This document shows positions 1 through 57,034 of a stretch of DNA of 57,034 nucleotides, in pieces. Below the pieces are notes generated by a model that saw only the letters and a program-made list of their open reading frames with translations, did not search any database and was not told the origin of the DNA. Position numbers and translations under genes: made by a program. Origin of the DNA: a virus. The DNA lies in IMG/VR virus record IMGVR_UViG_3300036886_000048, positions 1 through 57,034 of that record; one strand, given 5' to 3'. Each line of letters opens with the position of its first letter. Positions within the stretch are counted from its first letter, which is position 1.

Positions 1-150
1 AACAGGCTTGAGCGGTGACGTAACAGGCTTGAGCGGTGACGTAACAGGCTTGAGCGGTGACGTAACAGGCTTGAGCGGTAACGTAACACACTTGATCGGT
101 GACGTAACAGGCTTGATCGGTGACGTAACGTACTTGAGCGGTAACGTAGA
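1..150 (+). repeat. 21-bp tandem repeat array, left end
   Basis: About seven copies of a 21-bp unit built on ggtgacgtaacaggcttgag, with third-position and GGC/CAC/TAC variation in the fifth codon. The array lies inside the repeat-protein reading frame and matches the array at 56740-57034. It marks the place where the genome map was opened. Confidence 0.9.
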
Positions 151-235
151 CGACTGCGAAATTACCGAAAAAAACCGAACTGACGGGGTTAATGTTTTAG
201 ACATTGTACTGGATAACGACAATGACCCACTTTGA
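1..235 (+). CDS. C-terminal part of heptapeptide-repeat protein (continues from right end)
   Basis: The frame is open from base 1 and reads G-D-V-T-x-L-S/I units of seven residues (six full copies plus one partial). It then gives a non-repetitive acidic tail ending in DNDNDPL. No start codon is needed because the frame is the in-frame continuation of the gene that starts at 56653 and runs off the right end of the window, if 10 bp of repeat (plus any multiple of 21) is missing between the ends. Proteins with G-[DN]-V-[TS]-x-L-x repeats are common in phages but have no established function; a repeat this short and regular suggests a solenoid or fibrous fold. The stop overlaps the next gene. Confidence 0.75.
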   Translation, partial: TGLSGDVTGLSGDVTGLSGDVTGLSGNVTHLIGDVTGLIGDVTYLSGNVDDCEITEKNRTDGVNVLDIVLDNDNDPL

Positions 236-425
236 GTTTTCCAAAGAGCATGGTTGCAGTAGTACGCCGTGTCAAGCGCACCACTTGACTTTTGGTGGAA
301 GGTGTATAAACTGCGGTTACGATCCTGAACATCACGGCCTAGCACTGGCTCCTACGAGGGTATTTAACGCCACTAATCGGCGCTGGTATTCTGTTCCACT
401 GGCTGACGAGAAGGCAGGAGACTAA
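222..425 (+). CDS. Small Cys/His-rich protein, possible zinc ribbon
   Basis: A 67-residue protein read from the ATG at 222, which overlaps the end of the repeat-protein gene. It contains a Cys-x4-Cys pair, two adjacent histidines, and then a Cys-x2-Cys pair (C-I-N-C-G) followed by more histidines. This spacing could bind zinc, but I do not recognise the family. It is followed immediately by another small gene with its own ribosome binding site, consistent with an accessory-gene operon. Confidence 0.55.
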   Translation: MTHFEFSKEHGCSSTPCQAHHLTFGGRCINCGYDPEHHGLALAPTRVFNATNRRWYSVPLADEKAGD

Positions 426-426
426 A

Positions 427-654
427 ATGCAATGTATTTGCCAAGCATTAAAAACTGAAAACCACCAGCTTAAAGAGACGGTGACATTCTTGCGCGGAGC
501 CATCAAGCAAAGTCTCGAATACGGCAATATCACCGATCCTGTATTATATCACGCCTTCGTTGCCACTGAACCCGCCCCGCTAGGCTACGTGGAGAGCGAA
601 GGGGAATTTAATCCTTTCGTGGTAGAACCTCTTGACAAACCACTGACACTGTGA
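427..654 (+). CDS. Hypothetical small protein
   Basis: A 75-residue protein with a clear Shine-Dalgarno sequence (AGGAG at 416-420) before the ATG. The N-terminal third is charged and probably helical (ALKTENHQLKETVTFLRGAI), and the C-terminal half is acidic and rich in proline. It starts one base after the stop of the preceding gene. No family was recognised. Confidence 0.7.
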   Translation: MQCICQALKTENHQLKETVTFLRGAIKQSLEYGNITDPVLYHAFVATEPAPLGYVESEGEFNPFVVEPLDKPLTL

Positions 655-660
655 AATAAT
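632..660 (+). promoter_or_regulatory. Sigma-70 promoter
   Basis: TTGACA at 632-637, a 17-bp spacer and AATAAT at 655-660, with TG one base upstream of the -10. It lies over the 3' end of the preceding gene and would drive the gene at 688. Confidence 0.6.
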
Positions 661-687
661 ATAGCCACTTTCAAACAGGAGAATGCC

Positions 688-1080
688 ATGAAAACACCTA
701 CGGGACACGCTGGAACAGGCGCAATCCAGAACCACAGTTTAGGCGCAGATTACCCGTTTACTATTGTGGGGATCGACACCGATGTTACTATTCACCAGAA
801 GCGTCATTTTTATCGCGCCACGTTGCTGACTACTGGACAGACATGGCCAACCCGTGAAACTTATGAGGAAGCACACGCCGACATTGCCTTGATGAAACTT
901 ACGCGTGAGATTACCAAGAATTGCGCGGAGTCTACACCTTATCGTATGGGTTACATTACATATACGTCTGGATCACGCACGGGCAATCCTTACACTGCCA
1001 ATGAAAGTGACTACGGCATGTTTGGTAAAGGTCATTATGACGCCTTGAGGCTGGCAGGTTTGGAGGAGGCTACATCGTGA
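688..1080 (+). CDS. Hypothetical protein
   Basis: A 130-residue protein with a strong ribosome binding site (caggag) and its own promoter. The start of its leader, ACTTTCAAACAGGAG at 667-681, is repeated exactly before the gene at 56089. The sequence is soluble and mixed alpha/beta, with no catalytic motif that I recognise. The next gene starts on a GTG overlapping its stop, so the two are translationally coupled. Confidence 0.75.
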   Translation: MKTPTGHAGTGAIQNHSLGADYPFTIVGIDTDVTIHQKRHFYRATLLTTGQTWPTRETYEEAHADIALMKLTREITKNCAESTPYRMGYITYTSGSRTGNPYTANESDYGMFGKGHYDALRLAGLEEATS

Positions 1081-1373
1081 GCAACCTTGAATGCAATTGG
1101 AATGAAACCTTAACCGGGATCGACCGGAATAACACCAAACCAATATCTGATCCTGACACGACTGCCGGGTTAGACGGCTGCACTCTTTGGGGGTTAATAC
1201 GCGAATACGTGCAAGCAGAAGCGATGTACCAAAGGCACTACGCTAATGGTGGCCCCGGCTCTTCGATAACCAAAACTGCCGCCGAACAAGTGACACGAAC
1301 AGAGACGGCTGCGCGTGATGCATTTCAAAAACTACTGCCGACTAACGTGGAGCTAAGGGGCGCGCATAAATGA
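1077..1373 (+). CDS. Hypothetical protein
   Basis: A 98-residue protein starting at a GTG that overlaps the previous stop codon (GTGA). The second half is predicted helical (YVQAEAMYQRHY, and EQVTRTETAARDAFQKLL). No family was recognised. The stop overlaps the ATG of the next gene, so it is the middle gene of a coupled trio. Confidence 0.65.
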   Translation: MSNLECNWNETLTGIDRNNTKPISDPDTTAGLDGCTLWGLIREYVQAEAMYQRHYANGGPGSSITKTAAEQVTRTETAARDAFQKLLPTNVELRGAHK

Positions 1374-1585
1374 CCGAACAGAAAATACCTCCCGCTTCGG
1401 GCGAGTCCCTCTTCAGCGGCGGGTTAGATGACACGGTGCGATACTGGCTTTGCTGCGGTAGCACAGTATATCCGCATGGAGAAAAAACGTGCTACGAAGC
1501 GAAGATGGGGCATCCTGAGCATGTGCGATATGGAACGGTAAAGGATCACTCAGAATGGCAAAATAGATTGTCTTCTAACGTTTGA
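1370..1585 (+). CDS. Hypothetical small protein
   Basis: A 71-residue protein coupled to the preceding gene through an ATGA overlap. It contains a Cys-Cys pair (WLCCGSTV) and a later Cys, too few for a confident zinc site. No family was recognised. Confidence 0.6.
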   Translation: MTEQKIPPASGESLFSGGLDDTVRYWLCCGSTVYPHGEKTCYEAKMGHPEHVRYGTVKDHSEWQNRLSSNV

Positions 1586-1590
1586 ATTAA

Positions 1591-1618
1591 GGGGCAGGCC
1601 GCTTCTGGCCTATCCCGC
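1591..1618 (+). promoter_or_regulatory. Hairpin upstream of the mom-like gene
   Basis: GGG-AGGCC (1592-1600) can pair with GGCCT-CCC (1607-1616) around a six-base loop, with a small internal bulge. There is no U-tract, so it is not an obvious terminator. It lies in the 65-bp gap before the modification gene and could control its translation, but nothing here proves that. Confidence 0.35.
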
Positions 1619-1650
1619 TCGAATGATGGGTTGTACACCGGGCTACGAAG

Positions 1651-2268
1651 ATGAGCGTAACGAACTACGAAGTGCGACACACTGAAAGACGCGCCATAGC
1701 TGCCTTTATTGAGCAGTGGCACTACTCAGGTAGCATAAACGGGTGCATAGCGGACTATTGTTTTTCGTTGCATGACGGTGAACGGATGATCGGCGCAATG
1801 TTCTACGGGCGCATGGCAATGGCGGGACAGTGGAAACGCTTTGCTGGGCAGGAAAGTGACGTAATCGAACTGCGCCGACTTTGCTGCATAGATGATACAC
1901 CGAAGAATACGGAGAGTTTTTTTATCGGAGCAACATTGCGCTGGCTGAAACGCAACACCCCACACAGGATTGTGGTTAGCTACGCGGATGCGGAGCATGG
2001 GCATACTGGAACGATTTACCGAGCCAGCAACTTTACGCTGGAAGGGAAACGAGCCGGGGCAAGGGTAATACTCTTCAACGGGAAGCGGTATCACGACAAG
2101 GCAATACGCACGAAGTACAAAGGCGAACTAAAGCCATTTGCAGCGAGAATCAAGGCTGCACTAGAAACGGGCGAAGCGGTGTATGCAACAACAGCAGGGA
2201 AGTTTTGCTACACTTTCGCATTACGAAAACCGAAGGTGGGGCTAGGCTCTGCGAAAGGTGAAAAATGA
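1651..2268 (+). CDS. Mom-like DNA adenine modification protein
   Basis: A 205-residue protein with the pattern of the Mom family, GNAT-fold enzymes that in phage Mu convert adenine to an N6-acetamido form so that phage DNA escapes host restriction. Visible hallmarks in order are W-H-Y-S (residues 23-26), G-A-M-F-Y-G-R (48-54), V-I-E-L-R-R-L (71-77), a conserved N-T-E-S-F (86-90), and S-Y-A-D-A-E-H-G-H-T-G-T-I-Y-R-A (110-125), which holds the paired Asp and Tyr ten residues apart. Length is close to that usual for the family. It stands alone without a recognisable Com-type translational activator. A hairpin precedes it and the next small gene overlaps its stop. Its ribosome binding site is weak, which would fit restrained, late synthesis. 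Confidence 0.75.
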   Translation: MSVTNYEVRHTERRAIAAFIEQWHYSGSINGCIADYCFSLHDGERMIGAMFYGRMAMAGQWKRFAGQESDVIELRRLCCIDDTPKNTESFFIGATLRWLKRNTPHRIVVSYADAEHGHTGTIYRASNFTLEGKRAGARVILFNGKRYHDKAIRTKYKGELKPFAARIKAALETGEAVYATTAGKFCYTFALRKPKVGLGSAKGEK

Positions 2269-2471
2269 AACTAATTAGATCAATATCTATGTACACAGAC
2301 CATACTTTTCACGGAAAACCAATCGAGACAAGCCGGGTAGACCTCTATTGCGACGAGATTCTAACACCTGAACAAATAGAGATAGAAAAGCACAACCAAG
2401 ACATGAAGCTACGCAGCATGGCCAAGCGGATGCCTCACAGGTACTGGCGTGAAGTGCCTAACGTAAAGTAG
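2265..2471 (+). CDS. Hypothetical small protein
   Basis: A 68-residue basic protein coupled to the mom-like gene through an ATGA overlap. It has a helical, charged C-terminal half (PEQIEIEKHNQDMKLRSMAK). No family was recognised. The overlap suggests it is made with the modification enzyme. Confidence 0.6.
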   Translation: MKLIRSISMYTDHTFHGKPIETSRVDLYCDEILTPEQIEIEKHNQDMKLRSMAKRMPHRYWREVPNVK

Positions 2472-2542
2472 GGGGTCTTTTGGTGAATCTAAATTTGGCA
2501 ATTGGAGGACAGGCTGGGTTTTCTACTCGCTGAAAATAATAC

Positions 2543-2570
2543 TTGCTTTATTATTTGGTATGTGTATAAT
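2543..2570 (+). promoter_or_regulatory. Sigma-70 promoter
   Basis: TTGCTT (2543-2548), a 16-bp spacer and a consensus TATAAT (2565-2570), about 35 bp before the start codon at 2605. Confidence 0.65.
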
Positions 2571-2604
2571 TAGCACATCTAAACAGCAAACCAAGGAGAA
2601 CGAA

Positions 2605-2934
2605 ATGAACTATTTGAACATCGGCTTGGCGGTTAATGACTGCAAACCTAACACAATTGAGGAAACTGTCTCAATTGTTTGCGTGGCAGGCGTAGAACTT
2701 TGTGCAGTTGAGTTACAAGAGTCCGACACAGAAGAAACCCTTGTAATATCCACGTATACCCCGGTGACTGAACAGCAACTCCACGAGATTGCCACGAAGC
2801 TGAACCAAGAGGCGGTTGCTTATTATTGTGGTAAGACTTCCAAAGGTATCTTAGTAGGCCCTAATGCTCACGCATGGGGAGACTTTAACCTAGATCGTTT
2901 TCTGTTTAATACTACGTACGGCTTAGAAACTTGA
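2605..2934 (+). CDS. Stand-alone copy of a polyvalent-protein domain
   Basis: A 109-residue protein. The ATG at 2605 is preferred because AAGGAG stands seven bases upstream and the promoter lies just before it. Its body aligns by eye with residues of about 2030-2110 of the giant protein at 27962: both show a G-V-[EK] strand, then E-S/Q-S-D-T-E, a P-[VL]-T segment, a helix ending in Q-[ED]-A-[VI]-A, and G-[IF]-L-[VA]-G-P-[NK]-A-x-x-W-G-D-[FY]-N. The function of this domain is unknown to me. One copy is made as a free protein from its own promoter and the other is embedded in a probably injected protein. Confidence 0.75.
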   Translation: MNYLNIGLAVNDCKPNTIEETVSIVCVAGVELCAVELQESDTEETLVISTYTPVTEQQLHEIATKLNQEAVAYYCGKTSKGILVGPNAHAWGDFNLDRFLFNTTYGLET

Positions 2935-2987
2935 ACTAAGGGCGATTGATACCTGCAACCTTTCCATTGCACCTGCTAAACTTTTCC

Positions 2988-3043
2988 AGCTAAACTACCC
3001 TCAATTCGGAATAGTTTAGCTGTCCCAATTTTAGTTTACTAAA
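2988..3043 (+). promoter_or_regulatory. Operator-like cluster of TTTAG/CTAAA repeats
   Basis: A perfect 10-bp inverted repeat, AGCTAAACTA (2988-2997) and TAGTTTAGCT (3012-3021), is followed by AGTTTACTAAA (3033-3043). The same 11-mer recurs exactly in the spacer of the promoter at 4043-4071. The repeated half-site in an intergenic stretch upstream of a promoter suggests a shared DNA-binding regulator, which I could not identify. Confidence 0.45.
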
Positions 3044-3103
3044 CTTTAATTGATCCAGACTTCCCGGGTCACAACCACCAGTTAAAAATAATCAGTAAGC
3101 CTA

Positions 3104-3132
3104 TTGACAAACCCGAAAAATGAGAGGATAGT
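3104..3132 (+). promoter_or_regulatory. Sigma-70 promoter
   Basis: TTGACA (3104-3109), a 17-bp spacer and GATAGT (3127-3132), placed 25 bp before the gene at 3157. Confidence 0.65.
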
Positions 3133-3156
3133 TCTACCTAACAACAGGAGGCTATC

Positions 3157-3561
3157 ATGGACACTACAGACGTTTACCGGGTTGAAGATATAGACGGAGC
3201 AGGAGCATTCACTTCAAGACACTTCTCCCTTTGTGACATGTTCGCAGAGTACCAGCTTAACTGGGTATACCCGTTTGCAGTTGAAGATTGCGGAAGGGAA
3301 CCATGTGAAGGCGAACTTCATGCAGTAAAGAGTTTGGAACTGTTGGCTTACTGGTTCCCTGCCGAAGCAGTAGAAGAAATGACAGGTATGGCAAGAATAA
3401 AGCACTACAGGGTTGACAGTGATAATGTAACGCACGGTAAGTTTCAGTTGATATTTGATCCGGTCCGTGCTGAACTGGTTGAAGATTTTCCTGTTTCAAA
3501 GCTGTTCGAACTTGTACCAGACTATCCCGATTTTGAAACCATCATTAGGAGGTTATCATGA
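3157..3561 (+). CDS. Hypothetical protein
   Basis: A 134-residue acidic protein with an excellent ribosome binding site (ACAGGAGG) and its own promoter. It opens with V-Y-R-V-E-D-I-D-G-A-G, and has V-K-S-L-E-L-L-A-Y-W-F in the middle, a layout I associate with small phage proteins of unknown role. The next gene is coupled through an ATGA overlap. Confidence 0.75.
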   Translation: MDTTDVYRVEDIDGAGAFTSRHFSLCDMFAEYQLNWVYPFAVEDCGREPCEGELHAVKSLELLAYWFPAEAVEEMTGMARIKHYRVDSDNVTHGKFQLIFDPVRAELVEDFPVSKLFELVPDYPDFETIIRRLS

Positions 3562-3713
3562 AATACTTATCTTTGTATACTACGCCTTGCGGCAACGATT
3601 TAGACTTTACATTGACTGCGGAATCAGCATGGAGCAAGATCAAGCCTATATCTGAATGCACACTGGTTCAGACGCGGGTTAGGGTTACGATCCATCACGG
3701 AACCGCTTACTAA
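3558..3713 (+). CDS. Hypothetical small protein
   Basis: A 51-residue protein starting at an ATG that overlaps the previous stop, with GGAGG seven bases upstream. It reads MKYLSLYTTPCGNDLDF and ends VTIHHGTAY. The initiation cassette GGAGGTTATCATGAAA is repeated exactly at the next gene. No family was recognised. Confidence 0.6.
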   Translation: MKYLSLYTTPCGNDLDFTLTAESAWSKIKPISECTLVQTRVRVTIHHGTAY

Positions 3714-3724
3714 CGGAGGTTATC

Positions 3725-3865
3725 ATGAAAGTATTCCACATCAAAATGTTGCTTGGAACCGGAGAATTAAAGCATGTTATCCGGGCGGCATACAACAAGG
3801 TCGAGGCAAGCCGTGCTGCATGTCTCGAATTCGATGGAGAACTGATTTACGTTATGGAGGATTGA
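3725..3865 (+). CDS. Hypothetical small protein
   Basis: A 46-residue protein, MKVFHIKMLLGTGELKH at its start, with the same GGAGG initiation cassette as its neighbour. The middle is helical with several Ala and Arg residues. It belongs to the run of tiny genes downstream of the promoter at 3104. Confidence 0.55.
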   Translation: MKVFHIKMLLGTGELKHVIRAAYNKVEASRAACLEFDGELIYVMED

Positions 3866-3869
3866 TGCA

Positions 3870-4046
3870 ATGAACTCAGCACTGCCAGTTTTGATAGCCT
3901 GCCTGTTGACGCCTTGCCCGACCACGAAAGAACCTTCCGCCCGGTACAGTCTCAGCACTCAGGCTAGTTCAATCGGCCTCAAGGCAACCGGTTCATTGTC
4001 GGGCTTCAAGCCATACGATCAATTGAGGGTTGCTAAAACCCATTGA
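3870..4046 (+). CDS. Hypothetical small protein
   Basis: A 58-residue open frame beginning MNSALPVLIACLLTPC, preceded by GGAGG at 3856-3860. The short hydrophobic start followed by Cys hints at export, but the lipobox is poor. Its end overlaps the -35 element of the promoter at 4043. Expression is uncertain. Confidence 0.4.
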   Translation: MNSALPVLIACLLTPCPTTKEPSARYSLSTQASSIGLKATGSLSGFKPYDQLRVAKTH

Positions 4047-4071
4047 CAAGTTTACTAAAGTATGGTATAAT
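4043..4071 (+). promoter_or_regulatory. Consensus sigma-70 promoter with operator-like spacer
   Basis: TTGACA (4043-4048), a 17-bp spacer and TATAAT (4066-4071), with an extended -10 TG. The spacer contains AGTTTACTAAA (4049-4059), identical to the motif at 3033-3043, so a bound protein would block the polymerase here. Confidence 0.75.
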
Positions 4072-4136
4072 TTAGTTGTGGGAGTTTAACTCCGGGTGAC
4101 TTTAGCAGGTTGCCCGGTTATTTTGTGGGGGTCGGA

Positions 4137-4298
4137 ATGAAAGTGGAATTGATCCGGCTCTTACTGGCCGCTGTCCTCAGTATCGCAAACCATCAAGACT
4201 GCACCGGGGTCGAGGAGTATCGTAAACATGAAGCAAAGTGGCCTCACCACCGGAAGCACCATCCAAAGCCTAAATTCTATGGTTCCCGGCCTCGCTAG
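4137..4298 (+). CDS. Small exported-looking protein
   Basis: A 53-residue protein from the ATG at 4137, behind a G-rich ribosome binding site. It begins MKVELIRLLLAAVLSIANHQD, which resembles a signal peptide or a single membrane segment, and ends in a strongly basic His/Lys/Pro-rich tail. No family was recognised. Confidence 0.5.
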   Translation: MKVELIRLLLAAVLSIANHQDCTGVEEYRKHEAKWPHHRKHHPKPKFYGSRPR

Positions 4299-4395
4299 AG
4301 GGGCTACAACGAGTTAACGCAAGTCTGGATAGGCTGACCTAGCTTGGGAAATCCCGCACGAACTGTCCACGGTTGTTGGCGATTCTTGAGAACCA

Positions 4396-4430
4396 TTGAC
4401 AAACCACCTAGTCTGCCTAAAAAATAGGCA
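4396..4430 (+). promoter_or_regulatory. Probable promoter with overlapping inverted repeat
   Basis: TTGACA at 4396-4401 and a weak TAAAAA at 4418-4423. The -10 lies inside the perfect inverted repeat TGCCTA-aaaaa-TAGGCA (4414-4430), which could be an operator or an early transcript hairpin. It precedes the peptidase gene by about 100 bp; the rest of the 230-bp gap shows no gene. Confidence 0.4.
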
Positions 4431-4529
4431 ACAATCACAAAAAATAACTGGTTGATTTTATTAGACCGACATTCCCAAAGTGTCGAATTTTACGGGGTTA
4501 TACCTCAAACTTACTAACAGGAGAACTAA

Positions 4530-5624
4530 ATGGCCTCACCTTCAACTTGGGTTAATCGACAAGCTAACGGACTGCCGTTGTTGGTGGATATGCGCCATGA
4601 CGATGTACCGATAGTCAACCAGTTATCAGCCAACTCATGCTCTGCTAATTCCGCAGTTGACGTGATGGAAATATGGGAAGTATGGCACGGCACGCCTTGC
4701 ACCTTGTCCCGGTTGTTCCAGTATTACAACGAACGGACTTACACTCCGGGCGCACTGAACAGTGACAACGGCGCAGAGTCTGGCAGCGTGTTCAAGTCCG
4801 CTGCTGAATTAGGAGTGTGTCTGGAGTCTACATGGCCTTATAATCTTGCAACCGTCCAGACTAAACCATCTCAGGCAGCGTACATGGAAGCGCAAAGCCA
4901 CAAGATTACCAGTTACAGTATGCTACCGCAGGCACAACTGAAAGTCGCATTGGCTATGGGTTATCCTGTACGAGTAGCCATGAACGTTCGAACCGGCTTC
5001 TTTGACGTGTACGGCAGCAAGTCTCAGCAGACGGCACAATTCGCAACTTACCTTCAAACTCCTGTTGTTGGCGGTCATGATATGGTGATCCTTGGCTATG
5101 ACGCAAGAGATAACACCATCCTGATCCGTAACTCATGGGGGACAGGTTGGGGTGATGGTGGCTACTGTTACATGCCTGAGTCTATCCTACTGCAAGACGA
5201 ATTCAACCTTTGGGTTGTCACCGGGTACAATGGTTACACTATGCCTGCATTCTGGACACCTGACAGTACGCCAGTGTCACAGCCCACGGTTGGTGTTTAT
5301 CTTGGCCCCGGAGAACAGTTTATCTCAGCCTGTCCTGCCATGATATACGGCAACACTCCGAGGGGCATGGTCACACTCCTGAAAGCGGCACGGAACAACG
5401 TACTGGATTCGAACATTGGGACATTGGCATTGCCAGACAGAACACTTGAGGACTTGGGACTTCTCCAGCAGGGAAGTTCACTCGAAGTGCGACTGAACGG
5501 TGAACTACTTGCCAGTTTGAACACATCTAACGGTGCAAGTCACCAGTTGATCCTTGCCGATGGAAACCACGTGTTACTTAGGATTAACGCCATAATGACA
5601 CTGGATGGAACGGTAATTTCGTAA
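4530..5624 (+). CDS. Papain-like (C1A) cysteine peptidase
   Basis: A 364-residue protein whose first 235 residues carry the C1A active-site pattern. Gln31 (oxyanion hole) and Cys37 lie in V-N-Q-L-S-A-N-S-C-S-A-N-S. His183 is in G-G-H-D-M-V-I-L-G-Y-D, and Asn201 is in R-N-S-W-G-T-G-W-G-D-G-G-Y. All three catalytic residues and the oxyanion Gln are present, so it should be an active endopeptidase. There is no signal peptide or long propeptide. Residues of about 245-364 form an extra domain that I do not recognise. It has an AGGAG ribosome binding site, is probably transcribed alone and lies directly before the virion genes. Roles could include processing of virion proteins, action on the host surface or an intracellular host target; the sequence does not decide. 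Confidence 0.85.
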   Translation: MASPSTWVNRQANGLPLLVDMRHDDVPIVNQLSANSCSANSAVDVMEIWEVWHGTPCTLSRLFQYYNERTYTPGALNSDNGAESGSVFKSAAELGVCLESTWPYNLATVQTKPSQAAYMEAQSHKITSYSMLPQAQLKVALAMGYPVRVAMNVRTGFFDVYGSKSQQTAQFATYLQTPVVGGHDMVILGYDARDNTILIRNSWGTGWGDGGYCYMPESILLQDEFNLWVVTGYNGYTMPAFWTPDSTPVSQPTVGVYLGPGEQFISACPAMIYGNTPRGMVTLLKAARNNVLDSNIGTLALPDRTLEDLGLLQQGSSLEVRLNGELLASLNTSNGASHQLILADGNHVLLRINAIMTLDGTVIS

Positions 5625-5640
5625 ATAGTTAAGAAAGTGC

Positions 5641-5669
5641 TTGACATTTGTACAGAATTATGAGATAAT
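5641..5669 (+). promoter_or_regulatory. Sigma-70 promoter
   Basis: TTGACA (5641-5646), a 17-bp spacer and GATAAT (5664-5669), with TG upstream of the -10. It drives a 200-nt leader and the virion gene at 5868. Confidence 0.75.
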
Positions 5670-5867
5670 ACAGTGCCTCAAGGAGAGGAATAACAGTTTG
5701 CAACAGCAAACGTCAACCGGGACAAGGCCACAACCAAGTCCCAACCGTAACAAGGCAGCTACCACCCCGCGCACAGTGGGACTTCGAAGCTGCCTTTCCC
5801 GCTCCTAAAGCCGCCTTACGAAATCTATACGCTTCACTAATGCTACACCAAAAAGGAGACTTACGCA
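5670..5867 (+). promoter_or_regulatory. Structured 5' leader with competing hairpins
   Basis: This is a non-coding leader. AAGGCAGCT (5752-5760) pairs with AGCTGCCTT (5788-5796), with an inner CCAC/GTGG stem. GTCCC at 5738-5742 can pair either with GGGAC at 5719-5723 or, as GTCCCA, with TGGGAC at 5777-5782, giving mutually exclusive folds. No U-tract follows. It may control or stabilise the message of the next gene. Confidence 0.4.
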
Positions 5868-6968
5868 ATGAATATTTTTACAATTGGCGATTCGACTGTT
5901 GCTCACGTCGATATGGTTCTTCCCCCCTCAGTGGGTGGAAAAGACCTGTCAAGGATCATCGGGTACATCGAAAACGCTGGAGTACCGTCTGGAGTTGTTC
6001 CTGACTTCATTGGCCAAAAACTGTTTGATACGACCAACCATAACTTTTATTATGCCTACGGACTGTCTGCCGGGAACTGGCGCACTACCACTTCTATCGC
6101 GCTGAGTGCTGGAGAAGTGGCATTCTTGTCTGGAGTAACTGCCGGAACAGGTACAGTGTCTCAGGCACTTGTACTGGATGCAAGTGGCGCAGTTCAGATG
6201 CCTGCAACCGGGACACTTGGTTTGTCCTATGCCGCAGTGAACGCTGCCGGAACCACTCCGGGAACCTATGCGGCCTTGACACACCAGTTGAACTCCGTGC
6301 TGCTGGCTGATAATACGACGGGTGTCGCACTTCCTGCCGCCGTTGGTGGACAAGCCGTGTACATTCTGAATACTGTCCAAAACAAACGCCTTCAAGTTTC
6401 TCCGGTGGCTTCGGGCAATGACCAGATCAACAGCCTGACTGCAAACACTGGCGAATTTTCACTTGCTGCTGGAAAAGGCGCATGGTTTATTCCTACGTCT
6501 GCAACTCAATGGTATGTTGACCGTTCGGTTGAAAACAAACTTGGTGACAACAACGATGGGGCGACTGCTCCTGAAACAATTACCAAAAAGGCCACGATTA
6601 CCTACACAAACTTGGGTACGGCTGGCAAGGTTGACGTGTTGACCCCTGCTTCGGCAACTGCTCAGTATTACGTTTCGAACGTGGTTCTTGTTGGTGGTGG
6701 AACGAGCTTCGGGCCTACAGGCGACAGACTTGTTTCTTTGACCGATGGAACAACAGTCTGGACTACGATTGCCAATGCTGACCTTGAAGCTGCACCATCC
6801 GTTTCACTGCCGTTCGGCAATGCCAAAGTACCGTATCTTACCGGAACAATTACAACGCCAAGTGCAGCAGGCGCACAGATTTACTTCCAGTACAGTGGAG
6901 GAACAACAGATGAAACCACGGCAGGGTCGATTGACTTTTTTGTTACATTGACCAAAGCAACCGTATAA
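5868..6968 (+). CDS. Virion fibre/decoration-like protein
   Basis: A 366-residue protein with a good ribosome binding site (AAAGGAGA). It is rich in Ala, Thr, Gly and Val, with a beta-strand character throughout. The N-terminal segment G-V-V-P-D-F-I-G-Q-K-L-F-D-T-T-N-H-N-F-Y is a pattern I know from the proximal part of phage head- or tail-fibre proteins. The C-terminal half (after about residue 230) looks like a separate beta domain. Its own promoter and long leader suggest abundant synthesis. Which virion structure it belongs to is inference. Confidence 0.6.
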   Translation: MNIFTIGDSTVAHVDMVLPPSVGGKDLSRIIGYIENAGVPSGVVPDFIGQKLFDTTNHNFYYAYGLSAGNWRTTTSIALSAGEVAFLSGVTAGTGTVSQALVLDASGAVQMPATGTLGLSYAAVNAAGTTPGTYAALTHQLNSVLLADNTTGVALPAAVGGQAVYILNTVQNKRLQVSPVASGNDQINSLTANTGEFSLAAGKGAWFIPTSATQWYVDRSVENKLGDNNDGATAPETITKKATITYTNLGTAGKVDVLTPASATAQYYVSNVVLVGGGTSFGPTGDRLVSLTDGTTVWTTIANADLEAAPSVSLPFGNAKVPYLTGTITTPSAAGAQIYFQYSGGTTDETTAGSIDFFVTLTKATV

Positions 6969-6976
6969 TAATGGGG

Positions 6977-7030
6977 ATGCCTCAGGGGGGAAAAACCCAT
7001 AAGTACCCCGGAACGGGTTTTACATCATGA
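6977..7030 (+). CDS. Possible 17-residue coupled mini-ORF
   Basis: ATG at 6977 reads MPQGGKTHKYPGTGFTS and stops in an ATGA overlap with the gene at 7027, which otherwise lacks a ribosome binding site. It could be a leader peptide for translational coupling. There is no protein-level support. Confidence 0.35.
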   Translation: MPQGGKTHKYPGTGFTS

Positions 7031-7362
7031 CTTTTTTGACATTCCTCAAAGATTTATTCACATTCAAGACAAAGGATATACCAATGCTTACAATCCATAA
7101 CGTAATTGCAGAAAAAATTGCTGCCGCTACCGCGAAGGCAGCCACACTTACCGCAGAAGCAGAAGCAGTTGCCACACAGGAAATTGCCGCTGCAAGGGAC
7201 AAACTTGCAAAAGTGAAGGCCGAAATCGAACCCTCAGTCTCTGCCGAAATTGTTTCACTCAAAAATGACTTGGCAAACGTGGAAGCTGCCGGGGAAACAT
7301 TTTTTAATAAGGGTGTTGACGAACTCAAATCCCTGTTTGATGCAGTGAGCAAACATCTATGA
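7027..7362 (+). CDS. Ala-rich coiled-coil protein
   Basis: A 111-residue protein, mostly one long Ala/Glu/Lys-rich helix (about residues 25-85) with coiled-coil character. The ATG at 7027 overlaps the stop of a mini-ORF; an alternative start is ATG 7084 with AAGGA upstream. No enzymatic motif was seen. Its place between virion genes suggests a structural or membrane-associated role, but that is a guess. Confidence 0.6.
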   Translation: MTFLTFLKDLFTFKTKDIPMLTIHNVIAEKIAAATAKAATLTAEAEAVATQEIAAARDKLAKVKAEIEPSVSAEIVSLKNDLANVEAAGETFFNKGVDELKSLFDAVSKHL

Positions 7363-7415
7363 AAACCCTTTCAGGCGGTTGCGGGAAGCCCACACCTAAA
7401 CCTCCCAAAAAATAA
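7359..7415 (+). CDS. Possible 18-residue mini-ORF
   Basis: ATG at 7359 overlaps the preceding stop and reads MKTLSGGCGKPTPKPPKK before a TAA six bases upstream of the next gene. It could bridge translation to the gene at 7421, which has no Shine-Dalgarno sequence of its own. Weak evidence. Confidence 0.3.
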   Translation: MKTLSGGCGKPTPKPPKK

Positions 7416-7420
7416 TTCAA

Positions 7421-7714
7421 ATGTTCGTCCGGTTAAAGTTTATAGTCGCGGACTATTGCAAAAAAGTTTTAACCGCCCGGAACAACCGCGATTGGAGTGC
7501 CACAAAACTTATTGTCCTGATGGGTTCTGGTGTGATGATGTTCGAATTCGTCTACTCCCATTCACAGGAATATTTGCAGTTGGGATTAGGCCTCAGTGCT
7601 TTGATTGCAGCGTTGGCTGGCAAATACTTCGTGGAAAATTCCAACTCGGATGAAGAACCTCGTACTGGTGGTGGTACAGACCACGACCATCCAAGAATAG
7701 ACAAGGATGCTTAA
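7421..7714 (+). CDS. Small two-helix membrane protein, holin candidate
   Basis: A 97-residue protein with two hydrophobic segments (L-I-V-L-M-G-S-G-V-M-M-F-E-F-V, about residues 30-45, and L-G-L-G-L-S-A-L-I-A-A-L-A-G, about 53-66). A charged N-terminus and a hydrophilic, acidic, His/Asp-rich tail flank them. This topology fits a class II holin, and spanin genes lie downstream in the same region, but no family match can be claimed. Confidence 0.55.
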   Translation: MFVRLKFIVADYCKKVLTARNNRDWSATKLIVLMGSGVMMFEFVYSHSQEYLQLGLGLSALIAALAGKYFVENSNSDEEPRTGGGTDHDHPRIDKDA

Positions 7715-8170
7715 ATGAGAATATCCAAAGATTCAATAACCCGGATTGCTGCCGACACTACCCAATATTCACTTGGGGATGTTATTACAAATACGGTTGC
7801 CTCAGTATTAAGGTTTGCTACAAACAATAGTTCTGGTTCAATCAATTCTGCAATACTGGTCGATTCGGTAATTGCTGGTGGAACCAAACTTCAAGCTGAT
7901 TTGCTTTTATATTCGGCTGCTCCGACAATCGCAGCAGACAATGCCGCGTTTAGTCCGACTGCCGCACAGGAAACAAACTTGGTTGCAGTAGTTCCGTTTT
8001 TGACAGCAAATTTTGTGGGAGCCGTAACCGCAGGGCATACGGTAAGTGTTCTGACTGCCCCAATTCCATTTGTAGCTCCTGACGGAGTTTTGTACGGAGT
8101 TTTAGTTGCGCGTAGTACGTATACGCCAACTGGAGCAGAGGTAATTACTATCAATTTAGGTATAGTGTGA
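7715..8170 (+). CDS. Probable virion decoration protein
   Basis: A 151-residue Ala/Thr/Val-rich beta protein that starts directly after the previous stop. Composition (few Lys and Cys residues, many small residues) resembles phage head-decoration or fibre domains, and it sits just before the portal. No specific family was recognised. Confidence 0.55.
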   Translation: MRISKDSITRIAADTTQYSLGDVITNTVASVLRFATNNSSGSINSAILVDSVIAGGTKLQADLLLYSAAPTIAADNAAFSPTAAQETNLVAVVPFLTANFVGAVTAGHTVSVLTAPIPFVAPDGVLYGVLVARSTYTPTGAEVITINLGIV

Positions 8171-8427
8171 TGACTGTTCCGAATGGTTGGCAACTCGATA
8201 AGACCGTTTCGATTGGGCATATTGTTACCACATTGACAATTATCATATCTTTGTTTGTCTGGATTGAGAGAGTTGACTTACGGCTCATTGTTTTAGAAAC
8301 AGAGATTGTCCAAATGAAGGGTAATGAATCCCGGTTAGAAGCCACTCAGAAAGAAAACGTTGACGAACTAAAATCCATTCTGTTACGAATTGAACAGAAA
8401 CTGGACGACAAGGCCGATAAAAAATGA
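8170..8427 (+). CDS. Membrane-anchored coiled-coil protein
   Basis: An 85-residue protein with one N-terminal membrane segment (I-V-T-T-L-T-I-I-I-S-L-F-V-W-I, about residues 17-32) followed by an amphipathic, charged coiled coil to the C-terminus. It is coupled to its neighbours through ATGA overlaps on both sides. Small proteins of this shape occur in phage lysis cassettes and near portal genes; the exact role is unknown. Confidence 0.65.
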   Translation: MTVPNGWQLDKTVSIGHIVTTLTIIISLFVWIERVDLRLIVLETEIVQMKGNESRLEATQKENVDELKSILLRIEQKLDDKADKK

Positions 8428-10583
8428 GTGTTTATTATCCCGACACGGTTGCAGGAACGGCGCAATCCCAACCTTCCATGCAACAAAACGCTGCCGGGGA
8501 TACTTTTGCTGTTCCTCCGCAAGTACCCAAACAGGGAATGATTCTACCCTATCAGAGTACGGACACTGTTTTATTGTTGGCAGATCGGTACGCCCGTGGA
8601 ATTGAAGGAATGGCTAAGTGGGCGGAAGAAGCAAAGAAATGCACGGACATGACAGAAGGTGCTCAATGGACACCTGAAGCACTGGCCGTATTGGAAGCAC
8701 AGGATCGTAAAGCGTTTAAGTGGAACGAGATTGCTCCAATCGTCCGGTTGGTATTGGGGTATCAGCGCAGTACAAAAACCGATTTGAAGATTACCCCAAG
8801 TTGGCAAGGTTCAGCAACTACTCAGACTGCCGATGCGCTGACCTCTATCCTGAAACAGTTGGCTGAGAATTGCCAGCAATCGTATGTGGATACCGAAGTA
8901 TTCATGGATGGGATTATAACAGGTCGGGGTTTTTATGATGCCCGACTGAATTTTGAAGATAATGAATTGGGTGAAGTTTTCATTACATCCAGTGATCCGT
9001 TTAGTACGATACTTGACCCTGATGGGGATCAATACGACTTGAACGAATTGAATTATATCATTGACGATAGATGGGTTACGATTGACGAAGTCGAATCCGT
9101 GTATGGGCCGGATGCAGGAATGATGCTCAGACCGTTGTTCAGTGCCGCAGGCATGGCTGGATTACCGAATAGTTCTCTCTCTGCCCTTTTACAGACTGCT
9201 GCACCTTGGCGGTATTTTGGCGGTGCAAAAGAAACATTTGGAAGTCGTACACTTGAAAGTTATTATTTGCAATCATATGATCCTGCCAGAAAGAACATCC
9301 GGCTTTTGGATTGTCAGTCTTACGTTCGATGCCGTCGCAGGTACTGGATTGACCTCGAAACTGGACGCAAGGAGCCTGTAGATGATTCGTGGACTCCGCA
9401 ACAAGTTCAAGCCGTGTTGGATTGGAGTAACCAGAAATATCAGGCGATGGGCAAGCAAAGTCCTATCAGGTTGGTGGTAAGACCGGGGAAAAGGATTCGC
9501 TGGACTACGATGGTTGGCGACATTGTGGTTTATGACGGCTGGAGTCCGTACAAAACGTACACCAAGATCGGTTTCTTCCCGTGGTTTCGCCGGGGAAAAA
9601 CGATGGGCATGGTGTCCGACATGATCGAACCTCAAGAGGCTATCAACAAAATGGGCAGTTCTGAAATGGATATTGTTGCCCGTTCCGCAAATAGCGGTTG
9701 GAAATATCACCATGACTCACTTACCGCCGAAGAAAAAGATCGGTTGCAAGAGGAAGGTGCTTCTCCCGGATACAATATGGAATGGAAGGGCAGTGTTCCT
9801 CCAGAACGAATCGAACCCGGTGCGCCTCCCACACAACTAGAACATTTGCAATTAAGGAACAGAGATTCGTTGAAAAGTATTTCGGGAATTAACGATTCTG
9901 CCCTTGGACAAATTGACCGGGTGCAATCAGGTGTAGCGGTGGAAGCCAGACAGCGGCAGTCAGTTATATCTGTTCAGGTATACATGGATAACTTTAGTAG
10001 AAGTAAGGAGTTACTTGGGCGTAAGGAACTCGAACTCATACAGGATCACTACACCGAAACCCGCACGTATCGTCTGATGGGTGATGATGGGAAGAACCAG
10101 CAGGTAACGATCAACGAAAAACTGGAAAGTGGTGAGATTCGGAACGATGTGACGAACGGTGAATACAAGTTTGTTGTGGATGAAACCCCGTTGGCAAAAT
10201 CCTTCGCTTCGGCTCAGTTCGATGAAACAATGAGTTTGATACAGAACGGCGTTTTGAATATCCAGATACCTGCCGTGCGTGACCAGATCATCGACTTGTC
10301 CAGTTTGCCAAACAAAGACCAGTTGAAACAGGCTATTCAACAATGGCAACAGTCTCAGGCTTCTGCAATGCAGTCACAAAACAAACGTCCTCCCTCGGAG
10401 TCTCTCAATTATAAAGATGCACCCGATGATGTGAAACGGCAGATCGAACAACAGGCAGGATTACAACCCTCTCAGTTACAGCCGCAACAGGCCGTGGCAG
10501 GGCAACCGCAAGGTGGCGGGACTCCTACTGCACAACCATCACAACAACCCGCGCAAAACGCGCCTATCGCGGTTCAGGGGTAA
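8424..10583 (+). CDS. Portal protein (P22-like)
   Basis: A 719-residue protein matching the P22-type portal family in length and layout. The portal forms the dodecameric ring at one capsid vertex through which DNA is packaged and ejected. An N-terminal region gives Y-Q-R-S-T-K-T-D-L-K-I-T-P and a D-G-I-I-T-G-R-G-F-Y-D-A-R-L segment, then D-P-F-S-T-I-L-D-P-D-G. A central S-G-I-N-D-S-A-L-G region with Q-S-G-V-A-V-E-A-R-Q-R-Q is the usual portal wing-to-stem transition. The C-terminal 130 residues are Gln/Pro/Ala-rich and probably disordered. Identification rests on these patterns and on its position before scaffold and capsid. Confidence 0.9.
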   Translation: MSVYYPDTVAGTAQSQPSMQQNAAGDTFAVPPQVPKQGMILPYQSTDTVLLLADRYARGIEGMAKWAEEAKKCTDMTEGAQWTPEALAVLEAQDRKAFKWNEIAPIVRLVLGYQRSTKTDLKITPSWQGSATTQTADALTSILKQLAENCQQSYVDTEVFMDGIITGRGFYDARLNFEDNELGEVFITSSDPFSTILDPDGDQYDLNELNYIIDDRWVTIDEVESVYGPDAGMMLRPLFSAAGMAGLPNSSLSALLQTAAPWRYFGGAKETFGSRTLESYYLQSYDPARKNIRLLDCQSYVRCRRRYWIDLETGRKEPVDDSWTPQQVQAVLDWSNQKYQAMGKQSPIRLVVRPGKRIRWTTMVGDIVVYDGWSPYKTYTKIGFFPWFRRGKTMGMVSDMIEPQEAINKMGSSEMDIVARSANSGWKYHHDSLTAEEKDRLQEEGASPGYNMEWKGSVPPERIEPGAPPTQLEHLQLRNRDSLKSISGINDSALGQIDRVQSGVAVEARQRQSVISVQVYMDNFSRSKELLGRKELELIQDHYTETRTYRLMGDDGKNQQVTINEKLESGEIRNDVTNGEYKFVVDETPLAKSFASAQFDETMSLIQNGVLNIQIPAVRDQIIDLSSLPNKDQLKQAIQQWQQSQASAMQSQNKRPPSESLNYKDAPDDVKRQIEQQAGLQPSQLQPQQAVAGQPQGGGTPTAQPSQQPAQNAPIAVQG

Positions 10584-10586
10584 ATT

Positions 10587-10706
10587 ATGAAATCCGGACT
10601 TGAAGGATTTGCAGGATTCGCCGGGTGTGTAATCGTAATCATTGCAGCAGTGGTTTTGACGAGTTGCATTTCGCTTTCGTCAATATTTAAGAAAAAATTC
10701 AAATGA
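10587..10706 (+). CDS. Small lipoprotein-like peptide
   Basis: A 39-residue open frame from ATG 10587 behind AGGGG. A single hydrophobic segment ends in the lipobox-like L-T-S-C (residues 24-27), followed by a short basic tail. Its stop overlaps the next ATG. It could be a small lipoprotein or a membrane peptide connected with lysis, since Rz/Rz1 follow 0.5 kb downstream. Confidence 0.5.
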   Translation: MKSGLEGFAGFAGCVIVIIAAVVLTSCISLSSIFKKKFK

Positions 10707-11242
10707 GCTATCGTAAAAACATAAAGCATTTGCACGATTTACCTGACCATTGGCTTACTGCCCGTGCAGTGGAATGGCTTCTCAGGAACATTAAAACCTG
10801 TTGGTGGATTATGAGTTTTACTGCCGATGGCACACCAGTTTCAGCTTCGTTCGGGAACGGGGTAAGGGGGATTGGAGATAACCCCAACGGTAAAACGTTG
10901 GATGGAAAAGATGCCAAACTGAAAACTTGGCATCCTCCAATTGAAAAACAACAGTTCGCCAAAGAGATATGCGAATATCTTAATCTGTCATGTAATGGCG
11001 GCGGGGCATGGATGGCCGGATGGGTTGACCTCACAGTTGAACAGGCGTTTTACTTAATTTGGAAAGACTTCGATGGAGATATACAACTGGACATCGAGTT
11101 TCCGCAGTCGTCCGACGAACTGATGAACAAATGGAATCCTGATAGTTTTGTAAATTTAGCACTGACTGCCATTGAAACTTGGCAAGAACAACGAGTAGCA
11201 CTTGCACTCAGGCCGGATCAAATAACATCGTTAGCACACTAA
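10703..11242 (+). CDS. Hypothetical protein in the lysis/head region
   Basis: A 179-residue soluble protein coupled through ATGA to the preceding lipoprotein-like ORF. It has several Trp-rich segments (K-T-C-W-W-I-M-S-F, and N-G-G-G-A-W-M-A-G-W-V). I see no muramidase or amidase motif. Its position directly before Rz makes a lysis or head function possible; neither is shown. Confidence 0.65.
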   Translation: MSYRKNIKHLHDLPDHWLTARAVEWLLRNIKTCWWIMSFTADGTPVSASFGNGVRGIGDNPNGKTLDGKDAKLKTWHPPIEKQQFAKEICEYLNLSCNGGGAWMAGWVDLTVEQAFYLIWKDFDGDIQLDIEFPQSSDELMNKWNPDSFVNLALTAIETWQEQRVALALRPDQITSLAH

Positions 11243-11243
11243 A

Positions 11244-11771
11244 ATGACAATCTGGATTAAGTTGATTATTTTCTTGGCGATTATTGCCGTTGCGTCAGGA
11301 ACCGCATGGCATCTCAGAGGTATTGAAGCGGATCGGGACATAGGCGTTTTAAAACAGCAAGTTCAAGGCGAGATAATCAAACAGCAAGATTTGGTCGCAA
11401 AATATACTCAAACTTTACAGATAGTTGCAAACGGTGTGGAGGAACAAACCAATGTTGATACAAAAAAACACAATGCTGAAATTGCTTATTATAAGCAGCT
11501 TGTCAATCAGTCTGGAGGCTTGTACGACAACGGCACTTCCGTCCGTAAAGGGGATAGTGCAACTGCCGGAAATTCCGGTAGCGATAACCCAACCTCCAGC
11601 GGGACAGGACTTCCAGAAATCGTTGATCGACCACTTTCAGAAGAAAACACTGCCTTCCTCCTCGACCAAGCAAACAAAGCCGACAGAGTCGTTGACCAAT
11701 ACCTCACCTGTCAACAATACGTCAAAAAATTAACAGATTTTTCTAAACTGCATCAAGGGGACCCGAAATGA
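11244..11771 (+). CDS. Rz-like inner-membrane spanin
   Basis: A 175-residue protein with an N-terminal signal anchor (residues 5-22, W-I-K-L-I-I-F-L-A-I-I-A-V-A-S-G-T-A) followed by a long helical periplasmic region, which is i-spanin topology. The decisive support is the gene nested in its +1 frame, which encodes a proline-containing lipoprotein typical of Rz1. In spanin systems the two subunits bridge the periplasm and fuse inner and outer membranes at lysis, so the host has an outer membrane. It is unusual in lying between portal and scaffold genes rather than next to an endolysin. Confidence 0.8.
   Translation: MTIWIKLIIFLAIIAVASGTAWHLRGIEADRDIGVLKQQVQGEIIKQQDLVAKYTQTLQIVANGVEEQTNVDTKKHNAEIAYYKQLVNQSGGLYDNGTSVRKGDSATAGNSGSDNPTSSGTGLPEIVDRPLSEENTAFLLDQANKADRVVDQYLTCQQYVKKLTDFSKLHQGDPK
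11452..11733 (+). CDS. Rz1-like outer-membrane spanin lipoprotein, nested in Rz
   Basis: A 93-residue protein wholly inside the Rz-like gene in another frame. The ATG at 11452 has GGAGG at 11438-11442 with good spacing. Residues 8-23 form a signal sequence and S-L-E-A-C places the lipidated Cys at 24. The mature part is rich in Pro, Ser and Thr, as in Rz1 proteins. Complete nesting is one of the known Rz/Rz1 arrangements. Confidence 0.8.
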   Translation: MLIQKNTMLKLLIISSLSISLEACTTTALPSVKGIVQLPEIPVAITQPPAGQDFQKSLIDHFQKKTLPSSSTKQTKPTESLTNTSPVNNTSKN

Positions 11772-12058
11772 AAGAAATGAATTGCAAGCAATGCAAAGAC
11801 AAGGGCGCAGACGAATCCGCAAAACACGAAGGAACCGAATCCAAAAAGGTTGAGGCCGGAGAACCTGCTGAACCGGGTGATCCTAAAAAGAACTGGATTG
11901 CCGGAGCCATTGGAAAACCGGGTGCGCTTCATACCCAAATGGGTGTTCCTTCCGGGGAAAAAATTCCAACCGGAAAACTGGATGCCGCTGCAAAGAATAA
12001 AGGATTGTTGGGTAAACGCGCACGGTTGGCGATTATCCTGAGTAAGTTTCATCACTAA
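11768..12058 (+). CDS. Small phage protein with basic C-terminal domain
   Basis: A 96-residue protein. The N-terminal 40 residues are charged and disordered, opening with a Cys-x2-Cys pair. The rest reads W-I-A-G-A-I-G-K-P-G-A-L-H, then G-V-P-S-G-E-K-I-P and helices ending R-A-R-L-A-I-I-L-S-K-F. This last pattern is familiar to me from many phage proteins of unknown function. It is coupled to the Rz-like gene by an ATGA overlap. Confidence 0.65.
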   Translation: MKEMNCKQCKDKGADESAKHEGTESKKVEAGEPAEPGDPKKNWIAGAIGKPGALHTQMGVPSGEKIPTGKLDAAAKNKGLLGKRARLAIILSKFHH

Positions 12059-12188
12059 GTTTGGCGGAAGGCATTCCGCGAACGTGTCGCCTACGTTAAA
12101 GGGCGTATGAGAACCGAACTCTAAATCGGGAAAACCAGTCGCCGTGGTAATCCGGGCGTGTCGTTAGTCTATCGAAAAGGACAAGAAA

Positions 12189-13211
12189 ATGCCTCAAGAA
12201 CTATCACCAGAAGAAGTAGCGTTGCAGGAGTCTACAGCAGCTTTAGCAAAAGAGGAAGCGGATCGTTTGGCAAAAACCGATGAAAAATTCGGGGATCAGT
12301 CGAAACAATCAGCACAGGTTGCGGAAGCAAAGATTGAAGAAACCAAAACCGAGCCAGTAGAAGTAAACATAGGCGAAACCGAATCTGTTGCAAAAGTAGT
12401 TGAAAAACAACGTGGCAATCCCGTCGATGCAATCGTGGCTTTACGCAAGCAATTGCAAGAGGAACGTGAGCAAAGAATCTTGGTACAAGGACAAAATCAA
12501 GTTCTGTCCCAAGTATTGCAATCGGGAGGACAACCCCAACAACAGCAACAACGAGTTGATCCGGCAGTATTGCTGAACCAGATCGAAGATGCCAAGTTGG
12601 AAGCGGCAGACAAGGTGGACAAAGGCGAGTTGACCGTCCGTGAATATGAGCAAACCCGTTCGCAACTCGAACGCAATGCCCGTCAGATCGAACAGCAACT
12701 TTACTTGGAGCAACAGTCGAGACAACAACCTGTGCAAGTAGCGAAACAAGATGATTTGTATCTCGCCCAACAGACTGAGGAACTGGCTAATGCGTATCCT
12801 TTCTTGGAGGAATTATCTGCCGATGATTTGGAACCTTTTCACCAACTTGCTTTGCGGCAGGCTGTAAAAGAGGGAAACCCGATTCAGTCAGGGCCACTCG
12901 AAACACTGCGACTACGTACACTGATGGTGCAACTTGCGGCAAAAGTGTATCAACCTGAGGAAACGAAAGCCGCTGCAAGTGTGACACAACCGAGTTCTGC
13001 CGATGCCCAAAAAGCGTTAGATGCAAAACTGGCCATGCAAGCGACAATGCCCCCGGACACTAGCAAACTAGGTAGCGGAAGTTCAGCCGCAGGAATGACA
13101 GAAGCAGAATTGGAACGCAGGTTGACTGCACCCAATTTGACTGACGCGCAAGCGGAAGCGTTGCTCTCCAGCATTTCCCCGGCACTCCGCGAAAAACTGA
13201 GCATACGTTAA
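12189..13211 (+). CDS. Probable scaffolding protein
   Basis: A 340-residue, Gln/Glu/Ala-rich, almost wholly helical protein with long coiled-coil stretches (residues 80-200) and little else. It lies directly before the major capsid gene, the standard place of a scaffold, which guides capsid assembly and then leaves the prohead. The composition and position support the call; there is no sequence signature. A 130-bp gap before it holds a small hairpin (GCGGAA/TTCCGC, 12064-12079) and no gene. Confidence 0.7.
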   Translation: MPQELSPEEVALQESTAALAKEEADRLAKTDEKFGDQSKQSAQVAEAKIEETKTEPVEVNIGETESVAKVVEKQRGNPVDAIVALRKQLQEEREQRILVQGQNQVLSQVLQSGGQPQQQQQRVDPAVLLNQIEDAKLEAADKVDKGELTVREYEQTRSQLERNARQIEQQLYLEQQSRQQPVQVAKQDDLYLAQQTEELANAYPFLEELSADDLEPFHQLALRQAVKEGNPIQSGPLETLRLRTLMVQLAAKVYQPEETKAAASVTQPSSADAQKALDAKLAMQATMPPDTSKLGSGSSAAGMTEAELERRLTAPNLTDAQAEALLSSISPALREKLSIR

Positions 13212-13244
13212 GTGTGCTTGTAATTTAAACGATAGGAGAATAAC

Positions 13245-14354
13245 ATGGGCTTTACTGCATTTGGCGCGTTGAGTGCCTTGCAAAAAAGAGTCTGGTTGGA
13301 TCAAGTCTCTGTTCAGGGTCGTCACCGTGCCTTCTGGCTGGCGAACGGCTTTGTAAGCAATGACGAAACCAACACAGGCTTGCCTGTTACGAAAGTTACC
13401 AAACTGAATGAAACTGAGCGCGGGACAGAAGCGGTTATGCCGTTGATTCCTGACTTGGATATTAACTCAGGTGTGGTTGGTGACAACCGTTTGGAAGGGA
13501 ACGAAGCCGTACTTGGCGCAGATTCCCAAACCATTCGTATTGACCAACTTCGTAATGGTGTGAAATCAAAAGGGGCGATGGCTGAACAGGAAACTGTTAT
13601 CCAGTTTCGCGCACAAGCACAGGACAAACTGGCATTTTGGCTGGCTGACGTTAAGGACGAACTGATGTTCTTGACCGTGGCTGGACGTGCCTATACCCTG
13701 ACAACTGGTGGCGCAACTCGCGGTACATCGCAATTGTCAAGTTTGAAATTTGCCAACGACGTTGTTGCAGCTTCCACTCACCGTATTATTTACGGTGGTG
13801 CAGCTACAACCGAAGGAACCCTGACAGCGGCAGACACTATGACATGGAATCTGGTTGTGAAATCGGCAGCGTTTGCAAAACGCAAAGCCATACAGCCTAT
13901 CCGTCAAGGTGGACGTGAATATTATGCAATCGTAATGTCCACAGAGCAAATGCGCGACTTGGTTCAATCTGCCGATTACAAGGCAATTGTGTCTCAAGCC
14001 GAAGCGCGTGGTTCCGACAATCCTCTGTTCGCAAATGCGAAAGTGGTCATTCAAGGTGTTGTGTTGTATGAACACCAAAAAGTGTATCACACTCTGGATG
14101 GTACAGGTTGGGGTGCAGCTAATGCAATCCACGGCGCACAAGCAGTTCTTCTGGGGGCGCAAGCACTCGGTATCTGTGAATTGCGTGGGAAAGCACAAAT
14201 GGCAGAATCCGATAACACCGACTACGGCAATCAGCCGGGTATTGCGATCAAGAATATCTTCGGTATTCTGAAACCGCAGTTTAAATCGAAATACGATAGC
14301 AATGCAGTTGAAGATGCCGCAGTAGTTAGCATCAAAACCGCTGCTGCCGCCTAA
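13245..14354 (+). CDS. Major capsid protein (N4 gp56-like)
   Basis: A 369-residue protein with the pattern of the N4-gp56/DUF4043 capsid family. It has an early Q-K-R-V-W-L-D segment, an I-R-I-D-Q-L-R-N-G-V-K-S-K-G-A-M-A-E-Q motif near residues 97-115, then D-E-L-M-F-L-T-V-A-G. Later come R-E-Y-Y-A-I-V-M-S-T-E-Q and a C-terminal G-I-A-I-K-N-I-F-G segment. The ribosome binding site (AGGAG) is strong. An N4-type capsid beside a P22-type portal and tail genes indicates a mosaic head-neck set. Confidence 0.9.
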   Translation: MGFTAFGALSALQKRVWLDQVSVQGRHRAFWLANGFVSNDETNTGLPVTKVTKLNETERGTEAVMPLIPDLDINSGVVGDNRLEGNEAVLGADSQTIRIDQLRNGVKSKGAMAEQETVIQFRAQAQDKLAFWLADVKDELMFLTVAGRAYTLTTGGATRGTSQLSSLKFANDVVAASTHRIIYGGAATTEGTLTAADTMTWNLVVKSAAFAKRKAIQPIRQGGREYYAIVMSTEQMRDLVQSADYKAIVSQAEARGSDNPLFANAKVVIQGVVLYEHQKVYHTLDGTGWGAANAIHGAQAVLLGAQALGICELRGKAQMAESDNTDYGNQPGIAIKNIFGILKPQFKSKYDSNAVEDAAVVSIKTAAAA

Positions 14355-14369
14355 TAGGAGGAAACGAAA

Positions 14370-15062
14370 ATGTCGCAATTTGAACGTGTAAGTTTCCAAC
14401 TGTATGACCAAGACGGTATTGCAATCAATGCAACTGGCGGTCAGGTACAAGTAAACACTGTATCTACCTGTCATAAGGCGACACTGTATGACAAAAATGG
14501 GGTTGCAGCAACTAACCCTGTTACGTTGTCCACAGGTGGTGCGGAATTCTACGTTTTGAGTTCTGTATCCACGGTTGACCTTTACATTGACGCGCCTCAC
14601 GGTCAGTACGCAGTAAAAAAAGGCGTAGTTGTAGGCGGTTCTTACAACTACAAAGTCAACACTAACGAAAAACAGCAAGTGTATGTGATACCTTTCAGTA
14701 TTACTGACGCCGCTGCGACTGTCGAACATGATACAGGGGTTGTTCTTCCTGCCCATGCTCAAGTTGGTTCCAAGTACCAAGGTGCAACAATCCGTACCGT
14801 GACGCTTGAATCTGGCAAAACAATCGACGTTGGCACACTCTCTAGTCAAGCTGGAGGCGATGCAAACGGTTACGTCAATGCCAATTCGTTGACAAATGCT
14901 GCACAGTTGATTATCACGGAAGGTGCGTTATACACAACCGCAGGCGAAGCCGCGTTTGTTGATACCAATCCTGCTGCTGTAAATATCTCGTATACCTTGA
15001 GTTCTGCTACCAGTGTTGCGGAAGGGTTCATCATTCTTCCTGTGATTTTGGAAACAGCATAA
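14370..15062 (+). CDS. Probable head decoration or minor capsid protein
   Basis: A 230-residue beta-rich protein immediately after the capsid gene with a TAGGAGG ribosome binding site. It starts S-Q-F-E-R-V-S-F-Q-L-Y-D-Q-D-G and is rich in Thr, Val, Gly and Ala. Genes in this position often encode decoration proteins; no family signature was recognised. Confidence 0.6.
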   Translation: MSQFERVSFQLYDQDGIAINATGGQVQVNTVSTCHKATLYDKNGVAATNPVTLSTGGAEFYVLSSVSTVDLYIDAPHGQYAVKKGVVVGGSYNYKVNTNEKQQVYVIPFSITDAAATVEHDTGVVLPAHAQVGSKYQGATIRTVTLESGKTIDVGTLSSQAGGDANGYVNANSLTNAAQLIITEGALYTTAGEAAFVDTNPAAVNISYTLSSATSVAEGFIILPVILETA

Positions 15063-15066
15063 AAGG

Positions 15067-15095
15067 TTGACTTGATAGGTAATTTGTGATACAAT
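15067..15095 (+). promoter_or_regulatory. Sigma-70 promoter
   Basis: TTGACT (15067-15072), a 17-bp spacer and TACAAT (15090-15095) with TG upstream of the -10. It lies in the gap between the decoration-like gene and the gene at 15151. Confidence 0.7.
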
Positions 15096-15150
15096 GCAGG
15101 GGTAGTATTGAGAAGTATTATCTCTGCATTTAACCACAAGGAGTTTAACT

Positions 15151-15642
15151 ATGGAACAAGTACAAAACAAAGAAGATGTTGGATACGTCATTGATACGCT
15201 TGCCGTTGCTGATAAACGTATTCACAAGATACCTGTCTCTTTTGACAGTCAGAACAAACCCGTTTCGTTCAAACATTATAGTTTGAGCGCGAACGAGGAA
15301 ACAGAAATGCCGATAAATCATGCCATGTATTTCTTGGTGGATAGTGCATTTATCGTAAAAGATGGAAACAAGGTAGTTCTCAAAGCTCTCGCCAATCAAG
15401 AGCAGGCGACCCACATAGCGATACCGGAAGGATTCGTGCTGGCTGAGTATTCGGAACTGAACCGTGACGCCTTAGTGACCCGCTGCAAGGTCTTGCCGGG
15501 GTCGGCACACATCCATCCTGTAAAAACCAAAGTGGACGAGTTGATTGCTTTTTTGAAATCGGCTCAACCAGTTGTTGCGGATACAAAAAAGTTCGATGAA
15601 GTCGGAATAACGGCTCTCGACAAAATGTTCGGTGACGCATAA
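15151..15642 (+). CDS. Hypothetical protein of the head module
   Basis: A 163-residue protein with an AAGGAG ribosome binding site and its own promoter, between the capsid and connector genes. The middle part has the hydrophobic pattern of a beta sandwich and the C-terminus is helical. No family was recognised; its position suggests head completion. Confidence 0.65.
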   Translation: MEQVQNKEDVGYVIDTLAVADKRIHKIPVSFDSQNKPVSFKHYSLSANEETEMPINHAMYFLVDSAFIVKDGNKVVLKALANQEQATHIAIPEGFVLAEYSELNRDALVTRCKVLPGSAHIHPVKTKVDELIAFLKSAQPVVADTKKFDEVGITALDKMFGDA

Positions 15643-15652
15643 TGAATGACGG

Positions 15653-16384
15653 GTGGAAAGAGTGAGTGCCAAGTTTAAAGTGGCGGAAATAGCCGAACTT
15701 GCATTGGGCAAGATCGGGGCGTTTACCGTTGCGATGGTAGCAGCCGATCCCGATGAAATGGTTCGAACCGTCAAATGGATGGATATTGTGGTAGCCGAAC
15801 TGGTCGGAACAAACCGGGCGTATTGGCTTACCCCTCAAAGTGTGACAGCCGTTTTAACAGCGGCTGTTCCCACATATACACTTTCAACACTGTTGGGAAC
15901 GAGTTACCCGGCAGACGGGATACAATTCCCTACACAGGCGTTTATCGTGGACGCGGCTGGTTCTTCAAACGAAGTCGAACTTATTTCACGACAGGCATAT
16001 GAGAGAATCGACACAAAAACTGACGTAGGTTCCCCTACGAAGATTTACATTGATCGACTCAATGACACACAAAAAATTTCAGTGTATCCAGTTCCTTCTG
16101 ACGGAACACTGAGTTTGCGTTTGGTATTCCAAACTTTCGCTACAAACTTGACAGAAGGAACACCTGAGTTTGGTGGTAATGTTCGTCATGGTTTTTCTGT
16201 CGAATGGCAAAAATGGTTGATTACTGCAACTGCTGCCGAAATTGGAAATGGCCCGGTTCGTAGATTGCCGTTGCAGGAAGTTCACGACATGAAACAGGAT
16301 GCGTCAATCTCATTGCTTACCCTTATCAATTATTCAAACACTCAAAAAACTACAACACCCAAACGAACCAAGGGGATGATTTAA
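15653..16384 (+). CDS. Head-tail connector, P22 gp4-like tail accessory factor
   Basis: A 243-residue protein starting at GTG 15653 (GTG 15662 is also possible). Features of the gp4-type adaptor are an N-terminal helical part (E-I-A-E-L-A-L-G-K-I-G), a central W-L-T-P-Q-S-V-T-A region, then R-L-N-D-T-Q-K-I-S-V-Y-P-V-P-S-D-G-T-L and a helical end. These adaptors sit under the portal and close the head. Its place before gp10-like and fibre genes fits. Confidence 0.7.
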   Translation: MERVSAKFKVAEIAELALGKIGAFTVAMVAADPDEMVRTVKWMDIVVAELVGTNRAYWLTPQSVTAVLTAAVPTYTLSTLLGTSYPADGIQFPTQAFIVDAAGSSNEVELISRQAYERIDTKTDVGSPTKIYIDRLNDTQKISVYPVPSDGTLSLRLVFQTFATNLTEGTPEFGGNVRHGFSVEWQKWLITATAAEIGNGPVRRLPLQEVHDMKQDASISLLTLINYSNTQKTTTPKRTKGMI

Positions 16385-18525
16385 TGACTACCGCTTATTC
16401 GATTAACGAATTCTCGTTGGCAAATAAACTGTACCGAAACAGCGATGTTACATTTTACACTATTTCTGGAGGTGTAAAGACAACCACCAAGGCCGTTTTG
16501 TATGCTGACTCTACTGCTACGACAGTGTTACGTAACCCTCAAACGCTGGATACTGAGGGAAAATTTGTTCAATCAGTTTTTGTTACGGTTCCAGTAATTG
16601 CAACTATTTCAGGTTTAACATTCCCGGATCACGATACTGGAATAAACACAAATTCGATTTTTGTGGTTGCGACAGACAAAGGATTGACTGACGCCGATGT
16701 GGTTCTCACTCACGCTGATGTAGTTCTTACCCACGCAGATGTAGTTTTGACGCAAGCCGATGTTGTAACTGCTACAACCCAAGCTGGACTTGCTACAACC
16801 CAAGTTGGACTTGCTACAACAAACGGGGCAGCGCAAGTAGTTCTGGCAACCGCACAGGCGGTCATTGCCACGAATGAAGCAGGCACGGCTACAACTCAAG
16901 CTGGTATTGCAACTACCCAAGCTGGACTTGCTACAACAAACGGGGCAGCGCAGGTTGTATTGGCAACGACTCAGGCAGGAAACGCTTTGACTTCTGCCAA
17001 TAACGCTGCAACGAGTGAAACGAACGCACTGAACTATGCAAATAGACTGACAGGCACTTCGACTACCACGTTGACTCCTGCAATCGCTTCCAAAGTATTC
17101 ACGACGCAGGCAGGGAAAGATTTTGATGTAGGAACTACAATTTTTGCAGTATCTGCTGCCGACCCTACAATTTGGATGTTCGGCGATGTCACAGGCTACG
17201 CAACAACGACACTAACCGTGAACGTGACTGTTATTGGAACTGCGTCTTCAAAAGCTGACTGGAACATTTATGGCAGGGCTGGAATTCGTGGCGCAACTGG
17301 CGCAACCGGAGCGGCAGGCTCAATTCCAATCGCAAGTGGGGCTGGAACAGTTGACGCAATAACTGCGAACTTTACACCCGATATTGCTTTGGCTGACATG
17401 CAATTATGTACGGTTGTGTCAAGCGGAGCCAATACCTCAACAACGCCCACATTTGCGCCTGACGGATTAACCGCACACACAATCACTACCCGTGGTGGTG
17501 CAGCATTAGTCGCCGGGGATATTGGTCCTGCCGGATTCGTTGGAATTTACGAATACAACTTATCAAATACCAGATGGGAATTATTGAATCCTGCAAAAAC
17601 CCTCGTTGCCCGTGTAACTGTAGCATCCCACGCAACAACCGCAGACATTTGGGGTGCTGCCGGGAACCAAATCGACTGGACAGGTACAGCAACTACAACA
17701 GCATTCCCTAACGCGCCACAAGCGGGGGTGGAACGTGTGCTGATATGCGCAGGGGCTTGCTCGTTCACAGCCGGAGCAAACATGCTGATAGATGGTGTGG
17801 CTTCAACAGCAACAGTGACCTGCGCAGTAAATGACCAAGTAATTGTTAGGGCCGTGTCAACAACCCAGTTCAAACTAAGTAGGATCAAATATGATGGAAC
17901 ACCTCAAGTATCTTCTAGCGTGTTTCCTGATGGAATTACATGGACAAGTCGAACCAGTGCTGCCGATAATAGTTGGCGTAGTGTAACTTACGGAAACGGC
18001 TTGTTTGTCGCTGTGAGCGCTGATGGAACAGGCAATCGTGTAATGACCTCTCCAGATGGAATTACATGGACAATCCGATCAAGTGCTGTTGATAACATGT
18101 GGCTTAGTGTAACTTACGGAAACGGCTTGTTTGTCGCTGTGAGTTCTGATGGAACAGGCAATCATGTAATGACCAGTGGAGTACCTTTGCTAGATACTTT
18201 ACGATGCCCATCAGTAACTGTGCCAACACGAACCTTAAATACAACATACGCAAACACTAGTGGTAGGAGCATTCTAGTCACAACAACATTTCGGTGTGCA
18301 GTAACTACATTAAACGGGAACGCTTATGCTATTGCAAAGGCAGCCCAAGCATCACCTCCAACAACTGCAATAAGTGGAAATGTTGGAATTCAAACGGGAT
18401 TGCTCAATGAAGATGCCACATTTCAATTATGTTTTGTGGTTGTTCCGGGACTTAATTACAGAGTGGATTCTGTAGCAACTAACGGAACGGTAACACTAGG
18501 CTCGTGGTTTGAGTACGCTTATTAA
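16384..18525 (+). CDS. Tail fibre protein
   Basis: A 713-residue modular fibre. Residues 1-90 form an N-terminal virion-anchoring domain that resembles the start of the spike at 19044 (both have a T-T/T-L-A segment and N-P-Q-T-L-D). Residues of about 100-215 are short repeats of D-V-V-L-T-H-A and T-T-Q-A-G-L-A type, probably a trimeric coiled shaft. A short collagen-like G-I-R-G-A-T-G-A-T-G-A-A-G is near 300. Two 42-residue repeats (D-G-I-T-W-T to V-M-T-S) follow near 516-599, and then a terminal beta domain. The tip probably carries receptor binding. It overlaps the connector gene by one base. Confidence 0.8.
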   Translation: MTTAYSINEFSLANKLYRNSDVTFYTISGGVKTTTKAVLYADSTATTVLRNPQTLDTEGKFVQSVFVTVPVIATISGLTFPDHDTGINTNSIFVVATDKGLTDADVVLTHADVVLTHADVVLTQADVVTATTQAGLATTQVGLATTNGAAQVVLATAQAVIATNEAGTATTQAGIATTQAGLATTNGAAQVVLATTQAGNALTSANNAATSETNALNYANRLTGTSTTTLTPAIASKVFTTQAGKDFDVGTTIFAVSAADPTIWMFGDVTGYATTTLTVNVTVIGTASSKADWNIYGRAGIRGATGATGAAGSIPIASGAGTVDAITANFTPDIALADMQLCTVVSSGANTSTTPTFAPDGLTAHTITTRGGAALVAGDIGPAGFVGIYEYNLSNTRWELLNPAKTLVARVTVASHATTADIWGAAGNQIDWTGTATTTAFPNAPQAGVERVLICAGACSFTAGANMLIDGVASTATVTCAVNDQVIVRAVSTTQFKLSRIKYDGTPQVSSSVFPDGITWTSRTSAADNSWRSVTYGNGLFVAVSADGTGNRVMTSPDGITWTIRSSAVDNMWLSVTYGNGLFVAVSSDGTGNHVMTSGVPLLDTLRCPSVTVPTRTLNTTYANTSGRSILVTTTFRCAVTTLNGNAYAIAKAAQASPPTTAISGNVGIQTGLLNEDATFQLCFVVVPGLNYRVDSVATNGTVTLGSWFEYAY
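16693..16980 (+). repeat. Short tandem repeats in the fibre shaft
   Basis: Successive 21-bp units encoding D-V-V-L-T-H-A/Q-A are followed by related units encoding T-T-Q-A-G-L-A. A longer phrase, caacaaacggggcagcgca, recurs about 120 bp apart (near 16818 and 16936). Such repeats let the shaft length change by slippage. Confidence 0.7.
17929..18180 (+). repeat. Two 126-bp direct repeats in the fibre
   Basis: Copy 1 spans 17929-18054 and copy 2 spans 18055-18180. They are nearly identical in the second half. Each encodes 42 residues of the form D-G-I-T-W-T ... V-T-Y-G-N-G-L-F-V-A-V-S ... V-M-T-S, resembling one blade or strand unit of a propeller-like domain. Confidence 0.85.
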
Positions 18526-18544
18526 TTAAGGCAAACACAAATGA

Positions 18545-18640
18545 TCCAGACCGCCACAACCAGTATCAGCTAATGGTGCGACTGGAACCAACGGCGGCCC
18601 CGGCGGAGAGAGCTACGCAATGATTCAATACAACGCATAA
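18545..18640 (+). pseudogene. Remnant of a Gly-rich fibre C-terminus
   Basis: Without a start codon, this frame reads a Pro-rich segment, then N-G-A-T-G-T-N-G-G-P-G-G-E-S-Y-A-M-I-Q-Y-N-A and a stop. That is the typical Gly-rich end of a phage fibre. It directly follows the stop of the current fibre gene and has no function of its own, so it is probably the leftover end of a replaced fibre gene. Confidence 0.6.
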
Positions 18641-18649
18641 GGATAAATC

Positions 18650-19042
18650 ATGGCAATGATGTGGACATACGTGGTTGATACTGGTTACTTATACGATCCC
18701 GATGGTGTAAGCGTAGCTGCTGGTTATGCTGGTGGCAATTGTGGCAAAAATCCAGAAGGTAAGAACAATCCCGACATGCAGGATCGAAAATCAATTGGCC
18801 CATTGCCTTGCGGATTTTACACTTTCGGACAACCCGTTCTACAATCTCACCTTGGCCCATTTGCAATTCCTTTGATTCCATACCCTGATAATGAAATGTT
18901 TGGACGTGGCGGTTTTTACATTCACGGCGACACTACTCCGGGAGGAAACGCTTCGGAAGGTTGTATTATTCTTCCAAGGTTAATTCGGAATCAATTGTGG
19001 AATTCTACCGATCACAAACTGGAAGTAGTTTCAGGAGAATAA
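18650..19042 (+). CDS. L,D-transpeptidase-fold protein (DUF2778/Tlde1-like)
   Basis: A 130-residue protein with I-G-P-L-P-C-G-F-Y-T-F (residues 49-59) and F-Y-I-H-G-D ... G-N-A-S-E-G-C-I-I-L-P-R (89-110). The His92 and Ser102-x-Gly-Cys105 arrangement is the catalytic signature of L,D-transpeptidase-like enzymes, and the spacing matches the DUF2778/Tlde1 branch, known in type VI effectors that cut or exchange peptidoglycan peptides. No signal peptide is seen. It sits between the fibre and tailspike genes, so it could be a virion-associated cell-wall enzyme or the endolysin. No other lysin was recognised in the window. Confidence 0.8.
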   Translation: MAMMWTYVVDTGYLYDPDGVSVAAGYAGGNCGKNPEGKNNPDMQDRKSIGPLPCGFYTFGQPVLQSHLGPFAIPLIPYPDNEMFGRGGFYIHGDTTPGGNASEGCIILPRLIRNQLWNSTDHKLEVVSGE

Positions 19043-19043
19043 A

Positions 19044-20909
19044 ATGGCAGTTACACGAATTGCAGAATTTGATTTATGGCGTAACGGATATGGCGGAAGT
19101 CTTGTCAATGTGTATTTATCTGGAACAACCACGCTTGCATCAATCTACACTGATGAAGCGTTGAGTATTGCTGCACCAAATCCGCAAACTCTGGACAGTC
19201 TAGTAATTGACAACGAAATATATGGAAAATTTACCGTGCCGCTTTACATTGGTGCGGCCTACTATCTCGATGTAGTAACTAAGAACCAAACCGGAATCAT
19301 ACGTCCTCCACTGACCACATTGACAGGACAGGTAGCAGACGAAGCCACAGTTATTCCGACAGGCGGTGCAGTAGCGAATCCGTTGGATGATTTACTTGGG
19401 CGTGAATTTTATGCCACAGATACTGCTGCATTTACTACAAGTGCATCTACAAACAATGCCACGCTTACAACAGCCTTGGGCCGTGCCGCTTCTGCTGGCG
19501 GTGGCAAAATATTACTTCCAGATAACACTGCGTTAGTCTTTACCCAACTGACTCTGGCTAACGGTGTTCAACTAGAAGGTCGTGGACGTTCGGGAACCCC
19601 TACAATCCTTCAAAGTCAAGTTGCCGATAAAATCGTTACGTTGAACACTGGTTCAGGTTTGCAAAATTTGGCTCTCGACGGAATCAATAACGTTGCGTCT
19701 GGAATCGCACTGTACGCCAAGGCAACAAATGAAACTAATTTACGAAACGTTCTCATAAAACGATTCGATACGGGAATCAAACTTGTCGGTGGAAGATATG
19801 CGAACTGGCACGAAGTTTATGTCGATTCTTGTGCAATAGGTGCAACCCTGCAAGGCAATCTTGATACGGCTGGAGGCGACCAGTATAGTGACAATAGTTG
19901 GTATGGAGGAAAAATTTCAAACTGCACTACTGTTGGAATTCGTCTGACATACGAAGATCGAATCGTTTCCAATGTGAAACTCGCTAATCTGATTTTTGAT
20001 GGTAATACTGGAACGGCTCTCGATGTGAACGGCGCACGTTTTGTTACGTTGGAAAATGTTAAATTTCTGAACAACACAATCAACATTGCAATTGCAGACG
20101 ATACGTTGAATACAGTCAGCGACAACACGATCAAGTCGTTCTCGATGGTTGGAGGTTCGATTGCTGGAGGCGTAGTCAATATCGACGGGTCGTGTCAAAA
20201 CGTCGTATTTAAACGTGTGGATTTTTCAAACGTCCAATTCAATTTCACAAATATCGGAAACAATATTACTTTTGTTGACTGTGTTGAAAATTCGGGAGTT
20301 GTTTTTACTGGTCAAGGAACCAGAGTTACCAGAGTACATGAAACGTTCGGAGACTTTCCTGCTTCGGCGGTGACAACTACCGATGCGACTGTGACAAAGA
20401 TTTGGGAAATTTCGTTGGAACCCGGTCAAAAAGCATTCCTAGAAGCCAAAGTAATTGGCGTGATGCGTAACGGAGTCGATTACGGCATGTATCACTACGG
20501 CAGAGCAGTACATCGTCCCGGAGCCACTCTCGCTTACGATGGGCAGACAGGAAACTTTACAAAAGGTTTGATTGTGGTAGGGCATACGAGTGGGGCAACT
20601 GCCAGAATAATTGCAGATGCTGATGCTGGAGTGACAGGTACACTGACTTTGAAAAGTATTTTGGGTACGTTTGTTGATAACGAACTGTTGACAGACACGT
20701 CTACGGGTAGCGCGACTGCAAATGGAACACTTACGTTGGTAGACTGTGCGTTACTTGGATCACTCGCGGCTATCGAAGCCGATGTAGAAACCGTTGGCGC
20801 ATGGGGTGCTGCGTATGCAGTTGCTGCTGGAAACATTGAACTTCAAGTGACGGGTGCTGCGGTTACGGTTATTGATTGGGTTGCCAACGTTTCAAGTTCG
20901 GTGAACTAA
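19044..20909 (+). CDS. Tailspike, right-handed beta-helix
   Basis: A 621-residue protein. Residues 1-80 form an anchoring domain shared with the fibre at 16384. From about 120 (F-Y-A-T-D-T-A-A-F-T-T) the sequence becomes a pectate-lyase-like beta helix, with regular turns such as L-V-L-A/G-N-G-V-Q-L-E-G-R-G-R, G-I-A-L-Y-A-K and N-V-L-I-K-R-F-D-T-G-I. A C-terminal beta domain follows from about 430. Such spikes bind and often degrade capsular or O-antigen polysaccharide. The catalytic residues cannot be assigned by eye. Confidence 0.8.
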   Translation: MAVTRIAEFDLWRNGYGGSLVNVYLSGTTTLASIYTDEALSIAAPNPQTLDSLVIDNEIYGKFTVPLYIGAAYYLDVVTKNQTGIIRPPLTTLTGQVADEATVIPTGGAVANPLDDLLGREFYATDTAAFTTSASTNNATLTTALGRAASAGGGKILLPDNTALVFTQLTLANGVQLEGRGRSGTPTILQSQVADKIVTLNTGSGLQNLALDGINNVASGIALYAKATNETNLRNVLIKRFDTGIKLVGGRYANWHEVYVDSCAIGATLQGNLDTAGGDQYSDNSWYGGKISNCTTVGIRLTYEDRIVSNVKLANLIFDGNTGTALDVNGARFVTLENVKFLNNTINIAIADDTLNTVSDNTIKSFSMVGGSIAGGVVNIDGSCQNVVFKRVDFSNVQFNFTNIGNNITFVDCVENSGVVFTGQGTRVTRVHETFGDFPASAVTTTDATVTKIWEISLEPGQKAFLEAKVIGVMRNGVDYGMYHYGRAVHRPGATLAYDGQTGNFTKGLIVVGHTSGATARIIADADAGVTGTLTLKSILGTFVDNELLTDTSTGSATANGTLTLVDCALLGSLAAIEADVETVGAWGAAYAVAAGNIELQVTGAAVTVIDWVANVSSSVN

Positions 20910-20910
20910 A

Positions 20911-22311
20911 ATGTCAGTATCCCGCGACATTTCGATTAGCGATAAATTATTCCTTAATTGCAAGGAGTCGTGCCTTACAGGAGGAACCGCTGCCCTCGAA
21001 AACGCCTATCAAAATGAACTAGGCGGAATCAGTCGATTCCCCGGCTTAAAGTCCTTTGCCACGTTATCGGGTAATGCTAACACGTACCTGCACGAATGGC
21101 AGGAAGATTTGATTGCAGTCTCAGGATCAAGAATTTGGAGAGTAGACAAAAACGGAGTCACCACCGAAGTTACGGGAGTTCAACTGAGTGGCAAGAACCG
21201 GGTAGTTTTTGATCGTACGCCGAACGAACTTATTATGGCGGCTGGAGGACCTATTTTAAGGCTTGCGGCAGGCCACACTGAACTTTTGAGTGCAGATGCC
21301 CCCGAATCGACTCATGTGGGCTATGTGGGTGGTTACGTGCTTGCTACGGAGACAAATACCGGACTTATCTATAACAGTGCCGCGAATAATTTTCAATCGT
21401 GGAGTCCGTTGGATGTTTTTGCGATAGATTCTAAACCAGACTTCGTAAATGCCATGATAATCACCCCGTTCAACGAAATTCTGTTGTCTGGAAAAGATTC
21501 GCTGGAACAATGGGAACAACTCCCTGCCGGATCGGTCCCCGCATTTCAATACAGATGGTCAATCGGTCAAGGTAATTACGTGCCATACAGTCTGACTTTT
21601 GCAGATAACGGCGTTTGGAACATTAACCGGGATCAAGAATTAGTCAGATCGTCCGGGCAACTGGCTCAACAAGTGAGTGACAGTATCCACGGCGGTGTGC
21701 TGGAACCTGTTGATGATTTTTCTGATGCGTGGTGTTGTCCCATAATGGTTGCTGGACAAAAATTTGTCATGGTACAAATACCTCATGCCACAAATATCTA
21801 TGGGACTACCGGAATAACCGTTCTATATGATTATCGGCAGCATAAGTGGTTTTCTCTGTTCGGATGGGACAACGATTTGGCACTTCCTAAAATTTGGCCG
21901 GGAGTGAGTTATTATCGTCTGTGGGGAAAACATTTTATCGGAGCCGCTGGAAAAATTTACGAGTTGTCTACCACGACTTATGCAAATGGTGGCGACTTGC
22001 AACGAGTTTTGTGGAGGTCTGGTAATCAAGATTTGGGAGAAATACGTATTGACAATCTCATGTTGCGGTTGAAACGTGGGGTTGGAGAATCTAATACCAA
22101 ACGCAAATTGATGAGATTGCGAGTTTCGTTTGATGGTAAACCGTGGACAAAATGGCGCAAACAAGATTTGGGATTGTACGGCGAAAATGTCGCGTGGGTA
22201 GATTTTGGTCAAATGGGTTGTGGAAACACTTTTCAGGTGGAAATTGATATGACAGACTCCGCCGAATTCGAACTTGTAAAAATGCGTGTGTTATACACGC
22301 CGTTGGGGTAA
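20911..22311 (+). CDS. P22 gp10-like packaged-DNA stabilisation protein
   Basis: A 466-residue beta-rich protein whose length and pattern match the P22 gp10/Phage_stabilise family, tail hub proteins that close the portal channel and hold DNA in the head. Typical segments are a start with G-G-T-A-A-L-E-N-A-Y-Q-N-E-L-G-G-I-S-R-F-P-G-L, then F-D-R-T-P-N-E-L, a Y-R-W-S-I-G-Q-G segment, and a late V-L-Y-D-Y-R-Q-H-K-W. It starts one base after the spike gene. Confidence 0.85.
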   Translation: MSVSRDISISDKLFLNCKESCLTGGTAALENAYQNELGGISRFPGLKSFATLSGNANTYLHEWQEDLIAVSGSRIWRVDKNGVTTEVTGVQLSGKNRVVFDRTPNELIMAAGGPILRLAAGHTELLSADAPESTHVGYVGGYVLATETNTGLIYNSAANNFQSWSPLDVFAIDSKPDFVNAMIITPFNEILLSGKDSLEQWEQLPAGSVPAFQYRWSIGQGNYVPYSLTFADNGVWNINRDQELVRSSGQLAQQVSDSIHGGVLEPVDDFSDAWCCPIMVAGQKFVMVQIPHATNIYGTTGITVLYDYRQHKWFSLFGWDNDLALPKIWPGVSYYRLWGKHFIGAAGKIYELSTTTYANGGDLQRVLWRSGNQDLGEIRIDNLMLRLKRGVGESNTKRKLMRLRVSFDGKPWTKWRKQDLGLYGENVAWVDFGQMGCGNTFQVEIDMTDSAEFELVKMRVLYTPLG

Positions 22312-22313
22312 TC

Positions 22314-23105
22314 ATGGCAACAGGCGAACCGTTAAAACCGCCACGCACCACAGGCGACCCTCAAACCGACTTGCTCATTTTGGTCAAATACCTTCACGAT
22401 TTGTATGAAGCTATTCAACGTACTTATCTGAAACAAAGTCAGTTGGGGCCGGATGTTCAAAAAAGTACACAAATGCTTGCGGCGATAGCGAATGTAGTTC
22501 CTTTTGCAAACACCCTGACTTATTTTACAACACCTACAACTGCCACACTTACGCCTTTAACTGCATTTGCAAGGGCAATTCTTGCAACCACGACTGCCGG
22601 AGACTTCGTCGCAACATTGGGTTTAGGATTGCTTTCGACCAAAGATAAAATTTCAACTGGAGATATTAACGATTCTCAAGTCACTTACACCAAAATCCAA
22701 GATGTAAGTGCGTCAAGTAAGTTGTTAGGTAGAACGTCAACGGGCGCAGGAACTATTGAAGAAATCTCGTTTACAAAAACTCCAGTCGGCGGAACAATTT
22801 CGCAACTAGCTACCCGGAGTACAGGCGTGACTTTAAATGGTACTTGTGGGGTAATAACTACAGCTACTACTTCACTTGCAGCAGGATCAACCGCAACATT
22901 CACTGTCAGTAATTCGTCAGTGGTAGCAACCGATATAGTGATTGTTTCGCAACAATCTGGAAGTAATAGCGGAAACACGTCGGTCGAAATAGTGGCGACA
23001 ACTTCCAGCGCATTTGATATTCGCGTTTCTAACCGCGCACTTGTTACGGCTGAGACAGGGGCAATCAATATAAATTTCGCAGTTTTGAAGTCAATTTTGA
23101 GTTAA
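22314..23105 (+). CDS. Tail needle or short fibre protein
   Basis: A 263-residue protein after gp10, the position of the gp26 needle in P22. It has an N-terminal helical region, then K-D-K-I-S-T-G-D-I-N-D-S-Q-V-T-Y-T-K-I-Q-D-V-S-A-S-S-K-L-L-G-R, a phrase common in trimeric phage fibres, and a C-terminal beta domain. Whether it is the needle plug or an extra fibre is inferred from position only. Confidence 0.6.
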   Translation: MATGEPLKPPRTTGDPQTDLLILVKYLHDLYEAIQRTYLKQSQLGPDVQKSTQMLAAIANVVPFANTLTYFTTPTTATLTPLTAFARAILATTTAGDFVATLGLGLLSTKDKISTGDINDSQVTYTKIQDVSASSKLLGRTSTGAGTIEEISFTKTPVGGTISQLATRSTGVTLNGTCGVITTATTSLAAGSTATFTVSNSSVVATDIVIVSQQSGSNSGNTSVEIVATTSSAFDIRVSNRALVTAETGAININFAVLKSILS

Positions 23106-23111
23106 TTTAGA

Positions 23112-23140
23112 TTGACTTTGTAGCTAGTTCGTGGTATAAT
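23112..23140 (+). promoter_or_regulatory. Sigma-70 promoter
   Basis: TTGACT (23112-23117), a 17-bp spacer and TATAAT (23135-23140) with TG upstream of the -10, ahead of the ejection-protein genes. Confidence 0.8.
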
Positions 23141-23161
23141 GAATTAGTATTGGAGAAATAA

Positions 23162-24757
23162 ATGGCGTCAATTAATTCGTTTAATGCAGGATATGCTCCG
23201 CAAAATGATTTGTACACTAACAGGGTGGACAAGTATAACGATTACAGGGCGTCTGGAAATCTGGCAAATGTTTCGGATGTTACGGGGTTAGGTGTCACTG
23301 ATTCGACTACTACTCCAGTGGATACGCCTACTGGGGGTGGAGGTGGTGGCACGGCAATTACCGACGTTATAAATCCTACACCTACTCCTACCCCTCCGCC
23401 GATTACGCCGTATTCGCCTGCCCCGTACAATCCGTCGTACCCTACATCTAACCCTAGTCCGGGTTCATCCGTATCGACGCCTCACCCTACAGTTGCTCCT
23501 ACTACACCGGGTTCTTCCCCCACAATCACGCCTTATACCCCTCCTACATACGTCCCTCCATCTGCCCCAAATTTGCCTACAACTAGTTACAATAATCCTT
23601 ACAATAATCCGTCGAGTCCTTCGACAGGTTCTGCTGGCGGTTTAGCAACACTCGTTGGTGCTGGTGCGTTGATTGACAAGCTTACAGGCGGTACAATCTC
23701 TGGTTGGATAAAAGATCAATACGGGAATCTGGTTCCATCGACGGGCGGAAATACTGCAAACTTGACTTCTGGAGGGGTGTCTGCAAGTAATCCTGTAACC
23801 GGAAACCAATATAGTTTGGCTGGATCAAATAATATTACACCTACTGCAACTTCGCCTTACAGTTTGGCTACCAATTACACTGGCCCAACATTAGGTTTGA
23901 ACATGCCATCAAGTTCCCTTACGGGGAGTGTTACTGCCGGAACTGGCGCGGGTCTTTCAAGTCCCGGATTTTCATCGGCAACACCTGTTGATTTTAATAA
24001 TCCCGATTACAGTCTCGCGCAAAGTCCCACATCGTCTACTTTCGGAAACGGCGGTCAATTACCGTCCACGTCTGGAACCGATATGTTGGGAAACAATGTC
24101 GGTTCGATTCAAAATATGGCTACGGGAGCAGTTGCTGGAGCAATCGGAACAGGTCTTTTAAAAGCAGTGGGTGCGAATGGCCCAATAAGTTCTGCTGGAG
24201 GTTCGGCGATTGGTGCATGGGTTGCTGGTGCTGGCCCTGTCGGAATTATCGGTGCTGCAATTTTTGGTGCGATAATGGGTGGCGGTTTATTCGGCGGGAG
24301 CGCCCCTGTGCCGTATACACAAACGGGATTTAACAATATAGTATCGAATGCGGTTACTCCGGATACTGCCACATTAGGTTACGGCGATTACACTCCGCCT
24401 ATAGGAGCCGCCACAGTGACAGGTAATCCTGCCGCATATGTAAATTCCTATAACTACTCCGATCCTACAATGGCGAATGTGACTAAGGCTGCGACAATCG
24501 CAAGTCCTCAATATGCAACCGCCTTGAATAATTTTAACAGTCAAACAGGTGTAAATAATCCTGCCGCAATTCAACAGTACGTTGCTGCAAATAATATCAC
24601 GACTATTCCGCAATACGTCAAGGCAGTTAATAGCACTGGCGCAAACGCATATAGTGTCGGGGCTGCAATGGGTTTAACCGAACAACAAACCGCACAACAA
24701 CTTTTATTGGCAGGTTATAGTGTTGCCCCTAACGGATCAATTGTTACTAGTTATTAA
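23162..24757 (+). CDS. Probable internal virion (ejection) protein with glycine-rich hydrophobic core
   Basis: A 531-residue protein. Residues 50-160 are a Pro/Thr/Ser-rich disordered region. Residues of about 320-380 are long glycine-rich hydrophobic stretches (A-V-A-G-A-I-G-T-G-L-L-K-A-V-G, and G-I-I-G-A-A-I-F-G-A-I-M-G-G-G-L-F-G-G), which could insert in a membrane. The C-terminal 150 residues are helical. It has its own promoter and heads three more genes of ejection-protein type. A role in forming the DNA channel during entry is inference from composition and location. Confidence 0.6.
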   Translation: MASINSFNAGYAPQNDLYTNRVDKYNDYRASGNLANVSDVTGLGVTDSTTTPVDTPTGGGGGGTAITDVINPTPTPTPPPITPYSPAPYNPSYPTSNPSPGSSVSTPHPTVAPTTPGSSPTITPYTPPTYVPPSAPNLPTTSYNNPYNNPSSPSTGSAGGLATLVGAGALIDKLTGGTISGWIKDQYGNLVPSTGGNTANLTSGGVSASNPVTGNQYSLAGSNNITPTATSPYSLATNYTGPTLGLNMPSSSLTGSVTAGTGAGLSSPGFSSATPVDFNNPDYSLAQSPTSSTFGNGGQLPSTSGTDMLGNNVGSIQNMATGAVAGAIGTGLLKAVGANGPISSAGGSAIGAWVAGAGPVGIIGAAIFGAIMGGGLFGGSAPVPYTQTGFNNIVSNAVTPDTATLGYGDYTPPIGAATVTGNPAAYVNSYNYSDPTMANVTKAATIASPQYATALNNFNSQTGVNNPAAIQQYVAANNITTIPQYVKAVNSTGANAYSVGAAMGLTEQQTAQQLLLAGYSVAPNGSIVTSY

Positions 24758-24768
24758 AGGATCGTAAA

Positions 24769-25254
24769 ATGTTTCCACAACCTCAACAACAACAACAACC
24801 TCAACAGACCCAAGGCAACGGACAAGCTGCACCGATCAATCCTCAAAATGGTGGGCAACCTTCTCCTGCTGACTTGCCTCGTATGATCCGCCAATTGGCT
24901 CTCCAAAACTTGACTCCGCAAGAAATCCAAGTTTTGAACCAATCACTGACTCCGCAATTCATTCAGATCATGGCGAAACTCTACGGGCCGCAGGAAATGA
25001 TGAAACTAGCCCCCCTGATGAACTTGGGGCAACATCCGTCAGATCAGCAAATGATGCAAGGTGGCGTACAATCTGCACCGCAAAATGGCAGTCTTATGCA
25101 AAATTTCAATGCACCGTCGCAACAGCAACAAGAACCCGTTCCGCAAATGATGGGGAATCTGGGTGAAGGTAGCGGGGGAAATGCGAACCAGAGTGTTGTA
25201 AATTCGTTGAGGCAAGCACCAACACCAGTAAGGTTTGGAAATAAAGGGGCGTAA
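24769..25254 (+). CDS. Gln-rich small virion-associated protein
   Basis: A 161-residue protein opening with a polyglutamine/proline tract, then a helical Q-N-L-T-P-Q-E-I-Q-V-L-N-Q region and a disordered Gln/Asn-rich tail. It lies between the two larger candidate ejection proteins and is probably co-packaged or an assembly factor. No family was recognised. Confidence 0.6.
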   Translation: MFPQPQQQQQPQQTQGNGQAAPINPQNGGQPSPADLPRMIRQLALQNLTPQEIQVLNQSLTPQFIQIMAKLYGPQEMMKLAPLMNLGQHPSDQQMMQGGVQSAPQNGSLMQNFNAPSQQQQEPVPQMMGNLGEGSGGNANQSVVNSLRQAPTPVRFGNKGA

Positions 25255-25256
25255 TC

Positions 25257-26657
25257 ATGGATGATTCTTCGTGGTTAGATAATGCGGGAAATATAAATTG
25301 GGGCAATGTCGCCGTAGGTTTGGTAAACTACGGTTTGGCTACCAATGCGAACAACACCGCGACAAACGCTGTAACAACTGCTTCTAATACTGCGACAGGG
25401 ATAAACACTGCGGCAAGTTTAGCGGCACTGAAATTAATTACTGATTCTCAATCTGCCGCTGCTGCACAAATCACTGCCGCGAATACTGCCGCCCAACAAT
25501 TTGCGATAGATTCTTCCGCAAAAGCAGCACAAACACTCGCTGACACAAGTACTGCCGCTATCAAAGCATTGACTGATGCGCGAGACAACGCTTTGCAATA
25601 TGCGTCTGCCGGAAATGCCGCCGCAGTGCAAGCCAGTGCAGGAGCATACAATTCTGCAATCGCTGCAATCAGTAGTGCCAGAGATTCGGCGTTGCAATAT
25701 GCCGCTACCGGAAATGCGAACGCTAGTGCCGCAAGTACCGCCTCATACAAAGATGCCGTATCTGCAATTAATTCTGCGACAAGCAGTGCTTTAAATTATA
25801 CGAACCAAGCAAACGCGCAGGTTCAGAAAACACTTGCGCCTGAAATTGCCAGTTCGCAAAGCGGCATTCAAAGACTGAACCAAATTGTAGCAAATGGTTC
25901 TGCATTGCGCCCAGATCAAATTCAACAACAACAGGATATTCAAAGACAAACCGGAGCAAGACTTGCGTCGCAAGTTGGAGGTCGTTCGGCTTCAGCTATA
26001 GCGTTAGATGCAGGCCAAAGATTTTATGCAGCAGGCGCAGGCCAAAACTATCAGGATGCAAATTCTGCCGCAAATACACTTGCCGGGATTTACGCTTCCG
26101 CGATATCCCAATCCACTAATTCTACACTGCAAACAGGTTTGACGAATGCAGGAACAGTTGCGAATGCCGGAAATCAATTGTCGAATGCTTCCACGAATTA
26201 TGGAAATACGCAGGCCAATCTTGCAAGCAATTTTGGGAATACGAATGCTAACATTGTTTCGAGTGCCGGAAATAATATTGCCAACGCCGCTAATGTATAC
26301 GGTACTAACGCCGCCAATCTTGCAGATTCGTTGGGTAAAACTCAAGCCAACATTGCAACGGGTACAGCCACCGGGATAGCTAATACCGCATCCACAATAG
26401 GAACAGGAACAGCTAATTTGCAATCGAGTTTGGGCAACACTCTTGCGAATACTACGTTGAATACCGGAAACAATCTTGCACAAAATATAACTACTACTGG
26501 AACGGCAGGAGCAAACGCACTGTTAGGTGTAGGTTCGACAAATGCGAATAACGTTTTAACTGCCGGAACAGCAAACGCCAACAATACTTTAGCCAATACG
26601 AGTGCAGGAATAACCCAACTTAATAATCTGGCTTACGGCAGACCTTCGGGATATTAA
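25257..26657 (+). CDS. Candidate DNA-transfer (ejection) protein
   Basis: A 466-residue, Ala/Asn/Thr/Ser-rich, low-complexity protein predicted as long helices with many repeats of the form N-A-x-x-T/N-A and Q-A-N-I-A-T. The central I-Q-R-Q-T-G-A-R-L-A-S-Q-V-G-G-R-S-A-S-A-I-A-L-D region resembles the P22 gp7/gp20-type transfer proteins. It is coupled to its neighbours by two-base gaps. Confidence 0.6.
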   Translation: MDDSSWLDNAGNINWGNVAVGLVNYGLATNANNTATNAVTTASNTATGINTAASLAALKLITDSQSAAAAQITAANTAAQQFAIDSSAKAAQTLADTSTAAIKALTDARDNALQYASAGNAAAVQASAGAYNSAIAAISSARDSALQYAATGNANASAASTASYKDAVSAINSATSSALNYTNQANAQVQKTLAPEIASSQSGIQRLNQIVANGSALRPDQIQQQQDIQRQTGARLASQVGGRSASAIALDAGQRFYAAGAGQNYQDANSAANTLAGIYASAISQSTNSTLQTGLTNAGTVANAGNQLSNASTNYGNTQANLASNFGNTNANIVSSAGNNIANAANVYGTNAANLADSLGKTQANIATGTATGIANTASTIGTGTANLQSSLGNTLANTTLNTGNNLAQNITTTGTAGANALLGVGSTNANNVLTAGTANANNTLANTSAGITQLNNLAYGRPSGY

Positions 26658-26659
26658 TC

Positions 26660-27895
26660 ATGGCAAATCTAAATTTAATTGGCGGTGAATTTTTCAATCA
26701 ACTCGACCAAAACAGACGCGCAAACCAGTTGAACCAGTTGCAAGTCGATGCACTGAGGCGTCAACAACTCGAACACAACAATGCCGATACGTTAGCTGGA
26801 AAGCTGGCGTCGATTCAGTCCGAACCTACCCCGATTGCCCCCGCACCAACTACACAACCCGTTTTTGGTCAAAATAGTAATGACATAACCACTTCTCCGA
26901 ACATTACCGATGCTGCAACCAATCAGGCTTTAGGAATTCCTTCGCCTAATCCTCCAGCATCTTCTGACATTAGCACTCAGGCTGCAATGCAAATCCCTAC
27001 TGGACAATCTGCACTTCAATCAGTCACTGCTCCCCCCGATACTCGCGCTGCAAGAACCTCGGCACTAATGGCGTCAGATACTGGCCCCGGAACAGGGGAA
27101 ATGAAGTTGAACTACATGGCAGGACAAAACAAATTAAATTTTGAATCTGCCAAATACCAAGGCGACTTGCAAGATAAAGCTCTTGCCGCATACATGAACA
27201 ATCCAGAAGAAGGTTTGGTTTACGCTCAAATGCATGGACTCACCGATGTTCAGCAAATGTTTGCTCAACCTAAATTCAAACAGTTTATTGGTACAATGAG
27301 CATTTTAACGCAGGGCAATAAATATTTCAAAGATGATGCCACGAAAGTTAAATTTGCCAGCGAAGCTCTCGGAAATCTAAAGAGTGGCATGAGTCAAAAC
27401 GACGCAATCGTAAATGCGTACATGACTCCCGGTTTAGTTCAACCTGAAGTCAAATCGTCTTTCACTAACGATGTTGGAGCAGTAACCCAAACTGACAAAT
27501 TTGGAAACGTTATAAATAAAACTGCACCGGGAGTTGGAAAATCTAACAGTGTCTTGCTCCGTTCTCAACTTGCCAAGTTGCAACCCAATAAAGTTCAGAG
27601 TACATACACTGCTGCCGACGGAACTCGCCACATGACCATGAAAGACGGAACCGATCAACAAGCAGTAGATCAAGACGGTAACGCAATTCAATCTTCCGAG
27701 ATTCGCAAGTTTGCGGGTCAAATTTATCTCAAGAATGCAGGAATGCCCGGAAACACTATCGGTTCAGCTCAAGGGACGGCTAGTCAGTTGTTTGGTGGAA
27801 ATAATCAACAGACTCCGAACAAAGTTTTAAATTTTGTACCCGGTCAAGGTTTTATAACAGCAGACCAGCAACAACCCGACCAATCTCAAGAATAA
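26660..27895 (+). CDS. Candidate internal virion protein
   Basis: A 411-residue protein starting two bases after the preceding stop. It has an N-terminal helix (L-D-Q-N-R-R-A-N-Q-L-N-Q-L-Q-V-D-A-L-R-R-Q-Q-L), a disordered Pro/Thr stretch (50-150), and a helical soluble core. Position in the ejection block is the only functional hint. Confidence 0.6.
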   Translation: MANLNLIGGEFFNQLDQNRRANQLNQLQVDALRRQQLEHNNADTLAGKLASIQSEPTPIAPAPTTQPVFGQNSNDITTSPNITDAATNQALGIPSPNPPASSDISTQAAMQIPTGQSALQSVTAPPDTRAARTSALMASDTGPGTGEMKLNYMAGQNKLNFESAKYQGDLQDKALAAYMNNPEEGLVYAQMHGLTDVQQMFAQPKFKQFIGTMSILTQGNKYFKDDATKVKFASEALGNLKSGMSQNDAIVNAYMTPGLVQPEVKSSFTNDVGAVTQTDKFGNVINKTAPGVGKSNSVLLRSQLAKLQPNKVQSTYTAADGTRHMTMKDGTDQQAVDQDGNAIQSSEIRKFAGQIYLKNAGMPGNTIGSAQGTASQLFGGNNQQTPNKVLNFVPGQGFITADQQQPDQSQE

Positions 27896-27899
27896 TGTG

Positions 27900-27928
27900 T
27901 TGAACTTTTAGGTGGAACGTGCTATAAT
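27900..27928 (+). promoter_or_regulatory. Sigma-70 promoter for the polyvalent gene
   Basis: TTGAAC (27900-27905), a 17-bp spacer and TATAAT (27923-27928) with TG upstream, 33 bp before the start codon. Confidence 0.75.
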
Positions 27929-27961
27929 GTCTACCTGAACAGGCATACCTAGAGGCTTCGC

Positions 27962-30900
27962 ATGACCACTACTGTAAATCTCCCCGATGGAACCCAACTG
28001 AATTTCCCTGACGGCATGGACAACCAATCCATGCAGTCTGCAATTTACACGTCGTTTCCTCAGTACGCCCCAAAACCAGCTCCATCCTTTTTTGAACGGA
28101 CACAGCAAAAAATTGCTGCGGCGGTTGCGCCTACATCTGATGTTTCGGTTATGGATCAGATCAAGAATATTTCTAGTGGACAGATCAAAAATGCGACTGC
28201 CAAATTCAATGCCCCAGATAGTACGATAGGCTTCGATCAAAATGGAATCAGCGATACCGGAACTCGTTCGTTGACTCAAGCCATTCTAAACCAATCTCCT
28301 GTGCGGAAAGTAGAAACAAATCCTGCAACTCTGGAACCAGATTATGTTGCTCCGGTTCAACAATCGTTGACACCTGTCGAAACCGCTTATACTAACGTCG
28401 GAAAGATTTTGGATAACGCAAAGACAGGCGCAGTAGATTTAGCTGTTCCTCAGAATACCGAACAGGTTCTTGCAAGAGATTCACAAAACATGCATCCGAC
28501 TGAAAAACCTGTGGTTACTGACATTGGAAACGCCATTGCAGAAACTGCTAAAAGTTCAGGTCGTTCTATCGAAGATTTATATGCAAGTCTTGGCGGAGGT
28601 ATGCATATCCTTAACCAAGATTATGCCGCAGGAATTGTTGCAGATAACATGAAAGCTGGAGACAGCAGTTATCGTGCTACAAGGTTTCCCGGCAAAGTAG
28701 TTGAAAACGCATTGCCTTTAGTTCCAGCGGTGGCCTCGTTCTTTATACCCGGAGTTGGAGAGGTTTTAGGTTCGGCAATGTTGGCTGCTCAGTTTGGATG
28801 GGGTTCTGGAAAAGACGCGATAGATCAAGGGAAAAGCGTGGGTAACGCTCAACTAAAAACTGCAGAATATGCAGTACTTGGAACTTCGTTAGGAGGATTG
28901 GTAACAGGTGGAGCTACAAAAGCACTGAGTATAATTCCCGGAATCGGGAAAGCATTTGTTCCGGCAGCAGCAGATACTGTAGGACAGTATGCCTCAAGAA
29001 TGGCGCAAGGTGCTGCTGGAATGGCGGCATTTGTTCCTGTTGGAACAGCGATCAATCAAGGCACAGATGTTCTTACAGGACAGTCTGGCAAACCAGAAGA
29101 TTACCAATATATGCCTACCGTCGATCAACTCATGGCGGGCGCATTACTTCCTGTGCCTCATGCTACACGCGATTTTGTGCAACGCAATACGATGCCCGAA
29201 AAATATATCGGATTGCCCAACGGTGACACAGCAATGTCTCATAGTTACGGAGCACTTTTTTCGTCTGAAGATGCGGCAAATTCTTTCATAGAGTCAAACG
29301 GTTTAACTCGTGGATGGGAACCGCAAGCACTTACCGTTTCAGGCAACAAATTGGGTTTCGTAGTAAAAGCAAAGCCAGCATTGGAAGTGGACTTAACTCC
29401 TAAGCGCACTGCCTCTGATGGTTCAACACCACTTGATTTTTCTCAGCCTGAACCATCAACACAACCACCTATCCCGGAACTAACTGACGCAGTTGGCGGA
29501 ACTCCTGTTGGAAATCAAGAAGTTAATTCTCAGATGGCAAACGCATTCCGTTCTGCAACAGAGGATGCCGCATACAAACAAGTCGAACAGCAGAAACAGG
29601 CTTCAATCGAAAAGGCATATAACTTAAATTTTGCTGAGAACCAATTTCAAAAATATCAAGGAGAACAAAATGTCCCAAGAAACGAGACTGTACATCCCGA
29701 AATACCTACGCAAAGCACTCAAGGAGAAACTGGTGTCACCGGAGGAAGCACTGAAAATGGCATTCTACGATCAGATAATGGCGGGGGCGAGTCAGGGTCT
29801 AATCCAGTACGCCAAGATCAGCAAGGACTTAAAACAGTCCTCGACGCTGTTAAAACAGGAACAGATCAAGTTTCTAATGCGGGGCAACAAACTGAACTGA
29901 CAGGCCGTAGAAATCACATTGAGTCGGTTCCTCCAGAACTGGATCAACGCAGTGGTTTAGATCAACGCCATGACGAAATAATGCGTATGCAAGTTGCTCA
30001 CATGACTCCTGAAGAATTGCGCCATACTATTTTGCACGACGAACTTACCGATTTACCAAATCTTAGAAATTTCAACGAATCCCCTGTACAAGCGATAGTT
30101 GGCTTTGGTGACGTAAACGGATTGAAAGGGTTGAATGATACACATGGACACCCTGCTGGTGATGCATTGATAGCAGCTACTGGACATATTCTTAAAAAAG
30201 TAACCATATCTACAGGAGGTAGAGTAACTTTTTACCGCAGGGGAGGCGATGAATTTCTTGTATACGGCCCGGATGAAAAAGCTGTAAATGCCGCGATTGC
30301 ACTGGCCAGGAGAGAACTTAAAAAGGCATCTTTCGATTTTCAAACTATAGACGGACAAACGGGAACTCAAAAGGGTATCAGTATTGCCTTTGGTATAGGC
30401 AAGGATGTTGCATCAGCCGAAGTTAAAATGAAAGCTGACAAAGCTAGGCAAAAAGCCAACGGTGCAGCAGCAAGGGGAGAATTATCTTCAGGTTTAAGTT
30501 TACACAATCCTGTGCAAGACGCAACCAATAATGCAATTGACGCTTTGGCGCAACAGCACGGAGTTTCTACAACACCAGTTGCACCAATTGACGACCATAG
30601 AACACAGGTTCCAGCCGTAGCGAAGTTAGATAAAACTCTTCGCATCATTCAAAATTTGCCTGAACAACGTGTTAATCAAACAAACACATTACCGGAACCT
30701 GTCGAAATTCCAGCAAAAAACGAACAGGTTATTGAACAAAAACCTTCTACTCAAGTCCAAGGATTAAGGCCGATTATTGAGGACATGATCCGAAACAAAG
30801 TAGTTGCGTCAAGGCCGAACAAAGCAGGACAGAGATTAGACCTTGCTCCAGCTATTCAACGTGCCAAGGAAATCCTGTCAGGAACGCGCACAGCGACTCC

Positions 30901-33900
30901 GGCAGAAGTTTCGTGGTGGACACGTACTGCAAAACGTTTTGAAGGCGTGGATGCTCCTTCCGGGCAGGCAGCGAGGGCAATCATTGATTATCTCAAGTCA
31001 GGAAAAACAGAAATTCAGAAAAGTGTTCATGTTTACCCCGGAGAATCGACACCCGAAATTCTGCATAACCAAGACACCAAAAATGCGATCATCAAACAGG
31101 TACAGTTAGACCATCCTACGTGGGGTGATGCAATTACCAAGTTACTCGAACGTGCCGACAACGGACAACGGGGCGGTTTGGTAATTGGCAGTGAAAAAGA
31201 AAATCTGCAACGTGCCGCCGAAATGTTGGCACAGAAAAATGGCACTACAGTACAACATGAGCTTGACAGATTGAGCAGTGCAACGCAACAAAGTATTACC
31301 GTGATCCGTGCAAAAACCGAAGATGAAGCGCATAAAATTGCTTCCGCAGTCGGTGGTCGTGTTGGTTCTGACTTGCAAGGATGGAAAGTTGAAACAAGTA
31401 CGCCTGTAACTGGGCCGTTGCAATACAGTATTGCCGCTTATGAAGGATTATCACCCGAAGAAATAACAACCAATCCTTCCAGTAGCAAACTTTTAGGATT
31501 GCTCAACCGAGTGGAAAAAGCAAAGCGAACTGCGATTTTGCGCGGTCTTGTAGATGATGCGGGAAATTTGCATGTGTGGGCGGCACACGATGCGATACAC
31601 CCAGAAGGTGCGAAAGCCTCAGGTATACCTTACGACTATACCAAACGAGTGGTAATTACAAAAACCGAAGGACTTCCGTATTTTAGTTTCGTTGACTTAG
31701 GTATAAACAAATCTGACTTAATTAGGCGTTATGGAAATAACGAAGTGTTGTTTGATGTTCCGGGCAAAGGTATTGCAACAGGTGCAGAATATGCGAAACA
31801 GGAAAATATCAAATCCGATAAACTACTGCATGACTTGAGGATTGAACCTCTGCAATATAGCAAAAATCAAATGGGTTTTTATAGCCAATTGAAAAACGCG
31901 ATTGATTCGGCTTCGGATAAAATATTTACAACAGGGCAACAAGTTAAATCGTGGTTGGATGCCAACGCTGGAAAACTCGGAGTCAAGAAAGATGAAATCT
32001 ATTGGTCAGGATTGACAGAATATCTGGAAATGAACCCCGGCAAAATCACCAAGCAAGCCGTTAAGTCGTTCTTGCAGATTTACGGTAATGTCGAAGTCAA
32101 AGAAGTAACTCTTGGAGGTTTTAAAAACGAGTGGGAAATTCTAAGTGAACACACTGGAAAAAGAATCGGCGGAACGTACCCGACTGAACTTGCAGCCAGA
32201 CGTGCCGCTAACGATTCTCCAGTTGGTGACAATCCAATAGTAAATCAGGTACGTGCAGACAACACAGGAGGTGCACCAAAGTATTACGTTTATCAACTTC
32301 CCGGTGGAGAGAATTACAAAGAGCTATTGCTGACGCTTCCAGAAAAAAACGATTCTACAGAAAAACTAAAAGATGCTCTTGATAAAGAATACAGAGTGCA
32401 TGGAAATTCTGAACATTATGACGAGCTTCTGGCGCAGCAAAAAAAGATAAGGGATGAAAATAAAAATTTTACATCGCAGCACTTCAACGAAAAAAACATC
32501 CTTGTTCACATCCGATTTAACGAGCGCACTGATGCAAACGGCAAGAAGGTTTTATTCATTGAAGAAATCCAATCTGACTGGGGACAGAAGGGAAAGAAAG
32601 AAGGATTTGTAACCGATGGTAAATTGCCAACTGACTGGACGGTACACCAGACTGGCCCGGATGGGTCTTGGTATGTACTTGATAAATCCAATACCCAAGT
32701 TGGTATCTACGGACGAACACGCGAGGAAGCCATTGCGACAGCACTTAATCCGAAGGGATATACAGGTGGCGTATCTAATGCCCCATTCGTGACAGATACA
32801 AAATCATGGACGACCCTTGCGTTAAAACGCATGATTATCTACGCTGCAGAAAACGGTTACGATAAAATTGCGTGGACAACAGGAGAACAACAGGTCGATA
32901 GATATAACCTTGCACACCAATTACAAAAGATAACCGCAATAAAACGAGGCGACACGTTTCAGATTCTTGGAATTGGAACTGACGGACAATCTCATAATTT
33001 TGGGGATCATACCGTTGCAGAGTTACCAAATGTCGTAGGAAAAGAACTAGCCGAAAAAATAGCAAATCAAGAAATGCCGAATGAAGTGTACGCAGGAAAT
33101 GATTTGAAGATTGGCGGCGAAGGAATGAAAGGTTATTATGACCAGATCGTTCCGCAGGTTGCAAACGAGATTCTGAAAAAGGTTGGTGGTGGGAAAGTTG
33201 AGCCTGTCGGAATAAATACTAGACATGAAGGTGCGGTATCGGGTGAAATGGTGATGAATCAATGGCATATTCCGATGGACCAACAAGATCGGTATTGGCA
33301 TGACATGACTTTAACGCAACGTTATACTGCAATTCATGCGTTTAGATCGGAAAAAGATGTTCAACCCGGATTTGTTATTACCCCTGAATTACGGACAAAA
33401 ATTCAATCCGAAGGTCTGCCGTTATTCAGCAAACAAAACACACGCACGCCAGGTTTCTATAGTCCTGAACTCGGAACAGCGTTTGTCAATCATGACGAAG
33501 TATCCGTAAAAGATGCGAGTGCAATTATCCTCCACGAAATGACTCACTCCGCCGACACTAAGACGCATCCCACGGATACTGACGGAAGAATGACCATCAT
33601 TGGAAAACAAGTTGTAACGCGCATGAACACGCCCGGAGTAATGGGATTACCTGTTTACGCTCGTGTGTGGGACAGACTGGTAAACGCGGGAGAAACAAAC
33701 AATCCACGCGAAGCTTTGAATTATCTTGTGGAAGAAACTTTGAACGATGCCAAACGATTCGGTTATTCTCGACTGGACAAAGGATTCATGGGATGGCTTC
33801 AACGTCAAGGATTTGCTGTATCCAAACCTGTAAAGGAATGGGTTGCGAATATCCGGGCAGCAATGTACGAACACGGAATTTCTGTGAAGGTTGAAGATTT

Positions 33901-36900
33901 AACAGTGGACGACATGATTGCTGCTGCTACTCGCGGAATGAAACGTGTTGCAGAAGGAAAACAAGAAGTTGCCGGATTAGAAAATAAAGCAATCTTGAAT
34001 GTTGGTTTAGACATTCCCGGTGGAGGAAAACTCAATCCAGAAGATGTACGTTCAAGTGTTGAGAAACTCGGAGTAAAGGTTCTGAGTGAAAATCTTCATC
34101 AATCCGATACAGAAATGACTTCGGTTTTGAGATTGTCTCGCCCATTGACAAAAGACGAAGTGTATCAATTGGCAGTCGAACACAAGCAAGACGCGATTGC
34201 ACAACGACTTCCAAACGGAACAGGTTTCCTCGCTGGCCCCAAGGCCGCAGATTGGGGAGACTATAATCCTGAATATTTCAAAATGCCAAACGGAAAATCT
34301 GCATCCGAATCAAATACTATTCAAGGTTCGGAACGAGGATCAAAACCCGGAGAAATTTCTGTAACCGGAGTTCACTATGGCAAGAAACTTTTCTCAGAAT
34401 TAAGTGGAAAATTTTTCGGTACGGCTGGCGCAGGTGCTGAACGCGACTGGTTGAATAAATTGCCAAAAGACGATCCATTGCAAACTCGGCTTGCGTTTTA
34501 TGTGAACGAAGGAAACGGAACATTCCCTGAATTGCAGAACGGTGTGGGTCATGTTCCGCACGAAGTTCCATTAAACAATCTTTATGACGTTGGATCAAAA
34601 CTTATAAAGACTCCTGTGGGAGATTACGCCGCCTTTGAACATGAAGTTTTGAAACAAGGTTACAGCGGCTACTACATCAAGAATGCTCAAGGTGTTGGCA
34701 AACGCCAGCAAGGTGTTGCGGTTCTTCTTGGCGATGCTGCAAAATCGCTAACGGTTCCTTCGCAAATTCAATTTTCTAAAAAAGAAACATTTGAAAATCT
34801 TAAAACAACGGTTGATGATTTAGCTGACCGAGTTAAATCAAACAAATCTATGTCAACCGTTTCAAGCGGAATATCTGGCGCGTGGGACGGAATTCAACGA
34901 GCCTTCGCTCCGCAATATCGTTCGCCGGAAGCAAGAGAGGTTTCCAGAATTTTGATTGAAGGACTTGGCACAAAAGAAATGGAAGGAATCCGTTTCCGTG
35001 CCAAACTGAACAACGCGAGTAAAGTCAACAATGAAGAACTGACGCTTTCTCAAAAAGCCAGAGACATTGTTGAAAAAGGTTTAACGGTTGCCGCAGATAA
35101 AGTCTTTCTAAGAAACAGCAAGGAAGAAAACTACGCATTTATGCAGGCAATGGACACCGGAGATTCTGCTTATTTTTCTACACGTCCCGAACTAAAAAGT
35201 ATGGCATACGTGATGGGCAAAATGTTCTACGACAAAGCGCGAGAAGTTCAATCTCTTGGTACAGGCGCACTCGAAACTATCCGTGAAAATTATTTTCCCC
35301 ATATCTGGAACCGCGAACCTTCTGGTGATACACAACGTCAAATTATGACCGCACTTTCAAAACGTCCATTTGAAGGACAAAAAGATTTTGTCAAGGCGCG
35401 TATTTTTGATGATTTCAATGCCGGAATTAAAGCTGGACTCGAACCTGTTTCTGATAACCCTCTCGATTTAGTTCTACTCAAGATGGAGGAAATGGACAAA
35501 TATATTCTGGCGCATAAAACTCTTCGGACGATTGCAGAAAATTCAGACGCAGTTACATTGATTGGTGCTGGAGATAAAAAACCTGCCGGGTACGAGGATG
35601 TAAACGGACGATTCGGATTCATCACAATCGGAAATGAGAAACTCAGATACGTTGCGCGTGACGACGTAGCTCAGGTCATTAACAATTATCTTTCTCCAAA
35701 TCTGTATCACAATAAGTATGTCGGTAAATTATATACTGGCGGAATGTCAGCCGCAAACACTTTGAACCAGTTTCAACTTGGGGTTTTCTCAGCATTTCAC
35801 GCCGGGTTTACTTCGTTTGAAGCCGTTATTTCTCACGCCGCAGTAGGTATTAAGGCACTTTCTGGTGGAGATTTCAAAGCCGCTGCACATTATATTGGAA
35901 CTGCTCCGGCAGCATGGATCAATAATCCAAAGATGGGTGACAGAATTATAAAGGAAATGCTGACTAAAGGTTCACACCCCGAAATGGCTCAGATCATCGA
36001 AGGGCTTCAACTCGCCGGATTTAAGTGGCAAATGGATACTCGGTTAAGAACCGATTCCACAAAGAGAATGATTCAGGCTTGGGGCGAAGGGAGACAAATA
36101 GTTGCCGCCGCGCATTCGCTCAACGCAGTAGTCGAACAATCGGCTCGTCCGATTCTTGAGTGGCTTGTGCCTCGTCAAAAGTTCGGTGTATTCGGTGAAA
36201 TGTATAACAAATGGATTCAAGATAACCCGAATGCGTCACATGAAGAATTGAGGAATTCCGCCCAACAAATTTGGAACAGAGTTGATTCACGTCTAGGCCA
36301 AGTGGTATATACACGACTGTTCATGCACAACGTCACAAAGAATTTTGGACAACTTCTGCTTCGTGCGCCGGGATGGACAGGCGGAACGATTCTCGAAGTG
36401 GGTGGCGGCATGAAAGACCTTGCGCTTTACGCAAAGGATGTGGCAACAGGAAAAAATCCCGGAGAAATTAGTGACCGGGCAGCGTACACGTTGTCGATGT
36501 TGTTGGTAACTTCAATTTCAAACGCACTTCTGACAACGTTATTTACTGGTAGTGCGCCGAAAGATTGGAAAGACCTTGTTGCATTCCGCACAGGTAACGT
36601 AGACGAACACGGCAGACCAGAACGATTTATGCTACCCACATATATGAAAGACGTGTATGCGTATGCTCACGACCCCGTCAAAACATTGTTGCACAAAACT
36701 CACCCGTTGCTATCGGTAGTCTCTGACATTGCCCGAAACAGAGACTATTATGGAACCGAGATTCGTAGCGAGGACGACGGACTTTTAAGGCAGCTAGGAG
36801 AGGCAGCAGGGTACGTTGCTGGCTCGTTCGTTCCGTTCTGGATGAAAGGTGTTCAAAAAGAACACGCGAGGGGAGGTAGCCTTATGACTGAGGCTTTGCC

Positions 36901-37306
36901 TTTAGTTGGGGTTATGCCAGCACCATCGGACATAAATAAGTCGAGAGCCGAAATTCTAATGAGCGAATACAGTGCCGACAGATTGCCTCAAGGAACCAGA
37001 ACTCGCGCACAGGCAGAAAAGGCAGCAGCTTCGTCAGAAATTTATTCCGCTATCAGGAAGAACGACATTGCAAAAGCACAGAAACTATTTGCGGAAGATC
37101 AGGCAAAAGGAATCTTGACTGCTCAAGACTATCGAAAAATTGCCATGTCGTCTGGAAACAATTATTTCGTGAACACATTTAAGAAGTTGACTTACGAACA
37201 GGCAGTTCGAGTTATGGCAGTAGCAACTCCAACAGAACAAAAAGAACTTGCTTTTGTATTTGCCCGGAAAAGGGCAACCTTTATTCAGAAAGGCGGCAGG
37301 CCATGA
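27962..37306 (+). CDS. Giant polyvalent protein with GGDEF and zincin domains
   Basis: 3114 codons. The order seen is as follows. A short N-terminal domain (1-40) and hydrophobic glycine-rich helices (260-350) come first, then a disordered linker (about 555-660). A GGDEF domain (690-850) contains D-E-L-T-D-L-P-N at 693, the metal Asp717, N-D-T-H-G-H-P-A-G-D and an intact G-G-D-E-F at 761-765; no inhibitory RxxD precedes it. Polyvalent-type domains follow (F-I-E-E-I-Q-S-D-W-G-Q-K-G near 1535). A zinc peptidase motif H-E-M-T-H is at 1858-1862. A domain shared with the protein at 2605 lies at about 2030-2110. A possible ADP-ribosyltransferase-like region spans 2131-2264, and a long helical C-terminus has membrane-like segments. 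Known polyvalent proteins of this kind are thought to enter the host with the DNA. It directly follows the ejection genes, which fits. Domain borders are approximate. Confidence 0.85.
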   Translation: MTTTVNLPDGTQLNFPDGMDNQSMQSAIYTSFPQYAPKPAPSFFERTQQKIAAAVAPTSDVSVMDQIKNISSGQIKNATAKFNAPDSTIGFDQNGISDTGTRSLTQAILNQSPVRKVETNPATLEPDYVAPVQQSLTPVETAYTNVGKILDNAKTGAVDLAVPQNTEQVLARDSQNMHPTEKPVVTDIGNAIAETAKSSGRSIEDLYASLGGGMHILNQDYAAGIVADNMKAGDSSYRATRFPGKVVENALPLVPAVASFFIPGVGEVLGSAMLAAQFGWGSGKDAIDQGKSVGNAQLKTAEYAVLGTSLGGLVTGGATKALSIIPGIGKAFVPAAADTVGQYASRMAQGAAGMAAFVPVGTAINQGTDVLTGQSGKPEDYQYMPTVDQLMAGALLPVPHATRDFVQRNTMPEKYIGLPNGDTAMSHSYGALFSSEDAANSFIESNGLTRGWEPQALTVSGNKLGFVVKAKPALEVDLTPKRTASDGSTPLDFSQPEPSTQPPIPELTDAVGGTPVGNQEVNSQMANAFRSATEDAAYKQVEQQKQASIEKAYNLNFAENQFQKYQGEQNVPRNETVHPEIPTQSTQGETGVTGGSTENGILRSDNGGGESGSNPVRQDQQGLKTVLDAVKTGTDQVSNAGQQTELTGRRNHIESVPPELDQRSGLDQRHDEIMRMQVAHMTPEELRHTILHDELTDLPNLRNFNESPVQAIVGFGDVNGLKGLNDTHGHPAGDALIAATGHILKKVTISTGGRVTFYRRGGDEFLVYGPDEKAVNAAIALARRELKKASFDFQTIDGQTGTQKGISIAFGIGKDVASAEVKMKADKARQKANGAAARGELSSGLSLHNPVQDATNNAIDALAQQHGVSTTPVAPIDDHRTQVPAVAKLDKTLRIIQNLPEQRVNQTNTLPEPVEIPAKNEQVIEQKPSTQVQGLRPIIEDMIRNKVVASRPNKAGQRLDLAPAIQRAKEILSGTRTATPAEVSWWTRTAKRFEGVDAPSGQAARAIIDYLKSGKTEIQKSVHVYPGESTPEILHNQDTKNAIIKQVQLDHPTWGDAITKLLERADNGQRGGLVIGSEKENLQRAAEMLAQKNGTTVQHELDRLSSATQQSITVIRAKTEDEAHKIASAVGGRVGSDLQGWKVETSTPVTGPLQYSIAAYEGLSPEEITTNPSSSKLLGLLNRVEKAKRTAILRGLVDDAGNLHVWAAHDAIHPEGAKASGIPYDYTKRVVITKTEGLPYFSFVDLGINKSDLIRRYGNNEVLFDVPGKGIATGAEYAKQENIKSDKLLHDLRIEPLQYSKNQMGFYSQLKNAIDSASDKIFTTGQQVKSWLDANAGKLGVKKDEIYWSGLTEYLEMNPGKITKQAVKSFLQIYGNVEVKEVTLGGFKNEWEILSEHTGKRIGGTYPTELAARRAANDSPVGDNPIVNQVRADNTGGAPKYYVYQLPGGENYKELLLTLPEKNDSTEKLKDALDKEYRVHGNSEHYDELLAQQKKIRDENKNFTSQHFNEKNILVHIRFNERTDANGKKVLFIEEIQSDWGQKGKKEGFVTDGKLPTDWTVHQTGPDGSWYVLDKSNTQVGIYGRTREEAIATALNPKGYTGGVSNAPFVTDTKSWTTLALKRMIIYAAENGYDKIAWTTGEQQVDRYNLAHQLQKITAIKRGDTFQILGIGTDGQSHNFGDHTVAELPNVVGKELAEKIANQEMPNEVYAGNDLKIGGEGMKGYYDQIVPQVANEILKKVGGGKVEPVGINTRHEGAVSGEMVMNQWHIPMDQQDRYWHDMTLTQRYTAIHAFRSEKDVQPGFVITPELRTKIQSEGLPLFSKQNTRTPGFYSPELGTAFVNHDEVSVKDASAIILHEMTHSADTKTHPTDTDGRMTIIGKQVVTRMNTPGVMGLPVYARVWDRLVNAGETNNPREALNYLVEETLNDAKRFGYSRLDKGFMGWLQRQGFAVSKPVKEWVANIRAAMYEHGISVKVEDLTVDDMIAAATRGMKRVAEGKQEVAGLENKAILNVGLDIPGGGKLNPEDVRSSVEKLGVKVLSENLHQSDTEMTSVLRLSRPLTKDEVYQLAVEHKQDAIAQRLPNGTGFLAGPKAADWGDYNPEYFKMPNGKSASESNTIQGSERGSKPGEISVTGVHYGKKLFSELSGKFFGTAGAGAERDWLNKLPKDDPLQTRLAFYVNEGNGTFPELQNGVGHVPHEVPLNNLYDVGSKLIKTPVGDYAAFEHEVLKQGYSGYYIKNAQGVGKRQQGVAVLLGDAAKSLTVPSQIQFSKKETFENLKTTVDDLADRVKSNKSMSTVSSGISGAWDGIQRAFAPQYRSPEAREVSRILIEGLGTKEMEGIRFRAKLNNASKVNNEELTLSQKARDIVEKGLTVAADKVFLRNSKEENYAFMQAMDTGDSAYFSTRPELKSMAYVMGKMFYDKAREVQSLGTGALETIRENYFPHIWNREPSGDTQRQIMTALSKRPFEGQKDFVKARIFDDFNAGIKAGLEPVSDNPLDLVLLKMEEMDKYILAHKTLRTIAENSDAVTLIGAGDKKPAGYEDVNGRFGFITIGNEKLRYVARDDVAQVINNYLSPNLYHNKYVGKLYTGGMSAANTLNQFQLGVFSAFHAGFTSFEAVISHAAVGIKALSGGDFKAAAHYIGTAPAAWINNPKMGDRIIKEMLTKGSHPEMAQIIEGLQLAGFKWQMDTRLRTDSTKRMIQAWGEGRQIVAAAHSLNAVVEQSARPILEWLVPRQKFGVFGEMYNKWIQDNPNASHEELRNSAQQIWNRVDSRLGQVVYTRLFMHNVTKNFGQLLLRAPGWTGGTILEVGGGMKDLALYAKDVATGKNPGEISDRAAYTLSMLLVTSISNALLTTLFTGSAPKDWKDLVAFRTGNVDEHGRPERFMLPTYMKDVYAYAHDPVKTLLHKTHPLLSVVSDIARNRDYYGTEIRSEDDGLLRQLGEAAGYVAGSFVPFWMKGVQKEHARGGSLMTEALPLVGVMPAPSDINKSRAEILMSEYSADRLPQGTRTRAQAEKAAASSEIYSAIRKNDIAKAQKLFAEDQAKGILTAQDYRKIAMSSGNNYFVNTFKKLTYEQAVRVMAVATPTEQKELAFVFARKRATFIQKGGRP
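29670..29900 (+). CDS. Overlapping gene inside the polyvalent linker
   Basis: 76 codons in the +1 frame relative to the polyvalent gene. The ATG at 29670 has a perfect AAGGAG at 29658-29663 with a six-base gap. The product is a well-formed helical, basic protein (M-S-Q-E-T-R-L-Y-I-P-K-Y-L-R-K-A-L, then S-P-E-E-A-L-K-M-A-F-Y-D-Q-I-M). Over the same bases the polyvalent frame reads only a low-complexity Gly/Ser/Gln/Thr linker. The balance of evidence suggests that the small frame is the one under protein-level selection. No family was recognised. Confidence 0.6.
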   Translation: MSQETRLYIPKYLRKALKEKLVSPEEALKMAFYDQIMAGASQGLIQYAKISKDLKQSSTLLKQEQIKFLMRGNKLN

Positions 37307-37614
37307 CGGATTTAAAACCCGGTGACAGATGTATTGTAATTCGAAGTGATTTGGGAAACGAGGGGAAAATCTGCACAGTTACGGATTATTTCTTTGGTGG
37401 AGAATTTGACGGAAAGCGGGTATCGTTTATTGCCGATGTGATTATCACCAGCATGGGTTCTCCATTTAAGATTGCGTCATTGAATGGAATAAAACGGAGT
37501 ACAATGACTACCCCCGCATATTCGCGTAATCTCAGGAAATTGCCCGACATCCTTGACGAACAACCAGCGGAACAAGTTCGATTACCACTCTTGGGTAAAA
37601 AGAGCGAGAAGTAA
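37303..37614 (+). CDS. Small KOW/SH3-like protein
   Basis: A 103-residue protein coupled to the polyvalent gene through ATGA. It begins K-P-G-D-R-C-I-V-I-R-S-D-L-G-N-E-G-K-I-C-T-V, a pattern of small SH3-like barrels (KOW-type) used to bind nucleic acid or protein, and has a basic tail. Function unknown. Confidence 0.6.
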   Translation: MTDLKPGDRCIVIRSDLGNEGKICTVTDYFFGGEFDGKRVSFIADVIITSMGSPFKIASLNGIKRSTMTTPAYSRNLRKLPDILDEQPAEQVRLPLLGKKSEK

Positions 37615-37638
37615 AACATAAACCGCAGCACAAAAGAA

Positions 37639-37677
37639 AACGGTCAGTACGATAAAATCTCTGACCGTTAATTTTTT
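37639..37677. terminator. Bidirectional terminator between convergent operons
   Basis: AACGGTCAG (37639-37647) pairs with CTGACCGTT (37661-37669), followed by a T-run (37672-37677) on the + strand and preceded by an A-rich stretch that serves the leftward transcript. It separates the rightward late operon from the leftward replication operon. Confidence 0.85.
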
Positions 37678-37682
37678 ATTAG

Positions 37683-39560
37683 TCATTGCAATTCCAATAA
37701 TTTTTCATCAAAATAAAGAGGGAAGTTAAGTTGCTGCTGGCTGACTCCTATTCCGGCGAGAATATCTTGCGCCTTCCGGATATACCAATCGTAGTCTACG
37801 TCGGTTGGAAACACGTCTGGAAGTTGCATTAACGGCATTGCGCCCTGACTGTCTGGAACCATGTTTCCTGTAGTCTTGTAGTGGATGGCAGTGCCAGTAG
37901 ACGTACTATGATAAAATCGAATTGCTTTTCCAACATAACAACCATCCTTCAATGCTCCACCGTTCACTTTTCGAACTGTGACGAACTTCCGAATATCGGT
38001 TGCCTTAGAAATTGTTTCTTCTAATGGAACGTCGTCACGCAAATATGCGATTACGGACTCTCCACATATTTCATTTAACGGACTATGTTTCAGATCAACT
38101 TCTGATCCTTCAACCAAACCGTAGTCACGGAAGATTCCAATTTTTTTAATCTTGCCGTTCATTTTGACTGCAAAATAATTATTCACATCGCGGGTATGCA
38201 ACATTAGATAAGGCGTTTCTTCCGTTTCAAAACCAGTTTGTTTTTCCCAAACCGAAACAATTTCCAACATTTTGTCTCGAAACAAACGAGGACACGCAAT
38301 CACCACGCCATCGGTATTTGCACTTACAACCGGAATGTGAGCAAGCTCCAACGCTTCGATTAGCATGAGCGACGCCAGTTGTCCAGTTAATGTAATCTGG
38401 AGCATCATCTTCGGAGCATATAGTTTAGAATACTTGCTATTTGTTTTACCAAAGGTTCCGTTAATCAAAACTTTCAATGATTCGGCATCATCTACATTTC
38501 CTTCGTCTTTGGTTTTCAATCTCGCCACAACAAAGATTTTAAATATTTTTAGAAACAACTCGGTCAGGTGCGGCGGAAACAAACCGCAGTTCAAAATAAT
38601 CGACGGATAATAACTGCGAACGTCCCTGTCAACCAGTATCGTGTCCAGATCGGTTTTATGCGAGGTGTTTGACTCACACGAATGTAAACCTCCCATTCCT
38701 AGTTGATATTCTTTTCCACAAATAGATATTGTTTTGTCTGATAGTTCGGGGTCTAGTCCGGTCAAGGTTCCGTTTGGTTGTGTAACAAAAGTCGAATTGA
38801 GAACTCGCTGGAGAACAGTGTTTAATTTCTCAGTTTGAAATGATATGAACTGTGGCGCAGAATATACGAATTTCATCCCCGCACGAAACTGAGGTCGTTT
38901 TACCGGGCCGTCCATGACTTTCTGAATTTCCGAACAAATGACGGCTTCGGCGCACTGAGCGTCGGATTTACTTCTCAGGTCAAGTCCGTATTTCTCTGAC
39001 ATTTTCACTCGAAGTTCGATAGGCCGTTTCAAAGCCGCATACAATTCCAGAGTAATCTGAATGTCGTTTCCACAATATTCTGCCACCGGGCGCATTTGAT
39101 CCAGTGTAAGCACGTCTGATGGGTCGTAGGGGAGGTCTTGCATCTTTTTGGTATGTAGCCTACCACCGTAGATTTTTAAGCTGTCTGCGACCCCCGGAGC
39201 GACTTCTATCAGGTCAATCTGGTCAAAGCGAGAATCGTTTATAAAGGCAAACGGTTTTAAATCGAATTCGTCATAGAATTGCCATGATTTTATACCGAAA
39301 ACAATGATCCTGTCGTTTGCAGATTTCAGTTGTTCGTTTGTTGCCCCTGATAAGGCATATGCAATCATCGGGAAATCGTAGTTGATCCCGTTGAAGGTAA
39401 TGACGGTATATTTCATCAGAACAGTTTTTAGACCGTCAACATCAAGTGGATGGCCTTCGTAAAGTTCGAAGTCCTTTGTTTTTCCGGTTTCCAGATTCTT
39501 AAATTTGCATAGCCAGTAATTCGGAAAACACTCTGTATCCATACCGCAAACGGGTTTCAT
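37683..39560 (-). CDS. Family B DNA polymerase
   Basis: A 625-residue replicative polymerase with proofreading. Exonuclease motifs are Exo I D8-x-E10, Exo II F-N57-x4-D62, and Exo III Y162-x3-D166. Polymerase motif A is D311/D313-x-x-S-Y-Y-P-S-I, motif B is K363-x3-N-G-x2-G371, and motif C is N-T-D417-G; the usual first Asp of the DTD motif is Asn here, while the catalytic second Asp is kept. The protein is shorter than typical PolB enzymes, so accessory subdomains are reduced. Its start overlaps the stop of the HNH gene. It is the last gene of the leftward operon. Confidence 0.9.
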   Translation of the reverse strand: MKPVCGMDTECFPNYWLCKFKNLETGKTKDFELYEGHPLDVDGLKTVLMKYTVITFNGINYDFPMIAYALSGATNEQLKSANDRIIVFGIKSWQFYDEFDLKPFAFINDSRFDQIDLIEVAPGVADSLKIYGGRLHTKKMQDLPYDPSDVLTLDQMRPVAEYCGNDIQITLELYAALKRPIELRVKMSEKYGLDLRSKSDAQCAEAVICSEIQKVMDGPVKRPQFRAGMKFVYSAPQFISFQTEKLNTVLQRVLNSTFVTQPNGTLTGLDPELSDKTISICGKEYQLGMGGLHSCESNTSHKTDLDTILVDRDVRSYYPSIILNCGLFPPHLTELFLKIFKIFVVARLKTKDEGNVDDAESLKVLINGTFGKTNSKYSKLYAPKMMLQITLTGQLASLMLIEALELAHIPVVSANTDGVVIACPRLFRDKMLEIVSVWEKQTGFETEETPYLMLHTRDVNNYFAVKMNGKIKKIGIFRDYGLVEGSEVDLKHSPLNEICGESVIAYLRDDVPLEETISKATDIRKFVTVRKVNGGALKDGCYVGKAIRFYHSTSTGTAIHYKTTGNMVPDSQGAMPLMQLPDVFPTDVDYDWYIRKAQDILAGIGVSQQQLNFPLYFDEKLLELQ

Positions 39561-39886
39561 TGAATACGCTTTCTCAGATTTTGCATGTTGACACTATGCG
39601 GGACACACCTTAATTTTTCGTATCGGTTATCGTCCCGGCAATGAAACTTGTGGTCAATATCCCGATCATCTGCAACCGAACCGTGCATATAAATCCAAAC
39701 CAATCGGTGAGCCTTATATTGAACTCCGTCGATTCGAATGACAACGTACCCATCCATGTTGATTGTTCCAAGTATATCACCCGGACGAACACCTTTAGAA
39801 CCTCTACCACGTTTCACCAAAGAAGTAAACAGACCAGTTTCAGGATCGTAGGTTACTAATTCTTTAAGTCGAGCTTGGGTAATCAT
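39557..39886 (-). CDS. HNH endonuclease
   Basis: A 109-residue free-standing HNH protein with A-H60-R-L-V-W, I-D-H79-K, D-N-R (86-88) and the N-x2-N end (100-103) of the HNH_3-type homing endonucleases. An N-terminal Y-D-P-E-T-G-L-F motif is also usual in that group. It lies in the polymerase operon with ATGA overlaps on both sides. Homing endonucleases often settle next to polymerase genes, and no intron is visible here. Confidence 0.8.
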   Translation of the reverse strand: MITQARLKELVTYDPETGLFTSLVKRGRGSKGVRPGDILGTINMDGYVVIRIDGVQYKAHRLVWIYMHGSVADDRDIDHKFHCRDDNRYEKLRCVPHSVNMQNLRKRIQ

Positions 39887-40008
39887 TGTTCAGGGCAAGA
39901 CTTGGATGCCAGACTAATTGACTTTGCATTATTCAACCTGACTAAACCGCACTTGGCACAATAGTGCCATTTAAGAATGTGCAAAGTAAATGCGTGAGGA
40001 TTATTCAT
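39883..40008 (-). CDS. Small Cys-x2-Cys protein
   Basis: 41 codons from the ATG at 40008 (minus strand), coupled by ATGA overlaps both to the gene before and to the HNH gene after. It contains W-H-Y-C-A-K-C-G, a half zinc ribbon. Coupling on both sides is the main support. Confidence 0.55.
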   Translation of the reverse strand: MNNPHAFTLHILKWHYCAKCGLVRLNNAKSISLASKSCPEQ

Positions 40009-40610
40009 TTTCCCCTCGAAGTAATTGTTAAATCTCGATAGACTTTCACTCCCGGAATACTGAGTGTTTCTTGTTGGCTCAACGCAAAGGCATTTAAAAC
40101 CTTGTTGTCAAGTGCTAGAACTGCCCGGTAAGGTTTTCCTTTTTCAGTAGCGAGAAACTTGAGTAATTTCTCGAATGCCTTTGGATCGTTCGAATCGAGG
40201 TCTGCCTTCCAACGTTTCGATACTGAATTTCCAGCAGATTTTGATATAGGAATAACGACTTCTGTTCCAGACTTACGATCAAGAAATTGTTGTACTTCCT
40301 GTTCAGTAATGAACTTTTTCATTTCAGAATCCAGCAACGTTTTGCACTGGCCTAAAATATCAAGAGGACTTCGAAACAAATTCATTGCCGCCGCATGAGC
40401 CTCGTTCAATGGCCCGGTAATCGTTGCGCGTTTTTCCTCAAGAATTTTAATCTTGGATTTGATCGAGATAAGTTCTTCCCCGGCAAGTTCGTATGTGGCG
40501 GGACTGTCAACTTTAATTGCAATAGTTACGGTGTGCGCCGACTCTGCATCTGATAGAAGTTCGGCAAGATTGAGTGAACCGATTGCAAGTTGAATGTGCT
40601 GGTTTTCCAT
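40005..40610 (-). CDS. Recombination-operon protein of unknown function
   Basis: A 201-residue, largely helical protein. The first half is coiled-coil-like. The second half, S-V-S-K-R-W-K-A-D-L-D with a later I-P-G-V-K-V-Y-R-D-L-T-I, is a pattern I have seen in phage proteins encoded next to exonucleases and annealing proteins. Function unknown. It starts right at the stop of the exonuclease gene. Confidence 0.7.
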   Translation of the reverse strand: MENQHIQLAIGSLNLAELLSDAESAHTVTIAIKVDSPATYELAGEELISIKSKIKILEEKRATITGPLNEAHAAAMNLFRSPLDILGQCKTLLDSEMKKFITEQEVQQFLDRKSGTEVVIPISKSAGNSVSKRWKADLDSNDPKAFEKLLKFLATEKGKPYRAVLALDNKVLNAFALSQQETLSIPGVKVYRDLTITSRGK

Positions 40611-41320
40611 TATTTATTCCTTTCTTTCCATTCTTCGGCAGCATTGATGGCAGCAGTATTTGCATGGATTCTTGCCAGCAAAATTTTAAACAACTCCCAA
40701 TCCTGTTTGTATTTCCATTCGTCGTGAACGATCAACTGGTATTTTCCAGTTTTTTTAAGCCAGAGCGTTGCACGTTTTGCATCCCGTAATCGGCTATATT
40801 CTTCATTCTTGTGGCTGGCGTCATAGGGAACCATTGCTTTTTTCGCTTCCTGATACGCGACCAATTGGACACTGGCAGTCTTGCAAATAGCCGCAGTGTT
40901 TTTTACATCAACAAAATAAAGTTCAGGCATTTCCAGAAGAAAGTCCATAGTTCCTGCATATCTTAGTTCTGAATGAAAAACCTTTTGTTCACTCGAAACA
41001 ATCTTCGGTTTTTTTTCCTCGACAAACATTTTGAAAGCCTCGAAATAAGGCTCAGTTTCAACGAAGAACTCGTATTCGTCGAGGTCGTCTGGACAAGTTT
41101 CTGAAACAGATTGAAGTAACGGGTTCTCATTGTTCTTTTCTTTCGCGTAAATTTCTATTGCCCGGTGAATTGTAGTTCCTCTATCGGCAGCATGTTTTAA
41201 TACTTCTGGACGGATCATTGAAAAGTCATTGAGCGCGGAAATTACATTCGTGACGCTCGGAACTATTTGCCCGTCCAGATAGTAAGCGTGAACCTTTTCA
41301 TCGAAAACTAAGTCACTCAT
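40610..41320 (-). CDS. PD-(D/E)XK exonuclease, RecB/Cas4-like
   Basis: A 236-residue nuclease. The motif set is E111-Q-K-V-F, G123-T-M-D126-F, D138-V-K140 and Q152-x3-Y156, which is the RecB/lambda-exonuclease-type core. It is paired with an ERF-type annealing protein, so it probably resects dsDNA ends in a phage recombination system. ATGA overlap with the annealing gene. Confidence 0.8.
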   Translation of the reverse strand: MSDLVFDEKVHAYYLDGQIVPSVTNVISALNDFSMIRPEVLKHAADRGTTIHRAIEIYAKEKNNENPLLQSVSETCPDDLDEYEFFVETEPYFEAFKMFVEEKKPKIVSSEQKVFHSELRYAGTMDFLLEMPELYFVDVKNTAAICKTASVQLVAYQEAKKAMVPYDASHKNEEYSRLRDAKRATLWLKKTGKYQLIVHDEWKYKQDWELFKILLARIHANTAAINAAEEWKERNK

Positions 41321-41964
41321 TTTTTGCCTTTCAGCGTAGTCTTGATTGCCACAAACTCTGCCTTGGTCATTTCTTTGTAGTCCTCACCAAGCAGTCGATC
41401 AATCCCTGCCTCAGTCAAAATATCCGAAACGCTAGTTTCTTTAAGGGCCTTGAATTTTGCTTTGATGAACGCAATTTCGCCTACTTCGGCGGGAGGGCTG
41501 TCTGTGGCGGAAACTGTCGGTTCAGGCTGAGTTTTAGGTGAAGCCTTAGGTTTTGTTTTTCCGTTTGGTGTCTGTTGAACACCGTCTGTATCGCCTGTCA
41601 TTTGATCTAGGGCGTCGTGTTCGACAATCTCAAGCGCAGTTGTCCAAAGATACCTACGCAAATACGATTCCACCGCACCCAAATTTTGAACAGGGTGGCA
41701 ACCTTTTAAAGCCGCTTCGGACATGGGCGAAGTAACTATCACTTCGCTATTATCGTCGGTATCCGTGATCGTAAGTGTGGCTAATTCGCCAGTATAACGA
41801 ACTAATCCACAAAGTCCGAGTTTATGAAAAATTAGTTGTATTGCCGGAAGAAAATCTTCAAGTTCGAAGTAACTATTGCCGGAATACTCGTTTTTTCCGG
41901 TCTTTTTAAGCGAAGTTGCTTGAAGGTCTACTCTGGCCTGCATCAGTTTTTTAAGTACGCTCAT
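41317..41964 (-). CDS. ERF-type single-strand annealing protein
   Basis: A 215-residue protein from the ATG at 41964, which has GGAG upstream; the longer frame to 42096 would cross the promoter and is rejected. The pattern G-N-S-Y-F-E-L-E-D-F-L-P-A-I, a Y-T-G-E-L-A-T-L-T-I-T core and G-A-V-E-S-Y-L-R-R-Y is that of the ERF superfamily. After about residue 125 the linker is disordered, ending in a small helical domain. It works with the adjacent exonuclease. Confidence 0.8.
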   Translation of the reverse strand: MSVLKKLMQARVDLQATSLKKTGKNEYSGNSYFELEDFLPAIQLIFHKLGLCGLVRYTGELATLTITDTDDNSEVIVTSPMSEAALKGCHPVQNLGAVESYLRRYLWTTALEIVEHDALDQMTGDTDGVQQTPNGKTKPKASPKTQPEPTVSATDSPPAEVGEIAFIKAKFKALKETSVSDILTEAGIDRLLGEDYKEMTKAEFVAIKTTLKGKK

Positions 41965-42067
41965 TTTGCGGTTCTCCGTGGAAAAATTGAACGGGTTACG
42001 GTTCCCGCTTTGCCCGGTAATGCCTCGCCCACATTCGGGTGGTATCTCTGGCAACGATTTGAGGCAC

Positions 42068-42096
42068 ATTAAACCACAGTTTGATTCAAATGTCAA
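42068..42096 (-). promoter_or_regulatory. Leftward sigma-70 promoter
   Basis: On the minus strand TTGACA (42096-42091), a 17-bp spacer and TTTAAT (42073-42068) with TG upstream. It drives the annealing protein-exonuclease-polymerase operon. Confidence 0.8.
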
Positions 42097-42130
42097 GCGA
42101 TTTAACTTGGCGAGGGCGGTTAATAAACCT

Positions 42131-42159
42131 TGACTTTTAACCGAAGTTATGGTAAGATG
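42131..42159 (+). promoter_or_regulatory. Rightward promoter of the long RNA
   Basis: TTGACT (42131-42136), a 17-bp spacer and TAAGAT (42154-42159) with TG upstream. It is back to back with the leftward promoter and no protein gene follows before the terminator at 42596. Confidence 0.75.
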
Positions 42160-42349
42160 TATGCAAGGTTGTGAAATTGATTAAATGTTGCCCGACAAAA
42201 CTTAATTGGTATTCGGAACAACAATTTTGCAACCGTTGCCGCATGATCCCATGAGTCGATAGTAGGTGAATGGGAATGGTTCGTTACCGATAAAAGTAAT
42301 CCTCCGAATAACGTGAACGGAGGCGTCTATCGACAAAGCGGCAAGATTT

Positions 42350-42423
42350 CGAGGGGTAGCTCAGTCTGGTAGAGCTGGAGCCTCATAAGCTCAATGTCGC
42401 AAGTTCGAATCTTGCCCCCGCAA
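42350..42423 (+). tRNA. tRNA-Met(CAT), initiator-like, degenerate
   Basis: A cloverleaf can be drawn: acceptor C1-G7/C66-A72, D-stem GCTC/GAGC, anticodon loop CTCATAA, T-arm GCAAG-TTCGAAT-CTTGC, discriminator A73 followed by CC but no encoded CCA. C1 opposite A72 is unpaired, the hallmark of bacterial initiator tRNA. However, the three G-C pairs at the anticodon stem typical of initiators are replaced, and A3-G70 and G27-A43 are mismatched. It is embedded in the long RNA rather than in a tRNA cluster. Confidence 0.7.
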
Positions 42424-42543
42424 CCGAACTTAGACGTTACCGAAAACCGTAGATTACCGGGCAAGCCGCATTGCTACGTCAGTAGGGTAAATCGAAGTTG
42501 ACTTACGCCGGATGGAAAGAATCTGGCACGAATTGCAACAGAG

Positions 42544-42556
42544 AAGGAGGTGATCC
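42544..42556 (+). promoter_or_regulatory. 13-nt complement of the 16S rRNA 3' end
   Basis: AAGGAGGTGATCC pairs without mismatch with the universal 16S tail GGAUCACCUCCUU. No start codon follows at a usable distance, since the GTG within it leads to a stop after four codons. It is therefore not a normal ribosome binding site. Confidence 0.7.
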
Positions 42557-42595
42557 TAGTCTGAACAGACCCGAAGAGAGTCGATTGCAGTTTTA

Positions 42596-42631
42596 GACCA
42601 ACATAATTCCGGTTAGTTGGTCTTTTTTTTT
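42596..42631 (+). terminator. Rho-independent terminator
   Basis: GACCAAC (42596-42602) pairs with GTTGGTC (42616-42622), followed by nine T residues. It ends the long RNA and isolates the helicase promoter. Confidence 0.9.
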
Positions 42632-42649
42632 GCTCAAAAATATTTATGT

Positions 42650-42677
42650 TGACAGTTTTTTAAATTTGTGTTAAACT
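42650..42677 (+). promoter_or_regulatory. Probable promoter for the helicase operon
   Basis: TTGACA (42650-42655), a 16-bp spacer and TAAACT (42672-42677), directly after the terminator. Confidence 0.55.
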
Positions 42678-42678
42678 A

Positions 42679-42860
42679 CGAGCGTGTTCAAACGGAGTAT
42701 AACCCTCTTTTAATAACTATATCACTAAAGGTTTTACGTTATATACGTTGTTAGAAAGAGTAATTATATCCACAAAATACTAGATATTAATATTAATACT
42801 ATATACGCGAGAGAATAAACCGTTTGCTTTTTCTTGCGGTTTGTGCTAGTATTCGTGCCT
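42679..42860 (+). other. AT-rich region, candidate replication origin
   Basis: 180 bp without a gene between the promoter and the helicase start. It has ATATCCACA (42766-42774), one mismatch from the DnaA box, followed by about 30 bp of nearly pure A/T (42775-42805), and two TATATACG motifs. A hairpin AAACCG/CGGTTT lies just before the gene. The position between the divergent replication operons fits an origin, but the evidence is only compositional. The control region 42097-42860 as a whole contains no protein gene. Confidence 0.35.
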
Positions 42861-44315
42861 ATGGAACTTCGAACTTATCAATCAACCTGTATCGAAAATT
42901 GCCGAAAAGCACTCGCTGAGGCATTTTCTGTAATCTTGTTGTATTCACCCACTGGTTCTGGAAAAACGGTGGTTGCATCGAACATCATGGAACGAGCCGC
43001 GACCAAAGGAAAACGGGTTATTTTTGTGGTGAATAGGGTTCACTTGGTCAAGCAGGCCAGCAAACATTTAAAAAACATCGGACTCACTCACGGTATTGTT
43101 CAATCCGACAACACATGGGGAACTGACAGAAACGTTTTGGTGTGTTCTGTACAAACACTTACCCGTCGCGGTTATCCTGACGCAGACTTGGTGATAATCG
43201 ACGAGGCTCACGGCATAACTTCGGACACATACCAGCGACTGATCGAGTATTATCGTTCAAATAACGTTCCGATCATTGGTCTGACAGCCACACCTTTCAC
43301 CAAAGGGTTAGGAAAAACCTTCCAGAAACTAGTTGTGGCAGCGACGATTCCAGAATTGATTAAATTGGGGCATCTGGTAGACTGTGAAATTTATGCACCA
43401 CCGGGGCCGGATTTGACGAACGTGCCGATAGTGAACGGTGATTACGAAGAACAATCCCTTGGAAAAGCGGTAGACCAGCACGACCTGATTGCAGACATTG
43501 TTGATACGTGGCTCGAACACAGTGGAGGACTTTCGACAATTCTGTTTGCCACAAACATTTTGCATAGCAAACACTGTTGCGACGAATTCAATTCTCGCGG
43601 TATTCCGGCAGAGCATGTGGATTGTTACACTTCTGACGACGAACGGGAAGCAGTCCAGCAACGCTTCGATACAGGTGTCACACTCGTTTTATGCAATGTG
43701 GATGTGTACTCTGAAGGTTGGGACTGTCCGAGGGCCACAGTGATGATTCTAGCACGTCCTACGCGCAAATTAACTAGATACATCCAACGTGCAGGACGGA
43801 TTTTAAGACCGTTTCCGGGAAAAACTATTGGATTGATTTTAGATCATTCAAAAACGTCATGGGAGTTTGGTTATCCTACTGACGAACTGCCTTTGGAACT
43901 CAATACTAAAACGCCTGCGAAGAAAAGCGAACCTTCCGACAAAAAGGAAAAAATCGCAAAACCTTGTCCCAAGTGTCACTTCCTGATTCCCCCCGGAGTA
44001 TACCCGTGTCCGAAATGCGGATTCGCAATGCAGGCGCAAAACGAAATCGAAGTAGGGGAAGGAAAACTAACAAAACTCCAGCGTAAATACCTGTTTACAC
44101 CGGATCAATTGCAGGAATTCTGGGGCGGTTGTTTGTTCTTGGCTGAGAAGCGTGGAAAACCCCGGACATGGGCGGCAAGGCTCTACAGCGACATTACTCA
44201 CAAATGGCCTAAAGGTTTGAACGAAATATCTTGCAATCCCAATCAGACTGTGTTAAACTTCGACGTACACGCTAGGATTAAGGCGAGTTTTTACAACAAA
44301 AGGAAATCGTCATGA
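42861..44315 (+). CDS. Superfamily 2 DEAH-box helicase
   Basis: A 484-residue helicase from ATG 42861. Motif I is S-P-T-G-S-G-K-T (29-36), motif II D-E-A-H (114-117), motif III G-L-T-A-T-P (140-145), with later Y-S-E-G-W-D-C-P and motif VI Q-R-A-G-R-I-L-R-P. A zinc-ribbon-like C-P-K-C ... C-P-K-C-G lies near 371-388, followed by a C-terminal domain. The layout resembles the SSL2/UvsW-like phage helicases that act on forks and recombination intermediates. No strong ribosome binding site is visible. Confidence 0.85.
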   Translation: MELRTYQSTCIENCRKALAEAFSVILLYSPTGSGKTVVASNIMERAATKGKRVIFVVNRVHLVKQASKHLKNIGLTHGIVQSDNTWGTDRNVLVCSVQTLTRRGYPDADLVIIDEAHGITSDTYQRLIEYYRSNNVPIIGLTATPFTKGLGKTFQKLVVAATIPELIKLGHLVDCEIYAPPGPDLTNVPIVNGDYEEQSLGKAVDQHDLIADIVDTWLEHSGGLSTILFATNILHSKHCCDEFNSRGIPAEHVDCYTSDDEREAVQQRFDTGVTLVLCNVDVYSEGWDCPRATVMILARPTRKLTRYIQRAGRILRPFPGKTIGLILDHSKTSWEFGYPTDELPLELNTKTPAKKSEPSDKKEKIAKPCPKCHFLIPPGVYPCPKCGFAMQAQNEIEVGEGKLTKLQRKYLFTPDQLQEFWGGCLFLAEKRGKPRTWAARLYSDITHKWPKGLNEISCNPNQTVLNFDVHARIKASFYNKRKSS

Positions 44316-44503
44316 TAACTCCAAATGTTCCAGCATTTCCAACCTCACCCGAACTTCGAGGGGGCTTGACTAAACGGGAATATTATGCGGCAGAAGCAAT
44401 GAAATCTTTAATCATACTTGAGGGTGCTAACCCTTGTTTAAAGCGAGTTGCAGCACAGGCATGGATTCAGGCTGACGCGCTGCTGGAAGCCGAAGAAAAA
44501 TGA
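44312..44503 (+). CDS. Hypothetical small protein
   Basis: A 63-residue protein coupled to the helicase gene and to the primase gene by ATGA overlaps. It contains G-G-L-T-K-R-E-Y-Y-A-A-E-A-M-K-S-L, a helical pattern frequent in small phage proteins near replication genes. Function unknown. Confidence 0.7.
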   Translation: MITPNVPAFPTSPELRGGLTKREYYAAEAMKSLIILEGANPCLKRVAAQAWIQADALLEAEEK

Positions 44504-45447
44504 ACTTTCAAGAACAGACTAGAGGACATTGGAGACAGATTCTCTCGGAATTGATAGGAGAAGAATTTGTCACAGGAAAACACGGAGCCTGCCCCTTGTG
44601 TGGAGGAACGGATCGTTTCAGGTTCGACAACAAAGACGGATTGGGAACGTATTATTGCAACCAGTGCGGAGCCGGAACAGGAATTACGCTGGTTTGTAAG
44701 TATCTCGAAGTGCAACTTTCTGACGCATGGAAAACTGTAATCGCATTGCTGCCATCAACCGAAGCCGAACAAGAAAAACCAAAATCAGATCACCGTAACG
44801 TAATAAAGTTTTTATGTAGCTCGTCGGTTCCGGCAGGTGACAGTGTACACGAATATCTTCGAAACAGGGGAATCCTAGTCGTTCCAATTGCAATTCGGCA
44901 AGTAAAGTTTGTAGATTATTCTGATCCAGAAAATAAATCCTATCAGGCCATGATTTGCACGATGCAAAAAAATAAACGGGTAACGGGTATCCACCTGACG
45001 TTAGTTGAGGATGGAAAAAAAGCACCGATTCCCAATCCTCGCAGACTTTTTAAAATGTCAGACGGAGCATTAAAGGGATCGTCAGTACATCTTTTTCCTG
45101 ATGTATGGGCGGCTACAAATTCTACACTTTTGGAACAACTTGAAATACCGAAAGAGCAGGCTTCGATTGTAACTGGTGAAGGAATCGAAACTACTCTTTC
45201 GGCAATGGTTTTAGCAAAAAGCCGTAGTTTAAATTATGACGGAATTGACATAATTGCAAGTGATAATGATTTTAAATATGGAGGCCAAGCGGCAGCGTAT
45301 GCTCTTGCCTATAGATTATCCAGAACCCGTCAGGTAAAAGTTATTGTTCCTGAACGGGTAGGTTCTGATTGGAACGACTATTTAATGTCGCTCCCGCCAG
45401 AAACTCGCAAACAACTGTGGAACGAATTTGTCAGGAGAACAACGTGA
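44500..45447 (+). CDS. DNA primase with zinc finger and Toprim domain
   Basis: A 315-residue protein. A zinc-binding start has C31-P-L-C34-G-G-T-D-R-F and Y-Y-C53-N-Q-C56-G, the phage P4-type primase finger. The Toprim-like half contains I-V-T-G-E-G-I-E-T-T-L-S (about 219-230) and I-I-A-S-D-N-D (about 250-256), with the acidic residues for metal binding. No helicase domain is fused; the separate helicase gene is two genes upstream. Confidence 0.85.
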   Translation: MNFQEQTRGHWRQILSELIGEEFVTGKHGACPLCGGTDRFRFDNKDGLGTYYCNQCGAGTGITLVCKYLEVQLSDAWKTVIALLPSTEAEQEKPKSDHRNVIKFLCSSSVPAGDSVHEYLRNRGILVVPIAIRQVKFVDYSDPENKSYQAMICTMQKNKRVTGIHLTLVEDGKKAPIPNPRRLFKMSDGALKGSSVHLFPDVWAATNSTLLEQLEIPKEQASIVTGEGIETTLSAMVLAKSRSLNYDGIDIIASDNDFKYGGQAAAYALAYRLSRTRQVKVIVPERVGSDWNDYLMSLPPETRKQLWNEFVRRTT

Positions 45448-45860
45448 GAAAATTATTATGCGAATTTTTTCCACTGACGTTGATGTTGGCGGATGACGAA
45501 AAGACCTTGGGACGTATACTGGATCAATACGGAATCTCCGCAGTTGAGTTTCCCGGTCCACACTCGGCGGTTACGATAACCGCGGTGACGCCTCAATACG
45601 GATTAGTTGCGATTGTGGCTTTTGGAAATTATTCAAACACTACCATGATCGAAGTTATATCTACTTTTTTCCATGAAGCAGTCCATGTCCAACAGGCCGT
45701 TTTTAGATACGTTGGCGGAAGTGACTTTAGTGATGAAACCGAAGCCTACGGAATTGAATATTACGGGCGGTACTTACTCAAAGAGTATTTGTATCGCAAA
45801 CAGAAGAAACTCCAAACCGGGAGATTGAAGAAACTCCAAACCGGGAGATTGAAGAAATGA
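45444..45860 (+). CDS. Zincin-like metallopeptidase domain protein
   Basis: A 138-residue protein starting at GTG 45444, which has AGGAG upstream and overlaps the primase stop. It contains F-F-H-E-A-V-H-V-Q-Q, an HExxH zinc motif in a helix, and a downstream E-T-E-A-Y-G-I-E-Y that could give the third ligand. The C-terminus repeats K-K-L-Q-T-G-R-L through a 24-bp DNA duplication. The substrate is unknown. Confidence 0.7.
   Translation: MRKLLCEFFPLTLMLADDEKTLGRILDQYGISAVEFPGPHSAVTITAVTPQYGLVAIVAFGNYSNTTMIEVISTFFHEAVHVQQAVFRYVGGSDFSDETEAYGIEYYGRYLLKEYLYRKQKKLQTGRLKKLQTGRLKK
45805..45855 (+). repeat. Two-copy 24-bp tandem duplication
   Basis: The unit aagaaactccaaaccgggag plus attg occurs twice in a row at the 3' end of the metallopeptidase-like gene and is followed by a partial third copy. 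It lengthens the basic tail without changing the frame. Confidence 0.9.
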
Positions 45861-46129
45861 AATATCTACTTTGTCGCGTTGAAGTTATTCCGTCAGAGAA
45901 AATTACAGACAATGTTAAAAAAACAGTGCTGGCTGAATTTGATTGTTCTTTGAACGGATTGGAAAACGCATGTATGGCGGCAGATCGTTTCCAGTTTGCA
46001 GACGGTTTTCCGTTAGTGACGTATGAGGTATTCGAGTCTGGAACTAACACTTCGATTTTCAAAGGTCGTTATGGAAAATATCTCGAAATATTTCTTGCTA
46101 GAGTAAAAAGTTATTCGGAGACTGACTAA
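45857..46129 (+). CDS. Hypothetical protein
   Basis: A 90-residue protein coupled to the gene before by an ATGA overlap. Mixed alpha/beta, starting M-K-Y-L-L-C-R-V-E-V-I-P. No family was recognised. Confidence 0.65.
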   Translation: MKYLLCRVEVIPSEKITDNVKKTVLAEFDCSLNGLENACMAADRFQFADGFPLVTYEVFESGTNTSIFKGRYGKYLEIFLARVKSYSETD

Positions 46130-46347
46130 TGAACACTCGTCTGGTTTTGATAGAATGCGGAACAACGTCCGAACGTGTTGCTCACGTCGTATTTGAATGC
46201 AGGAATAAAGTGATAACGATTTTTCTTTCTGGAGTTATGACCAACCTTCAAGCTCTCGACGAATATCGTATGCGTCCATTTGAGTTTGTCAGAAAGTACG
46301 GCGGCGAAATTTTGGAAGTACCCGAACATTTTGGACTGAGGAAGTAA
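46129..46347 (+). CDS. Hypothetical small protein
   Basis: A 72-residue protein whose ATG shares a base with the preceding TAA. Beta-strand rich N-terminal half and a basic C-terminus. No family was recognised. Confidence 0.65.
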   Translation: MNTRLVLIECGTTSERVAHVVFECRNKVITIFLSGVMTNLQALDEYRMRPFEFVRKYGGEILEVPEHFGLRK

Positions 46348-46349
46348 TC

Positions 46350-46694
46350 ATGGAACCAGTAGAAAAATTTCTGTTAGCAGTTAGCGCGGTTTGTTTTGCA
46401 TTACTGTTGGCACTCTACGTTAATAAACCAGTGGCGCAGGAACTATCTATGACCGACCAGATTGTTAGCCAAGTGACTGCCACTCCAGTAGTTGCCCCTG
46501 ACGGAATTGTTTTATCGAAAGAGGACGTGATGAAGATTGAAGAAGAATACGCGCAGTATGAAACACGACTGACTGCCGAACGAAAAGAAACCCACTACTG
46601 GTTTGGAGAATATCAGAATTTGAAAAAATGTATCCAGTTCGCATCAAAGAAACATGTTCCAACCCTGTCGTGTATTGGATACAAAACCTTTTAA
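46350..46694 (+). CDS. Single-pass membrane protein
   Basis: A 114-residue protein with one membrane segment (L-L-A-V-S-A-V-C-F-A-L-L-L-A-L-Y-V, about 8-24) and a hydrophilic, helical domain with two Cys residues near the end. Possibly periplasmic. Function unknown. Confidence 0.65.
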   Translation: MEPVEKFLLAVSAVCFALLLALYVNKPVAQELSMTDQIVSQVTATPVVAPDGIVLSKEDVMKIEEEYAQYETRLTAERKETHYWFGEYQNLKKCIQFASKKHVPTLSCIGYKTF

Positions 46695-46704
46695 GGACGC
46701 TCGT

Positions 46705-47664
46705 ATGATACTCGAACCGTTATCGTTGGAAGAACTTACTCGCACTGCCGAAGCTCTCGAACAAACTGGAGGCAACATTACTCGTGCAGCTAAGTTATTG
46801 GGACTTAATCGACAATGTGTTTCAAGACGAATTCCTGTTTTAATAAAACGTGGAATTTTTGTTGAAGCAGTTGCAACTGAGAAGGAAACCGATCCTACCA
46901 AACCAATCAAGATTTTTATTATTCCTGACGCGCAAGTTAAACCCGGAATAAATCTCGATCACTTAACGGCGGCAGGAGAATACGCTGCCAGAAAACATCC
47001 AGATGTGATTGTATGTATCGGAGATTTTGCTGATATGGAGAGTCTCAGTTCATACGACATTGGCAAACGGTGTTTTGAAGGGCGTACCTACCGGGCAGAC
47101 GTTGATGCTGCAACTGCAGGGATGAAAGCCTTTATGACGCCTGTACGCAGAGAAATGAAAGCGAGTGGCTGGAACCCTCGTCTGGTGTTCACCTTGGGCA
47201 ACCATGAAGATCGTATCACTCGCGCAATCGAACTGGATCGTAAATTGGAAGGAACAATTTCGCTTACGGATTTGGGTTATGAAAAATGGGGATGGGAAGT
47301 GCATTCATTTCTTGAAGTGGTGGACATACACGGTGTCATGTTCTCTCATTACTTTACCAGCGGGGTAATGGGGCGTCCAATTACTACTGCGGCTGCCATC
47401 ATATCAAAGAAACACCAATCGTGTGTTGCAGGCCACCAGCAGGGGCGCATGGTGGCCTATGGAACGAAGGCCGACGGTACTCAAATGACAGCGATTATTT
47501 GTGGATCGTGTTATCTTCACGAAGAAAAATTTCTAGGCACTCAGGGAAACAAACACTGGAGAGGTTTTGTCATGTTGCACGAAGTTGTGAACGGCGCAAG
47601 CGATGAAATGTTTGTTTCGACAAACTACATTTTGAAATACGGAAAGAAAGGGCGTGAACAATGA
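46705..47664 (+). CDS. HTH-fused calcineurin-like phosphoesterase
   Basis: A 319-residue protein from ATG 46705. Residues 20-45 form a Fis/NtrC-type helix-turn-helix (T-G-G-N-I-T-R-A-A-K-L-L-G-L-N-R-Q-C-V-S-R-R-I). The rest is a metallophosphoesterase with D75-A-Q, G-D-F-A-D (106-110), G-N-H-E-D (165-169) and G-H-Q-Q-G (243-247); all metal-binding positions are present. The fusion suggests a nuclease or phosphatase directed to DNA. Confidence 0.8.
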   Translation: MILEPLSLEELTRTAEALEQTGGNITRAAKLLGLNRQCVSRRIPVLIKRGIFVEAVATEKETDPTKPIKIFIIPDAQVKPGINLDHLTAAGEYAARKHPDVIVCIGDFADMESLSSYDIGKRCFEGRTYRADVDAATAGMKAFMTPVRREMKASGWNPRLVFTLGNHEDRITRAIELDRKLEGTISLTDLGYEKWGWEVHSFLEVVDIHGVMFSHYFTSGVMGRPITTAAAIISKKHQSCVAGHQQGRMVAYGTKADGTQMTAIICGSCYLHEEKFLGTQGNKHWRGFVMLHEVVNGASDEMFVSTNYILKYGKKGREQ

Positions 47665-48110
47665 AAATTTATTTAATCGGTTCGCTTCGCAACAATGAAG
47701 TTCCCCTTATTGGAAAACGATTGCGCGACTGCGGATTCGATATATTTGACGATTGGTTTTCGGCTGGTGAAAGAGCCGACGATTCGTGGAAAGAATATGA
47801 AATTAAGCGAGGCCGAAATTATTCCGAAGCACTCGAAGGATTTGCTGCAAAGCACGTTTTTCAATTTGACAAGTACCACTTGGATACATCTAACGCAGGA
47901 ATACTGGTTCTTCCTGCCGGAAAATCTGGACATTTGGAATTAGGATATTTGGCAGGGCAAGGAAAACCTACTTTCATTTTAATGCCACAGGTGGTTGAAA
48001 GCGAATTGCGATGGGACGTGATGTACCAGTTTGCGACAAGAGTTTGTTTCGATGTGGATGAACTTGAAAACGAACTGCTGTTTTATAAAATAAACCAGCG
48101 CAACATATGA
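47661..48110 (+). CDS. Nucleoside 2-deoxyribosyltransferase-like protein
   Basis: A 149-residue protein with Y-L-I-G-S-L-R at the start, D-D-W-F-S-A-G-E-R-A-D-D-S-W at 30-43 and L-P-A-G-K-S-G-H-L-E93-L-G-Y, the family pattern with the catalytic Glu. Enzymes of this fold cut or exchange the base-sugar bond of (deoxy)nucleosides or nucleotides. In phages they may serve nucleotide salvage or removal of unwanted modified dNMPs. ATGA overlap with the previous gene. Confidence 0.75.
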   Translation: MKIYLIGSLRNNEVPLIGKRLRDCGFDIFDDWFSAGERADDSWKEYEIKRGRNYSEALEGFAAKHVFQFDKYHLDTSNAGILVLPAGKSGHLELGYLAGQGKPTFILMPQVVESELRWDVMYQFATRVCFDVDELENELLFYKINQRNI

Positions 48111-48139
48111 TTGACACACCGTGTTCGTTGTGGTAATAT
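48111..48139 (+). promoter_or_regulatory. Sigma-70 promoter
   Basis: TTGACA (48111-48116), a 17-bp spacer and TAATAT (48134-48139) with TG upstream, ahead of the packaging operon. Confidence 0.8.
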
Positions 48140-48166
48140 GTATTTGTTGAATAACAGGAGAACGTC

Positions 48167-48379
48167 ATGACCGAACAAGCCAACACCGGAAAATCCAACG
48201 GCTGCAAAAAGACCGGGAAAAAGAGGAAAAGCTCCCAAAATGCGCGATACGTTGCAGAAAAACGCGCAGACATTCATAAGGCGAAACGCATTGCCAAACA
48301 TGCAAAAGCTGTTTCTACAAAAGCTGCCGGGATCAAGGTTCGTCGAGGAACCGCAAGGGCTAACCGTCGTGGAGGGTGA
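48167..48379 (+). CDS. Highly basic small protein
   Basis: A 70-residue protein with about one third Lys/Arg, few hydrophobic residues and an AGGAG ribosome binding site. It probably binds nucleic acid. The tail (V-R-R-G-T-A-R-A-N-R-R-G-G) is especially basic. No family was recognised. Confidence 0.7.
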   Translation: MTEQANTGKSNGCKKTGKKRKSSQNARYVAEKRADIHKAKRIAKHAKAVSTKAAGIKVRRGTARANRRGG

Positions 48380-48380
48380 T

Positions 48381-48608
48381 ATGACAACTGTTCAATTTAG
48401 CCCGTATAAAACCTACCGTGTCGTCGAAATAGATGAGTACACATGGGAAGTTTGGGGGTACGGCGACAAAAATTCTACCGGGACATATCATGATCCCGAA
48501 CTCGCCGCCAAACGGTGCAAACATTTTGAGGACGAATCCCGCGACAATTTTATGCGGTCGAGTTGGGGCAAAGCAAAACCAGTGACTGTTTCAACCAAGG
48601 AAAAATAA
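48381..48608 (+). CDS. Hypothetical small protein
   Basis: A 75-residue protein from ATG 48381 with GGAGG upstream. Contains Y-R-V-V-E-I-D-E-Y-T-W-E-V-W-G-Y. Its stop overlaps the next start. Function unknown. Confidence 0.65.
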   Translation: MTTVQFSPYKTYRVVEIDEYTWEVWGYGDKNSTGTYHDPELAAKRCKHFEDESRDNFMRSSWGKAKPVTVSTKEK

Positions 48609-48859
48609 TGTTTGCGTCTGGCAAAGTAGAAAGAACCGAAGAGGAAATAGCTATTCGATTGGATCAGCTTATCGAGGAACTTAACCGCGCTCCAACTGGA
48701 CGAACGTATGTAAGACTATTCGTATTACAGTACCTGCTTCCACCAAGCGAAGCGGAACTACGTTGGAAAGACGCCGATAACCATGTTCGATATGCAGCAG
48801 TTTTAGAATCTCAATGGCTTTACGGTTACAGAGATAAACCTTGGGAGGATTGCGAATAA
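48608..48859 (+). CDS. Hypothetical small protein
   Basis: An 83-residue acidic, helical protein starting at ATG 48608 behind AAGGAA. No family was recognised. Coupled at both ends. Confidence 0.65.
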   Translation: MFASGKVERTEEEIAIRLDQLIEELNRAPTGRTYVRLFVLQYLLPPSEAELRWKDADNHVRYAAVLESQWLYGYRDKPWEDCE

Positions 48860-49038
48860 TGGTTAATTTTAGTAACGAGGCGGTTATTCGACGCTATTTC
48901 GAATCTAGGCATTCTTCTAAATCGTTGAAACGGGATGTATCGGGTAGGTATAAGGATGCTAAAATTCAGAGTTTATGGAAAGACTACCGAAGAGGCTGGC
49001 TGACGTGCAACTCCGCACTCATTGAAAGTATTTCGTGA
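48859..49038 (+). CDS. Hypothetical small protein
   Basis: A 59-residue basic protein from ATG 48859, with GGAGG about ten bases upstream. Its end overlaps the GTG start of the small terminase gene. Confidence 0.6.
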   Translation: MVNFSNEAVIRRYFESRHSSKSLKRDVSGRYKDAKIQSLWKDYRRGWLTCNSALIESIS

Positions 49039-49733
49039 ACAGAAAAATAATTGATTGGGCGGCATTTGAAGTTTTGTATGTTGCCGGAGTGGTTCCGATT
49101 GGTGAAAAAAACCAACCGGGAACCCTTTGCCACCAGTTCGATGTTACGCCGGGGCGTGTCTCGCAATACGTTAAAGAGAAAGGTTTGGAACGTAATCTTG
49201 AGGCGCGTATTCGTGTGGCGACTCAGAACAAATTGAACCGTTCGCTTGTTGCTCAAAAAACAAAACACGAAACAGAAATGACCGAACAATTGGCTGTAGA
49301 AGCTGTTGCAACAGTAACGTCCGAGTTACTTTTGAAACATCGTAAAGACATTGCCAAGTACCAGTCGATGTGCGACGAATTTTTAGTAGAATTGAAGTCA
49401 AAATCTTTGACACTTAAAGATTTAAAAGCGTTGGCTGAATTGAAGGCGTTGGCCGAAACTCAATGCGGTGAAAAAGTAAATCCGGCTGATGTAGAACGAT
49501 TGATGAAGGCTTACGCCAAGTTGTTTACCCTTGGAAATCGCGCAGACACTTTCAGACAGCTTGTAGAAGCAAAAACTAAACTGGTTGCAATTGAACGTCA
49601 GGCGTTCGGGGTTAAGAGCGACGACGATAGCGGAAAAGCGAATTCGATTAGCTTCTATTTGAATTTGGCGGGTAATCCCGAAAAGGAAGTGAAAAATGAA
49701 ATTGACGGAGAATCAGTTAGAATTAATCCGTAA
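49035..49733 (+). CDS. Terminase small subunit (probable)
   Basis: A 232-residue protein from GTG 49035. It has an N-terminal helix-turn-helix (L-C-H-Q-F-D-V-T-P-G-R-V-S-Q-Y-V-K-E, about 31-48), a long helical oligomerisation region and a disordered acidic C-terminus. This is the usual architecture of small terminases, which recognise the packaging site. The large subunit follows 0.8 kb downstream. Confidence 0.7.
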   Translation: MNRKIIDWAAFEVLYVAGVVPIGEKNQPGTLCHQFDVTPGRVSQYVKEKGLERNLEARIRVATQNKLNRSLVAQKTKHETEMTEQLAVEAVATVTSELLLKHRKDIAKYQSMCDEFLVELKSKSLTLKDLKALAELKALAETQCGEKVNPADVERLMKAYAKLFTLGNRADTFRQLVEAKTKLVAIERQAFGVKSDDDSGKANSISFYLNLAGNPEKEVKNEIDGESVRINP

Positions 49734-50088
49734 AGCGAGTAGGGTCGAAGGCCCGTTCGAATTGTGTGATTCTGACCCGTCGAGGTCGTTTGTATACGAT
49801 AGGTGTTATGGGTTTTTTAAGGTAGGGTATGCTTCGCACTCTCATTTAATGGCACTGCTTTTAGCGTTCCATCTTGGGTTCGACAACGTAAAGGAACTTG
49901 AAGCGTCCCGCGGCTGGAAATGGCCTTTCGAAATGTCCGATAACTTTTTGAAAACTCTGCCCGGAACGTGTTATCTTTCATCTTGCGGAATTGTTCCAGA
50001 GTGTGCATACAAATACAGTCTGACTCCGAGTGAAAAACGCTTTTTCGGCGACGTTGAGTATATTTTCGAGAACGAACATGTTGCCTGA
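49696..50088 (+). CDS. Hypothetical protein
   Basis: A 130-residue protein overlapping the small terminase gene by 38 bp, with GGAAGTG before the ATG. Several Cys and aromatic residues. No family was recognised; position suggests a packaging accessory or a simple insert. Confidence 0.65.
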   Translation: MKLTENQLELIRKASRVEGPFELCDSDPSRSFVYDRCYGFFKVGYASHSHLMALLLAFHLGFDNVKELEASRGWKWPFEMSDNFLKTLPGTCYLSSCGIVPECAYKYSLTPSEKRFFGDVEYIFENEHVA

Positions 50089-50287
50089 ATTCTCTCATGC
50101 CGACGCCTTCGAAAACCTCATAGAATCGGTTCGAGATAATTCCGAGCGACCTTGGCCGCACAACTTGGTAATACCGTCGCGGCAGGCCGTTCTCGCCTTC
50201 CAGCGAGGCTTAAATCCGTATTGTTCGTGGCCTATTCATGGATGTTCCTATAACATGGTTGATTATCCATCAAAGGCAGAAGAATGA
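50078..50287 (+). CDS. Hypothetical small protein
   Basis: A 69-residue protein from ATG 50078, overlapping the previous gene. Contains S-R-Q-A-V-L-A-F-Q-R-G-L. Coupled to the next gene through ATGA. Function unknown. Confidence 0.55.
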   Translation: MLPEFSHADAFENLIESVRDNSERPWPHNLVIPSRQAVLAFQRGLNPYCSWPIHGCSYNMVDYPSKAEE

Positions 50288-50526
50288 TTGACCAGTTTGT
50301 TATTTTCGTTACAGGGCCTGCTGCAATTTGGCTGAGCCAAACCCGAAAACCCGAACTTGAAAAGTGGGCATCTTTGATCGGTTTGTTTGGTCAGCCGTTT
50401 TGGTTATATGCCGCATGTATGGCAGCACAATGGGGAATATTTTCGGCAGATATTTTGTACACGTATATGTGGTGGACAGGTTTTAGAAACTGGTGGATTA
50501 TTCCCAAATCGGATAAATTAAAATGA
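50284..50526 (+). CDS. Small membrane protein near terminase
   Basis: An 80-residue protein with two hydrophobic segments and a Trp/Tyr-rich second half (G-Q-P-F-W-L-Y-A-A, then Q-W-G-I-F ... Y-T-Y-M-W-W). Proteins with this aromatic pattern are frequent in phage genomes; the function is not known to me. Confidence 0.65.
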   Translation: MIDQFVIFVTGPAAIWLSQTRKPELEKWASLIGLFGQPFWLYAACMAAQWGIFSADILYTYMWWTGFRNWWIIPKSDKLK

Positions 50527-52049
50527 CAGACGTGCGATATACTGCTGAACCCACGATGGCAAGATTTCATTCCAGCGATGCCTTTATTCGAGGTCTGATG
50601 GGGCCTGTCGGTAGCGGAAAAAGTGTGGCTATGTGCATGGAAATAATCCGCCGGGCGACAGAACAACGTTGTTTTCAGGATACGAAAATTCGCCGTTCCA
50701 AGTGGGGGGTTATCCGTAATACCTATGTCGAATTGAAAAGCACCACGATACGGACGTGGCTCGAATGGGTTCCTGAGACACTTGGAAAAATTAAATGGGA
50801 TGCTCCTATTACCCACGTAGTCAGGTTTCCGTTGCCGGACGGAACGACTGTCGAACTCGAAGTTTTATTTGTCAGTTTTGATCGACCGGACGACATTAAA
50901 AAGTTGAAGTCACTGGACTTGACCGGACTATTTATTAACGAAGTATGCGAAGAACCAAAGGCAGTGCTGGATATGGGGGCAGCGAGGGTAGGGCGTTTCC
51001 CGGCAAAACGCGATGGAGGAACGACGTGGTGCGGTGTTATCATGGACACTAATGCGATGGATACCGATCACTGGTATTATTCGCTGGCTGAAAAAGATTT
51101 GACTACTGAGCGAGGCCGCAAGATTTGGCAAGAAATTCATGACGCCGAACTGGTGATGCGGAACGAGGGGATGTTGAGAGAGAACCAAAGCCTGATGGAA
51201 TTTTTTAAACAGCCTCCCGCATTGTCGTATGAGCATGGCTTATGGGTTCCCAATACTGGCGCAGAAAACATTAAGAACCTTAATGGCGGATTTGCGTATT
51301 ACTTGAGACAAGTTGCTGGAAAATCCCACGAATGGATCAACACTTATCTTGCTGGAAATTACGGGAAAGTGGTGGACGGCAAACCTGTTTATTACGATTA
51401 TGTCGAGAGCGTCCATGCTCAGGGCAGAGAGATTAATCCGGTGGAAGGATTGCCTATCATTATCGGATTGGACTACGGATTGACCCCTGCAGCGGCTTTA
51501 ATCCAGTGCGATTTGCGCGGGAAGGTGCGTGTAGTGGGCGAACTCTGTTCGGATGGTATGGGGATACAGCGGTTCCTTTCCGACGCCTTGAAACCATATC
51601 TAGCAACGAACTTCAGCGGGTTCGAATTCAAATGCACTGGTGATCCTGCTGGAAAAAACCGAGAGGGAAACGAAAAGACTTGTGAAGAATACGTCATTGA
51701 TGCGGGATTCGAATACGAACCTGCAAAAACAAACGCTCCTATTGCCCGTATCGAAGCAGTATCGTACTTCCTTAATCGCCGTGATGGATTTGAAATGGAT
51801 TTGTCCTGCCAGATGATCCGCAAAGGATTTGCTGGAGGGTATCATTACAAGCGGGTTCAAGTTCTAGGTGACGAACGGTTCAAGGAAGAACCAGACAAGA
51901 ACATGTATTCCCACATCCACGACGCCTTGCAATACGCATGTCTTTTTGTTGGTGGAGTGCAGGCAGTAAGAGCCAGGGAAGACGAACGACCCGAATGGAT
52001 GAAGGAAATGATGCGGCATAGAAATCGTGGCGGATTTATGGCAAGATAA
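50523..52049 (+). CDS. Terminase large subunit
   Basis: A 508-residue packaging motor. The ATPase Walker A is G27-P-V-G-S-G-K-S34, and Walker B is L-F-I-N-E140. The nuclease domain begins with I-I-G-L-D317-Y-G and keeps later acidic residues. The enzyme cuts concatemeric DNA and pumps it through the portal. ATGA overlap with the gene before. Confidence 0.9.
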   Translation: MTDVRYTAEPTMARFHSSDAFIRGLMGPVGSGKSVAMCMEIIRRATEQRCFQDTKIRRSKWGVIRNTYVELKSTTIRTWLEWVPETLGKIKWDAPITHVVRFPLPDGTTVELEVLFVSFDRPDDIKKLKSLDLTGLFINEVCEEPKAVLDMGAARVGRFPAKRDGGTTWCGVIMDTNAMDTDHWYYSLAEKDLTTERGRKIWQEIHDAELVMRNEGMLRENQSLMEFFKQPPALSYEHGLWVPNTGAENIKNLNGGFAYYLRQVAGKSHEWINTYLAGNYGKVVDGKPVYYDYVESVHAQGREINPVEGLPIIIGLDYGLTPAAALIQCDLRGKVRVVGELCSDGMGIQRFLSDALKPYLATNFSGFEFKCTGDPAGKNREGNEKTCEEYVIDAGFEYEPAKTNAPIARIEAVSYFLNRRDGFEMDLSCQMIRKGFAGGYHYKRVQVLGDERFKEEPDKNMYSHIHDALQYACLFVGGVQAVRAREDERPEWMKEMMRHRNRGGFMAR

Positions 52050-52052
52050 TGC

Positions 52053-52081
52053 TTGCGTTTTTTATTTAAATATGGTAATAT
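52053..52081 (+). promoter_or_regulatory. Sigma-70 promoter
   Basis: TTGCGT (52053-52058), a 17-bp spacer and TAATAT (52076-52081) with TG upstream. Confidence 0.65.
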
Positions 52082-52110
52082 GAAAGCCAATCAACCACGC
52101 GGAGAACGAA

Positions 52111-52338
52111 ATGACATTTTTGTTTGTTATAGTGTTTTACTTGGTGTTTATAGTTTTTGTAGCACCAATGTCGTATCATAATGCTGCCAAATCGTTGGTA
52201 TGGCGCGTTACCATTTTTCTGACCACGTTTATAAACCTTTTTATTGACCTTTTTAATATCGCCTATATGCTGGCGATTGCGCTAGGAATTCCAGTAGCTG
52301 TTGCATATCACACTGTTCGAGGAAACAGGGTTCGGTAA
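52111..52338 (+). CDS. Small membrane protein
   Basis: A 75-residue protein with two long hydrophobic segments (residues 3-20 and 30-60) and a basic end. First gene after a promoter, with GGAGA upstream. Function unknown; a lysis role is possible but not indicated. Confidence 0.65.
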   Translation: MTFLFVIVFYLVFIVFVAPMSYHNAAKSLVWRVTIFLTTFINLFIDLFNIAYMLAIALGIPVAVAYHTVRGNRVR

Positions 52339-52628
52339 TGAGACTCGCCGCCAGAACTGATTCTAACCAAACCGAAGTGGTGAAACAATTTCGAAAATTC
52401 GGCTGTTCGGTTGCTATAACCAGTTCGTTGGGCCACGGTTTTCCAGACATTATTGTAGGCAAGAATTTTAAAAACATTCTGGTCGAAATAAAAGATGGAA
52501 ACAAGACTGAAAGTGCAAGAAAACTTACTAGCGATGAAGTCGATTTTGCCGCAGACTGGAAAGGTTTGATTTGCATTGTCGAAAATTTGAGTGATGTGAT
52601 TGCTGTAGTGAAAGCCTTGGAAAAATGA
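52338..52628 (+). CDS. VRR-NUC-like nuclease
   Basis: A 96-residue PD-(D/E)XK nuclease with G-H-G-F-P-D-I-I-V-G and L-V-E-I-K-D-G, the catalytic D and E-x-K of the VRR-NUC family, which cut branched DNA. The size is that of stand-alone phage VRR-NUC proteins. Probably acts as a junction resolvase before packaging. Confidence 0.8.
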   Translation: MRLAARTDSNQTEVVKQFRKFGCSVAITSSLGHGFPDIIVGKNFKNILVEIKDGNKTESARKLTSDEVDFAADWKGLICIVENLSDVIAVVKALEK

Positions 52629-52717
52629 TATATGTATACTTGGGTTTGATTGCAGTATTCGGGGCGGCGTGCATTGCGCTTTTGATAGAGTGGAACCGTA
52701 CTAATCCGTGGAGATAA
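52625..52717 (+). CDS. 30-residue membrane peptide
   Basis: ATG at 52625 overlaps the preceding stop. One hydrophobic segment (L-G-L-I-A-V-F-G-A-A-C-I-A-L-L-I) and a short basic tail. Followed by another membrane mini-gene. Confidence 0.45.
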   Translation: MIYVYLGLIAVFGAACIALLIEWNRTNPWR

Positions 52718-52719
52718 AA

Positions 52720-52842
52720 ATGAGATCGGAATGGATTTACGTCGCAGTATTGGTGGTATTGGGGCTAATTTGTATCGGGCTAGGGCAATCCTCCGAACCC
52801 GAACTGAGGTTAATTGACAATTTGACTATCATCGTCCCATGA
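52720..52842 (+). CDS. 40-residue membrane peptide
   Basis: ATG at 52720. One hydrophobic segment (I-Y-V-A-V-L-V-V-L-G-L-I-C-I-G-L) and a hydrophilic end. Its stop overlaps the next start. Confidence 0.5.
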   Translation: MRSEWIYVAVLVVLGLICIGLGQSSEPELRLIDNLTIIVP

Positions 52843-53021
52843 ACAATTCCAAAATAAAAGTTCAACTGTCTGCGTATGACGACAAAGGAAAACTTATAAC
52901 CGGGTCTGAAACTACGTTTTTCATTATGAGTTATTCCGAAAGCGAAGCTAAACGGATTGTCCAAACACTCTGGTTTACATTTTGGGAAAAGATTGTGATG
53001 ATGGGATTGAGGGAAGAATGA
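52839..53021 (+). CDS. Hypothetical small protein
   Basis: A 60-residue protein coupled through ATGA at both ends. Beta-like start and a helical C-terminus. No family was recognised. Confidence 0.6.
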   Translation: MNNSKIKVQLSAYDDKGKLITGSETTFFIMSYSESEAKRIVQTLWFTFWEKIVMMGLREE

Positions 53022-53446
53022 AAAAAGTTTTCATTTTGGCGCATGAACAGGCTAGGGATTTAGCCGCTCAATTTGCATTGATCCATGCCGCGACTGGAAC
53101 TCAATGTGTGTTCTCCGAACCGACAAGGAATCTTGACCAAAACGCAAGGTTTCATGCCGTGTGTAACGCTCTTGCGAAATCTCAGTTTAAATGGTTTGGC
53201 AAACCTAGAACTGCGTTAGAGTGGAAGTTGCTCATGGTATCCGCACACGCCAAAGCTACGGGCGACGAGGTAGACATTGTGCCGGGATTGGAAGGCGAAC
53301 TAGTAAATTTGAGGGAACCGACTCACGAAATGGGCAGACGGCGATTTGCTTCTCTTATAGAATATACCCAAGCATTTTGCGATTGCAATTCCATTGATTA
53401 TAGTGTAGAATATGAAAAACTCAAAGCGCGAGGTTTAACAGCATGA
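53018..53446 (+). CDS. ninB: NinB-like recombination protein
   Basis: A 142-residue protein from ATG 53018 with GGGAAG upstream. The pattern R-N-L-D-Q-N-A-R-F-H-A-V-C-N-A-L-A and R-T-A-L-E-W-K-L-L-M-V-S-A-H, then G-L-E-G-E-L-V-N-L-R and R-R-F-A-S-L-I-E-Y-T-Q-A-F, is that of NinB (lambda Orf), which binds ssDNA and SSB and replaces RecFOR function. Confidence 0.85.
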   Translation: MKKVFILAHEQARDLAAQFALIHAATGTQCVFSEPTRNLDQNARFHAVCNALAKSQFKWFGKPRTALEWKLLMVSAHAKATGDEVDIVPGLEGELVNLREPTHEMGRRRFASLIEYTQAFCDCNSIDYSVEYEKLKARGLTA

Positions 53447-53577
53447 ATACTGTTTTGACTGGTTGGAGAGTTTGGAACATGCGAACCGAACAATATGTTC
53501 AAGCCGCTCGTTGGATGCAGTATTGTCCCTACATTCTTTTTCCGAAAGAACTTTATGTCCAATCCGACATATTCTGA
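53443..53577 (+). CDS. Hypothetical small protein
   Basis: 44 codons from the ATG that overlaps the ninB stop. Trp- and Tyr-rich (T-G-W-R-V-W-N-M-R-T-E-Q-Y). Overlaps the start of the next gene by 23 bases. Function unknown. Confidence 0.5.
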   Translation: MNTVLTGWRVWNMRTEQYVQAARWMQYCPYILFPKELYVQSDIF

Positions 53578-53857
53578 AAAACGGTACTGGTCTAAATTGG
53601 CGGAATTGGGTTGTATTGCTTGCGCCCAAGACGGGATATTTAATCCTGTCGTTAGTATTCATCATTGCGAAGGCCGAACAAAAGACGGTTGCCACATGAG
53701 GGTGTTGCCGCTTTGCGCGGGGCATCACCAAGATGGAAGCGAACCGGGCAGCGACAAGATTGCGGTTCACCCGTGGAAAAAACGTTTTGAGAAAAAATAC
53801 GGCACTCAGGAATATCTGATGGGCTATTGCAACGAACTTTTGGAAGTAGGAGATTGA
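53555..53857 (+). CDS. Ref-like RecA-dependent HNH nuclease
   Basis: A 100-residue protein from ATG 53555 with C-I-A-C, I-H-H-C-E-G-R-T-K, L-P-L-C-A-G-H-H-Q-D-G and the end A-V-H-P-W-K-K-R-F-E-K-K-Y-G-T-Q. This matches the HNH fold of the P1 Ref-type proteins. Next to NinB and SSB it completes a recombination cluster. Confidence 0.75.
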   Translation: MSNPTYSEKRYWSKLAELGCIACAQDGIFNPVVSIHHCEGRTKDGCHMRVLPLCAGHHQDGSEPGSDKIAVHPWKKRFEKKYGTQEYLMGYCNELLEVGD

Positions 53858-53887
53858 CATGTTTTTACAAATGAAAGGAATATCATC

Positions 53888-54340
53888 ATGTCGGTGAACA
53901 AAGTTATCTTGATTGGACGATTGGGAAAAGACCCGGAAGTACGGTATATGACGAGTGGGGAGGCTGTAGCTAACGTCACGCTTGCTACCAGCGAGAAGTA
54001 CAAGGACAAGTCCGGTGAAAAGGTCGAAAAGACCGAATGGCACAACCTCGTATTCTATCGCCGCTTGGCGGAAATTGCCGGGGAATATTTGAAAAAAGGA
54101 TCGTTGATTTATGTGGAAGGGAAACTGCAAACCCGGAAATGGCAAACCAAGGACGGACAAGATCGTTATTCTACTGAAATTCTAGCGGATCAGATGCAGA
54201 TGCTAACCGAACGTGGAAGTAGGAATGAACCCGATCCTGTTCCAGAAAAATCCCCGGCTCAACCCGAAAAAAAGACGGCAAAAAAAGCTCCTGCCAAACA
54301 GTCAGGTTTCGATAATTTCGATGATGATGTTCCATTTTAA
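53888..54340 (+). CDS. ssb: Single-stranded DNA-binding protein
   Basis: A 150-residue SSB of bacterial type. The OB fold starts [20 protein letters not shown] and contains [12 protein letters not shown] short disordered Pro/Lys linker leads to the acidic tip D-D-D-V-P-F, which recruits partner proteins. The intact tip means it can bind host SSB partners. Confidence 0.95.
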
Positions 54341-54364
54341 GTTATTTTAAAACAAGAGGTTACA

Positions 54365-54568
54365 ATGAATATGACGCCCGTTGCATCATCGTTTATCGTG
54401 GCGATTGGATATGATCCCGATCAAGCGGTTTGCGCCGTTCAATTCAAGAATGGCGATGTAAAATATTACTCAGGAATCTCGTTAGGCCAGTACCAGAATT
54501 TTTCAGATGCGCCTTCTCTGGGAAAGGCTTTCCCGACAATTCGAGATGCTGCTTCGTCGGTTGCATAA
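54365..54568 (+). CDS. KTSC-domain small protein
   Basis: A 67-residue protein with V-A-S-S-F-I-V-A-I-G-Y-D-P, V-Q-F-K-N-G-D-V-K-Y-Y and the S-L-G-K-A-F-P-T-I-R end of the KTSC domain, small beta proteins found with RNA- or DNA-related partners. Function unknown. Confidence 0.75.
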   Translation: MNMTPVASSFIVAIGYDPDQAVCAVQFKNGDVKYYSGISLGQYQNFSDAPSLGKAFPTIRDAASSVA

Positions 54569-54573
54569 AGTGC

Positions 54574-54602
54574 TTGACTTGCGATTCATTTTGTGGTTTA
54601 AT
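54574..54602 (+). promoter_or_regulatory. Sigma-70 promoter of the second RNA
   Basis: TTGACT (54574-54579), a 17-bp spacer and TTTAAT (54597-54602) with TG upstream. The expected start near 54609 is four bases before the long helix. Confidence 0.8.
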
Positions 54603-54608
54603 GTGTCT

Positions 54609-54825
54609 CAGTAAGTGGTCATTGGCAACTAAGGGTGGACTGCGAGGTTTTCGAGCCAGACGTAATCCGGTTGACAAAAAGAGCGGATAACTAGACCGTG
54701 GCAAGTTTAGGTAAACCGCAGCCCTGACAGCCAAGGATGGGAAGATCATAATGTGCCGGGAAGTACCCGACTAAAATTGATCGTAACAGGATGAACACCC
54801 TAGTTACCAATGACCACTTGCTTTT
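54609..54825 (+). ncRNA. Structured RNA closed by a long terminal helix
   Basis: AAGTGGTCATTGG (54613-54625) is the perfect complement of CCAATGACCACTT (54807-54819), and the helix continues with AACTA(A)GGGTG (54627-54637) against CACCCTAGTT (54796-54805) through one mismatch and one bulge, about 23 bp in all. Inside are GTTT-AGGT-AAAC and CGGG-AAGTA-CCCG hairpins. There is no coding frame of note. GCTTTT follows the helix and may end the RNA, or the RNA may be a leader for the gene at 54852. I do not recognise the class. Confidence 0.65.
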
Positions 54826-54851
54826 CCCCCATAATTTTTGAAAGGATTGAA

Positions 54852-55094
54852 ATGACGACTATCCAATATCTCACCGACACTGCGAAGGCTTTGGGTGGCC
54901 CGGTAATTATCCTCACGATTATTGCCGCTTTGCTGATAGTATTCGGGCTCACTGGGCGTGCCAATGCAACAACGTTTTCGCCTCTGGCGAGTATTGCCGC
55001 AACGATGGACGACCAACCTGTAACTGCAACCGAACGTTTCAAGAAAATCAAGTTGCCCCAAGTTGTCGAACGTGGGCGTAAGGCCAAGAAGTAA
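54852..55094 (+). CDS. Small membrane protein
   Basis: An 80-residue protein from ATG 54852 with AAAGGA upstream. One strong membrane segment (V-I-I-L-T-I-I-A-A-L-L-I-V-F-G-L, about 13-28) and a basic C-terminal tail (K-K-I-K-L-P ... R-G-R-K-A-K-K). Function unknown. Confidence 0.65.
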   Translation: MTTIQYLTDTAKALGGPVIILTIIAALLIVFGLTGRANATTFSPLASIAATMDDQPVTATERFKKIKLPQVVERGRKAKK

Positions 55095-55128
55095 TCGAAC
55101 TTAAAAATTCCTTATACGAATGAAGCCG

Positions 55129-55156
55129 CCCCCGGTAAATCCGGGGGTTTTATTTT
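55129..55156 (+). terminator. Rho-independent terminator
   Basis: CCCCCGG (55129-55135), a TAAAT loop, CCGGGGG (55141-55147), then TTTTATTTT. Confidence 0.95.
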
Positions 55157-55158
55157 GC

Positions 55159-55187
55159 TTGACATTTTCATAATTTAGGAGTAAGGT
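55159..55187 (+). promoter_or_regulatory. Sigma-70 promoter
   Basis: TTGACA (55159-55164), a 17-bp spacer and TAAGGT (55182-55187), directly after the terminator. Confidence 0.6.
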
Positions 55188-55212
55188 GCGATTATGTTTA
55201 GGAGACACGACC

Positions 55213-55401
55213 ATGAACCATCTTATTGAAGCATCCAGATTAGAATCCGAAGCAGACGACCTATTTACGACTGCCGCGATGTACCTTAATGCAAAGGTGA
55301 TTAGCAAAAACGACTTCAATAATCGCCGGATCGAGGCTGTTCGTTTATATTTAAAGGCTCTTGCATTGAAGGGCGATTTGATAACAAAGGAATCATCATG
55401 A
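55213..55401 (+). CDS. Hypothetical small helical protein
   Basis: A 62-residue protein from ATG 55213 behind GGAGA. It is helical throughout (S-R-L-E-S-E-A-D-D-L-F, and R-R-I-E-A-V-R-L-Y-L-K-A-L). Coupled through ATGA to the next gene. Confidence 0.65.
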   Translation: MNHLIEASRLESEADDLFTTAAMYLNAKVISKNDFNNRRIEAVRLYLKALALKGDLITKESS

Positions 55402-55592
55402 TTGCGTCTATAACCGAACGTGACCGACTTTTACAGATAAAGTCTACATTAGAACTGATGCGGTATATGACTGTTCACCACAACTGCAGGTTATACGAAC
55501 CCGGTTACGGCAAGAATGTAGTTGCAATGTTTCAAGATGGAACCTTAATTTTGAATGCAAAAGCGAAGGAACTCTTAAAATGCGTAAGCTAA
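55398..55592 (+). CDS. Hypothetical small protein
   Basis: A 64-residue protein coupled to the one before by an ATGA overlap. No family was recognised. Confidence 0.6.
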   Translation: MIASITERDRLLQIKSTLELMRYMTVHHNCRLYEPGYGKNVVAMFQDGTLILNAKAKELLKCVS

Positions 55593-55648
55593 CGATCCAG
55601 ACCCCAACAGGTGCGTACACGGTTTACTTTAGACGCACCAAGAAGTAG
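55580..55648 (+). CDS. 22-residue basic peptide
   Basis: The ATG at 55580 lies inside the preceding gene and the frame reads MRKLTIQTPTGAYTVYFRR plus TKK, ending six bases before a terminator. It is too short to be certain. Confidence 0.4.
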   Translation: MRKLTIQTPTGAYTVYFRRTKK

Positions 55649-55653
55649 CAACT

Positions 55654-55679
55654 AGCCCTGTTAAAATCAGGGCTTTTTA
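55654..55679 (+). terminator. Rho-independent terminator
   Basis: AGCCCTG (55654-55660), a TTAAAAT loop, CAGGGCT (55668-55674), then a T-run. Confidence 0.95.
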
Positions 55680-55691
55680 TTTACTATCTGC

Positions 55692-55720
55692 TTGACTTTT
55701 CTAGGCAATTGTGATATAAT
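55692..55720 (+). promoter_or_regulatory. Sigma-70 promoter
   Basis: TTGACT (55692-55697), a 17-bp spacer and a consensus TATAAT (55715-55720) with TG upstream. Confidence 0.85.
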
Positions 55721-55743
55721 TATCATACTAATTGGAGGTAAAT

Positions 55744-56025
55744 ATGTCCGATAACATAGTACGTCCTTCTCGACAAGATTATTTGAACGGCATAGTGGCT
55801 CAATCCGAATATTATCAGGGAGTTGCGGCTGATGTTGGGTTTGAAAACGACTTTTTGCAGAGACTTCGAGGAATGGTAAAAAAACAAACTTCTATGAAGT
55901 TGTGGGACGAACTGGCGAACGCTAACGGAAGTAAAATAGGTAAAGCTCTGGAGTTGCACGGGGATCACTTCTCTGTATCGGCTGGTTCAAAGGTTTTGAT
56001 TGCCGCTGCCAACTTGCCCTTTTAA
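55744..56025 (+). CDS. Hypothetical protein
   Basis: A 93-residue protein from ATG 55744 with GGAGG upstream and its own promoter. Helical, starting M-S-D-N-I-V-R-P-S-R-Q-D-Y. No family was recognised. Confidence 0.7.
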   Translation: MSDNIVRPSRQDYLNGIVAQSEYYQGVAADVGFENDFLQRLRGMVKKQTSMKLWDELANANGSKIGKALELHGDHFSVSAGSKVLIAAANLPF

Positions 56026-56033
56026 AATTTGAC

Positions 56034-56061
56034 TTGACATTTACGGTTATTCGTGTATGAT
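56034..56061 (+). promoter_or_regulatory. Sigma-70 promoter
   Basis: TTGACA (56034-56039), a 16-bp spacer and TATGAT (56056-56061). The leader ACTTTCAAACAGGAG (56068-56082) repeats that at 667-681. Confidence 0.65.
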
Positions 56062-56088
56062 TAGCTTACTTTCAAACAGGAGGCTACC

Positions 56089-56280
56089 ATGAAAAACCAT
56101 ACACCAGTTGAGCGTACTGGCCCGACGACCAACGGACAAACCAAGTTAGGCGAAAACATTGCGACTGTCTTGGGATTGCGTACCAATGAATTCGGCAGGT
56201 ATAATACAACCGTTGGCGACAAAACGGCACTCGGCCTGTACCTGACAATCAGGCGGATCGTGGAGGGGGAAACATTATGA
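56089..56280 (+). CDS. Hypothetical small protein
   Basis: A 63-residue protein with ACAGGAGG upstream. The middle has G-E-N-I-A-T-V-L-G-L-R. Coupled to the next gene through ATGA. Function unknown. Confidence 0.65.
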   Translation: MKNHTPVERTGPTTNGQTKLGENIATVLGLRTNEFGRYNTTVGDKTALGLYLTIRRIVEGETL

Positions 56281-56504
56281 AACCCTCTATTTTAAAGTTC
56301 AGTCTCAGTGCAGATGATGGAACCTACATTTCAGCTTTTCGGCCTTATGACTGCTTGACCAGTTTAAAAGTGACAGTTGGAGATATTAAAACCACGACCA
56401 CTAAGACGACAGGGTTTGTTGAAGTCACACTTAGCAGGTCGCTGACATTGAAAGAACTGGTAGCAGTATCTCAGGAGTGCAAGCAAAAGGTAGTTCAATC
56501 GTGA
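56277..56504 (+). CDS. Hypothetical small protein
   Basis: A 75-residue beta-rich protein with a Thr-rich centre. ATGA overlap with the gene before and GTGA overlap with the gene after. Function unknown. Confidence 0.6.
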   Translation: MKPSILKFSLSADDGTYISAFRPYDCLTSLKVTVGDIKTTTTKTTGFVEVTLSRSLTLKELVAVSQECKQKVVQS

Positions 56505-56653
56505 CTGCTCTGGACGTAATGATTGCGATAGCTTACCGGGTAGTGGTAGACTTGCCTGATTGTGAACTGCGCCGGGAACTACTCCAGTATGCCCACAGAC
56601 GCCTGATGCAAAGAAAGACCGAAGAACTTTCTAACCGATTTAGGAGAACGTAA
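56501..56653 (+). CDS. Hypothetical small basic protein
   Basis: 50 codons from GTG 56501, overlapping the previous stop. Helical and basic (C-E-L-R-R-E-L-L-Q-Y-A-H-R-R-L-M-Q-R-K). Its TAA shares a base with the ATG of the repeat protein. Confidence 0.55.
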   Translation: MTALDVMIAIAYRVVVDLPDCELRRELLQYAHRRLMQRKTEELSNRFRRT

Positions 56654-57034
56654 TGAAGAAATCGCTGACACAACTCGGAAAAACTGGTTTATACTATATC
56701 TTTGATGGAAATAAAATTTTCGGATCACATAGAGGCTTGCGCGGTGACGTAACATACTTGAGCGGTGACGTAACACACTTGCGCGGTGACGTAACAGGCT
56801 TGCGCGGTGACGTAACAGGCTTGATCGGTGACGTAACACACTTGATCGGTGACGTAACGTACTTGAGCGGTGACGTAACATACTTGAGCGGTAACGTAAC
56901 ACACTTGATCGGTGACATAACATACTTGATCGGTGACGCAACGTACTTGAGCGGTAACGTAACACACTTGATCGGTGACGTAACACACTTGATCGGTGAC
57001 GTAACATACTTGAGCGGTGACGTAACATACTTGC
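56653..57034 (+). CDS. Heptapeptide-repeat protein, N-terminal part (runs off right end)
   Basis: ATG 56653 with AGGAGA upstream. A 28-residue head (M-K-K-S-L-T-Q-L-G-K-T-G-L-Y-Y-I-F-D-G-N) leads into at least 14 G-[DN]-[VIA]-T-[YHG]-L-[SIR] repeats and the frame is open at the end. Position 7 alternates among Ser, Ile and Arg, and position 5 among Tyr, His and Gly, so surface residues vary on a fixed frame. It continues at base 1 with the acidic tail. Function unknown; a fibrous or solenoid protein is likely. Confidence 0.75.
   Translation, partial: MKKSLTQLGKTGLYYIFDGNKIFGSHRGLRGDVTYLSGDVTHLRGDVTGLRGDVTGLIGDVTHLIGDVTYLSGDVTYLSGNVTHLIGDITYLIGDATYLSGNVTHLIGDVTHLIGDVTYLSGDVTYL
56740..57034 (+). 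repeat. 21-bp tandem repeat array, right end
   Basis: Fourteen copies of the 21-bp unit (ggtgacgtaacatacttgag type) up to the last base. The last copy stops after TTGC; the left end resumes at AACAGGC. This is the same array as at 1-150. Confidence 0.95.

Follow-up and report, generated by a model that had tools for sequence, protein, structure and literature searches.

A gap between divergently oriented genes of a tailed phage very probably encodes an autonomous structured RNA, the core of which is conserved in a related phage. In the best reading of the sequence, to which we assign a probability of roughly 45%, the phage would make this RNA early and dock it on 30S subunits by their 16S tail, in competition with Shine-Dalgarno mRNAs.

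A predicted noncoding RNA between the Erf and helicase genes

The window analysed here is the whole of IMG/VR virus record IMGVR_UViG_3300036886_000048, a stretch of 57,034 bases from a tailed phage with genes for portal, major head protein, DNA polymerase, Erf, helicase, primase, terminase, SSB and NinB. The RNA locus lies in the gap between leftward polymerase, exonuclease and Erf genes (Erf start at about 42096) and the rightward helicase gene (ATG at 42861). Tandem arrays of 21 bp with a similar unit (AACAGGCTTGAGCGGTGACGT) are found at both ends of the record (1–148 and 56736–57033), which may be a circular genome cut within one array or a linear genome with terminal arrays. Positions 27962–37306 encode a protein of 3,114 amino acids, equal in length in the related phage; an endolysin family and families of unknown function match it weakly.

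A sigma-70-type promoter, TTGACT-17-TAAGAT, is present on the plus strand at 42130–42158, with TG preceding the −10 element and the first helix of the RNA starting 8–9 nt past it. An intrinsic terminator on the same strand (42595–42631) consists of an 8-bp stem, AGACCAAC/GTTGGTCT, followed by nine Ts ending at 42631; it scores z −3.8 against shuffles and has three compensatory pairs in the related phage. Transcription of an RNA of about 466 nt from the plus strand (42166–42631) is predicted from these two signals. Stop codons occur in all six frames of this interval, with 7–11 in each plus frame; the longest plus frame has at most 42 codons and the longest minus-frame run 53 codons. The promoter with a 17-bp spacer, the nine-T terminator and the roughly 460 nt without a coding frame, all described in an earlier sequence-only reading, are thus as reported there. 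Host sigma-70 polymerase would make the RNA, which would therefore probably be early.

The core of the RNA is conserved in a related phage

Searches with TerL and Erf identified one close relative, IMG/VR 3300036884_000014 (41,728 bases), whose terminase, Erf and helicase are 83%, 77% and 74% identical to those of the window. Its Erf–helicase gap contains, at the corresponding place (24120–24294 of its contig), an RNA of about 176 nt that shares a 5′ domain, a three-way-junction 3′ domain and a terminator with the window RNA. The promoter of the relative is TTGACT-16-TATGAT, and the spacing of 7 nt from the −10 element to an AGG is equal in both phages. An open frame of 150 amino acids (segment positions 3553–4005) lies between Erf and the RNA in the relative, with none at that place in the window.

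The two RNAs are not aligned by blastn, and automatic MAFFT alignments put the 3′ domain in the wrong place. The two sequences were therefore aligned by hand, guided by each sequence's own fold, with gaps placed manually with N. In the resulting 44-pair core structure 94% of cells are paired, and 11 of the 44 pairs are changed on both sides between the two sequences. None of 500 shuffles reached 11 compensatory pairs, and sliding the partners by 1–3 columns left only 0–1. These results, from two sequences, indicate that the core is a conserved structured RNA, so that the autonomous structured noncoding RNA proposed from the window alone is borne out by covariation in a related phage.

A covariance model of the core matched only the window and its relative in the IMG/VR viral collection, where scans with helicase and TerL alignments likewise gave no third member; a search of the genome collection found no member. 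Single-protein scans with helicase and portal did not recover the relative. When phages and plasmids were searched by blastn, the window RNA matched tRNA-like stretches only, and the relative's RNA gave chance-level matches only.

Fold and domain layout

Three elements, all on the plus strand, make up the predicted fold of the core: a rod at the 5′ end (P1/P2), a junction of three helices (P3/P4/P5) and the terminator. The 5′ domain (42167–42234) is built of conserved pairs in P1 (42167–42177/42224–42234) and P2 (42186–42190/42219–42223). All 11 pairs of P1 are kept in the relative, two of them by compensatory changes, and P2 has four compensatory changes. The 3′ domain (42530–42593) is the three-way junction, in which P3 (42530–42538/42585–42593) joins two hairpins. 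P4 (42539–42563) reads CAGA-GA-AGGA-GGUGA-UCCU-AG-UCUG and is 87% identical to its counterpart, compared with 53% for the sequence outside P4. P5 (42568–42582) reads GAC-CCGAAGAGA-GUC and is 86% identical, with a conserved loop and a closing pair that is compensated in the relative. The pairs of P4 hardly vary, while P1, P2 and the terminator have changed by compensation; this is consistent with a hairpin in which the sequence itself is important.

Between the two core domains the window RNA has a middle insert (42235–42529, about 295 nt) made up of a rod closed by TTGCCGC/GCGGCAA, a tRNA-like domain, a second rod and a hairpin (GCCGGAU/AUCUGGC), and absent from the relative. The whole RNA folds moderately better than shuffles (z −2.2) and the conserved core of the window does so at z −3.2; the insert as a whole is no better than shuffles (z −1.3). 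The region does not stand out in fold scores from a sliding 200-nt scan, but the core domains by themselves do.

P4 contains a complement of the 16S tail

The sequence AAGGAGGTGATCC at 42544–42556 on the plus strand is a perfect complement of the 3′ tail of 16S rRNA, matching nucleotides 1529–1541 of E. coli exactly. The comparisons used the tail of E. coli, whose sequence is near-universal in bacteria. In the RNA the full 13-nt complement, AAGGAGGUGAUCC, falls within P4, where it is partly self-paired and has GGUGA in the loop. It is the only exact match to the tail in the window, the next-best runs being 10 nt or shorter. The P4 of the relative, AAGGAG-U-GUGAUUC(C), could still pair along all 13 nt of the tail, at the cost of one bulged U and one G.U pair. 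The extended 16S-directed segment noted earlier is thus confirmed in the window, and its pairing strength is largely retained in the relative: predicted energies are −25.3 kcal/mol for the window and −18.1 kcal/mol for the relative. Opening P4 is predicted to lose −8.9 kcal/mol, against the −25.3 kcal/mol gained by pairing with the tail.

When both strands of each genome were ranked for pairing with the 16S tail, P4 was the best partner among 28,506 windows of sequence in the window phage (next −18.6 kcal/mol), and the orthologous P4 was the best among 20,852 in the relative (next −16.9 kcal/mol). In both genomes P4 outscored every computed first-ATG Shine-Dalgarno site. Conversely, when 4,420 stretches of E. 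coli 16S and 23S rRNA were compared, the 16S tail paired best with the two RNAs taken jointly. P4 is thus the best site for the tail in both known members (n=2), with imperfect complementarity in the relative. A second 16S complement, of 10 nt (nucleotides 1422–1431), lies in P1 and is missing from the relative. An exact 18-mer around the P4 motif had two matches in IMG/VR, both in unrelated sequences; the combination of a tRNA T-arm with a similarly spaced 16S complement after it gave five, all unrelated.

Alternative explanations

The chances that P4 acts through 16S seem to us evenly balanced. It is possible, though we think it unlikely, that this is a conserved structured phage RNA independent of 16S, in which P4 and P5 bind a host or phage protein and an AGGA...UCCU hairpin merely happens to complement 16S. 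P5 is conserved like P4 yet has no 16S match, which would suit protein binding, and for the relative's RNA taken alone the 16S tail comes only 22nd when rRNA stretches are ranked, stronger partners being predicted elsewhere in rRNA. Drift simulations gave a chance of retained pairing strength of 0.7–6%, according to the constraint assumed, the upper value being for drift that preserves the hairpin. An accident would nevertheless have to account for a 13-nt exact match within 466 nt, which is very unlikely by chance, and for the orthologous hairpin ranking first for pairing with that tail in the relative's genome as well. The motif might instead be the true Shine-Dalgarno sequence of an overlooked small frame, as for RyeG, a prophage RNA described as associating with 30S subunits and in which a small reading frame was found (PMC8545117). 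Similarly long extended Shine-Dalgarno sequences do precede real genes elsewhere: IMG/VR 3300031616_000003, which has 27 tRNAs in 3.5 kb, carries the 14-nt example AAAGGAGGTGATCC after one tRNA and before a GTG start. In neither of our two phages, however, is there an ATG, GTG or TTG at working distance or a shared frame behind the complement, and the sole frame in the window (CTG, 11 codons) has no equivalent in the relative, which has stops immediately after the motif. The motif is therefore not an ordinary ribosome-binding site, and we consider an overlooked frame very improbable.

The position of the RNA, directly upstream of a rightward operon and ended by a terminator, would also be that of a cis-acting leader controlling the helicase operon, either as an attenuator or as a polymerase-modifying antiterminator comparable to the HK022 put RNA. 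This is improbable, in that no alternative anti-terminator helix is evident and two more promoter-like sites, conserved in the relative, lie past the terminator, so that the operon is seemingly independent of read-through. The stretch at 42649–42810 contains a second promoter, TTGACA-17-TAAACT, a conserved leader (GAGCGTG..AACGGAGTAYAACCC) and an AT-rich stretch, and is possibly another RNA or a replication start. The sequence-only reading had named a GOLLD- or ROOL-type ornate RNA with a passenger tRNA as its alternative. The window RNA does resemble these in being phage-encoded and structured, with a tRNA within a variable internal segment, and GOLLD linkers sometimes hold tRNAs, GOLLD itself binding ribosomes in pull-downs (PMC12286853). 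Rfam searches of both phages, at the gathering score and at E values up to 10, nevertheless returned neither family, and the core of about 176 nt compares with 659 nt for ROOL env-120 and more than 800 nt for many GOLLD RNAs (PMC12286853); membership of either family is highly improbable. A CsrA/RsmA sponge was set aside on sequence grounds, the GGA motifs of P4 being paired and those of the relative few.

The tRNA-like domain

ARAGORN identified a tRNA-Met (CAU) at 42350–42425 on the plus strand, and Rfam gave a tRNA match of 55.6 bits, the only credible match for the window RNA even at an E value of 10. A tmRNA, with its tRNA-Ala-like domain and tag reading frame, was among the families that the sequence-only reading proposed to search for; neither program reported one, and the RNA is not a tmRNA. 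A tmRNA gene does occur near tRNA-Lys and tRNA-Met genes (segment 1109–2045) in a 462-kb unannotated record of an uncultured phage. The acceptor stem of the tRNA-like domain has C1.A72 and A3.G70 mismatches, and its 3′ strand, CCCCGCAACC, is that of E. coli metZ; a further mismatch, G27.A43, lies in the anticodon stem, and there is no CCA. Among three initiator hallmarks checked only C1.A72 is present. The D stem has C11:G24 in place of A11:U24, and the anticodon stem (A29-U41, G30-C40, C31-G39) has no run of three G-C initiator pairs, both stems being of elongator type. The description of this domain as an initiator-like tRNA thus holds for its acceptor end only, and not for its D and anticodon stems. 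It has the look of a tRNA that has degenerated or been put to another use, not of a functioning initiator, and weakness in the outer part of its acceptor stem may prevent its excision.

No tRNA was found by ARAGORN in the 41.7-kb contig of the relative, which is partial. Since the relative has neither the insert nor the tRNA, and the insert folds no better than shuffles, it seems that the tRNA belongs to the window lineage, as a passenger or recruit, and is not a founding part of the RNA. The core would have gained the tRNA-carrying insert in the window phage, or the relative would have lost it, which is also possible. The earlier proposal that all three parts of the RNA are aimed at the small subunit is not supported, as the tRNA domain is restricted to the insert of one phage and lacks two of the three initiator hallmarks.

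Proposed mechanism

Binding to 30S subunits is a candidate function of the RNA. The GGUGA loop of P4 would meet the free 16S tail first, after which the hairpin would unwind and about 13 bp would form, and the RNA would thereby dock at the anti-Shine-Dalgarno site of free 30S subunits. Such a competitor would lower Shine-Dalgarno-dependent initiation during takeover and favour messages that do not need a Shine-Dalgarno sequence, such as that of the neighbouring helicase. We regard this effect on translation as tentative and less likely than not. Many genes of both phages have normal Shine-Dalgarno sites, so that masking the anti-Shine-Dalgarno sequence would hurt the phage too, and any effect could only be incomplete or limited to certain times. 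Less likely still is the fuller scheme of a trans-acting RNA that captures 30S subunits by the whole anti-Shine-Dalgarno tail, diverts initiation from Shine-Dalgarno-led messages during infection and has acquired a tRNA-like domain, not excisable, that tightens its grip on the subunit. The first ATG of the helicase has a weak Shine-Dalgarno score. It lies 8 nt (window) or 7 nt (relative) past a conserved extended −10-like box, TG-C-TAGTAT (42825–42863 with the ATG), and at this distance the helicase mRNA may be leaderless and perhaps insensitive to the RNA.

Relation to known RNAs

The nearest analogue is GOLLD, an elaborate phage or prophage RNA whose 3′ part is conserved and whose variable part can hold tRNAs (PMC12286853). 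The analogy is one of layout only, the tRNA of the window RNA lying in an insert that the relative does not have; GOLLD differs in the lack of an Rfam match and in size, the core described here being much smaller. We know of no 16S-tail complement as a feature of GOLLD, and the window RNA has one. ROOL is alike in being a phage RNA of large size and structured fold, frequently located close to tRNAs (PMC12286853), but differs in size and fold and again in the lack of an Rfam match. The noncoding RNA of ICP1 is described as the most abundant transcript of that phage (PMC7567579), and an RNA of about 180 nt from phiKZ as sedimenting partly with 30S subunits (PMC8545117). By description these are likewise phage transcripts without reading frames; anti-Shine-Dalgarno targeting is not among the features given in the portions of those accounts available to us. 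In Bacteroidia, ribosomes are described as sequestering the 16S tail from Shine-Dalgarno pairing (PMC9976891); as far as that description goes, this is done in cis by a ribosomal-protein pocket, in contrast to the RNA proposed here to act in trans. A limited literature search found no phage RNA aimed at the anti-Shine-Dalgarno tail.

If P4 pairs with the 16S tail in cells, this would be a phage RNA that directly targets the anti-Shine-Dalgarno site, and a route of translation takeover for which that search gave no RNA precedent. It would also provide a small system in which to test how large tRNA-bearing phage RNAs such as GOLLD act on ribosomes. Even if 16S plays no part, the locus would hold a previously undescribed, covarying phage RNA whose core acquired a tRNA-bearing domain in one lineage or lost it in the other.

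Follow-up and report, generated by a model that had tools for sequence, protein, structure and literature searches.

A candidate orphan Shine-Dalgarno sequence downstream of the tRNA in a predicted noncoding phage transcript

Genomic setting of the element

The window, by which we mean the whole 57,034-nucleotide (nt) stretch of DNA analyzed, is an IMG/VR virus contig whose polymerase and terminase have relatives of no more than 49% identity, with 59% for the capsid of L098. Two divergent operons are separated in this contig by a noncoding gap of about 900 bases, which is flanked by the gene for an Erf-like annealing protein on the minus strand (start near position 41964) and by that for a DEAD-box helicase on the plus strand (start at 42861). 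Elsewhere in the window, positions 27962 to 37306 form a single open reading frame (ORF) of 3,114 residues, a giant polyvalent-type phage protein.

The features of the gap lie on the plus strand and follow one another closely. A predicted sigma-70 promoter (42130 to 42158; TTGACT-17-TAAGAT, with a TG before the −10 element), recognized by consensus match only, places the expected transcription start near 42165. Downstream are a structured, noncoding 5′ leader (42165 to 42349), a tRNA gene with anticodon CAT (42350 to 42425; 55.6 bits), and a 3′ trailer (42426 to 42632) that contains the 13-mer AAGGAGGTGATCC at 42544 to 42556. The trailer ends in an intrinsic terminator (42594 to 42631; −11.7 kcal/mol) of the form AGACCAAC(A)UAAU-UCCG-GUUAGUUGGUCU followed by T9, whose bulged stem was missed by the terminator pattern of the promoter scan. 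The 13-mer begins 118 nt after the 3′ end of the tRNA and lies 66 nt before the T run of the terminator, and a further promoter-like sequence, which would serve the helicase, is situated at 42649. With promoter and terminator both predicted, the simplest reading of this arrangement is one short noncoding transcript with the tRNA midway, and the fold of the whole predicted transcript has a z score of −2.5. The leader also offers a possible H-type pseudoknot (42248 to 42334), read from the sequence, in which CCCAT (42248 to 42252) pairs with ATGGG (42270 to 42274) and crosses the pairing of GTCGATAG (42255 to 42262) with CTATCGAC (42327 to 42334).

The tRNA has several unusual features, including C1·A72 and A3·G70 mismatches and an encoded end of CCG instead of CCA. 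Its C1·A72 pair is initiator-like and its D stem is elongator-like, and it may be of the Ile2 type, since several of its phage matches are annotated as tRNA-Ile. The reading frame that covers it (MSQVRILPPQ...) is simply a translation of the tRNA sequence itself. Just upstream, GGCAAGATT (42340 to 42348) is complementary at all 9 positions to AATCTTGCC (42408 to 42416) in the T arm and acceptor, and the resulting 9-bp helix could compete with folding of the tRNA.

A unique, full-length complement of the 16S rRNA tail

Most bacterial 16S rRNAs end in GGAUCACCUCCUU, which may not be the end in the host of this phage, and AAGGAGGTGATCC is the exact complement of that tail. In a typical host with a CCUCCUU tail, again possibly not the host of this phage, the 13-mer would span the entire single-stranded 3′ tail that follows helix 45. 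A sequence-only reading had reported this 13-nt complement and had put its chance occurrence at about 0.002 per window; both statements were borne out, as the 13-mer is present in a single exact copy in the window and its expectation over both strands is 2 × 57034/4^13, or 0.0017. Even the shorter AAGGAGG has no second copy anywhere in the window, and sites with up to three mismatches to the 13-mer occur at chance frequency (14 found versus 11.1 expected).

When the window was scanned for duplexes with GGAUCACCUCCUUA, the 13-mer ranked first at −25.3 kcal/mol, leading the second-best match in the phage (−18.6 kcal/mol, inside a gene) by 6.7 kcal/mol. None of the 35 gene starts of the phage uses an uninterrupted stretch of the 16S complement longer than 6 bases, and their duplex energies range from −0.9 to −12.5 kcal/mol with a median of −5.6. 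The element is therefore not an extreme case of the phage's own style of ribosome binding site (RBS), which upholds the earlier claim that the match exceeds that of a normal RBS. The site contains no small-subunit rRNA match beyond the tail (RF00177 is absent), and identity as an rRNA gene, an rRNA fragment, or a 16S antisense sequence was rejected on this basis.

A 13-nt match could also have arisen by drift in a noncoding trailer and have no role, being noticed only because the sequence is famous; many other 13-mers would have been equally eye-catching to a reader, but only 0.0017 copies of this one are expected per window.

Absence of a start codon at the proper distance

An ordinary RBS would be followed by a start codon, and no ATG, GTG, or TTG occurs within about 4 to 13 nt after the Shine-Dalgarno (SD) core, which agrees with the sequence-only reading that no start codon is correctly placed. 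The GTG within the motif itself opens a frame that ends after 4 codons. The sole candidate start is a CTG at 42561 to 42563, 10 nt past GGAGG, whose frame spans 11 codons (42561 to 42595, plus strand; stop at 42593 to 42595); no other ORF is conceivable at that spacing. The site might be a decayed or unusual RBS whose small ORF, a leader peptide or its remnant, has been lost or begins at this CTG. We regard this explanation as quite unlikely: the spacing of the CTG is suitable and its frame ends at the base of the terminator, but CTG is seldom used as a start, the RBSs of this phage use no more than 6 nt, and the related elements of T4-like phages described below likewise have no start codon at a consistent spacing.

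Predicted structure around the 13-mer

The 13-mer is predicted to be enclosed in a stem-loop (42530 to 42593, plus strand) made of an outer helix (42530 to 42538 with 42585 to 42593) and an inner helix (42539 to 42542 with 42560 to 42563), within which AGGA (42545 to 42548) pairs with UCCU (42554 to 42557) around a GGUGA loop. Compared with dinucleotide shuffles, the fold of the trailer has a z score of −2.4, and 3 of 200 shuffles folded equally well. When only the flanks were shuffled and the 13-mer was held fixed, the local element had a z score of −2.7 (P = 0.02), with an enclosing pair probability of 1.00. The AGGA-GGUGA-UCCU hairpin follows in part from the 13-mer alone, in which GGA can pair with TCC; it is not independent evidence, and the argument for a chance match can claim the hairpin as partly a product of the 13-mer itself.

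That the 13-mer is partly paired in the predicted fold counts against its docking to the ribosome. The computed cost of opening the structure is +8.0 kcal/mol versus a duplex gain of −25.3 kcal/mol, which leaves a balance of approximately 17 kcal/mol in favor of a duplex with a free 16S tail in this model.

Recurrence of orphan 13-mers before terminators

No homologue of the window RNA was found in phage and plasmid collections. IMG/VR searches by a 17-mer returned only coding or chance matches, and those by the tRNA plus an 11-mer at a fixed distance returned only tRNA-Ala anticodon and variable arms or coding sequence. The latter query against GTDB genomes yielded coding matches or 16S antisense in an archaeon. 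Kin phages were sampled by way of the helicase, DNA polymerase, and terminase, and in a corresponding setting they carry neither the 13-mer nor a tRNA. Conservation among homologues is visible for a T4-like locus only, the window RNA being known from one sequence, and the case for a chance match can cite this lack of homologues. Against chance, a comparable set of phage sequences retrieved through their polymerases or terminases (2.06 Mb in all) contains no match of at least 11 bases to the 13-mer.

When IMG/VR was scanned for the 13-mer with T7 located 45 to 75 nt downstream (13-mer-N45-75-T7), 14 matches at 11 distinct loci were obtained, as opposed to 2 for the reversed 13-mer. This difference is only suggestive of recurrence before T runs, because the spacing was fitted afterwards to the window and a single control was run. 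Both control matches are associated with ORFs, one falling inside a 548-codon frame and the other where a 145-codon frame ends. Among the 11 loci, one is coding (L213), four are ambiguous or touch a gene (L210, L211, L218, and L220), and the remaining six (L209, L212, L214, L215, L216 [four near-identical records], and L219) are noncoding. A possible TTG farther on is present at only two of these six (L212 and L219). No tRNA-like sequence was found beside the L210 site. The orphan 13-mer of L214 comes after a short membrane-protein-like ORF, and a Pistol ribozyme (L214 positions 7786 to 7848; 55.4 bits) lies about 1.6 kb downstream of it.

A conserved locus in T4-like marine phages

Two of the noncoding loci, L215 and L219, represent one locus type of T4-like marine phages, in which a membrane protein gene is followed by the 13-mer, a terminator, and a cytidyltransferase gene. 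The membrane proteins form a family of 40 to 45 residues (F.AG.L.G.PLW...PWNK) in T4-like marine phages (L215, 1574 to 1696; L219, 1536 to 1673; and L243 to L295), and their genes precede those for a gp46-like recombination endonuclease subunit or a cytidyltransferase. The family has no match in the isolate collection, and no isolate phage carrying the T4-like element was found.

A search that used only the membrane protein as query, and so took no account of the motif, recovered 53 loci. Wherever a terminator and a cytidyltransferase gene lie downstream, the orphan element is present (L215, L219, L256, L259, L287, L291, and L293). L215 and L219 had already been picked up by the motif scan; the other five are unselected and amount to four distinct loci, L291 and L293 being nearly identical. 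These five have A/TAGGAGGTGATC at the same place, without a start codon. L294, which has the cytidyltransferase gene but lacks the terminator, also lacks the element, and the other settings of the membrane protein have a plain terminator or none, and no element. The motif takes the form AAGGAGGTGATCC in two loci, and the remaining five have TTAGGAGGTGATC(C/A). Five element-bearing records contain a single copy each of the 11-mer AGGAGGTGATC, which is absent from 22 small-protein records without the element and from five records of the window's kin; the 157-kb L215 record contains a single AAGGAGGTGATC.

The arms of the enclosing stem are unrelated between groups, yet they are paired in each, with probabilities of 0.73 to 1.00. 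Enclosure in a helix and a downstream terminator are common to the window, L215, L256, L259, L287, L291, and L293, and are weaker in L219 and L214. The T4-like lineage retains the orphan site while all of its surroundings change. The resemblance of its elements to that of the window lies in motif and architecture and extends to neither sequence nor neighborhood. In light of the IMG/VR recurrence and the T4-like locus, the window site more likely belongs to a recurring type of orphan SD than is a curiosity. Its position in a noncoding transcript beside a terminator, the same unusual place as in other phages, further weighs against a roleless match by chance, which we consider rather unlikely overall.

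Interpretation and relation to known RNAs

The only Rfam family detected on the window transcript is tRNA (RF00005); covariance models of other families, GOLLD and ROOL included, gave no match to the window RNA at E values up to 10. Identity with a known RNA family was rejected, the related elements likewise having no credible Rfam match. Several known systems nonetheless resemble the window RNA in part. The small stable RNAs C and D of the T4 tRNA cluster are phage noncoding RNAs cotranscribed with tRNA, as the window RNA would be, and no sequence relation to them was found. 3′ETS-leuZ is a small RNA (sRNA) derived from a tRNA 3′ trailer that ends at an intrinsic terminator and pairs with sRNAs; the window trailer would similarly be released from downstream of a tRNA and is predicted to end at an intrinsic terminator, but its proposed partner is the 16S tail rather than sRNAs. 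GOLLD and ROOL are large, ornate RNAs of phages or prophages that have tRNAs close by or within them (PMC12286853), and the window RNA, also a phage noncoding RNA near a tRNA, differs from them in being much smaller and outside their Rfam models.

The literature searched yielded no account of orphan SDs that precede phage terminators, and the nearest precedent is STAB-SD. In the 5′ untranslated region (5′UTR) of cry3A in Bacillus thuringiensis and in similar Gram-positive 5′UTRs, this noninitiating SD binds the 30S subunit by base pairing with the 3′ terminus of 16S rRNA, and from its position near the mRNA 5′ end it blocks RNase J1 and stabilizes the RNA (PMC4113751). Like STAB-SD, the window 13-mer is an SD complementary to the 16S tail that lacks a start codon, and by analogy it would bind 30S subunits. 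Unlike STAB-SD, it lies near a 3′ terminator, 118 nt past a tRNA and within a stem-loop, rather than near a 5′ end. The window element would therefore be STAB-SD-like in its working and not a member by position.

The explanation that we favor, by a judgment only slightly on the positive side of even, is that the 13-mer is an orphan SD in the 3′ trailer of a short noncoding phage transcript and docks the 30S subunit without initiation, as STAB-SD does. Given the predicted promoter, tRNA, and terminator, the transcript would be made and the tRNA excised, after which the trailer would fold with its outer helix around the 13-mer and the GGUGA loop exposed. This loop could nucleate on UCACC of the 16S tail, and strand exchange would then produce a 13-bp duplex at a computed net of about −17 kcal/mol. 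With a start codon out of reach, the 30S subunit would dock without initiating and, most likely acting in cis, would shield or anchor its own RNA in the manner of STAB-SD. The consequence of docking would be protection of the RNA or hindrance of translation. The sequence-only reading had proposed that the site traps or anchors the ribosome, which is partly supported by the orphan 13-mers before terminators and by conservation in the T4-like locus.

The element could instead act in trans, with an accumulating RNA serving as a decoy that captures 30S subunits or blocks SD-dependent initiation on host mRNAs. The full-length tail match, the predicted promoter and terminator of its own, and the single site per genome in related cases would suit a decoy, which would nevertheless need a copy number near that of ribosomes. 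This stoichiometry, amounting to thousands of copies per cell, favors a cis role over a global decoy, and the T4-like element, situated in the 3′UTR of an ordinary gene, fits cis action better; we judge a decoy very unlikely.

More broadly, we tentatively suggest, at somewhat below even confidence, that phages unrelated to one another have in each genome a single orphan anti-anti-SD of full length, contained in a stem-loop just upstream of a terminator, and that these constitute an unrecognized class of RNAs that capture the 16S tail. Strong SD sequences are taken as signs of translation starts. If the suggestion is true, this recurrent phage element is a noninitiating, ribosome-docking RNA outside 5′UTRs, the annotation of orphan SDs changes, and phages may have a means of stabilizing their own RNAs or of engaging host 30S subunits.

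The TTAGGAGGTGATC variant may reflect a different host tail. A match of TTAGGAGGTGATC to cyanobacterial 16S tails was not confirmed, as those tails end in CCUCCUU(U) (PMC6847405). In L287, L291, and L293, an internal mimic of the 16S tail, AATCACATACCT, lies opposite the orphan SD (positions ~1650 to 1720) and could cover it, suggesting a switch.

Follow-up and report, generated by a model that had tools for sequence, protein, structure and literature searches.

A long-range helix closing a putative 5' leader of a small-membrane-protein message in an uncultured phage

The window analysed here is the complete 57,034-base record of an uncultured phage. Positions 54610-54822 contain a 213-nt element whose two ends pair to form the thermodynamically strongest long-range helix of the window (54610-54637 with 54796-54822). 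The helix begins at a predicted transcription start and stops just short of the ribosome site of a gene for a small predicted membrane protein. Our tentative interpretation, to which we give a probability of roughly 0.45, is that the element is the structured 5' untranslated leader of this gene's mRNA, with message stabilisation as the most likely mechanism and a possible RNase III site in the helix.

Results

Tandem repeats of about 21 bases (GGTGACGTAACATACTTGAGC type), encoding peptide repeats such as GDVTYLS, occupy both ends of the record (56680-57034 and 1-150). Because the same array is found at either end, the record probably represents a circularly permuted and nearly complete phage genome; its ends suggest a circle cut inside a repeat-protein gene. 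The element occupies one of the window's few long intergenic stretches, with the genes for NinB, a RecA-dependent nuclease and SSB all located upstream. Relatives of the phage were sought with SSB, with TerL (as a single sequence and as an alignment) and with the membrane protein, and a sister phage, L084, was the only close one (TerL, 83% identical); a TerL search of bacterial genomes returned none. The features of the region are as follows.

54365-54568: KTSC-domain gene, upstream neighbour of the element
54574-54602, + strand: sigma-70-type promoter read from the sequence (TTGACT at 54574-54579, 17-nt spacer, TTTAAT at 54597-54602)
54610-54637, + strand: 5' arm of the closing helix, with its first base at the predicted +1 (inverted-repeat search, pair probabilities, shuffle tests)
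54641-54664, + strand: interior hairpin 1, predicted by folding only; apex GGUU-UUCG-AGCC
54665-54688, + strand: interior hairpin 2, predicted by folding only; AUCCG/CGGAU, directly abutting hairpin 1
54691-54740, + strand: interior irregular stem 3, weakly predicted by folding only (pair probability 0.45-0.78)
54744-54782, + strand: interior hairpin 4, predicted by folding only; GAUCA/UGAUC, then CGGG-AAGUA-CCCG
54796-54822, + strand: 3' arm of the closing helix (inverted-repeat search, pair probabilities, shuffle tests)
54852-55094, + strand: downstream gene for an 80-aa protein predicted to have one membrane segment (41% identity to its L084 ortholog by alignment)
55128-55148, + strand: intrinsic terminator, probable transcript end (terminator scan; a similar one at the same place in L084)

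A sequence-only reading had proposed a 13-bp perfect helix extended to about 23 bp. The perfect core is real (54613-54625 with 54807-54819), and the full closing helix comprises 26 pairs in three blocks (16+5+5), interrupted by one C.A mismatch and one bulged A. The outer block (54610-54625/54807-54822) has 16 bp including one G-U; the C54626.A54806 mismatch separates it from a 5-bp block (54627-54631/54801-54805), which is followed by the bulged A54632 and the innermost 5-bp block (54633-54637/54796-54800). Folding gives most of these pairs a probability near 1 and the helix an energy of about -43 kcal/mol (-43.4). The arms are separated by 163-170 nt and GCTTTT follows on the 3' side, both in agreement with that reading (about 170 nt, trailing GCTTTT), as is the start of the helix at 54610 against a predicted +1 at 54609-54611. 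Viewed as DNA, 54610-54634/54798-54822 is the top inverted repeat in the window for arms up to 320 nt apart; the terminal inverted repeat measures 25 nt at 88%, and the differences between its arms are all transitions.

The helix had also been called unlikely by chance. This judgement stands for the energy of the full helix and fails for the bare 13-bp perfect inverted repeat, which is ordinary in 57 kb (present in 17 of 40 shuffles). When the 242-nt leader was shuffled with the 5' arm held fixed, the best of 2000 shuffles reached -37.3 kcal/mol, and with any arms allowed the best of 600 reached -32.6 kcal/mol; the real leader scored -42.0 and -42.9 kcal/mol in the same tests. The best helix in six window-wide shuffles had -38.0 kcal/mol. 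Judged thermodynamically, the strength of the closing helix is thus beyond chance. Under a permissive gapped score it is not top-ranked in the window, and a nearly equal helix (-42.2 kcal/mol) lies inside a coding gene at 5121/5321 (region 5121-5360). What makes the closing helix notable is its strength combined with its position in a long intergenic stretch, starting at the predicted +1. The gene containing the other helix (4530-5624, 364 aa) looks by eye like a papain-type cysteine protease. A second long leader, of about 190 nt (5638-5867), lies between a TTGACA..GATAAT promoter and the gene at 5868, and is moderately structured (z -2.5, 40 shuffles).

The fold z-score is -3.9 for the whole RNA including flanks and -6.05 for 54610-54822 (40 shuffles only); the low value for the element comes mostly from the closing helix. 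Inside the helix, folding predicts four helical elements; in hairpin 4 the pair probabilities are mostly 0.94-1.0, with one outer apical pair at 0.65. The interior as a whole (54640-54792) is no better structured than its shuffles, with z = -0.83 on the + strand and -1.29 on the - strand. Given this ordinary folding energy, folding alone does not argue for a functional core.

The promoter upstream of the element was missing from our consensus-scanner list because its -10 box lacks an A at position 2. It places the predicted +1 at the 5' arm, with 54610 as the first paired base. On the other side, 29 nt separate the end of the 3' arm from the ATG of the 80-aa gene, and an AAAGGA ribosome site lies just upstream of that gene; neither a PHROG family nor a Pfam match above cut-off was found for the protein. 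The terminator scan found nothing within the element or just beyond it; the first strong terminator further on is the one past the downstream gene, and GCTTTTCCCCC was rejected as a terminator. An independent small RNA would have its own promoter and its own terminator; here the promoter is present and the terminator is absent. The free RNA of about 210 nt with ends of its own that the sequence-only reading had envisaged is therefore not supported, and the element reads most simply as a structured 5' leader. Folding gives the ribosome site the same accessibility with and without the leader, which makes translational control by direct sequestration unlikely. The ideas of a type I toxin and of an attenuator were rejected for want of a sequestered ribosome site and of a terminator.

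The same place in L084 has a promoter (TTGACA-17-TTTAAT) between the KTSC gene and the membrane-protein ortholog. The distance from its -10 box to the ATG is about 30 nt in all, and the element is absent there. The window therefore has some 213 extra nt separating a promoter and a gene that both phages keep.

We looked for relatives of the element itself in several ways. Rfam (Rfam 15) gave no match at the gathering threshold or at E-values up to 10, in line with the earlier remark that the interior fits no known RNA class; the signatures of a group I intron were also considered by eye and dropped. BLAST against phages, plasmids and E. coli genomes found nothing past one 27-base match (E 0.9). 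The arm pattern occurs in 92 stretches of viral contigs, with one same-strand double and none with arms in opposite orientation, and a longer arm pattern had no match among 84,980 bacterial and archaeal genomes. Three interior patterns had matches in viral contigs sharing the seed alone (16-18 bases), with no further similarity. Short matches 3' of SSB genes in L049 and L013 were suggestive at first, but did not extend; a 13-nt match to the 5' arm in L084 (13685-13697) lies inside an open reading frame and has no second arm. A covariance model of the element, run against the window plus 74 loci, 75 sources in all, and separately against the window and 17 whole phage records, recovered only the element itself and, by its own symmetry, the reverse strand. 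Where a collection permits exact patterns only, most homologues with less than about 80% identity would go unseen, so that missing relatives are not proof of absence. With no homologue found, neither covariation nor a signature of selection is seen.

A different noncoding transcription unit of this phage, about 470 nt long (~42165-42630, in the region 42130-42640), has a promoter, an embedded tRNA-Met (42350-42425) and a strong terminator. Its 3' domain appears to form a three-way junction that recurs in L084 at ~870-1085, where there is no tRNA. Comparison of the two copies reveals apparent compensatory changes, for instance GAC/GUC against GAG/CUC around a CCGA-AGA loop; the L084 copy folds no better than shuffles (z -0.74). 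The unit also contains AAGGAGGTGATCC at 42544-42556, a 13-nt stretch that would pair without a mismatch with the 3' end of bacterial 16S rRNA; L084 has the altered form AAAGGAGTGTGATTCC. With two sequences only, this RNA is a lead rather than proof. Judged by the recurrence of its 3' domain in L084, it is better supported as a noncoding RNA than the element at 54610-54822.

Discussion

Message protection or processing would be the most likely role of the leader. In our model, transcription starts at about 54610 and the leader would be co-transcribed with the gene at 54852-55094. Synthesis of the 3' arm would then lock the first 28 nt into the 26-pair helix, closing a branched loop of about 160 nt; the helix would stop just before the ribosome site, leaving it as open as it would be without the leader. 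In E. coli, a 5'-terminal base-paired leader hinders RppH and 5'-end-dependent RNase E. Primary work by Emory (1992), Bouvet (1992) and Arnold (1998), cited in PMC3997798, reportedly dealt with 5'-terminal base pairing and mRNA stability in this organism. By the same ompA principle, the paired 5' end of the phage message may hinder both the removal of pyrophosphate and the entry of RNase E by way of the 5' end. Being longer than two turns and regular, the helix may also be a site for RNase III, cleavage at which would split off a processed leader fragment and leave a monocistronic message.

The element resembles the 5' stem-loop leaders of the E. coli ompA type in that pairing starts at the +1 or a few nt from it (here at 54610, the +1 being predicted), lies in the 5' untranslated region and leaves the ribosome site open. 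It differs from them in that the pairing partner is about 170 nt away, a large branched loop is closed and the helix is much longer. RNase III stalks, such as those enclosing pre-rRNAs, likewise pair distant arms over more than two turns and join the ends of a structured stretch, and the predicted fold, with 26 pairs, one mismatch and one bulge, has the roughly two turns of near-regular duplex expected of an RNase III substrate. However, the element starts at the +1, so that there is nothing upstream to trim, and folding points to no functional core within it.

A 5' leader is supported by the strength of the helix beyond chance, by its location at the predicted +1 of a promoter that keeps its place ahead of this gene in L084, by the unchanged accessibility of the ribosome site, and by the 29 nt to the ATG with no terminator between and a strong one after the gene. 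Counting against 5' protection, the sister phage manages with a leader of about 30 nt. Known 5'-protecting stems are local hairpins. A short hairpin would shield the 5' end equally well, so that the interior of about 160 nt is not explained by protection, and because the partner strand lies about 170 nt downstream, the 5' end would be exposed until the 3' arm is made. The large interior, explained by neither protection nor RNase III, could still serve to bind a ligand, a protein or polymerase, or could belong to a released RNA.

The element could instead be an independent structured RNA of an undescribed class, with a functional core of four helices, freed by RNase III or another nuclease or ending near GCTTTT, and acting in trans. 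Its size, its closed ends, the predicted multi-helix junction with two abutting hairpins, the lack of an Rfam match and the presence of a second apparent noncoding RNA in the same phage (42165-42630) fit this possibility, which we nevertheless regard as doubtful: the interior is no more structured than shuffles, there is no terminator, BLAST, patterns and the covariance model found no homologue, and the element is missing at the same place in L084. GOLLD, ROOL, OLE, raiA and the phage c4-type RNAs are also noncoding and structured, and several occur in phages, but their definition rests on sequence conservation and covariation seen in many members, whereas the element has no relatives found and no Rfam match. 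That the 213-nt element represents, as its first known member, an undescribed phage RNA class, with a helix from the +1 and a four-helix core, released from the leader or acting within it, strikes us as improbable. The likeness to 6S RNA raised in the sequence-only reading is superficial. A 6S-like RNA binding RNA polymerase would also have about 200 nt and paired ends, but it would have a single large bubble where the element is predicted to have separate hairpins, and a transcript end of its own where the element is embedded as a gene leader. As no Rfam 6S model matched up to E 10 either, we consider this scarcely credible.

Regulation in cis of the downstream gene, by a riboswitch-like, protein-binding or antitermination leader (comparable to the HK022 put RNA, at an operon start), would account for a structured loop placed exactly between the +1 and the ribosome site, and read-through would affect the terminator at 55128. 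This is an unlikely explanation in the face of no alternative terminator, no sequestered ribosome site, no match to Rfam riboswitch models and a target gene lacking a PHROG or Pfam assignment above cut-off. At the DNA level, a MITE-like remnant with terminal inverted repeats may have inserted between promoter and gene, in which case the RNA fold would be incidental. The near-perfect repeat of about 25 bp around an unremarkable interior, its transition-only differences and the absence of the element at that spot in L084 speak for such an insertion. Yet we see no target-site duplication in the flanks by eye and no second copy in the window, the arm pattern is found in none of the 84,980 bacterial and archaeal genomes and is never paired in viral contigs, and the left end falls on the predicted +1; we hold an insertion to be a slim prospect.

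As a candidate for a new RNA class in this phage, the ~42165-42630 RNA near the tRNA gene is the more promising, and the element stays a single example as long as it is without relatives. If real and expressed, the protective leader would give a phage mRNA whose first bases are held in a very long-range helix, and this would be a simple shield of a phage message against the decay enzymes of the host.
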